Shown one piece after another: positions 1 through 29,036 of a DNA stretch of 29,036 nt (its first letter is position 1; every line of letters starts with the position of its first letter). The notes below the pieces were generated by a model. The model saw only the letters and a list, made by a program, of their open reading frames with translations. It was not told where the DNA came from and searched no databases. The stretch spans positions 1 through 29,036 of IMG/VR virus record IMGVR_UViG_3300017783_000143; one strand, given 5' to 3'. This DNA is from a virus. A program made the translations under genes and the position numbers.

Positions 1-148
1 AGTATTGATACATTGTTATCAGTAGTAGAGAAAATAGAAAGTAAATATTTGCACTTAGTGGCATTTTGGAGTCATCCAGATGAGAAGGAAAATAACACGC
101 CCACGCCATGTTGTATTGTGCAAAGTAGAGAACAACTAACAGACTTAA
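1..148. repeat. Terminal direct repeat, left copy
   Basis: These 148 bases match 28889-29036 with two differences (G30 versus A28918, A45 versus G28933); the last 103 bases are identical. The repeat shows that the window is a circularly closing or terminally redundant genome. Both differences are third-position synonymous changes (GAG/GAA Glu, AAA/AAG Lys) in the gene that crosses the junction, which fits strain variation among reads better than random error. Confidence 0.95.
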
Positions 149-177
149 GAAAAAAAATAGGATTTGAAGATGAATGA
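1..177 (+). CDS. C-terminal part of junction-spanning protein of unknown function
   Basis: This frame is open from base 1 and ends at TGA 175-177. Joined through the terminal repeat, it continues the reading frame that is open from about 28676 to the window end. The visible residues include CCIVQSREQLTDLRKK and end in GFEDE. I do not recognise the family. The last bases overlap the start of the next small ORF (ATG 170) by 8 nt, indicating translational coupling. See the entry at 28676 for how translation may enter this frame. Confidence 0.8.
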   Translation, partial: SIDTLLSVVEKIESKYLHLVAFWSHPDEKENNTPTPCCIVQSREQLTDLRKKIGFEDE

Positions 178-277
178 AATATCACAAGAACAATTAGACA
201 TATTAGCGTCTATATTACCCAAATTAGAAGCTGGCACACATGAGATTGATGCTGACGGCAAAGTTGTAGAGAAATAA
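170..277 (+). CDS. Small hypothetical protein (35 aa)
   Basis: The ORF begins at ATG 170, overlapping the end of the previous gene by 8 nt, and ends at TAA 275-277, two bases before the next ATG at 279. The protein is acidic (starts MNEISQEQLDILASILPKLE) and contains a short predicted amphipathic helix. No family is recognised. Tight coupling on both sides supports expression, but its length leaves some doubt. Being next to a holin-like gene, it could belong to the lysis cassette, but nothing in the sequence shows this. Confidence 0.55.
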   Translation: MNEISQEQLDILASILPKLEAGTHEIDADGKVVEK

Positions 278-278
278 C

Positions 279-515
279 ATGCCAAAGCCCACAGCACAGA
301 CAGTTCATGAAGATGTAGTTAGACTTAAAGCAGAGAATACAAAGGAGCATGGCGCTCTAGAGAAAAAAGTGGACAATTTACAATCACAAATAAAAGAAAA
401 TAAAGCATTTTTCACAGAAAGATTAGACAGACTAGACAACAGAATATGGACTATAGTTATACTAACATTAGGCAGTTTACTTGCTAGTGTGTTAAGTATT
501 GCAGTGGGTATGTAA
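279..515 (+). CDS. Holin-like / XhlA-like membrane protein (78 aa)
   Basis: The protein has a charged, heptad-patterned N-terminal half (about residues 15-52: ALEKKVDNLQSQIKENK then FFTERLDRLDNR), predicted to form a coiled coil, followed by one hydrophobic segment near residues 56-77 (WTIVILTLGSLLASVLSIAV) at the extreme C-terminus. This architecture and length match haemolysin XhlA-type phage proteins, which are membrane-associated and act with holins in lysis. It is the last gene of the right transcription unit, a usual place for lysis genes. No endolysin is recognised nearby, so the lysis role is inferred from architecture; a small structural membrane protein is the alternative. Confidence 0.6.
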   Translation: MPKPTAQTVHEDVVRLKAENTKEHGALEKKVDNLQSQIKENKAFFTERLDRLDNRIWTIVILTLGSLLASVLSIAVGM

Positions 516-546
516 CCACATAACAGCACCAAAAACAACAAACATA

Positions 547-554
547 GATAAATA
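547..554 (+). promoter_or_regulatory. GATAAATA late-promoter-like motif
   Basis: The octamer GATAAATA lies 32 nt after the holin-like gene and upstream of the hairpin-rich stretch that ends in the terminator at 732-770. It is one of a recurring set (804, 2653, 7190, 20697, plus TATAAATA at 6719) in non-coding gaps and resembles the T4 late promoter core TATAAATA. If used, it would drive a short RNA of roughly 200 nt. Assignment is by motif similarity only. Confidence 0.35.
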
Positions 555-576
555 TATATGTTAAAGAGGTATCAAA

Positions 577-599
577 AAAGTAATGTCTCACATTACTTT
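577..599. repeat. Perfect inverted repeat (10-bp stem, 3-nt loop)
   Basis: AAAGTAATGT (577-586) and ACATTACTTT (590-599) are perfect reverse complements with loop CTC. On the minus strand the stem runs into six T residues (plus-strand A574-A579), so it has the form of a minus-strand intrinsic terminator; on the plus strand it could be an RNA hairpin or a protein-binding palindrome. Confidence 0.7.
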
Positions 600-604
600 C
601 TCCA

Positions 605-687
605 GTGCTTCTTGCACGTTTTCCTCAGGATTGAGCTACTTAAGAAAAACTTCTTTAACCGGATAATAATTTAATTGCCATTAAATT
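605..687. repeat. Further hairpins in the 516-892 gap
   Basis: Two more stems are visible: GTGC (605-608) with GCAC (614-617), and AATTTAAT (668-675) with ATTAAATT (680-687, perfect 8 bp, loop TGCC). Together with the hairpin at 577-599 and the terminator at 732-770 they suggest a folded transcript. I see no convincing gene here; a 27-codon plus ORF at 583-666 and a 15-residue minus-strand reading (635-588) both lack supporting signals. Confidence 0.5.
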
Positions 688-731
688 AAGACTCTTAAAG
701 GTAATATATCTTAATCGATTATATTATATTT

Positions 732-770
732 AAAAAACTCCCTTTGCTGACGTTAGGGGAGTTTTTTTTT
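732..770 (+). terminator. Rho-independent terminator ending the right operon
   Basis: AAAAAACTCCC (732-742) pairs perfectly with GGGAGTTTTTT (757-767) around a 14-nt loop, followed by T through 770. The stem is GC-rich at its top and has an uninterrupted T tract, a textbook intrinsic terminator. The A run on the 5' side means it could also work on the minus strand. It separates the 7234-to-515 transcription unit from the 893-to-6723 unit. Confidence 0.9.
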
Positions 771-803
771 GGTCCGCTTTTAAGCCCTTATATTGCAATT
801 ATA

Positions 804-811
804 GATAAATA
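804..811 (+). promoter_or_regulatory. GATAAATA motif upstream of the left operon
   Basis: GATAAATA sits 34 nt past the terminator at 732-770 and 82 nt before the ATG at 893, where a promoter for the left operon is needed. It belongs to the recurrent motif set that resembles the T4 late promoter. No good sigma70 -35/-10 pair was found in this gap. Confidence 0.45.
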
Positions 812-892
812 ATAGTGTATTAGAAATAATACAATGGAGCTCATAGTATGTAATGGCAAATACATAACTTTATAATTATTTGAGGAAATAAA

Positions 893-1237
893 ATGAAAAA
901 TAAACAACATAAACAATACGTGGTAGCAAAAGTAGAAGCGCCTAAAAGTAGTTCTAGTATACCTGGAACAACCAGAAGTAAAGTTCATTTACTTGATATT
1001 GAAAACAATTTTAAATGGTGTTACACATGGGTCAGTGAAAACAACTGGAACTATGACCAATGGGAGAAACTGTATCAAGAAGATTATGATGCAAATGCTT
1101 TTGTTATAGATGGTCATTTCATTGACAAAAAGAACACACCAGACTTAATCAGTGCTGATGCTAAGTTCATAATTAAAGAACGTGCAGACAGACAACAACT
1201 GTTATACCTTATAGCACAGAAGTTGGGGTTACTATAA
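893..1237 (+). CDS. Hypothetical protein (114 aa), first gene of left operon
   Basis: The start at ATG 893 has a good ribosome binding site (GAGGAAAT just upstream). The protein has a basic, flexible N-terminus (MKNKQHKQYVVAKVEAPKSS) followed by a globular part rich in aromatic residues (NFKWCYTWVSENNWNYDQWEKLY, here split for length) and a C-terminal helix (residues about 92-113, ERADRQQLLYLIAQKLGL). No transmembrane segment or known catalytic motif is visible and I do not recognise the family. It overlaps the next gene by TAATG (base 1237), so the two are translationally coupled. A leading place in the operon would suit a regulatory or early role, but that is a guess. Confidence 0.7.
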   Translation: MKNKQHKQYVVAKVEAPKSSSSIPGTTRSKVHLLDIENNFKWCYTWVSENNWNYDQWEKLYQEDYDANAFVIDGHFIDKKNTPDLISADAKFIIKERADRQQLLYLIAQKLGLL

Positions 1238-1974
1238 TGGAAACAAAAAAATTTACACAACCTCCACAAAACTATATTACTAGCAATAATAAAAGAACTA
1301 ATAATAAAAGAACTAATAATAAAGAACTAATATACATTTGTGGAGATGAATCTACACCAAATGATAGTCCTGATAGGACTCCTTTGAGGGGCACCAGAGG
1401 TGCTGATACCTCAACTGTTCCTCAATTGGATCTCATATATAAAGCGGTGCGCCAGAAAATCCGAACCGCCGATAAAATATTCTTTCTCAGTTGTAGTGTT
1501 AGTTCAAAGCCAGGCAAACGCAACAAACTGAACATAGACATTATACCAGAACCAGGTGATAAGCCCAGTAAATATATTTGCAGTTTAGCACCATACAAAC
1601 ACAAACATGGTGTGTATCAAAACATACCTGCTAAAACAAAAAGTTGGAGTGCATGGCAAAAAAGCAAAGACATATACACAGAACTTAAAGATGATGCCGC
1701 TTTTGGTAAGTTTGTGCAAAGAACAACATACACTAAAACATTAAGTAGAACTATTGCACCAGGTATGCTTGGAGGAACTGTGTTTAAAGACAACACACTA
1801 TATGCAGTATTATACATTTACAATAAAGAGTATTGGATACCATTAACGTTATGTGCTGAACCCACAGAAGAAGATAAGAGTGGACTACACTACTTTGCTA
1901 AAGGTGTATATCAAGAGGATTGGGAAGAAGGTCACTATAATGATGATGAACTTGATGGAATGGATGCACTATGA
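1237..1974 (+). CDS. Hypothetical protein (245 aa) with acidic C-terminal tail
   Basis: The gene starts at the TAATG overlap with the previous one and ends in an ATGA overlap with the next. Residues about 17-32 are a low-complexity linker with NNKRT repeats, encoded by 15-bp tandem repeats (1285-1328). The central and C-terminal part (about 70-230) looks like a compact beta-rich domain. The chain ends in an acidic tail (YNDDELDGMDAL) reminiscent of the tails of phage single-strand DNA-binding proteins such as T4 gp32 or T7 gp2.5. That is only a compositional resemblance; no binding fold is recognised. Function is therefore unknown, with an ssDNA-binding role as a testable idea. Confidence 0.7.
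   Translation: METKKFTQPPQNYITSNNKRTNNKRTNNKELIYICGDESTPNDSPDRTPLRGTRGADTSTVPQLDLIYKAVRQKIRTADKIFFLSCSVSSKPGKRNKLNIDIIPEPGDKPSKYICSLAPYKHKHGVYQNIPAKTKSWSAWQKSKDIYTELKDDAAFGKFVQRTTYTKTLSRTIAPGMLGGTVFKDNTLYAVLYIYNKEYWIPLTLCAEPTEEDKSGLHYFAKGVYQEDWEEGHYNDDELDGMDAL
1285..1328 (+). repeat. Tandem 15-bp repeat inside the 245-aa gene
   Basis: AATAATAAAAGAACT occurs at 1285-1299 and 1300-1314, followed by a 14-bp copy with one A fewer at 1315-1328. In frame the first two copies give NNKRT twice and the third gives NNKEL. The one-base contraction in the third copy marks it as prone to slippage; the protein frame stays open. Confidence 0.85.
1366..1414 (+). repeat. Cluster of perfect hairpins inside the 245-aa gene
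   Basis: AGTCCT-GAT-AGGACT (1366-1380) is a perfect 6-bp stem. Immediately after it, TTGAGG (1384-1389) pairs with CCTCAA (1409-1414), enclosing a second stem GCACC-AGA-GGTGC (1391-1403). Three stems within 49 nt of coding sequence suggest selected RNA structure or a small hairpin insertion in the disordered N-terminal region. Confidence 0.6.
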
Positions 1975-2141
1975 TTACTAAAAACACAAAACATGACAAT
2001 GCAGAAGTGTATGTGGACTATAAACATGTTAACGCACATGGACAACCTGCACTGAAGTGTAAAGATACTGATAAATGGATACAATGGGTAAGTAAAAAGG
2101 ACTTACCACATTTATTAAGGATGGAAATGCATGAAATTTAG
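1971..2141 (+). CDS. Small hypothetical protein (56 aa)
   Basis: ATG 1971 overlaps the stop of the preceding gene (ATGA) and TAG 2139-2141 lies inside the next ORF. The protein begins MITKNTKHDNAEVYVDYK and has a tryptophan- and lysine-rich middle (DKWIQWVSKKDLPHLL). There is no membrane segment and no family is recognised. Overlaps on both sides and the same codon habits as its neighbours support a real gene. Confidence 0.55.
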   Translation: MITKNTKHDNAEVYVDYKHVNAHGQPALKCKDTDKWIQWVSKKDLPHLLRMEMHEI

Positions 2142-2304
2142 TAATAAGAAACCTGTTATACATGCTAACAAATTGCAGTCAGAACTATACTTTTTGAGAA
2201 AGGAGTTTGAACGTATATTGTTAATACAAGCAGTAGTAGAAAGTTACTCAACACCTTGTGACCTCACAAAACAACGCATATACAGTTCTAACCGAATTGA
2301 TTAA
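2131..2304 (+). CDS. Small hypothetical protein (57 aa)
   Basis: ATG 2131 overlaps the end of the preceding ORF by 11 nt; the gene ends at TAA 2302-2304. The protein is basic at its N-terminus (MKFSNKKPVIHANK) and has a leucine-rich stretch (LQSELYFLRKEFERILLIQ, residues about 15-33) likely to be a helix. No known family. It is the last member of the overlapping chain that starts at 893. Confidence 0.55.
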   Translation: MKFSNKKPVIHANKLQSELYFLRKEFERILLIQAVVESYSTPCDLTKQRIYSSNRID

Positions 2305-2327
2305 CACTATGTTTAATAAATATTGCT

Positions 2328-2657
2328 ATGACAGACATAGCAACACTAATAACTTACGCAGAAAGCCTAATAAAGACTTCAAAGAACAATACTAACTTCA
2401 GCAAGAAGAGTTCAAGCCCAAGTCATTTGCTTTATGACGTAAGACGTATCAGTAATAGGTATTCAGTTAGTGGAGATATCAGTTTTAGAGATATAGAATA
2501 CTTAGAAACTATATATGAGTCCACACCACAATACTTGTTAGACAATGTATACATGTTAGGAGAATGGTATGAATGGCAAAGCACAACACACCGCAATTAT
2601 AACTTAAAACAAGGCACTAGACCTACAAAAGTTAAAGGTTTCGTAAAAGAAAGATAA
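2328..2657 (+). CDS. Hypothetical protein (109 aa)
   Basis: The ORF starts at ATG 2328 and ends at TAA 2655-2657. It lacks an obvious Shine-Dalgarno sequence. Instead an AATAAATA octamer (2315-2322) ends six bases before the ATG, so if that octamer were a late promoter the transcript would be leaderless. The N-terminus is probably helical (MTDIATLITYAESLIK), then a serine-rich stretch, then an acidic helical segment (SFRDIEYLETIYE). I recognise no domain. It sits directly upstream of the small terminase gene with one GATAAATA motif overlapping its end. Confidence 0.6.
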   Translation: MTDIATLITYAESLIKTSKNNTNFSKKSSSPSHLLYDVRRISNRYSVSGDISFRDIEYLETIYESTPQYLLDNVYMLGEWYEWQSTTHRNYNLKQGTRPTKVKGFVKER

Positions 2658-2660
2658 ATA
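2653..2660 (+). promoter_or_regulatory. GATAAATA motif upstream of terminase block
   Basis: GATAAATA overlaps the TAA of the preceding gene and lies 51 nt before the chosen start of the small terminase gene. It is followed by ACAAGCATAA (2672-2681), a string also found right after the motif at 20697, which strengthens the case for a shared promoter element. Confidence 0.4.
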
Positions 2661-2711
2661 ACATTGCAATTACAAGCATAAGGCTTGGTTTACACTATAA
2701 GTGGATACAAC

Positions 2712-3098
2712 ATGAAGAACAAACCCAATTATCAAGTAAACCAAATTAAATACGGTGAAAAAACCGTAATTGGAAGAGTAGTGGGCAGGAATAAAACTGT
2801 CATACCTGAAGAAGAATTTTACAAATTGGCATGTTTGCATTGCAGTTGGAAAGATCTTAGCGACTTCTTTGGCGTTCCAGCAGGAACCTTACGAGACAAC
2901 TTCGCGGATCTATATATAAAAGGAACACAAACGACGAAACAGAAGTTACGTCAAAAGATGTTCGAAACAGCAATGAATGGCGATAGAGTAATGATGATCT
3001 GGCTCTCTAAACAATGGTTATCTATGTCAGACAATGGCATACAAGACGGTAGCGAGGAAGATACTATGCTACCATGGATAGAAAAAAATGAAGAATAG
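2712..3098 (+). CDS. terS: Terminase small subunit (probable)
   Basis: The chosen start is ATG 2712 (MKNKPNYQVNQIKYGEK); a TTG at 2685 would add nine residues but is less likely. The protein is 128 residues. About residues 43-65 form a helix-turn-helix (LACLHCSWKDLSDFFGVPA), followed by a basic helix (TTKQKLRQKMFETAMNGD) and RVMMIWLSKQWLSMSD. This HTH, basic helix and I/L-W-L-x-K-Q-W-L-x-x-x-D order is typical of small terminase or packaging-initiation proteins, which recognise the pac or cos site and recruit the large subunit. It lies about 1.6 kb upstream of the large terminase gene, separated by a folded intergenic element, a membrane protein and HNH genes. The packaging role is inferred from family resemblance and position. 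Confidence 0.75.
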   Translation: MKNKPNYQVNQIKYGEKTVIGRVVGRNKTVIPEEEFYKLACLHCSWKDLSDFFGVPAGTLRDNFADLYIKGTQTTKQKLRQKMFETAMNGDRVMMIWLSKQWLSMSDNGIQDGSEEDTMLPWIEKNEE

Positions 3099-3099
3099 A

Positions 3100-3191
3100 T
3101 TTTGTGAGGTAAGACCTGGCTGGTGTTGAGCCAACGGTATAGGATACGTTGAAACATGCTGGCATTTCAGTCAGGCACTTTTTTCACAAAA
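3100..3191 (+). ncRNA. Candidate structured RNA (or packaging site) between terS and a membrane protein gene
   Basis: TTTTGTGA (3100-3107) pairs perfectly with TCACAAAA (3184-3191). Inside, CCTGGCT (3115-3121) pairs with AGTCAGG (3169-3175), with one G-U. Within that are a hairpin at 3133-3150 (AACGGTAT / ATACGTT, one bulge, loop AGG) and a smaller one at 3156-3165. These nested long-range pairings in a 110-nt gene-free gap suggest a folded RNA. Alternatively the DNA could be a cos/pac site, which often lies beside terS. It lacks a T-arm, so it is not an ordinary tRNA. Confidence 0.5.
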
Positions 3192-3208
3192 CAATATAGG
3201 ATAAAGAT

Positions 3209-3430
3209 ATGAAGTTTACAACACCCAAAATCAAAGACATTTCTGACTTTCAAACAAATAGACTAGCAGGTCCACTTAATGTTTTCAGTTTAATAACTGT
3301 TAGCATGGTGTGGGGTCACATGTTAGGCTTATTGAACTTATGGTTCTTACCATTAACGTTCACAATGATGTTAGTTGGATACGGCTCTGAAATACAAAAA
3401 GAAAAACCCAAACAAAACGTTACACTATAA
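3209..3430 (+). CDS. Small membrane protein (73 aa)
   Basis: The start at ATG 3209 is preceded by AGGATAAAG, an acceptable ribosome binding site. The protein has a polar N-terminus, then two closely spaced hydrophobic stretches: about residues 22-42 (PLNVFSLITVSMVWGHML) and 44-60 (LLNLWFLPLTFTMMLVG), then a lysine-rich tail (EIQKEKPKQ). A helical hairpin of two membrane segments with a charged C-terminus would also suit a class II holin. However, it lies in the packaging block and overlaps the HNH gene by TAATG, so its function is open. Confidence 0.65.
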   Translation: MKFTTPKIKDISDFQTNRLAGPLNVFSLITVSMVWGHMLGLLNLWFLPLTFTMMLVGYGSEIQKEKPKQNVTL

Positions 3431-4017
3431 TGGCTAAAGGTGTAAAGAAGTCAGGCCCTCCCGGTGAAGACCACCACGTTCACAATATAGAGCAACACTA
3501 TATAGATAAGTTTCATGCACGTTGTGAAGAACAACCAAATGGATGTATATTCTTAATGGGCAATGTTCAAAACAATGGATATAAGAACTGGTGGTATAAG
3601 TATGATGATGTTGACGGTAGACGTTTGCGTTACATCACAGCACATAGATTCGGTGCATTAATAAGTGGCAAGTTCAAAGAAGCTGATGTTAATGAATTGT
3701 GTGTGTTACATGATTGTGACCAACATTATGACAACAATGATATAAGCTATAGGGCATGTGTTAATCCGGAGCATCTCTTTTTGGGGACTGTGAAAGACAA
3801 CATACAAGACTGCATAAACAAAGGCAGATATGTTAAGCCACCAAGTTATATAGGTGCTGACAACCACAATGCAAAGCTCACAGAAAAACAAGTGTTATGG
3901 GTAATTGAACAACACTACAAAATCACACAACAAAAGTTAGGTCAAATACTAAATGTGAATACCTCCACTATAGAAGCAATACACCGTAACAAAACATGGC
4001 GGCACTTGCCAAGATGA
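3430..4017 (+). CDS. HNH endonuclease with C-terminal DNA-binding helix-turn-helix (195 aa)
   Basis: The core at about residues 75-140 carries HNH elements: AHRFGALISG, then CVLHDCDQHYDNND with the catalytic-type histidine, then CVNPEHLFLGTVKDNIQD, where the N-P-x-H-L-x-x-G-T signature is typical of HNH_3 enzymes. The C-terminal region (LTEKQVLWVIEQHY to TIEAIHRNKTWRHL) is a helix-turn-helix like those of phage free-standing homing endonucleases. It cuts DNA with metal ion help. Two such genes flank a small ORF just before the large terminase, so it could be a homing endonuclease or a packaging helper like HK97 gp74. It starts at a TAATG overlap with the membrane protein gene. Confidence 0.88.
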   Translation: MAKGVKKSGPPGEDHHVHNIEQHYIDKFHARCEEQPNGCIFLMGNVQNNGYKNWWYKYDDVDGRRLRYITAHRFGALISGKFKEADVNELCVLHDCDQHYDNNDISYRACVNPEHLFLGTVKDNIQDCINKGRYVKPPSYIGADNHNAKLTEKQVLWVIEQHYKITQQKLGQILNVNTSTIEAIHRNKTWRHLPR

Positions 4018-4241
4018 AGATGACTGGATTTAAAAGTAATGACCCCAAAGACTATGAAGCAGTAAAACGTGCAATAGATGAATACTTGGAAGAAGCATTG
4101 GATCCAGAAACGTATGCTGTGAGAAAGATGTTTGAAAAGATTAAAAGGCCCACATACACTTGGGACGATGATGATGTTATTATACCACCAGGCGGAGGAA
4201 TGAAGCCGCATCCTTGGGATAATGACCCTTGGGATAAATGA
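4014..4241 (+). CDS. Small acidic hypothetical protein (75 or 81 aa)
   Basis: Two starts are possible. ATG 3996 gives 81 residues (MAALAKMKMTGFK) with a 22-nt overlap into the HNH gene; ATG 4014 gives 75 residues with only the stop codon overlapping. I prefer 4014. The protein has a helical part (DYEAVKRAIDEYLEEAL) and an unusual tail rich in Asp, Pro, Gly and Trp (TWDDDDVIIPPGGG then PWDNDPWDK). It is unrecognised. It lies between two HNH endonuclease genes and overlaps the next by ATGA, so it may be a passenger or an original packaging-block gene between two homing insertions. Confidence 0.6.
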   Translation: MKMTGFKSNDPKDYEAVKRAIDEYLEEALDPETYAVRKMFEKIKRPTYTWDDDDVIIPPGGGMKPHPWDNDPWDK

Positions 4242-4753
4242 GAGACACTATGAAGTATGAAAGAAAAATTAAACCAATAACACAAAAAGATGTAGATAGA
4301 TTTTGGGGCCATGTTGATATAAAGGGTGAAGATGAATGTTGGGACTGGCGTTTGGCAATTACTAATCACGGTTACGGATTGTTTGCCGCTGGAGGCAGTT
4401 TACATAGATGCACACGTTTTGCTTACATACATGGTGAAGGATTATACACCAAAAAGATTACTGGTAATTTGAGAATAGCCACAACATGTAGAAATAAGAA
4501 GTGTTGCAATCCTAAACACATGAAGTTAAACAGTCAACAAGAAGTATTTGATTTAATGAGAGCGGCTGGACAAATAAGTGTAGGCACAGACTGTAAGCAA
4601 TCAAAACTAAAAGAATCAGATATATTAGCCATAAGAGCACGTTATACAAACAGAAGTGCCACAGACGGATACGGTGGCATAAGTGAAGACTATGGTGTAA
4701 CACCAGGCTGTATCAGAGACATTATAATACGCAAGACATGGAGACATGTTTGA
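4238..4753 (+). CDS. Second HNH endonuclease (171 aa)
   Basis: The protein shows a WDW motif (DECWDWRLAITNHGYG), a tyrosine and glycine-rich strand, then TCRNKKCCNPKHMKLNSQQE, whose C-C-N-P-x-H-M pattern is the HNH_3 metal and catalytic segment. The C-terminal part (KLKESDILAIRARY to CIRDIIIRKTWRHV) is a helix-turn-helix resembling that at the end of the first HNH gene; both proteins end in K-T-W-R-H. This suggests related enzymes sharing a DNA-binding tail. Its end overlaps the large terminase start by 16 nt. An in-frame ATG at 4250 is an alternative start. It could be homing, packaging-associated, or both. Confidence 0.85.
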   Translation: MRDTMKYERKIKPITQKDVDRFWGHVDIKGEDECWDWRLAITNHGYGLFAAGGSLHRCTRFAYIHGEGLYTKKITGNLRIATTCRNKKCCNPKHMKLNSQQEVFDLMRAAGQISVGTDCKQSKLKESDILAIRARYTNRSATDGYGGISEDYGVTPGCIRDIIIRKTWRHV

Positions 4754-5973
4754 GACTAAGCAAACCACAACAAGTTATTAGTAATGATGCTACTAGATTT
4801 AGAGTAGTTGTTGCTGGCAGACGTTTTGGAAAGAGTATGTTAGCCATTAATGAACTTGCAAAGTTCAGTGTAAAGCCCAAACAGAGAGTGTTAGCACTAT
4901 ATTCAACGTATAGGCAGGCTAAAACAGTTATCCTTGACGAATTATTAGACAGACTGTATGAAAAGAACTGGATCAAAGACGTAAACAAATCAGAACTCAC
5001 AATAACATTAAAGAATGATAGCAAGATATTCATTAGAAGTGCTGACAACAGAGAAGCATTGCGTGGATCACGTTATGACTTTATAGTAATGGATGAGTGT
5101 GCTGACTTACACCCTGATGTGTGGACTACTATATGTAGACCTATGTAAGCAGACAGCAATGGACATGCATTATTCATAGGAACGCCAAAAGGCCGAGGTA
5201 ACTGGTTCTACGATTTATATGTGAGAAGTGGTGCTGAACAAGAATGGAACAGTCATGTTTACAAAACAATTGAAGGTGGTTGGATTACAGAAGAAGAAAT
5301 AGAAAGTGCCAAAAGAGATTTAGATTCACGTGAATTTGCCCAAGAGTTCTTAGCAGAGTTTCAAGACTATAGTGGTATTATATATCATGCCTTCACTGAG
5401 GACAACATACAGCCCAATACGTTCCCAGTAGAACAACTCCGCACCCTACATATAGGTATGGACTTTAACAACAGTCCTATGAGTGCTGTGATAGGTTATA
5501 TGAACGGTGCTAAACTACATGTGATAGACTTTATTGAAATATACCAATCCAATACATATGAAATGATACAAGAGATTAAAACACGTTACCCAAATAGAAA
5601 CTATGTGTGTTATCCGGATGCAAGTGGCAGTCACAAGTCAACTAACAGTAATCAATCTGACCACATCATATTGGCAAACAATGGCTTTAAGTTAGTTGTG
5701 GGCAAAACCAATCCTCCAGTAATAGACAGAATAAATGCAGTAAATAGTTTGTTGTGTAATGCAAAAAGTGAACGCAATTTGTTAATAGATCCTAAGTGTG
5801 CAAAGATAAGAGAGATGCTAATCAAAATGAGTTACAAAGAAGGAACTAGAATACCAGACAAAGACAATGTGTTAGACCATGCCGCTGATGCTTTAGGATA
5901 CTTAGTGTATCAAAACTTTGGTATAACACGTGAAAGAGAACGAGGATATGCTCACAGTAAAAGGAGACTATAA
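4738..5973 (+). CDS. terL: Terminase large subunit, interrupted by in-frame TAA at 5146-5148
   Basis: This is the ATPase/nuclease motor that packages DNA into the prohead through the portal. The N-terminal half shows Walker A (VVVAGRRFGKSM, about residues 23-34) and Walker B (YDFIVMDECAD, about 113-123). The reading frame then meets TAA at 5146-5148 directly after ICRPM, yet continues in the same frame with ADSNGHALFIGTPKGRGNW, the conserved terminase segment around T-P-K-G. The nuclease domain follows with GMDFNNSPMSAV, PDASGSHKS and DHAADALGYL carrying the acidic residues. Read through, the protein is about 411 residues, normal for the family. The stop occupies a position where Leu is common, and TTA to TAA is one base. 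It may be a nonsense variant, an assembly error or recoding. A GTG at 5221 could restart only the nuclease part. Confidence 0.9.
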
Positions 5974-6221
5974 TGAAGCACATTAACAAAGATATTCAAA
6001 AACAAGCAAAAGCAATAGTAGACAAGAACCCTAGACTTAAGGCACTAAAAAGCCACAGTGAAGGAGAGAAGTATTCTGAGATTAACAGTGGTATAAATGA
6101 CCAAGCATACAAGGATGGATACGATAAAATAAAATGGACTAAAACTGAGGAGAAAGAAAAGCCAAAGTTCCGCGTCAAAGTAAATGGTGTATACCAGGAT
6201 GAACAAGATGAAGAAAAGTAA
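5973..6221 (+). CDS. Small hypothetical protein (82 aa)
   Basis: It starts at a TAATG overlap with the large terminase stop and ends at TAA 6219-6221. The protein is highly charged and lysine-rich (MKHINKDIQKQAKAIVDKNP), with KVNGVYQDEQDEEK at the C-terminus, and no hydrophobic core is apparent, so it is likely elongated or partly disordered. No family recognised. Position between terminase and portal suggests a packaging or head-assembly accessory role, which is context only. The next gene begins inside its end. Confidence 0.6.
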   Translation: MKHINKDIQKQAKAIVDKNPRLKALKSHSEGEKYSEINSGINDQAYKDGYDKIKWTKTEEKEKPKFRVKVNGVYQDEQDEEK

Positions 6222-6387
6222 TTGGCATGGTGGAAAAGGTAGCGGTAGACGTAGCAGTCAAGATGACAACAAGTATGCTGACAATTGGGACAAGATATTT
6301 GGTAAAAGCAGTCATATCAGTAATGACACAACCAGAGGTAATGCTAAGCCAACGCCTCCACAAAAGGAAGTAAAAGATGGTGACTAA
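6199..6387 (+). CDS. Small conserved-type phage protein (59-62 aa) with W-x-x-IFGK motif
   Basis: Candidate starts are ATG 6184, 6199 and 6208; 6199 or 6208 minimises overlap with the preceding gene. The core reads MKKSNWHGGKGSGRRSSQDD followed by YADNWDKIFGK. A glycine/arginine-rich start followed by N/G-W-D/E-x-I-F-G-K is a recurrent pattern of small proteins encoded near terminase and portal genes in many tailed phages; their function is not established to my knowledge. The tail is rich in Pro, Lys and Asp. It overlaps the next gene by 11 nt. Confidence 0.6.
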   Translation: MNKMKKSNWHGGKGSGRRSSQDDNKYADNWDKIFGKSSHISNDTTRGNAKPTPPQKEVKDGD

Positions 6388-6556
6388 AACATACACATTC
6401 TATTGGTATGATATGAGTAGCACATATCAAAAGAAAGACCGAATTAAAAGCATAAACAAAACATGGACAATGAGTAGTGCCAAAGAATTAGAACTGTATG
6501 CAAAGTATGAAGCAAATCATATTGGTGCATTCAAACACGAGGAATATATAAGATGA
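6377..6556 (+). CDS. Small hypothetical protein (59 aa)
   Basis: The ORF runs from ATG 6377 (second codon GTG) to TGA 6554-6556, overlapping its neighbours at both ends (ATGA at its 3' end). It is rich in Tyr, Lys and Ser (MVTKTYTFYWYDMSSTYQKK) and has a helical stretch (SSAKELELYAKYEANHIG). Neither a domain nor a membrane segment is recognised. Dense overlaps in the same direction are its main support. Confidence 0.5.
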   Translation: MVTKTYTFYWYDMSSTYQKKDRIKSINKTWTMSSAKELELYAKYEANHIGAFKHEEYIR

Positions 6557-6723
6557 GAACAAAACACAGAGCAACAACTAGATACAGTAATGGTGGCAAA
6601 TACAGAGGCAAAGTTATACCTCATGATGAAATACAAAGACGTATTGCACAAAGTTACGGATTCAAGTTTACATTACCAGAAGCACCACAACAACAGGAAC
6701 AAATAGAAACCATAACAGTATAA
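6553..6723 (+). CDS. Small basic hypothetical protein (56 aa)
   Basis: The ORF starts in the ATGA overlap with the previous gene and ends at TAA 6721-6723. It is strongly basic at the N-terminus (MRTKHRATTRYSNGGKYRGK) and glutamine-rich at the C-terminus (APQQQEQIETITV), consistent with a nucleic-acid-associated or structural small protein. It is the last gene of the left operon; the terminator at 6792-6828 follows. Confidence 0.5.
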   Translation: MRTKHRATTRYSNGGKYRGKVIPHDEIQRRIAQSYGFKFTLPEAPQQQEQIETITV

Positions 6724-6726
6724 ATA
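6719..6726 (+). promoter_or_regulatory. TATAAATA, exact T4-late-type octamer
   Basis: TATAAATA overlaps the stop of the last left-operon gene. Downstream, before any gene, are a perfect hairpin AACTCT-GTC-AGAGTT (6755-6769) and the terminator at 6792-6828, so initiation here would yield an RNA of about 100 nt. Identity to the T4 late promoter core is seen directly; activity is inferred. Confidence 0.35.
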
Positions 6727-6791
6727 TTGTTGTGTTATAAGTTTTATTTTGGGTAACTCTGTCAGAGTTTGTGTGGGCTAATAACATATTA

Positions 6792-6828
6792 GGAACCTCA
6801 TAGTGTGGCCATTGTGGGGTTTCTTTTT
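6792..6828 (+). terminator. Rho-independent terminator of the left operon
   Basis: GGAACCTCA (6792-6800) pairs with TGGGGTTTC (6815-6823) over nine positions including two G-U wobbles, loop 14 nt, followed by TTTTT (6824-6828). Its position 69 nt after the last gene supports it as the operon end. Confidence 0.8.
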
Positions 6829-6834
6829 GGGCAT

Positions 6835-6886
6835 AAAAAAACGCCTTACTAACAATACACACAATGTTTTATTAAGTAAGGCGTTT
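6835..6886 (-). terminator. Minus-strand rho-independent terminator
   Basis: AAACGCCTTACT (6839-6850) and AGTAAGGCGTTT (6875-6886) are perfect 12-bp reverse complements with a 24-nt loop. Read on the minus strand, the stem runs into seven consecutive T residues (plus A6841-A6835). On the plus strand the stem is followed only by TTTACAT. The signal therefore serves minus-strand transcription. Confidence 0.88.
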
Positions 6887-6999
6887 ACATAAACTATAAC
6901 ATATCACACACACCCGTGTGTAAATTAGGAAACAATAAACATTGTATTCTAATCCAGGAATTCTCCTTAATTAAAAATTAATGTTTCCTTTGTTACAGT
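6835..6999 (-). ncRNA. Candidate minus-strand small RNA (about 165 nt)
   Basis: The interval is framed by a strong sigma70-type promoter (7005-7032) and a perfect intrinsic terminator (6835-6886), both on the minus strand, the opposite direction to every protein gene. No ORF of meaningful length is present; the longest ATG-initiated peptide is MFIVS. The RNA would fold: GGAAACA (6987-6981) with TGTTTCC (6934-6928), AGGA-gaat-TCCT hiding an AAGGAG sequence, and CACA-CGGG-TGTG near 6910. The target or function is unknown. It would be transcribed by unmodified host RNA polymerase and so probably early. Confidence 0.65.
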
Positions 7000-7004
7000 A
7001 GTTA

Positions 7005-7032
7005 ATTATACTTCTTTTTGGATCAAAGTCAA
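7005..7032 (-). promoter_or_regulatory. Strong sigma70-type promoter on the minus strand
   Basis: On the minus strand the sequence reads TTGACT (7032-7027), a 16-nt spacer, then TATAAT (7010-7005). The -10 is a perfect consensus and the -35 has one mismatch. The predicted start is A6999 or an adjacent base. This is the best sigma70-like promoter I found in the window, and it points away from the coding operons. Confidence 0.75.
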
Positions 7033-7058
7033 CCTTTTATGGTATCTTTATTTTATCC

Positions 7059-7097
7059 AAAAAAAAACTACAAAGTGAATGGTCACAATGTAGTTTC
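7059..7097 (-). terminator. Second hairpin with minus-strand T tract
   Basis: AAACTACA (7065-7072) pairs with TGTAGTTT (7089-7096) and an inner GTGA (7075-7078) pairs with TCAC (7083-7086), separated by a symmetric AA/AA internal loop. On the minus strand the stem is followed by nine T residues (plus A7067-A7059). On the plus strand it is followed by CTTTAG, so weak activity there is possible. Any minus-strand transcript entering from the portal side would stop here before reaching the sigma70 promoter. Confidence 0.7.
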
Positions 7098-7103
7098 TTT
7101 AGT

Positions 7104-7138
7104 CTCTGTTATTCAGAGTAGGTTTGCTAGGACAAGCC
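7104..7138. repeat. Two adjacent hairpins upstream of the portal gene
   Basis: CTCTG-ttatt-CAGAG (7104-7118) and GGTTTG-ctagga-CAAGCC (7121-7138, one G-U) lie side by side, just before the hairpin at 7059-7097 when read on the minus strand. They could be part of a second minus-strand RNA ending at 7059, but no clear promoter for it was found between 7140 and 7233. Confidence 0.45.
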
Positions 7139-7189
7139 ATACATACTTACACTTATACACCATATAAACACCAAAGAACTGGTAAAGTA

Positions 7190-7197
7190 GATAAATA
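7190..7197 (+). promoter_or_regulatory. GATAAATA motif upstream of the structural operon
   Basis: GATAAATA ends 36 nt before the portal ATG and is followed by CAATCGTA, close to the CAAGCATA that follows the motif at 20697. It lies exactly where the promoter for the head and tail operon is expected, downstream of the terminator cluster. No sigma70 promoter was seen on the plus strand here. Confidence 0.5.
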
Positions 7198-7233
7198 CAA
7201 TCGTATACAATTTAAAAAACCCATGGGGACTAT

Positions 7234-8946
7234 ATGAGCAAACCTCTCAGTTACGGCGAATTTATCGCTGATATTCACATCTTATATGCAAGATATCATG
7301 ACACCTGGGATCTTTCTTATCGTAGTTTTCTCGGATCAGAGGAATACAAACAAGGCAGATACCTTAAGATGTTCCAAGAAGACCAGCAAACAGGATCCGA
7401 AGTAATCAATACATATACTGTAGATGAATTCGGAAACACAACTGGCAAACACAAATCAAAAGTAACACAACACTACGGTGGCACTGACACAGCATCGGCT
7501 TATGCTGGTAATGAAAGTGATGACAACAGTTACTATGCTGAAAAAATAAACAATGTTAGTTTCTACAACTATGTAAAACTAATTGTAAACGAATACAATT
7601 CCATCCTATTTAAAAATCCAGCACATAGATTATTACCTGAAACACCAGAGATGTTAGCATTTCAACAGAACTGTGATGGAACTGGCAACAGCCTTCCAGA
7701 GTTCTTCAGTATGGTGGACACATTAGTAAGTGTATTTGGTGTGAGTTGGTTAAGTGTTGTTAAGCCTAGCGGATCTGCAATACCGCGTTTCGCAGTTCAT
7801 AATCCACTAGACGTTACCAATTGGGAATTTGGATATAACCAAGACGGTGACCAAGTGTTGCGTAAGTTAGTAGTTAAAGTAGCAGAAGAACAAAACCAAA
7901 CAGTATATAGATACTTTACACCAGAAACAATTGAAACTGTGTTTATGAGTGATGATGAAGATTACTTACCACCAGATATTGAAGGTTTGTTCGAACAAGA
8001 AGACGGTGTGTTTAGAGTAGTGCAAGAAAACGAATTAGGATACATTCCTTGTTTCCCAATTTATCAAGGCATACCTACATATCCTGGAGTTGGTAGTTCA
8101 CCAGTATTAGATGCAAGTATTATACAAAAAGAAGTATACAACTTGAATTCAGAGATATACAGTTCAATCAATTACAGCATTCATCCTACATTAGTAGTTG
8201 ATGAACAAACAGACGAATTGAACAATGGCGAGATTGGTGCCGCCGCAGGTAGTATAGTAAGAGTTAACAGTGGTCTCCAAGGTGAACAAAATTTCACATA
8301 TGAGTTTAGACAACCAAACACTGATCCAGTAACTGAACTAAAAGACCTAATAGACAACAAAATACAAAAGATGTTAGAAACATGTATGATTAGAAGCGAT
8401 GAACTAATCAAAGCATCAAGTAGTGCCGCAATGATAGAAACATTGGACACTAAACTACAAGCATTCATTAGAAAGAAAGCAGTTCAAATGGAAAATGCAG
8501 AAAAACGTGCATTTGATATCTATCATGACTGGACTGGTGAAAGCAATGAAGTAGAAATCAGTTATAATAGACAATACAACAACCGTGCTATGGAGCACGA
8601 ACTAAAAGAATTAAACATGATGATGGATCTATATGATAGATTCTATCAGAATACTACCCAGTTTGTTGCAAGACACTTTAACAGTAGTCTAGAAGCAGAA
8701 GCTGAAGCACAAAGACTAGGTGGTGAAGGATTTCATACCCATGAAAACGAGAATGGAGAAACAATATTCATGCCATTCAAAACACACAAAGAATACGAAT
8801 TAACATTAGAGGCCAGCAACCCAGGCGTTGACTATGAAGAAAGTCAAAGCATAATGGGCCAAGGCGTCAAAGAAGATTTACGTGACAGACTGCGTGATAG
8901 ACTCGAACAGTTATTGACTACGTCAACGACTACTAATAGTTTATAA
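7234..8946 (+). CDS. Portal protein (570 aa)
   Basis: The portal forms the dodecameric ring at one capsid vertex that the terminase docks to and through which DNA moves. The start at ATG 7234 follows a GGGGAC ribosome binding site. The length fits the family. The N-terminal alpha/beta region contains NNVSFYNYVKLIVNEYNSIL, the central wing domain includes DTLVSVFGVSWLSVVKPSG and PRFAVHNPLDVTNWEFG, and the stem region is helical, with KASSSAAMIETLDTKLQAFI followed by RKKAVQMENAEKRAF. The S-S-A-x-x-x-x-x-L-D pattern before the final helices is typical of portals. It is the first gene of the structural operon and precedes the scaffold and capsid genes in the usual order. Confidence 0.88.
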   Translation: MSKPLSYGEFIADIHILYARYHDTWDLSYRSFLGSEEYKQGRYLKMFQEDQQTGSEVINTYTVDEFGNTTGKHKSKVTQHYGGTDTASAYAGNESDDNSYYAEKINNVSFYNYVKLIVNEYNSILFKNPAHRLLPETPEMLAFQQNCDGTGNSLPEFFSMVDTLVSVFGVSWLSVVKPSGSAIPRFAVHNPLDVTNWEFGYNQDGDQVLRKLVVKVAEEQNQTVYRYFTPETIETVFMSDDEDYLPPDIEGLFEQEDGVFRVVQENELGYIPCFPIYQGIPTYPGVGSSPVLDASIIQKEVYNLNSEIYSSINYSIHPTLVVDEQTDELNNGEIGAAAGSIVRVNSGLQGEQNFTYEFRQPNTDPVTELKDLIDNKIQKMLETCMIRSDELIKASSSAAMIETLDTKLQAFIRKKAVQMENAEKRAFDIYHDWTGESNEVEISYNRQYNNRAMEHELKELNMMMDLYDRFYQNTTQFVARHFNSSLEAEAEAQRLGGEGFHTHENENGETIFMPFKTHKEYELTLEASNPGVDYEESQSIMGQGVKEDLRDRLRDRLEQLLTTSTTTNSL

Positions 8947-8993
8947 TTAGACTGGTTAACGATACTTCGTCGTATTAATAGAAGGAGAAAAAG

Positions 8994-9821
8994 ATGTCAA
9001 ATGACATACAGCAAGATACAGTAGTTGACACTGGTGAAAGTCAAACAGTTCCAGAGACTGCAAATTCGGAAGAAAATATCTCTGTTAACAGTAATGAATC
9101 CAAAGTAGAAATACGTGAGGGTCGCTATTTTGTCGATGGCCAACGAATGTTTACCAAGGCAGAAAAGGATGCTATTGCCAAAACGGCAACTAGGGAAGTA
9201 GAACAACGTTTAGTTAATGAACTAGGTGTTGACAGTTTAAGTTCTGTTAAGCAGGTTGTAAAAGAATTACAAACCGCGAATATTACAGAAGGTGAAAGTA
9301 GTTTAGATGTTAGTGCGTTGAAAAACACAGTAGCAAAGAAAGAACAAACCGTAGCCGAACTTAAAGCAGAACTAGAATCCGTTAAAAGCCAATATGTCCT
9401 AGACGCACACGTAGGAAAATTAAAAGACGTTATGCCAAGTGCATGGACGCCTGAACAAAGAAACTCAGTAGTCAAATTAATGAATGCTGATAACATGTTC
9501 AAAGTTGAAGGACAAAGTTTTCACATCGTAGATGGCGAAGATTTTATTACAACTGATGAAGGTCTACCTAACTATAGTGCGGCTGTCGAGAAGATGGGCA
9601 AACAATTAGGTTTACAATTTTCCAAAAAAGGAATCGCTACTGTGGATGCACAAAGCACACCAGTTTCTAACAGTAAGAAGGGTTTAGATGAAGCTAGAAT
9701 GAATTCGGAACCTAGATACAGAGAAGCCTATGTTGCAATGCGTAGACAAAACATAAACTTGTCAAGAGATACTGTGACCAATAAAATGGTAGAGGATTTT
9801 ATGACAAAACGTCAAAGATAA
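8994..9821 (+). CDS. Capsid scaffolding protein (275 aa)
   Basis: The gene lies between portal and major capsid with a strong GAAGGAG ribosome binding site. The protein is acidic at the N-terminus, has a long predicted coiled coil at about residues 100-135 (LKNTVAKKEQTVAELKAEL then ESVKSQYVLD), and ends in a basic C-terminal helix (DFMTKRQR) of the type that contacts coat protein. Such proteins guide procapsid assembly and then leave or are degraded. No protease domain is visible. The identification rests on position, length and coiled-coil composition rather than a specific motif. Confidence 0.75.
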   Translation: MSNDIQQDTVVDTGESQTVPETANSEENISVNSNESKVEIREGRYFVDGQRMFTKAEKDAIAKTATREVEQRLVNELGVDSLSSVKQVVKELQTANITEGESSLDVSALKNTVAKKEQTVAELKAELESVKSQYVLDAHVGKLKDVMPSAWTPEQRNSVVKLMNADNMFKVEGQSFHIVDGEDFITTDEGLPNYSAAVEKMGKQLGLQFSKKGIATVDAQSTPVSNSKKGLDEARMNSEPRYREAYVAMRRQNINLSRDTVTNKMVEDFMTKRQR

Positions 9822-9870
9822 CACTAATGTTGTCTTTGGAGATAAACAATTATAAATAAGGAGACCAGAA

Positions 9871-10851
9871 ATGGCGACATCAAGTAGTGGAATTGGTGAT
9901 TTATTTACAGCCGTAACAGCAGACTTAGTAGACTTTTATGCAGACGCAGTCTTGCTACCAAACCCGGCTTTAATCAGTAATTCAATAAACATCGAGGAAG
10001 GATCAGGTAATTCTGTAAACTTTCCATTAACAGATGCATGGACAACAGCAGGCAGTTCTATCGCAGAATCAGCCAACGTTGTAGCGGCATCAGACCAGTC
10101 CTTTGCAACTTCTGTAGCATCAGCAACAGCAGTAAAAAGAGGAGCAGGAACACAGGTTTCAGAAGAAGCCTTAGAAGACGGACAATTCGACGTTGTTAGA
10201 AATGCAGTAGTAACAAGACTATCTAACTCAGTAGCACAAGCAACTGACGAAGCAGGTTTTAAAGTAATGCTTAACAACACAGAAACTGCACCAACTAATG
10301 GATCAACATTAGACGGATCAGGAACAACAGTTGTCCTACTTAACCAAGCAACAATTAACGGTGGATCAACAGGTGCACTAGACGTTAACGTTGTATTTTC
10401 ACCAGAAGCAATGGGTTACATGTCTAAAAGAGACATTAGTCTTAAAATGGAAGAAGACGTTAAACATGACCAGTATATTATGACTGGAACTGTAAGAAAC
10501 GGATTCACACATTTAAGAAAGAACTTCATTAAAGCAGTTGGTTCTTTAACAGGTTCATATGTAGCCGCTAACAACGTCAACCTAGTTGACTTTGCAGAAG
10601 CAGTTGCAAAACTTAGAGCGGAAAATGCCCCAGCAGACCTTAACGGGTTCTACTATGCAGGTATTACACCTCAAGTTGAATTCTTACTTGCTAATGAATT
10701 AAACGGCGCAGGTTCTACAGGAACTTCAACTATTGGATCACTAAGTGACATTGGTAACAGAGCTCTTTTAGACGCTGTTATTAGTGAAGCAGTTGGTATC
10801 AGATGGTTAAGAACTAATAACCTAGTAACTAACATGGCTAACACCATATAA
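9871..10851 (+). CDS. Major capsid protein (326 aa)
   Basis: The gene has a strong ribosome binding site (AAGGAGACC). The start chosen gives MATSSSGIGDLFTAVTADLV. The Ala/Gly/Thr/Ser-rich composition, N-terminal helical region, central EEGSGNSVNFPLTDAW strand region, VVFSPEAMGYMSKR and C-terminal GIRWLRTNN fit an HK97-fold coat protein. The pattern of a phage coat followed by connector genes supports the assignment. Codons for Thr and Ala look biased toward ACA and GCA, suggesting high expression. A TATAAATA octamer at 9851-9858 lies just before the ribosome binding site, probably too close to act as a promoter. The exact coat subfamily is not certain. Confidence 0.85.
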   Translation: MATSSSGIGDLFTAVTADLVDFYADAVLLPNPALISNSINIEEGSGNSVNFPLTDAWTTAGSSIAESANVVAASDQSFATSVASATAVKRGAGTQVSEEALEDGQFDVVRNAVVTRLSNSVAQATDEAGFKVMLNNTETAPTNGSTLDGSGTTVVLLNQATINGGSTGALDVNVVFSPEAMGYMSKRDISLKMEEDVKHDQYIMTGTVRNGFTHLRKNFIKAVGSLTGSYVAANNVNLVDFAEAVAKLRAENAPADLNGFYYAGITPQVEFLLANELNGAGSTGTSTIGSLSDIGNRALLDAVISEAVGIRWLRTNNLVTNMANTI

Positions 10852-10865
10852 GTTAGGGAGATAAC

Positions 10866-11423
10866 ATGGCATTTCAGAGAGATGGATCAAATAATGTATT
10901 GGCTTTTGCTGAAGCAGAAGACATACGAAACTTGGATCAAAGATTGTTTGAAGCGAATGAGATTTCATTTGCTAACTCTGGAACTGCGGCAACAACTTTA
11001 GAAGAATACCTTGACATATTATGTCAACGTGCAACTGATAGGATTACTACTAAGATGCAGGCTAGTCCCGAATGGTCTACTTACACTAGCAGTAAGAATA
11101 TCAGTAGCACGTCTATTTTGCCAGCTGTCAATAAGAATTTAATTATTGGCAACTTGCAAGATTGGACAGACTTATGTGCAAGTTATGTTTTCAAAGAATA
11201 CTTGTTACCAAAAGTAGCAGACTTTGGAAACCCAGAAAGTTCAGAAGTTATGAAAATTAACTTCTATGATACCAAGTTTAATAACTTGTTTTCAGAGAAA
11301 CTTGCAGTAATTGTGTGGTATGATGTAGATGCAGATGCAACTATAACATCCGCCGATGAACTGGTCAACTACAGAAAAAACCGTAGGACTCGTGGCAAAC
11401 GATTTATAACAAGGGTCAGATAA
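10866..11423 (+). CDS. Head-tail connector / adaptor protein (probable, 185 aa)
   Basis: The gene begins 14 nt after the capsid gene (GGGAGATAAC ribosome binding site). It shows mixed helical content with TTLEEYLDILCQRATDRI and DLCASYVFKEYLLPKVADFG, and a basic C-terminus (YRKNRRTRGKRFITRVR). By position it should be the ring protein joining portal to tail, comparable to HK97 gp6 or lambda gpW/FII-type adaptors. A direct motif match is lacking, so the role is inferred from gene order. The arginine-rich tail would suit contact with DNA or the portal channel. It shares base 11423 with the next gene (TAATG). Confidence 0.65.
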   Translation: MAFQRDGSNNVLAFAEAEDIRNLDQRLFEANEISFANSGTAATTLEEYLDILCQRATDRITTKMQASPEWSTYTSSKNISSTSILPAVNKNLIIGNLQDWTDLCASYVFKEYLLPKVADFGNPESSEVMKINFYDTKFNNLFSEKLAVIVWYDVDADATITSADELVNYRKNRRTRGKRFITRVR

Positions 11424-11821
11424 TGAGTGTAATCAGAAGTAATCTTATAGCACAACTTACCACAAACTTAAATAACAGCAATGTTAGTGTAAGTGCAGAA
11501 CTTCCGTTCGAAAGTGGTGGGGACACGTTGTATGATAAAAACATGAAAACACTTTACGTTGATGAAGAACAAATATCACAAGATACTCTATATGCAGTAT
11601 TGGACAGAAATAACTTTAACACCAACACATCTACACTTAATGCATTCGTCACCCTCGATGCCAAAACCCAATTAAGTGATATCAACAGTATAATCAGTAA
11701 TATATTAAATGCAAAGTCTGTAATTACTAACACTATAACTAGTGAAAGTGATTATGAAACAGAAATTGTCATGGATAAGATTACATATACTTTTGAGTTT
11801 CGCTTTGAAAAAACTGTTTAA
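11423..11821 (+). CDS. Tail terminator / completion protein (probable, 132 aa)
   Basis: The gene starts at the TAATG overlap and ends 14 nt before the major tail protein gene. The predicted fold alternates helices and strands (MSVIRSNLIAQLTTNLNNSN, then VDEEQISQDTLYAVLD, then YETEIVMDKITYTFEFRFE). Tail terminators such as lambda gpU are of this size and lie just before the major tail protein gene. They cap the growing tail tube and form the joining interface. No decisive motif is seen, so confidence comes from order and size. Confidence 0.6.
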   Translation: MSVIRSNLIAQLTTNLNNSNVSVSAELPFESGGDTLYDKNMKTLYVDEEQISQDTLYAVLDRNNFNTNTSTLNAFVTLDAKTQLSDINSIISNILNAKSVITNTITSESDYETEIVMDKITYTFEFRFEKTV

Positions 11822-11835
11822 TATAGGAGAACAAC

Positions 11836-12315
11836 ATGGCAGTAATTAATGTAACAGCCGGTCTTCAAGCAACATTAAACCTAGGAACTACAGAAGCAAT
11901 GAGCCTCCCAGGAGGCACAGATGTTTTAGCAGTTCCCCTTATGCAAGACGTAACTGTAAGTGCAACAACAGGCACAACTCGATACTCAGTATTGAGTAGT
12001 CCAGCCTCAAGTGCATTTACAACAACTAATGAAAATAGTGTTTCTATCAACATGTTGGTAGATGGTGCTACTTTCTTTGGAGATGGTTCCGCAACGAACT
12101 CTATCCAGAATAAAGGATTATTAGAAACATCAAGTGATAAAACAGAGATCTTTTGGTCTGTGGCTTTCAATGAAGGTAATTCAACTGGTGAATATTACGT
12201 TAAAGGCAAAGGTTTCTTAACAGGGTTAACTCCAACTGCATCTATGGATGCCGCTGTATGGGTTAGTCCAATGGAAATCGTGGTTAATGGTGAGATTACA
12301 AAAGTAGTCGTTTAA
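11836..12315 (+). CDS. Major tail protein (159 aa)
   Basis: The protein is Thr/Ser/Gly-rich and predicted mostly beta, with MAVINVTAGLQATLNLGTTE, QDVTVSATTGTTRYSVLSS and WVSPMEIVVNGEITKVVV. It has an AGGAG ribosome binding site. Size, composition and place between the terminator-like gene and the tail chaperones match a siphovirus tail tube subunit that stacks as hexamers around the tape measure. A hairpin at 12344-12366 follows, which may raise its expression relative to downstream genes. Confidence 0.75.
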   Translation: MAVINVTAGLQATLNLGTTEAMSLPGGTDVLAVPLMQDVTVSATTGTTRYSVLSSPASSAFTTTNENSVSINMLVDGATFFGDGSATNSIQNKGLLETSSDKTEIFWSVAFNEGNSTGEYYVKGKGFLTGLTPTASMDAAVWVSPMEIVVNGEITKVVV

Positions 12316-12343
12316 ATACCGTAAACAACATATACAAGTTAGG

Positions 12344-12366
12344 CTCCCTCACATAACGTGGGGGAG
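12344..12366 (+). terminator. Attenuator-type hairpin after the major tail protein gene
   Basis: CTCCCTCAC (12344-12352) pairs with GTGGGGGAG (12358-12366) over nine positions (one G-U) with loop ATAAC. It is followed only by TTTACAC, so the T tract is weak. A partial terminator or 3' RNA stabiliser is more likely than a full stop, since essential tail genes lie downstream. Confidence 0.6.
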
Positions 12367-12392
12367 TTTACACTTTAAGAAAGGAAACAATT

Positions 12393-12626
12393 ATGCAAGA
12401 TATAAAAGCAAAACTACAAGCAATTCTAGACAATGGTCATGATGGCGATACAGTCTACATATACGGTGAAAAGTATAAAACAGCAGAAATTGCCAAAGAG
12501 CACGGAATTGATTTACCTAAAGCCAAGAAGGCGAAGAAACAGGTAAATATAACTGAAGATATACAGGAAGAAGAACATGCAGATATGGGAGAGACATTCG
12601 ACCAAGGACATACTAAAGAGTCTTGA
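12393..12626 (+). CDS. Hypothetical protein (77 aa) in tail module
   Basis: It starts at ATG 12393 with an AAGGAAA ribosome binding site. The N-terminal part (MQDIKAKLQAILDNGHDGDT, VYIYGEKYKTAEIAKEHGID) looks like a small folded domain with a helix-turn-helix-like piece. The rest (KAKKAKK then acidic EDIQEEEHAD) looks disordered. No family is recognised. It overlaps the following small gene by 50 nt in a different frame. Confidence 0.6.
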   Translation: MQDIKAKLQAILDNGHDGDTVYIYGEKYKTAEIAKEHGIDLPKAKKAKKQVNITEDIQEEEHADMGETFDQGHTKES

Positions 12627-12753
12627 AGCCGAAGTAGCAAAAGCACATAACGAAATACGTTGTGCTGAAAAAGATTTAACCAAAGCACAAGGCAGACTAC
12701 AGTTTGCACTTAGTGGAATAAAACATTTAACAGATAAAGATATAGAGGAATAA
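12577..12753 (+). CDS. Small coiled-coil protein (58 aa)
   Basis: ATG 12577 has AGGAAGA upstream and TAA is at 12751-12753, five bases before the next gene. The protein (MQIWERHSTKDILKSLEAE, then VAKAHNEIRCAEKDLTKAQG) is one long amphipathic helix, likely a coiled coil. The 50-nt overlap with the previous ORF is large but each has its own ribosome binding site. The frame change is +1 relative to the preceding ORF and no +1 slippery signal was identified. Function unknown; a tail assembly role is possible from location. Confidence 0.55.
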   Translation: MQIWERHSTKDILKSLEAEVAKAHNEIRCAEKDLTKAQGRLQFALSGIKHLTDKDIEE

Positions 12754-12757
12754 AGAT

Positions 12758-13057
12758 ATGAAGAAATTATCAGACCTAGCGGCAAAACCAGAACTAACAT
12801 CAATCATTATAGACGACAAGGACATCGTAGAGAAATACGGTGACGAACTTGAATTCTTCGTTTATGACAAACTTCCAATTAGCACATACACTAAACTAGC
12901 AAGTCTAGACACAAAGAATGCAGGTGAAATGTATAATGCTGTTAAGGATTTAATTCTTGATGATAAAGGAATGCCAGTTATTAGTGGCGAAAACACTTTA
13001 CCAATGGATGTAATGACATCCGCAGTAGTAAGGGTCACTGAAAACCTGGGAAAGTAA
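12758..13057 (+). CDS. Tail assembly chaperone, short product (lambda G-like, 99 aa)
   Basis: The start at ATG 12758 has GAGGAATAAAG upstream. The protein (MKKLSDLAAKPELTSIIIDD, YGDELEFFVYDKLPISTYTK, ILDDKGMPVISGENTLPMDV) follows the pattern of tail chaperones that coat the tape measure protein during tail assembly. Its stop TAA (13055-13057) directly follows a GGGAAAG heptamer, the same slippery sequence used by lambda for G-to-GT frameshifting. Most ribosomes would make this short form. Confidence 0.85.
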   Translation: MKKLSDLAAKPELTSIIIDDKDIVEKYGDELEFFVYDKLPISTYTKLASLDTKNAGEMYNAVKDLILDDKGMPVISGENTLPMDVMTSAVVRVTENLGK

Positions 13058-13317
13058 GCCAAGTTGATAATCTAATAGATCCCAGATTACACAACTTAGT
13101 TTTACTAGTTGACACAATGGCTGAAAAGTATCATTGTTTACCCAGTGAAATATTAGAAAAGGGATCTACGCTGGACATACAGATACATGTTCATAGCATG
13201 ACCCATCAAGATAGGATGAGGAAGAAGGCTAACGGTGAGGACTTAACCGAAACATACAGTCAAGATGAATTGATTGAAATGCGTAACAGAGGATTGGCTA
13301 ATGCCAAGAAGGATTAG
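12758..13317 (+). CDS. Tail assembly chaperone, -1 frameshift product (lambda GT-like, 186 aa)
   Basis: Zero-frame codons CTG GGA AAG TAA contain G GGA AAG at 13048-13054. A -1 slip moves into the frame open from 13042 to TAG 13315-13317, adding 87 residues: VSQVDNLIDPRLHNLVLLVD followed by TMAEKYHCLPSEILEKGSTL and YSQDELIEMRNRG. The added part matches the T-type extension (AEKYHxLPSE) that binds major tail protein subunits in lambda-like phages. An internal ATG at 13117 exists but is probably not a genuine start because the frame is coding upstream of it. Fusion length is typical of GT proteins. Confidence 0.85.
13048..13054 (+). other. Programmed -1 frameshift site G GGA AAG
   Basis: The heptamer is in the correct phase of the upstream frame, immediately precedes the zero-frame TAA, and sits inside the overlap of the two frames (13042-13057). 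The identical heptamer is the established slippery site in phage lambda G/T. Confidence 0.85.
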
Positions 13318-13708
13318 AAAAACAGAAAACGGTGTTAGACTTGACGATAGAAAGTTTAAGAAAAACATCAAAAGACTAAAACGTTATGTTACTAGACGTA
13401 GTGGTTTGCCTGGTGAAGCATTTAAAGAATGGAAAAGAGTTACACCACGTGGCGAAACAGGTAAAGCCAAAAGAAGTAACAAACTGAGAAGAAAGTCTAA
13501 AGGATATGCTATTATCGGTGACTATGATTACAGTGGTGTTATTGATAGAGGAGAATATCCTAATCCACCAAAGCAAGGCACAGGCAAAACTAAAGGTGGA
13601 TATAGTAGAAAGAATTTAGTAAAGGCAAGACCAAATAAAGGGTTAGTGGAGCCTACGTTACAATACACAATTAAAAGATTTAAAAGATTTATTAGGAGAT
13701 TACGATAA
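13301..13708 (+). CDS. Basic tail-module protein (about 135 aa), possibly HK97 gp10-like
   Basis: The better start is ATG 13301 (MPRRIRKTENGVRLDD) because AGAGGA lies seven bases upstream; an upstream ATG at 13274 would add nine residues. It overlaps the end of the chaperone fusion. The protein is very basic (KFKKNIKRLKRYVTRRSG, KRSNKLRRKSKGYA) with a central YSGVIDRGEYPNPPKQGTGK and a C-terminal VEPTLQYTIKRFKRFIRRL. The order of a Y-x-G/D-x-x-x-x-x-G segment and then a final V-E-P-T helix resembles HK97 gp10-like tail completion proteins. The assignment is tentative. It ends in a TAATG overlap with the tape measure gene. Confidence 0.6.
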   Translation: MPRRIRKTENGVRLDDRKFKKNIKRLKRYVTRRSGLPGEAFKEWKRVTPRGETGKAKRSNKLRRKSKGYAIIGDYDYSGVIDRGEYPNPPKQGTGKTKGGYSRKNLVKARPNKGLVEPTLQYTIKRFKRFIRRLR

Positions 13709-15615
13709 TGGCTATACCAGTTCAAGCCGCATTAACACTTAGCACAGGATTATTTACAGCAGGTATATCAACAGCCGGCACAGGACTTAGAGCATTTACT
13801 GGATTAGTAAAAGCCGCCACTATAGCAATAGCAGGTTTAGCCACAGGTTTAGCATTAGTAACTGCAAGGCAAATAGCATTTGTTGATAGGCTAGGTAAGA
13901 TATCGGATACGGTAGGTCTCACAACGGATCTAATCCAGAAGTTTGGCTTTGCGGCTGAAATTGCTGGTGTTAGTTTTGACCAAAGTAGTGTAGCACTTAG
14001 ACGTTTCTCACGTAGATTAGGTGAAGCCAAAAAAGGTGTTGGTGAATTACGTCCAGCATTACGTGAAATAGGATTAAAAGACGCAGAAATAAGGGCAATG
14101 AGTGCCGAAGAAGCCTTGTTTGCATTAGCAGATGGTATTGCTAACACAGAAGATGAATCCAAAAGACTAGCTCTTGCGTTTAAGGCGTTCGACAGTGAAG
14201 GTGCTGAGTTAGTTAATGCTTTAAGGAATGGTAGTGACGGCCTTAAAGAAATGTTCAAGGAGATGGAAAAACTTGGCATATTGTTATCTAGAGATAGCAT
14301 TAAGAAAGTAGAAGATTTACAAGACAGTTTGACCACATTGTCTACATCAGCATTTGGTGCCGCTAACGCATTGTTAGTAAGTTTAGCACCAGCATTAGAA
14401 CAAGTTGTTACTTCATTAACAAACACAATCACAGCAGAAGTAGAAGCACGTGGCGGATTCCAAGAGTTTGGACAATTCTTAAAAGAAGAATTCCTCGGAT
14501 TATTACAAAAAACTGTGGTAGGTATTGTTAACGTTTACAATTCATTTGCACAATTAATTAACGGTTTGCTTAGTGCCGCGGATGCTGTTGGTTTAATTAC
14601 TAATGATATAGGTAACCTCAAAAAGAATTTAGCTGAATTACAAGAAATTGAAGGACAAGGATTTCTTGAAAACTTCTTTGACTTAGATGCATGGAATATG
14701 ATTACCGGAAGGGCGGCTGATATCCTTGAAAAAGAGATGGGTAGTGCAACATTCCCACTAACAGAAAAAAATGTTAAACAAGCAATAGCAATCCTAACTG
14801 CTGAGATAAAAAAAGCAGAAGCAGAAGGCAAAACCAGTTTACAACTTCCTTTGATAGATCCGGAATCTATTACAGGTGCATTAACTTTCCTAGAAGATTT
14901 AAAAGGCAAATCAACTGAAGCCGCTGAAGCAATTGATGAAGTTTTTGTTACAGGAACACAAGGCACACTTCATTATCTAGATCAAGCACTTAACAAAGTA
15001 TTTGGTGAAGACAGAATAAATGAATTCTTCGGTAAAACAGAAAAGTATGCTGATAAGGCAATTCTTAATATTGCTGACTTTATAAAAATAACATTCGAAT
15101 TAATGGGTGAAGACATTAAAGCGTTTTTTGAAAGTATAGCAGAAGCAGTTAGAAACAGCGGATTAGGTGATGCAACAAGAACATTAGCAGAAGGATTTAT
15201 TAAAGCAGGACAGTTATTAGAAGATGCACTCACAGATGCAGTTTTAACTGGTAAAATGAGTTTCAGCAGTTTAGCAGACCATATTAAGAAAGTGTTAGCC
15301 AAAGCACTTATACAAAAGTTTATTACAGGACCTCTATTAGGACTTATACCAGGACTAGCAGACGGTGGACCAGCAACAGCAGGCAAGCCATATGTTGTAG
15401 GTGAAGAAGGACCAGAGCTATTTGTTCCTAGAGCAAGTGGCACAGTTATTCCAAATGACGAAATGGCAAGTGGCGGTGGCGGAATGGGAATGGGCACAAC
15501 TGTAAATTACAACATTAACGCAATTGACAGCAGAAGTTTTGAAGCCAGACTTGCAGAAAATCCAGAATACCTGTTTAACGTAACGCAAGTAGGTGCGAGG
15601 AGGCAACCAGCATAA
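13708..15615 (+). CDS. Tail length tape measure protein (635 aa)
   Basis: This protein sets tail length and is ejected into the host envelope. Hydrophobic helices occupy about residues 8-60 (TGLFTAGISTAGTGLRAFTG, AATIAIAGLATGLALV), followed by FVDRLGKISDTVGLTTDLIQ, a conserved tape-measure segment. The middle is long and helical (residues about 80-500) with possible membrane-active stretches. The C-terminus has GLADGGPATAGKPYVVGEEG and PELFVPRASGTVIPN, a hallmark of tape measure C-terminal regions. At about 1.5 angstrom per residue the tail would be near 95 nm (rule of thumb). It follows the chaperones, as in lambda. Confidence 0.92.
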   Translation: MAIPVQAALTLSTGLFTAGISTAGTGLRAFTGLVKAATIAIAGLATGLALVTARQIAFVDRLGKISDTVGLTTDLIQKFGFAAEIAGVSFDQSSVALRRFSRRLGEAKKGVGELRPALREIGLKDAEIRAMSAEEALFALADGIANTEDESKRLALAFKAFDSEGAELVNALRNGSDGLKEMFKEMEKLGILLSRDSIKKVEDLQDSLTTLSTSAFGAANALLVSLAPALEQVVTSLTNTITAEVEARGGFQEFGQFLKEEFLGLLQKTVVGIVNVYNSFAQLINGLLSAADAVGLITNDIGNLKKNLAELQEIEGQGFLENFFDLDAWNMITGRAADILEKEMGSATFPLTEKNVKQAIAILTAEIKKAEAEGKTSLQLPLIDPESITGALTFLEDLKGKSTEAAEAIDEVFVTGTQGTLHYLDQALNKVFGEDRINEFFGKTEKYADKAILNIADFIKITFELMGEDIKAFFESIAEAVRNSGLGDATRTLAEGFIKAGQLLEDALTDAVLTGKMSFSSLADHIKKVLAKALIQKFITGPLLGLIPGLADGGPATAGKPYVVGEEGPELFVPRASGTVIPNDEMASGGGGMGMGTTVNYNINAIDSRSFEARLAENPEYLFNVTQVGARRQPA

Positions 15616-16268
15616 TGAGTTTACAAACAATTATAGACAACGCAACATACATTGATATTAACAAAGGTAAAGTTGCCGCTCAATCAGTAAGTAGAAGTGG
15701 AGTAATCCTAACTGCCGAAAGAGCAACAAACGTGCCATACAGATTCAAAGTAGGCATGCATAGTGCATTACAATACAGCACTAACAGAGGATTATTAGAA
15801 GATATTGATGCATTGGATGTTACAGAAGAAACCACAATTGATATTGGTGACACAAACAGCGGATTAAGTTATGTTACAGCATATCAAGGTGGTGTTACTA
15901 GTGGCACAATGACATTAGTAAGTGTCTCAGGAAGCACTATAAACGTCAATGCAAGTGGTGTTAGTGGAAGTGGCACATTGTTCAAGAAAGGTGACTTTAT
16001 ACAGCCAGTGGGCAACACAGGCGCTTACAGATACCCTTATCAAGTAACGGCAGATGTTGCATACAGCACATCAAGTAGTGTAGCAGTTCCTGTTCACAGA
16101 CCAGTTATTAGCCAAGACGGTGTAACAATGACTAGCGGTAACATACTTACTGGTAAAAATGTTCACTTCAAAGTTAAATTAACAAAACGACCAGGATACA
16201 GAGTAGTCCCACATGATAGAATACAATTTCAAAGTGCATTTGAAATGGTCGAAATAATTACAACATAA
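15615..16268 (+). CDS. Distal tail / minor tail protein (217 aa)
   Basis: It starts at the TAATG overlap with the tape measure stop. Beta-rich, with IDNATYIDINKGKVAAQSVS, SRSGVILTAERATNVPYRFK, a Gly/Ser/Thr-rich middle (SGTMTLVSVSGSTINVNASG) and a C-terminal KLTKRPGYRVVPHDRIQFQS. Size and location right after the tape measure gene fit the distal tail protein that starts the tail tip complex (lambda gpM or Dit-like position). No enzymatic motif is visible. The family is inferred from gene order and beta composition. Confidence 0.65.
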   Translation: MSLQTIIDNATYIDINKGKVAAQSVSRSGVILTAERATNVPYRFKVGMHSALQYSTNRGLLEDIDALDVTEETTIDIGDTNSGLSYVTAYQGGVTSGTMTLVSVSGSTINVNASGVSGSGTLFKKGDFIQPVGNTGAYRYPYQVTADVAYSTSSSVAVPVHRPVISQDGVTMTSGNILTGKNVHFKVKLTKRPGYRVVPHDRIQFQSAFEMVEIITT

Positions 16269-16278
16269 GGAAAACAAC

Positions 16279-16965
16279 ATGGCAACAAGTATACCTCCAG
16301 TTACCGGCACAAACAATATAAAACATGCAATGTTAGTAGACCTTACGTTAGGTGCAACAACGTATTACATAAGTGGTGCATACAAGCCAATTACATATGA
16401 TGGAAACACTTACACAGAGTTAGGCAGTTTCTTAGGTGTTAGTGAAATACCAGAAGACATAAGAACAACAAACGGTGACATACAACTTAGTTTAAGTGGT
16501 ATACCAAGTGACCAAGACTATATGGGTTTGATATTAAGCACAGCAATTAAAGGTGGTGTAGTTAAAATACACAGAGCATTCTTTAATGATGATTATAGTG
16601 TAGATGCCGCTAATGTGTTTCAACGTTACAATGGCATTATAACTAATTACAGCATCAGTGAAGACTACAACTTCGTTGAAGGCAAGAATAGTAATAGTGT
16701 TGCAGTTAGTTGTGCAAGTGTAAACACTATTTTAGAAAACAAAGTAGCAGGACAAAGAACTAACTTGACAGATAGACAAAAATACTTTCCAACAGACTTA
16801 ACATTTAACAGAGTAGCAGACCTACACCAAGTATCATTTGACTTTGGTAAAGAATACACTTACGGTGGAGGCTATGGTGGAGGATATGGCGGTGGCTACG
16901 GCGGAGGCGGATTCGGAGGCGGCTTTGGTGGAGGCTTCGGCGGCATTGGCAACTTCATGAGATAA
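16279..16965 (+). CDS. Baseplate hub-like protein (228 aa) with Gly-rich C-terminus
   Basis: The N-terminal 190 residues (VDLTLGATTYYISGAYKPIT, LGVSEIPEDIRTTNGDIQLS, YMGLILSTAIKGGVVKIHRA, VFQRYNGIITNYSISED) have the order seen in DUF2163-like or lambda gpL-position hub proteins that link distal tail and tip. Residues about 195-225 are almost only Gly with Tyr or Phe (GGGYGGGYGGG then GGFGGGFGGG), encoded by a locally GC-rich stretch at 16863-16945. This tail may be a flexible linker. In related phages an NlpC/P60 peptidase often follows; here a GNAT gene follows instead. It has an AGGAAAAC ribosome binding site. Confidence 0.72.
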   Translation: MATSIPPVTGTNNIKHAMLVDLTLGATTYYISGAYKPITYDGNTYTELGSFLGVSEIPEDIRTTNGDIQLSLSGIPSDQDYMGLILSTAIKGGVVKIHRAFFNDDYSVDAANVFQRYNGIITNYSISEDYNFVEGKNSNSVAVSCASVNTILENKVAGQRTNLTDRQKYFPTDLTFNRVADLHQVSFDFGKEYTYGGGYGGGYGGGYGGGGFGGGFGGGFGGIGNFMR

Positions 16966-16977
16966 AGGTATATAGAT

Positions 16978-17433
16978 ATGATTAGACAAGCAACAATACA
17001 AGACTATGACAGCATAATGGCAATGATGATTAACTTTGCCAACAGTTCACCTTATAGTGCTTTACACAATCCAGAATACAATGATATGTATATTAGAAGA
17101 TTATTGGATAGTTTTGGAAAAGAAGGTTGCATACTGTTAGGTGAAAAGAACAACAAAGTAGTAAGCATGTTAATTGCACAAATACAAACAGATGCATGGT
17201 TACCAGAAATAAAAACAATGAAAGAAGTTGCGTGGTGGGTTGAACCAGAACACAGAATGTCATCATTGGGTTATAGATTACTAAAAGAATATGTGAACAT
17301 AGGTAAAACTCTAGTAAAAGAACAAATGATAGAAGGTTTTACACTCACAAACATGGAGATATCGCCAGACTTTGATTTAGAAAAACGAGGTTGGCGACCT
17401 ATAGAAACAAATTATATATATGAGGGTGTGTAG
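16978..17433 (+). CDS. GNAT-family N-acetyltransferase-like protein (151 aa)
   Basis: The protein starts MIRQATIQDYDSIMAMMINF and has the GNAT core strand-helix: KTMKEVAWWVEPEHRMSSLG then YRLLKEYVNIGK, corresponding to motif A that binds acetyl-CoA pyrophosphate (R-x-x-x-x-G-x/R pattern here R-M-S-S-L-G-Y-R, imperfect against the usual Q/R-x-x-G-x-G/A). The end DLEKRGWRPIETNYIYEG is a usual C-terminal GNAT strand. GNAT proteins move an acetyl group from acetyl-CoA to amines; in phage tail modules the substrate is unknown. It lies 12 nt after the hub gene and directly abuts the tail tip gene. It may modify virion or host proteins. Confidence 0.8.
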   Translation: MIRQATIQDYDSIMAMMINFANSSPYSALHNPEYNDMYIRRLLDSFGKEGCILLGEKNNKVVSMLIAQIQTDAWLPEIKTMKEVAWWVEPEHRMSSLGYRLLKEYVNIGKTLVKEQMIEGFTLTNMEISPDFDLEKRGWRPIETNYIYEGV

Positions 17434-20088
17434 ATGGCAGTATTTACAGCAATAGCAACAGCAATCGTAGGAGCAATCGGTGTTACCGGTATAGCGGCTA
17501 CTATTGCCACAAGTATTATTAGTGCTGGTTTAGCCTTAGGAACAGCAAAAGCATTAGGGGTAATGGAACCACCTAAACAACAGGAAACAAAAGATCCAGG
17601 TGTTAAGATACAGTTACCACCAAGCACAGACAACAGAGTTCCTGTGTTCTACGGACAAAGTTTTACTGGTGCAATCATTGTGGATGCAGAAATCAAAAAC
17701 CAAAACAACACCATGGTGTATTGTATGGTTATTGGTGAGAAAACAGATAGTGGCACAATCACTATCAATGACATTTACAGAGATGATACTAAATTAATCT
17801 TTAGTGGTGCAACAGTTACTGGAGCAACAGATCCAAATGCTACTACATCAAACAACATTAACGGTAAGATACGTTGTAGAGTGTATGCAGGCGGAACAGC
17901 GGCGACAGACCAAATCTTTCCTTTAGCGGCTAGTGGACAAGTAGCGGCTACCACATTAATGACCACAATCAATGCTTCAACAAGTTATGCAAATCTTGTA
18001 TATTCAGTTATTGAAATGGATTATGATGCTGAAAACGGATTACAAGGCTTAGGTGCTATTACATACGACATCAACAACAGTTTAAATGAGCCTTCAAACG
18101 TGCTTTTAGACTACTTACAAAACGATAGATATGGTGCTGGTATTAGTAGTAGTGATATTGATTTAACCTCGTTTAACGACCTCTACGACTATTCTACGGC
18201 CCAAGTTGACTACAGAACAGCAACAGGTAATGTTACAGCACAACACAATAGATGGCAAATTGATGGTATGTGTTCAACCTACCAACCAGTAAAAAGAAAC
18301 ATTAATGAATTATGTAGAAGTTGTGCGGCATACTTTGCTTACGATCCTAAACAAGGTAAGTTTAAAGTTGTGTCAAACAGAGCGGCTACTACCGCAGAAA
18401 AGAATGCGGCTTATATATTTAATGATGACAACATAGTAAGTTCAATTGATATTACGTCAACAGAATTATTCAGTTTATACAACAGTATTGATGCTGAATA
18501 TCCTAGTGTTGACAAAAAAGACCAAACACAAACTATTGTGGTAAGCACACCAAGTGGTGATAGAAACAACAACGAGCCAGACAATCCACTAGACACTAGA
18601 TTTAACTTAGTTAATGATAGAAGTAGAGTGGGTAACTTAGCAAACATTGACCTTAACCAAAGTAGAACAAGCACAGTTATAAACTTTACAGCAGACTATA
18701 GTGCTATTGTTAATGATGTAGGTGATGTTGTCAAAATTACAAGCAGTCAATACGGATATACAAACAAATTGTTTAGAGTTATGCGTGTTACAGAAGTAGA
18801 AACAGCAGATGCTATGTTGGGTGCTAAGTTTACTTGTATTGAATATGATGACAGTATATATGCTCATACTTCATACCAAAGTGATGGTGCAGTAGGAGTA
18901 AGTGGTATTCCAGCATGGTGGAATATATGGGGCAACGTAGATTACAGCAACATCTCAAACATTATTGCAGGTAACATTACTATTGTAGATGATCCTACAT
19001 CAAATACTGCAAACATAATCAATCCACCAGACGGTAATATTGTAGGAACATTGCCAACAGGCAATATAATAGGAGGTATAGGAGGTATAGGACTTGGGGG
19101 CAGTGGCATCGGTCTAATACCAAGTATTAATTTCCCTTTTACAATTCCAGACATTCCAGATATAAGTCATATTATAGCAAATTTAGATGTAACTGGGTCT
19201 AGTGTAGGCAGTAATGTTGCAAACACAATACCAACAACTAGTGTTCCAATTATGCCAAACGCACCAGGTAGAACAACATTTACACCAGGCGAAGTAGTAA
19301 ATATATCAATACCAACACCTGATGTTCCATTACAAGACAAATCATTTAGTGTAGGTCCTTTATTGCCAGACTTTATAGCAGACCTTAACCTTAGTGTAAT
19401 GGGTAGCGGTGGAAGAAGTAGTGCTATTGCAAATGTTCCAAATATCACACTAGCTCCGCAAGGTCGAATTAGCAGAGGAGATTTAGGTAGTGTTCAGGCT
19501 GGATTACAAGTAGAAGAAGATGGATTCAATGCCTCTATGGCAAATAGTGCTACAAGTAGTGTGCCACTAGGCATAGATGCCGCACTAGTAACACCAAATG
19601 TTACTATTGATTCTGGTGCTATTGACGAAGGTATATTCAGTGCTGTGAACAATATGGTGCCATATGGATCAACTTTATTAGATGGCAACGCCTCTATTTC
19701 TTATCAACCATTTAGAAGAATAAATTACAAAGCAGTAGATGTTGCACCAGATGGTAAAATGACTGCAAACGCCGCCTACGCCGCGGCTAACATACATCAA
19801 CTAGCAGTAGGAAGTGGCATCGTTGCAGGCGGTATAAGACAATTGAGCACATTTGATGATAACTTTAAATATGAAGTAAGCAGAGCTCAAGGCAACGTTG
19901 TAGCAACGGCAGGTGGTGCGCCACCAGCCAGTAATGTTTTGCAATACATTCCAGAATCAGTTATTGTAGGTAATTGGGCAAATACAAATTTAACAGACAG
20001 TGGCAGTGGTAGAAGGGTGGACGTAACTAATTCAGACAAACGTATTAGTAAATCAGACTTTTATTTAGACATAGGAGGTTTCTTCTAA
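17434..20088 (+). CDS. Tail tip / central fibre protein, lambda J-like (884 aa)
   Basis: The N-terminus has a hydrophobic segment (about residues 3-40: ATAIVGAIGVTGIAATIATS) that may reach the membrane during ejection. Residues about 45-480 are the tail tip core: KIQLPPSTDNRVPVFYGQSF, NEPSNVLLDYLQNDRYGAGI, CSTYQPVKRNINELCRSCAA and VGDVVKITSSQYGYTNKLFR, all typical of J-like or tip attachment proteins. The C-terminal 380 residues are Gly/Ile/Pro/Asn-rich (GNIIGGIGGIGLGGSGIGL, SVPIMPNAPGRTTFTPGE) and probably form extended, host-contacting structure. It closes the tail and likely takes part in host binding. It follows the GNAT gene with no gap and overlaps the next gene by TAATG. Confidence 0.85.
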   Translation: MAVFTAIATAIVGAIGVTGIAATIATSIISAGLALGTAKALGVMEPPKQQETKDPGVKIQLPPSTDNRVPVFYGQSFTGAIIVDAEIKNQNNTMVYCMVIGEKTDSGTITINDIYRDDTKLIFSGATVTGATDPNATTSNNINGKIRCRVYAGGTAATDQIFPLAASGQVAATTLMTTINASTSYANLVYSVIEMDYDAENGLQGLGAITYDINNSLNEPSNVLLDYLQNDRYGAGISSSDIDLTSFNDLYDYSTAQVDYRTATGNVTAQHNRWQIDGMCSTYQPVKRNINELCRSCAAYFAYDPKQGKFKVVSNRAATTAEKNAAYIFNDDNIVSSIDITSTELFSLYNSIDAEYPSVDKKDQTQTIVVSTPSGDRNNNEPDNPLDTRFNLVNDRSRVGNLANIDLNQSRTSTVINFTADYSAIVNDVGDVVKITSSQYGYTNKLFRVMRVTEVETADAMLGAKFTCIEYDDSIYAHTSYQSDGAVGVSGIPAWWNIWGNVDYSNISNIIAGNITIVDDPTSNTANIINPPDGNIVGTLPTGNIIGGIGGIGLGGSGIGLIPSINFPFTIPDIPDISHIIANLDVTGSSVGSNVANTIPTTSVPIMPNAPGRTTFTPGEVVNISIPTPDVPLQDKSFSVGPLLPDFIADLNLSVMGSGGRSSAIANVPNITLAPQGRISRGDLGSVQAGLQVEEDGFNASMANSATSSVPLGIDAALVTPNVTIDSGAIDEGIFSAVNNMVPYGSTLLDGNASISYQPFRRINYKAVDVAPDGKMTANAAYAAANIHQLAVGSGIVAGGIRQLSTFDDNFKYEVSRAQGNVVATAGGAPPASNVLQYIPESVIVGNWANTNLTDSGSGRRVDVTNSDKRISKSDFYLDIGGFF

Positions 20089-20507
20089 TGCAAGAATATA
20101 TATTTTATAATAATGTAGACGGCAAAATTTATTATGTTAGGTGGCTTAAGAATGATGCAAAAGCACAACAATTTATCGATGAAAATAAATCCTTTCCTAT
20201 GAGTTTTGCATTGTTAAGTGATGTTGACGGCAACTATGTAGGACATAAGATGCAAAAAGTAGATTTAACTGCAACGCCATTATGTCTAGCCAAATTAGCA
20301 CCACCACAACTAATTACAATTAATGCAGAAACAAAAGAACGTAGAAACAACCGTTTATTAGCAAGTGATTGGACACAAGGTGCAGACAGTCCGCTTACAG
20401 ATGCAAAGAAACTAGAGTGGCAAACATATAGACAAGCACTTAGAGATCTAGATTATGCTACTTTAAATGAAGGCCAAACAGTTACTTGGCCCACAGAACC
20501 AAATTAA
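20088..20507 (+). CDS. Tail fibre assembly chaperone-like protein (139 aa)
   Basis: The C-terminal half contains ETKERRNNRLLASDWTQGAD, SPLTDAKKLEWQTYRQALRD and WPTEPN. The R-R-N-x-L-L-x-S-D-W-T, W-x-x-Y-R-Q-A-L-R-D and W-P-x-x-P order is the signature of phage tail-fibre assembly chaperones (Phage_APC-like). These proteins help fold or trimerise fibres and may remain bound. The N-terminal part (MQEYIFYNNVDGKIYYVRWL) is a separate small domain. It starts at a TAATG overlap with the tail tip gene and precedes the fibre genes, as expected for a dedicated chaperone. Confidence 0.8.
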   Translation: MQEYIFYNNVDGKIYYVRWLKNDAKAQQFIDENKSFPMSFALLSDVDGNYVGHKMQKVDLTATPLCLAKLAPPQLITINAETKERRNNRLLASDWTQGADSPLTDAKKLEWQTYRQALRDLDYATLNEGQTVTWPTEPN

Positions 20508-20519
20508 GGATATACAGAT

Positions 20520-20690
20520 ATGGCTCACAGAAACAAATATATAATAGAAGCAATGATAATAGGATTGTATGGCGGAGAAAATAATGACGAATGGTGCGGT
20601 ATGCCAGGCAGAGTTATTGTTATAGACGATGAAGCAATAAACATCGACGAATATGCCGCAGAGTTTGGCTTTACACTACCAGATTCCTAA
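20520..20690 (+). CDS. Small hypothetical protein (56 aa)
   Basis: ATG 20520 comes after an AGGATATACAG ribosome binding site and TAA is at 20688-20690. It starts MAHRNKYIIEAMIIGLYGGE, has ENNDEWCGMPGRVIVIDDEA and an acidic end. No membrane segment or family is clear. It lies between the fibre chaperone and a GATAAATA motif, so it ends the tip gene cluster. Confidence 0.55.
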   Translation: MAHRNKYIIEAMIIGLYGGENNDEWCGMPGRVIVIDDEAINIDEYAAEFGFTLPDS

Positions 20691-20696
20691 GATTGC

Positions 20697-20704
20697 GATA
20701 AATA
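20697..20704 (+). promoter_or_regulatory. GATAAATA motif upstream of fibre genes
   Basis: GATAAATA is followed directly by CAAGCATAAC and lies 65 nt before the ATG at 20770, in the 79-nt gap (20691-20769), one of the longer gaps of the right operon. The following ACAAGCATAA string also occurs after the motif at 2653. It could supply extra late transcription of the fibre genes. Confidence 0.4.
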
Positions 20705-20769
20705 CAAGCATAACAAATTAAGTGCCTTTAAAGAATACTTTTCTGGCATAATCCAATAGGAGAATCAAC

Positions 20770-21291
20770 ATGTCGGGTAGACTACTTTCCATATCCCAAT
20801 ATCTCGGGGGGAGCTCTAATATTAAGATGTTAGAAATGCTTCCAGAACATCAAAGAACATTTACATATAACTACGATACAGATATCACTAATTATAATTT
20901 TAGTGCAAACTATTCAACACTAGTTGTAGATAGTTTAACATACAATGTAAACACAGGTGAACCAAACTTTGCTAGTTCAAATGTAATTGGATATCTAGGT
21001 TCAGCATCTACTACAATAGGTGCAGGCAACATTAATGTAACAAACGCCGCGGCAGGCACAGTTGATTTTACTATTCCAAAAAACAGATATACTGGTTTTA
21101 TATACCCAGACGCTAGAACTAATGTGGTTATGAGTGTTGTTGAATTTACATGGGAAAATACTAATCCTACAGTTAACACATTTGACAGTCATAGATGGGC
21201 AATTATTGAACGTTATACTGCAGATGTAACAGCAGGCGATCCAGCATCAGCAAACAATACGGTAACATTTAATAACATTGTAGGAGTTTAA
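20770..21291 (+). CDS. Probable fibre-associated structural protein (173 aa)
   Basis: The ribosome binding site is AGGAGAATCAAC. The protein is beta-rich with many Asn and Thr (MSGRLLSISQYLGGSSNIKM, TYNYDTDITNYNFSANYSTL, VVMSVVEFTWENTNPTVNTF). Composition matches virion proteins, and it ends one base before the long fibre gene ATG. It could be a fibre attachment or cap protein. No specific family is recognised. Confidence 0.65.
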   Translation: MSGRLLSISQYLGGSSNIKMLEMLPEHQRTFTYNYDTDITNYNFSANYSTLVVDSLTYNVNTGEPNFASSNVIGYLGSASTTIGAGNINVTNAAAGTVDFTIPKNRYTGFIYPDARTNVVMSVVEFTWENTNPTVNTFDSHRWAIIERYTADVTAGDPASANNTVTFNNIVGV

Positions 21292-21292
21292 C

Positions 21293-24200
21293 ATGGCTCA
21301 ATCAAATGTAACTGTTACATTAGCAACTTCTAATGTATCGGTAAATGAAACCACAAGTAATGTAACAGTATCATCTACCTTAAGTAATGTTGTAGTCAGT
21401 AACACAGCAGTTGTTACAAATTCAGACATAAGAGAAGCAATAAGCGGTGGATATGGTATATCATATTCAAACGTATCAGGTGTTATACAAACGTCAAACA
21501 GTGACGTTAGAGCACTTGTTAGTGGCACTAGTCCTATAACATACAACAGCGGAACAGGTGCAATTGGCATCGATAGTGCCGCTGTATTCAGTGGTAAGAC
21601 CACAGACGATTTAACAGAAGGTTCAAATAACAAATACTTTACAACATCAGGTGCTACAGTAAACACTACTGCTTTACCAGAAGGCACTAATTTATATTAC
21701 ACTAACGCAAGAGTAAATGCATACATCATTGATAATGGATTAGACTTTAACGCAGAAAAAGTAGATGACCGTGTTGCAGATTTAATGGTTGCAGGTGCTA
21801 ACTTAACTTATACATATAATGATGCCGCAAATTCCTTAACATTAACGCAACAATTAAAAACACAAGATATTACAGAAGGTGATAATTTATACTTCACTGA
21901 TACTAGAGTGCATACTGCTATAGGCGAAGTTACTGACAATGGAACAGTAAGTGGTAATATTACTTTGGATTTAGCAAGTAATGTAACGCATAAAGCAAAT
22001 ATTTCAGGCAATATAACAAACATAAGTTTTACTAATGCTCCAGCAAATGGATACCAAGCAACAGTTATATTAACACAAGACTCAACTGGCGGACATGAAC
22101 TTCAACAAACATATTTTAGTAATTGGGAATTTACAGACAATTATAAAACATTTGATGACAGTCCCGGTGACCAAAACATAGTAACAGTTCTTAATGATGG
22201 TTCAACAACTTATGCTAGTGTGGTAGGATTTAAGAGTGGTAACTTTACAACAGATTCTGTTCCAGAAGGTTCAACTAACTTCTACTTCACTGATGCAAGA
22301 GCAAATACTGCCATAGGAGCATACACCGGTGCTTTAACTAACTTAACAGGTAATATTACAACTGGTGGAATAATAACAGCAGGCACTAGTGCTACAGATA
22401 CTCATACCTTAACGGGTAATTTAACTGTGACTGGAAATGCTGAAGTTACCGGAAATTTAAATTATAGAAATGTAACTGACCTTTATGTAACTGACCAAAA
22501 GATTACACTAAATGCAAATGCAACAACAGATGCCACAGTAGAAATAATTTCAAACAGACCGCAAAGCACACATGATGCTAAAATAACATGGAATGAGCCA
22601 ACAGAAACTTGGACATTTATGAATGGTGACAATGTTTACCAAGACATACTAACAACTTCACAAACTAGAGGACTAGTAAGTGTAACAACAGCTTCAGCAA
22701 GTGGCGATGGTGCATTAGCATACAATAACAGCACAGGTGTATTTACATTTACACCAGCAGACAGCAATGCGGCCCCAGTTGATAGTGTTAACGGACAAAC
22801 TGGCGCAGTTGTATTAGAAACAAATGACATTGCTGAAAATACTAACCTTTATTATACAGATGCACGTTTTGATACAAGATTAGGAACAAAAACAACAACT
22901 AACTTATCAGAAGGCACAAATTTATACTTTACAGATGCAAGAGCAGATGCTAGAGTAGATGCAGGCTTTACTGCTAAGTCAACTAGTGATTTAAGTGAAG
23001 GCACTAACTTATACTACACTGATGCAAGAGCAGATGCAAGAGTTAACTTACAAACAGGAACAAACTTAGACCTAAGTTCAAAGTCAACAAGTGACCTATC
23101 AGAAGGCACTAACTTATACTATACAAGTGCTAGAGCAGATGCAGATATAGCCGATTACACAGGTGCTATTATAAACATGACTGGCAACTTAACAACAACT
23201 GCAAACATAAGTGCAGATACAGTTTTAGCAGACCATGTTATCAGTGATAGTGCTCAACCTTTACAACTTAAAGGTCAAACAAACGGTATTGAATTTGACA
23301 AAACAATTAGTAGTGTAGAATCAAGAATATTTGATACTGACACAACTGGTTATAGTGTTGCAACAGCAGACTTTGGAACTGCTAACGTAACATCAGACAA
23401 AGTTCCTGGTTTTGTTATACAAGCGGCAGGAACAGCAGGCACTAATACACTAACAGCAACATTGTTGTTTGGTGGAGCCTTTGGACCAATTATTGCAGGT
23501 AGGCAAAATCCAACAAACGTGGCGGCAGGTGGATATGACTTTAACATTGTAAATAATGCGGCAGACCCTGGTCTTGGTCCAGCAATGCAGGCACCAACTG
23601 ATTTAGACTTAAACTTGGCAGGCTGGTTTGTGTTTGACATAGCATCAAGCTCTACAACTGCTAAATTACCAGTAAATGCACACGTTACAGGCATAAGCGG
23701 TAACACAATTACATTAAGTGAAAACTTAACATCAGATATAAGTTATGGTGCTGGTGGATATAGTGTTGTATTATTTCCAGGTGCATACAGTAGCACACAA
23801 AACATTGGATTTAGTCTTGCAGGTGATGATACATCAGCAGTAACATATGATTACACTATATCTAGATACAATCAATATGACTTACCACAAACACTAAGCA
23901 ACGTAACACTTGACAGAGTAAGTTACGGTGATTCAACCGTGGACATGGCTAACGTTGTAATGCGTCATACTGCAGATGTAGAAACAGGTCCAGATAGTGC
24001 AATTAGAATACCAAGAGCAATGCTTATTGGTTCTAATGCTCAACCTGACTTGTTAAGTATTAGCACAAATACAGCATTACCGGCAACAACCACATTAGGT
24101 CTTACTATAGAACAAGACGGTATAACAGATTACGGCACTACAGAAACTACACCTCAAATGAAGTTGATGTTTAACAACTATCAGACTAACAGTTTAGCAA

Positions 24201-25165
24201 GTAAAACAACATACCCTACATGGAGTGAATTCTTAGGACAAAGTGGCAATGCTACTGTGGATATGCCTTACTTAGGTGCACCTAACTTTAACTTTAAACA
24301 TTTAGGCGGCACAAAGACTACAACAGCGGCATCAAGTGCAGGTGATATACCAGGTAGAATTACATACAATGCACTAACAGGCACAGGCGCAGTTGGATCA
24401 GACCAGTTTAATCCACCAGCAAGTATTACAGCAATGGTAGGTGGCACAGGTGATCTTACTGCTATGGCTAATTTGGATATGTATTTCCAAAGCACATCAG
24501 CAACGTCATACAGAAACGGACCATACGTTGGCTCTGGTCAAGGAAGTGTTGCGTCTGGTTCAATACCACAAACGTATTTGGCAAGTAAAAGCGGAACAAC
24601 AGTAATAGCGTCTAACCAAGGAGGTTCGATTACTTTAAGACCAGTAAGAGATTATGCTGATTCAGGAAATGCATCAAGTTATGTTGATAACAGATATGCA
24701 GACAACTTGCATGAGTATCACACATTTGTTGATGCTAATTGGGAGAATCCAGCTGGTAGAACAGGTTCACGTTTAATAATTAATGCTAAGAGTGGACAAA
24801 CTAATGGTGCTACACCAAGTGGAACAGATTTTAACTATGATTCAGTAGGTGAAGCGGCATTAAGACTTAGAACACATAATTCAGATTCAACAGTTAAAAG
24901 TCAATGGGACATTGAAGCTAATCAGACTAGTGGCAACTTAGCAATAATTGATACATTAAATGAAGGTTCACCAACAACAGTTATAGACATTAGTAGTAAC
25001 AGAGTTCATGTTGATAGAAGATTAAAGTTACAAAACTTAAACACAACAGAGATCAATGCACTAAGTGGCCCAGAAGCAGGTGATATGGTATTCAATACTA
25101 CACTAGCTTTAGTATGTGTATACAATGGAACAGCATGGCGTAAACTGAATGATGCGGCAATGTAA
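21293..25165 (+). CDS. Long tail fibre protein with EGTNLYYTDAR repeats (1290 aa)
   Basis: The N-terminal 50 residues are short NVTV-type repeats (AQSNVTVTLATSNVSVNETT). Repeated motifs of the form L/I-x-E-G-x-N-L-Y-Y/F-T-D-A-R occur near residues 104-140, 190-205, 320-335 and 510-620, the last block having four closely spaced copies with ARADARV. Such motifs recur in long fibres of T4-like marine phages. The middle and C-terminal parts (about 620-1290) vary and are presumably receptor-facing. The protein ends in VYNGTAWRKLNDAAM, the common W-x-x-L fibre ending. It probably trimerises and binds host surface. There is no visible chaperone or autoprotease domain at the C-terminus. Confidence 0.82.
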   Translation: MAQSNVTVTLATSNVSVNETTSNVTVSSTLSNVVVSNTAVVTNSDIREAISGGYGISYSNVSGVIQTSNSDVRALVSGTSPITYNSGTGAIGIDSAAVFSGKTTDDLTEGSNNKYFTTSGATVNTTALPEGTNLYYTNARVNAYIIDNGLDFNAEKVDDRVADLMVAGANLTYTYNDAANSLTLTQQLKTQDITEGDNLYFTDTRVHTAIGEVTDNGTVSGNITLDLASNVTHKANISGNITNISFTNAPANGYQATVILTQDSTGGHELQQTYFSNWEFTDNYKTFDDSPGDQNIVTVLNDGSTTYASVVGFKSGNFTTDSVPEGSTNFYFTDARANTAIGAYTGALTNLTGNITTGGIITAGTSATDTHTLTGNLTVTGNAEVTGNLNYRNVTDLYVTDQKITLNANATTDATVEIISNRPQSTHDAKITWNEPTETWTFMNGDNVYQDILTTSQTRGLVSVTTASASGDGALAYNNSTGVFTFTPADSNAAPVDSVNGQTGAVVLETNDIAENTNLYYTDARFDTRLGTKTTTNLSEGTNLYFTDARADARVDAGFTAKSTSDLSEGTNLYYTDARADARVNLQTGTNLDLSSKSTSDLSEGTNLYYTSARADADIADYTGAIINMTGNLTTTANISADTVLADHVISDSAQPLQLKGQTNGIEFDKTISSVESRIFDTDTTGYSVATADFGTANVTSDKVPGFVIQAAGTAGTNTLTATLLFGGAFGPIIAGRQNPTNVAAGGYDFNIVNNAADPGLGPAMQAPTDLDLNLAGWFVFDIASSSTTAKLPVNAHVTGISGNTITLSENLTSDISYGAGGYSVVLFPGAYSSTQNIGFSLAGDDTSAVTYDYTISRYNQYDLPQTLSNVTLDRVSYGDSTVDMANVVMRHTADVETGPDSAIRIPRAMLIGSNAQPDLLSISTNTALPATTTLGLTIEQDGITDYGTTETTPQMKLMFNNYQTNSLASKTTYPTWSEFLGQSGNATVDMPYLGAPNFNFKHLGGTKTTTAASSAGDIPGRITYNALTGTGAVGSDQFNPPASITAMVGGTGDLTAMANLDMYFQSTSATSYRNGPYVGSGQGSVASGSIPQTYLASKSGTTVIASNQGGSITLRPVRDYADSGNASSYVDNRYADNLHEYHTFVDANWENPAGRTGSRLIINAKSGQTNGATPSGTDFNYDSVGEAALRLRTHNSDSTVKSQWDIEANQTSGNLAIIDTLNEGSPTTVIDISSNRVHVDRRLKLQNLNTTEINALSGPEAGDMVFNTTLALVCVYNGTAWRKLNDAAM

Positions 25166-25199
25166 TTGCTAGTAATAGTTAAAACAGGAATATGAAGTC

Positions 25200-28100
25200 A
25201 TGAGTAATTGGCAATTAGGAACATTTACAAATAGATTACATCCAAATAGTGACGGGCAAGAAAGTGATTTAATTTTCTACGTCGATATCGATGTAACTGA
25301 AAAAGCAGATTTACTGTTACCTGTCAGCGGTAATGTAGATATCGAAGTGTTCTGGGGTGACGGAAGTTCGGACACATATACTCAAACTAACGTAGCAAAT
25401 ACTGTAACAAGTTTTGCATCAGCTAGTAATCCTAAACACACTTATTCCTCTTCAGGCACTTATGTAGTTGCAACACGTGGTAACGTTAGTAATATTAAAG
25501 CAATTACAGACTCCAGTTTGGCTAATAACAATCCTTACATTACTACATTAACTAGTGTAGGTTACAATACAAGAGCTAATGCATTTGATTTAAGTTTTGA
25601 AAACAAACAAAATCAAATTACTGGATTACCTGACTTCTTACCAAGTTTTATTAAAAAAATTAACTTTGCAAATTGCACAACATTGCCTGCAAGTATTACA
25701 AAATGGAATACATCTTCAGTAATGGATTTTACTGATTGTTTTAAAGATGCAAATTATACAGGTAACATATCCAATTGGAATTTATACAATGCTGAATTAA
25801 GTGCTAATATGTTTAGTGGATCAACTAACTCCACAGTAAATTTAAAAGACTGGATTGTTACTGATAACAAAGCAAATGGTGTAAACAAATTGTTCTCATC
25901 TAGCACAGGCTTTCAAGGTGACATGACCAACTGGGCATTCAATAACAACACAATACTATACGGTTTGACTAGCGGTTCAACTGACTTTAAAGGCAATATG
26001 GATGGTTGGGATCTAAGTGGTATCAATAACACAACAGCTGATAATTGGAAACTGTTTAGTGGCTCTACTGATGCACAACCTACTTTAACTAATTGGACGT
26101 TAAGCAATACAACAAACATACATGGATTGTTTGATGGTGCTATTGACCCTTCAGTTGATATAAACACATGGAATGGATTACAAGACTATATTATAACAGT
26201 GGCAGGAAGATCAGGATCTAACAAAGGACATTTGTTTGCTAATGCTACATTACCTAATCTAACACAACCTAATATCACAAATTACAGTGAATTGTTTGCT
26301 GGTGTTAATGGTGTAAATAATAGTATCTCAACATGGAATGTGTCTTCAGTAACTGACCTAAGTGGATTGTTTGTGGATGCTATAGACATAGATGCTAACT
26401 TATCTGCATGGAGTAGCACGTTACAAACAGGCACAGATTTAAATAGACTAGCCGAAGGTGCTGGAACAGGCAGTGGCGGGACTTATTTAACTTTAAATTT
26501 ATCTGATTGGGACGTAAGTAATTCTAACTGTTCTAAAATGTTTGCTAATACTTACAGTATGAGAGGCAATATATTTAATTGGAACTTTTCAGCCAGCACA
26601 GATGCAACAGAGATGTTTGCAAATTGCTATCAAACGTTTGCAAATGTAGATGGTTGGAACATGGCTAACCTTACTTTAACTACAAATACAAAAATGTTTA
26701 AAGATGCCACAGACATCAAATTAGGTGGTCTAGGCAATGTAACATGGCCAACAAATTCTAATTATTTCTTTCAAGATGCAAATACAATTAATACTGCTAC
26801 TACTAATAATTTAAGTTTTACTGGTGCTACTAATGTAACTGGATTCTTTAAAGGTGTTAACTCAATATTGTTTGGTGCTAATTTAGATTACTTAGATATA
26901 AGTTCAGTAACAAATATGGACGAAATGTTTTCAGGTGTAGGCAGTATGTTTGGTCAATGGAATAATGTTTCAATACCAACAACTGCATCAATTACAAATA
27001 TGTTTAGTGGCACTACAATGACTGACGGTGCACAATTTAAGAATTGGGATTTACAAAATAGAGCAGATTTAGATGGCGTGTTAAGTAATGTAACTGGTGG
27101 TGCAACTGCTCCTCTTATAACTAACTGGGACGTATCAGATGTTACCAGTTTAGCAAATAGTTTTGTGGGTTCAACAAGTAATATAGATATTAGCAGTTGG
27201 GTGTTAGGCTCTCAGGATGCTTCATTTATGTTCAGAGATGTAGTTAAAGGCTGTAAGGTAGGATCGTTAAACGATTGGGACATGAGTGGTGTAACAAATT
27301 TAACAGGATTCTCAAAAGATGTTACAACGCAAAGTGCTTTATTTAATGATGCTTTAACATGGCAGTTAGGTAACATAAGTTTAGAATCATTTGCAGAAAA
27401 TACTAAATTTTTTGCTATGAATATATTAGAAACAGGTGCCGCAGTTGATATTACTAATGTTACCAGTATGAAAAACATGTTTAAAGAAGCAGATGAAATG
27501 TCTACAGCATATACAAGTGTTAGTGGTGTATTTCCTAACTTAACCACAATGGAAGGCATTTATAGAGATGCTGGAAGTGGTAGTAACCTTGACCAACTTA
27601 CATTAGTAGACATAAGTGCGCCTAATTGCACTAGTTTAAAAGACGCATATAGAAAAACTTCAAATACAACACCGGTAAGCAATACTATAGTAAACATTGC
27701 TAATGTAACAATGGGCAGTTTAGTAGATGTAAGCAATATGTTTAATAATTGCACAATACAAAAATCAGGCACTTACAGTATTGCAAACACATGGGTAACT
27801 GGCACATTAACAAACATAGGTAACTGTTTCCACAGAACAAAATCCAATGCAAACATACATTTAAATGGTTGGGACGTATCAAGTATAACAGATTTTAACA
27901 ACACATTCTCAAATTGTGTGATAGGTGGAGGCTCAAATAATGTTGGTCCGCAAGGCGATGAAACATTAGATGTTTCAGGTTGGAATATGAACGCCGCAAG
28001 TAACTGTAAAGAAATGTTTAGAGTAATGCATTCAAACATAACTGTTCCAACAAATGTTACGTTTCCTAGTGGTAGTATAGATTTATATGAAACGTTCTTA

Positions 28101-28442
28101 AGTGTTAGAGGCACAGGCGGAACAGGTGGATTACAAAACGGTTTAGGTGGTTGGGATTGGATAACAAACCCTAGTAGTGTTGATTCAACAAGGTTTGCAC
28201 GTTACAGTGGTATGAGTGATGCCAATTATAACAAAACACTTATTGCATGGGCAAATAGAGCTCATGCCAAATTAGCTGGTGGAGGCTCATTGCCTACCGT
28301 TAGCACAGAATGGAGTTTTAGAGGAAACTTAAGGAGTAACGTAGTGTATTCAGGTTCACCATATAACACAGGCTATGATGCTAGAGCATATTTAACAGGT
28401 GCGGCAGTAGGATATAATTTTGTCGACGATGGGAGTGTGTAA
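25200..28442 (+). CDS. BspA-like (DUF285) leucine-rich-repeat adhesin, likely receptor-binding protein (1080 aa)
   Basis: The N-terminus (about residues 20-110) contains DIEVFWGDGSSDTYTQTN and HTYSSSGTYVVATRGNVS, a PKD-like W-G-D-G / H-T-Y-x-x-x-G-T-Y domain usual in BspA-type surface proteins. At least twenty degenerate repeats follow, each with N-W-D/N-x-S-x-x-x-x-M-F style motifs (ISNWNLYNAELSANMF, ISTWNVSSVTDLSGLF, LNGWDVSSITDFNNTF). The C-terminus (LARYSGMSDANYNKTLIAWA substitute region near residue 1000, then GYDARAYLTGAAVGYNFVDD) has the Y-N-x-T-L-I-x-W and A-R-x-x-L family ending. Such repeats mediate surface binding in bacteria. Placed after the fibre gene, it is probably a virion adhesin. 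Overlaps the next gene by TAATG. Confidence 0.85.
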   Translation: MSNWQLGTFTNRLHPNSDGQESDLIFYVDIDVTEKADLLLPVSGNVDIEVFWGDGSSDTYTQTNVANTVTSFASASNPKHTYSSSGTYVVATRGNVSNIKAITDSSLANNNPYITTLTSVGYNTRANAFDLSFENKQNQITGLPDFLPSFIKKINFANCTTLPASITKWNTSSVMDFTDCFKDANYTGNISNWNLYNAELSANMFSGSTNSTVNLKDWIVTDNKANGVNKLFSSSTGFQGDMTNWAFNNNTILYGLTSGSTDFKGNMDGWDLSGINNTTADNWKLFSGSTDAQPTLTNWTLSNTTNIHGLFDGAIDPSVDINTWNGLQDYIITVAGRSGSNKGHLFANATLPNLTQPNITNYSELFAGVNGVNNSISTWNVSSVTDLSGLFVDAIDIDANLSAWSSTLQTGTDLNRLAEGAGTGSGGTYLTLNLSDWDVSNSNCSKMFANTYSMRGNIFNWNFSASTDATEMFANCYQTFANVDGWNMANLTLTTNTKMFKDATDIKLGGLGNVTWPTNSNYFFQDANTINTATTNNLSFTGATNVTGFFKGVNSILFGANLDYLDISSVTNMDEMFSGVGSMFGQWNNVSIPTTASITNMFSGTTMTDGAQFKNWDLQNRADLDGVLSNVTGGATAPLITNWDVSDVTSLANSFVGSTSNIDISSWVLGSQDASFMFRDVVKGCKVGSLNDWDMSGVTNLTGFSKDVTTQSALFNDALTWQLGNISLESFAENTKFFAMNILETGAAVDITNVTSMKNMFKEADEMSTAYTSVSGVFPNLTTMEGIYRDAGSGSNLDQLTLVDISAPNCTSLKDAYRKTSNTTPVSNTIVNIANVTMGSLVDVSNMFNNCTIQKSGTYSIANTWVTGTLTNIGNCFHRTKSNANIHLNGWDVSSITDFNNTFSNCVIGGGSNNVGPQGDETLDVSGWNMNAASNCKEMFRVMHSNITVPTNVTFPSGSIDLYETFLSVRGTGGTGGLQNGLGGWDWITNPSSVDSTRFARYSGMSDANYNKTLIAWANRAHAKLAGGGSLPTVSTEWSFRGNLRSNVVYSGSPYNTGYDARAYLTGAAVGYNFVDDGSV

Positions 28443-28621
28443 TGGCTAGTTATTTTGGATCAAGTTGCAAAACCGGTGGATGTGTAGGACATAAAGCCGG
28501 TGCAAAGTATGTAAGACAAGGTGGCAGACTTAAGAATACTAAATCACCTAGTTTTACTAGCGGAATGGGTAAACAAGCGAAACGCATGAGAAAGCGTGGC
28601 ACACCAGTAAGATTAAGATAG
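28442..28621 (+). CDS. Small basic protein (59 aa)
   Basis: The ORF starts at the TAATG overlap with the adhesin stop and ends at TAG 28619-28621. It is basic and Gly-rich (MASYFGSSCKTGGCVGHKAG, KQAKRMRKRGTPVRLR) with two cysteines spaced C-x4-C near the N-terminus. No hydrophobic segment. A DNA-binding or capsid-interior role is possible from charge, but the family is unknown. Confidence 0.6.
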   Translation: MASYFGSSCKTGGCVGHKAGAKYVRQGGRLKNTKSPSFTSGMGKQAKRMRKRGTPVRLR

Positions 28622-28652
28622 TAGGATACAGCAACAATTAAAGGAGAAAAAA

Positions 28653-28712
28653 ATGGCTTACATGAAAGCAAAAAAGAAGAAAAAGAAAAAGAACAGAGGC
28701 TCAAAGAAGTAG
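28653..28712 (+). CDS. Lysine-rich mini-protein (19 aa), upstream frame of a candidate frameshift
   Basis: ATG 28653 has a very good ribosome binding site (AAAGGAG, 28640-28646, seven bases upstream). The frame encodes MAYMKAKKKKKKKNRGSKK and stops at TAG 28710-28712. The lysine codons contain slippery heptamers A AAA AAG (28670-28676) and G AAA AAG (28679-28685 and 28685-28691). It may be a short functional peptide, or the leader that feeds the -1 frame of the junction-spanning gene. Confidence 0.65.
   Translation: MAYMKAKKKKKKKNRGSKK
28670..28676 (+). other. Candidate -1 frameshift site A AAA AAG
   Basis: The heptamer is in phase with the zero frame (GC A AAA AAG) and is the classic bacterial -1 slippery sequence, as in dnaX. 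Two related G AAA AAG heptamers follow in the same phase. A perfect 8-bp hairpin ACTTTGAC-agtata-GTCAAAGT (28725-28746) lies 48 nt further on, farther than the usual 5-10 nt spacing, so the stimulator is uncertain. Confidence 0.55.
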
Positions 28713-29036
28713 ATTGGGGTGCTTACTTTGACAGTATAGTCAAAGTTTGTCCTTGGTCAAGAAAGGCATACGTGGAAGATAAAATCTTACATGTTAAAAC
28801 AGGTAATCCAGGTAATGAACTTACATGGGTAGCCACATTTTGTGCTAGTCAGCATGAAGCATTGTTATTAGAATACAATGAAGGAACTAGTATTGATACA
28901 TTGTTATCAGTAGTAGAAAAAATAGAAAGTAAGTATTTGCACTTAGTGGCATTTTGGAGTCATCCAGATGAGAAGGAAAATAACACGCCCACGCCATGTT
29001 GTATTGTGCAAAGTAGAGAACAACTAACAGACTTAA
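28676..29036 (+). CDS. Junction-spanning protein reached by -1 frameshift; N-terminal part, continues at 149-177
   Basis: This frame is open from TAG 28622-28624 to the window end and through the repeat to TGA 175-177. It has no ATG, GTG or TTG before GTG 28769, yet the protein-like sequence starts well upstream: KEVDWGAYFDSIVKVCPWSR. It then reads WVATFCASQHEALLLEYNEG and ends as in the entry at 1-177. A -1 slip on A AAA AAG at 28670-28676 would join eight residues of the 19-aa ORF to this frame, giving a 137-residue fusion. Function unrecognised. Alternatives are a non-standard start codon or an assembly base error in the A-rich tract. Confidence 0.6.
28889..29036. repeat. Terminal direct repeat, right copy
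   Basis: These bases repeat 1-148 with two synonymous differences (see left copy) and lie inside the frame of the junction-spanning gene. Closing the circle through this repeat restores one uninterrupted reading frame, which argues that the join is real. Confidence 0.95.

Follow-up and report, generated by a model that had tools for sequence, protein, structure and literature searches.

Results

The window, by which we mean the whole 29,036-nucleotide stretch analyzed (a 29-kb virus record), carries at its two ends a 148-bp repeat whose copies are 98.6% identical, and contains recognizable terL, portal and tape-measure genes, the TerL being an ordinary one. All of its recognizable protein genes lie on the plus strand. 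The description of a one-direction genome in the first-pass annotation therefore held for the window, but not for its relatives, in which minus-strand protein ORFs occupy the interval between terL and portal. In the window this interval, which we call the slot, is bordered by a small ORF ending at 6723 and by portal, which begins at 7234. No plus-strand ORF of at least 50 aa was found inside 6724-7233, so that a minus-strand transcript from the slot would not be cis-antisense to a gene of that size, and an ORF check bore out the earlier statement that a minus-strand segment of about 165 nt contains no meaningful ORF. The features of the locus are as follows (contigs carrying relatives are designated by L numbers).

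6724-7233, no strand: intergenic slot between the terL gene group and portal; in relatives it holds minus-strand genes or other RNAs
6791-6829, plus: terminator-like hairpin behind the terL gene group, abutting the RNA 3' end; -18.9 kcal/mol
6835-6886, minus: P4 hairpin and terminator; 12-bp stem, inner element UUGUGUGUAU at 6864-6855, T-run at 6841-6835
6836-7004, minus: small RNA of about 165 nt, start estimated at a few nt below the -10; homologues in L001, L011, L013, L014, L054 and L063
6893-6901, minus: P1 3' arm UGUUAUAGU
6904-6923, minus: P3 hairpin UUACACAC-GGGU-GUGUGUGA; loop GGGU at 6915-6912
6927-6989, minus: P2 arm; 6989-6982 pairs with 6934-6927; inner hairpin with AAGGAGAAUUCC at about 6976-6947
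6991-6999, minus: P1 5' arm ACUGUAACA, pairing with 6901-6893 and closing the three-way junction
7005-7032, minus: sigma-70-type promoter; -35 TTGACT at 7032-7027, 16-nt spacer, -10 TATAAT at 7010-7005
7059-7100, minus: terminator-like hairpin directly upstream of the RNA promoter, also in L001 and L002; absent from the first-pass annotation

Promoter, terminator and predicted fold

Both transcription signals proposed earlier, the minus-strand TTGACT-16-TATAAT at 7032-7005 and the perfect 12-bp hairpin with seven T at 6886-6835, were found in place. The promoter matches the consensus at 11 of 12 positions and is the best sigma-70-like site, and the sole 11/12 match, in the window. As dinucleotide shuffles of the window held on average 2.2 sites equally good, compared with the one observed, the promoter is not significant by itself. 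The 12-bp hairpin (5' arm 6886-6875) with its T-run did not occur in any of 15 shuffled genomes; three of the seven T are also paired within the stem, which leaves a free U-tail of about four, and the element has the form of an intrinsic terminator in the window RNA. A search of viral contigs with the exact promoter-start pattern gave one true match, on the L001 contig, and one chance match, on L006; the exact terminator pattern gave no match in viral contigs, and the general promoter pattern found mostly protein genes behind a similar promoter. Separately, many protein genes on diverse viral contigs (L086-L118) are preceded by a promoter of the type GGTTGAC[AT]T...AAGA[AT]GT..ATAAT.

The predicted fold of the RNA has a free energy of -54.3 kcal/mol; shuffles gave -28.4 +/- 3.4, a z of -7.6. 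P1 closes a three-way junction of P2 and P3, and the P4 hairpin follows; this junction and the GU-rich loop of P4 had been overlooked in the first reading of the locus.

Relatives and covariation

Relatives were gathered by searching viral contigs for portal, TerL and the start of the RNA. Seven distinct RNA sequences were obtained on eight contigs, the window counted: those of the window, L001, L014 (the same as L018), L011, L013, L054 and L063. In each member the RNA lies downstream of terL on the opposite strand, and before portal wherever the contig reaches that far, the position in L011 being known from the terL side only. The family is divergent, with portals down to 44% and TerL down to 57% identical, both values being those of the distant member L063. 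Four members folded well below their shuffles (z of -5.3 for L014, -5.0 for L063, -3.4 for L013 and -3.2 for L011); L001 alone was only modestly better (z -2.5). A promoter of the form TTGAC[AT]T...TATAAT precedes the RNA in all family members, and from this conserved sigma-70 consensus it is a reasonable inference that the host polymerase would be its transcriber. In L013 a tRNA-Asn gene (8086-8160, minus) lies directly upstream of the RNA promoter.

In place of a covariance-model search we scanned 1.66 Mb of loci with a descriptor of P1, P2 and P3 with its GGGU loop. Family members came at the top, and the lower-scoring matches were without a promoter except for one weak match in L165. L054 and L063, which have a weaker P3, were missing among the matches listed, showing that the descriptor was strict.

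The covariation analysis was carried out on a core set of 28 pairs in the seven sequences. The MAFFT alignments (A4 and A5) had P2 and P3 out of register and, because the arms were misplaced, we spliced them by hand into register (alignment A6), a procedure that leans towards structure; a covariance model from A5, with 14 pairs only, was dropped in favor of pair counts on this hand-spliced core. In the core 91.8% of cells were paired, and pairing fell to 35-51% in controls in which the partners were slid. Nineteen of the 28 pairs were changed on both sides, giving 47 such cells compared with 16.5 in shuffles, where the tally is of sequences rather than of independent events and L011, L013 and L063 share several states. 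All 14 pairs of P3 and P4 covary. No measure of the core was reached in 500 shuffles (0/500). Read on the minus strand, the core contained 11 G-U and 2 A-C cells; as RNA from the plus strand would show the reverse, the minus strand is indicated as the RNA strand. Since matched base changes preserve the shape of the RNA as its sequence diverges, we are highly confident that the locus is a real RNA gene.

Certain parts of the RNA stay constant in sequence as well. The GGGU loop of P3 is invariant in all seven sequences, and the joining stretch ACAAUGUUUA is largely constant. The AAGGAG previously seen tucked into a hairpin is indeed there, and the GGA...UCC element within P2 is kept in six of the seven. 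In P4 the stem varies freely and the GU-rich element inside it persists: UUGUGUGUAU is present in the window, L014, L011 and L063, slightly altered in L013 and L054, and represented in L001 only by the weaker UGUGUUUAU. The P4 of the window and of L014 has a U-run at its end and is able to act as a terminator. In L011, L013, L054 and L063 it is without a clean U-tract, so that the end of the RNA is uncertain there and P4 need not be a terminator; L063 has a second P4-like hairpin further on. The first-pass annotation had proposed an independently transcribed small RNA, and had named loss of the -10/-35, the terminator or the stems in relatives as counting against it. Position, promoter, fold and compensatory changes are kept in the relatives, which strongly supports such a transcript, and the proposal withstood this check on relatives, the U-tract of P4 not being clean in the four members just named.

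The GU-rich element also recurs in the slots of L119, L122, L123, L151 and L165, and short GU-like strings occur elsewhere in slots, 45 on the anti strand and 29 on the sense strand. The sequence comparison suggests that the P4 loop may be the working part of the RNA. In L123 (minus, near 3363), L151 (minus, near 4967) and L165 (minus, near 4231) we also observed hairpins with an AUAAAU(U)GUGUGUA loop, which could possibly form a pseudoknot with the bases directly 3' of the stem.

The terL-portal slot in relatives

From the end of terL to portal the slot measures 0.9 to 5.3 kb in relatives. It is missing in relatives with 47-51% identical TerL, in which terL abuts portal, and the two genes are also adjacent in HTVC111P. 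Minus-strand ORFs behind similar promoters are found in the slots of L001, L002, L011 and L054, and other promoter-driven structured RNAs in those of L126, L145 and L159 and, on the sense strand, L163. The portal of L002 is 97% identical to that of the window; five minus-strand ORFs lie in the L002 slot behind a similar promoter, and no match to the RNA start was found anywhere in its 29-kb record, which nonetheless retains a P4-like terminal hairpin. As L002 is without the RNA and has protein ORFs in the slot, the RNA is accessory; on these grounds it looks like accessory cargo that would stand outside the virion-assembly machinery.

Several other occupants of the slot deserve mention. A second non-coding RNA of about 130 nt consists of a pair of neighboring hairpins, with a GUGUGG or GUGUAG loop in the second, and of a strong terminator after them; it was seen in L126 (minus, near 7031), L145 (near 8445), L159 (near 3973) and L163 (sense strand), and also in L091 and L095, and Rfam gave no match for the loci tested. 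Cargo proteins in L002 (3599-4665, minus) and L011 (3980-4778, minus) resemble ADP-ribosyltransferase folds by eye, the sole support being one sub-threshold Tpt1/KptA match (E 0.003). A conserved very short plus-strand frame follows the plus-strand terminator in L001 (about 5244-5285), L002 (about 3380-3421) and the L119 slot, and reads MNN(E/D)PHRRRLSNY in L001 and L002.

Searches for identity and partner

The window RNA and its relatives matched no family in Rfam 15 at the gathering threshold, in keeping with the earlier failure to recognize the RNA, and the sub-threshold matches of a permissive Rfam search were chance-like (E 0.67 or worse). ARAGORN found no tRNA or tmRNA in the window RNA, a DNA search of cultured phages gave no match to it, and the family was not found in the literature searched. 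The window RNA contains, as read by eye, no CACAACA target mimic. No obvious target had been found by eye in the first reading, and likewise none of the pairings of conserved segments with phage translation-start regions was better than background; the complement of UUGUGUGUA occurs in the phage genome only at the RNA locus itself. A host RNA or protein is thus the likelier partner.

Discussion

To our knowledge, well-described phage sRNAs are scarce beyond the phages of enterobacteria and cyanobacteria. The RNA described here is a genuine phage RNA family with its own scaffold and loop, of a kind that is already known, probably the phage moron sRNA. The carriers are a lineage of small, marine-type tailed phages of roughly 29 kb.

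We see about an even chance that this is a moron-like sRNA, transcribed by host sigma-70 polymerase and acting in trans by way of conserved, exposed loops on a host partner, probably RNA. Host sigma-70 RNA polymerase would transcribe it from the minus-strand promoter present in the sequence, and in the window genome the P4 hairpin and U-run would end the transcript. The transcript would then fold, as prediction and covariation indicate, into the three-way junction followed by P4. The junction and stems, free to vary in sequence, would serve as a scaffold for a constant GGGU loop and for the largely constant ACAAUGUUUA and P4 UUGUGUGUAU; the GU-rich loop would bind in trans to CA-rich stretches of host RNA or to a host RNA-binding protein. 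Such binding may shift host gene expression to the advantage of the phage, as phage-borne moron sRNAs do.

The nearest known systems are AgvB (EcOnc01) and AsxR (EcOnc02), moron sRNAs of enterohaemorrhagic Escherichia coli phages that act in trans on host sRNAs (PMC4104026). The 5' variable domain of AgvB mimics the CACAACA target of GcvB (PMC4104026), whose seed R1 pairs with CACAACA sites (quoted in PMC4104026). Like these two, the window RNA gene would be accessory cargo of a phage, part of it conserved and part variable, and it has both the cargo position and the transcription signals of its own that mark an AgvB-type gene. It differs from them, with their 5' variable domain, in having a three-way junction and no CACAACA, and from AgvB in having a constant element rich in GU instead of CA. 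With GcvB the window RNA shares a presumed contact in the form of a constant GU-rich stretch, but it is set apart from GcvB by the lack of any Rfam relationship and by the placing of that stretch inside the terminal hairpin. Cyanophage CfrI and the phage RNAs OOP and sar are described as acting by antisense pairing on a named phage gene (review PMC12197685); the window RNA resembles them as a small RNA gene predicted to be transcribed apart from the structural genes, but lies opposite no recognizable gene and pairs with no phage start above background.

The main rival to action on RNA in trans is that the molecule is a protein sponge or decoy, its GGA-UCC hairpin or GU-rich element titrating an RNA-binding protein of the host (CsrA-like, Hfq or a ribonuclease). 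The conserved elements turn up again in slot RNAs that are otherwise unrelated, which fits a protein partner in common better than a single antisense target. However, each RNA has one or two GU elements and no more, and in the window GGA lies in the stem rather than the loop of its hairpin; GGA is not known to be so placed in CsrA sites. On balance we regard a sponge as possible but on the unlikely side.

An effect in cis, in which minus-strand transcription or the hairpins would serve as insulation for the terL and portal units, the RNA product being irrelevant, has the layout of the locus in its favor: the RNA gene points against the structural genes, has hairpins on both sides and is enclosed by a plus-strand terminator-like hairpin and the portal gene. 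Insulation, however, has no need of 19 compensated pairs and a constant loop, and no recognizable plus-strand gene lies opposite the RNA; we therefore consider this reading improbable.

The phi29 pRNA is a phage-coded three-way-junction RNA of a size similar to that of the window RNA. A packaging RNA of this type, assisting the virion motor, would account for the location of the RNA, which in every member found is between terL and portal (for L011 by the terL side only), beside the packaging genes, and for a three-way junction that is closed by pairing of the 5' end with the 3' end. Such an RNA should, however, be present in every phage using the motor, and we rejected this very improbable reading because near-identical L002 has protein ORFs in its slot and no match to the RNA start. 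Relatives with 47-51% TerL identity, and HTVC111P, lack the slot altogether; where present, it also hosts unrelated genes and RNAs. Unlike a phage with a phi29-type motor RNA, moreover, the window phage has an ordinary TerL, and its RNA is without an Rfam match.

Translation of a very short peptide from the AUG in ACAAUGUUUA, with AAGGAG as ribosome-binding site (GGAG stands about 22 nt before the AUG in the window, L014 and L054), was rejected as hardly credible, since that spacing is too long, the GGA is base-paired, L011 and L001 lack the AUG, and the frame is unstable in length, with 5 codons in the window and L063, 18 in L014, 21 in L054 and 32 in L013.

The slot itself may have a broader meaning, which we put forward very tentatively and think unlikely as it stands: it would be a site of turnover where non-coding effectors, all directed at a single host factor, come and go. 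In this reading several unrelated scaffolds (the three-way junction, the two-hairpin RNA of L126, L145, L159 and L163, and the possibly pseudoknotted hairpins of L123, L151 and L165) would carry a related GU-rich element and be swapped with protein cargo, giving the phages a store of interchangeable RNA effectors. The locus also marks a cargo slot where proteins and RNAs replace each other, and the RNA, being conserved and covarying and having a defined promoter, provides an exact probe for metatranscriptomes. If the GU-rich loop binds an RNA or protein that is common in hosts, this family would reveal how small phages alter their hosts with few recognizable takeover genes.

As to the host, among cultured phages a related portal (24-27% identity) was seen only in the Pelagibacter phages HTVC111P, 112P, 202P and 026P and in phage DSL-LC06. 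From the kinship to Pelagibacter phages, an alphaproteobacterial host is possible; the sole match in a prophage search, a 40% identical TerL in a betaproteobacterial MAG, says little about the host. Finally, we observed that terL of the window is split into ORFs 4738-5148 and 5221-5973 by an in-frame TAA (in the region 5131-5165), which follows RPM where relatives have a leucine codon, and which may be a sequencing error or a real lesion.
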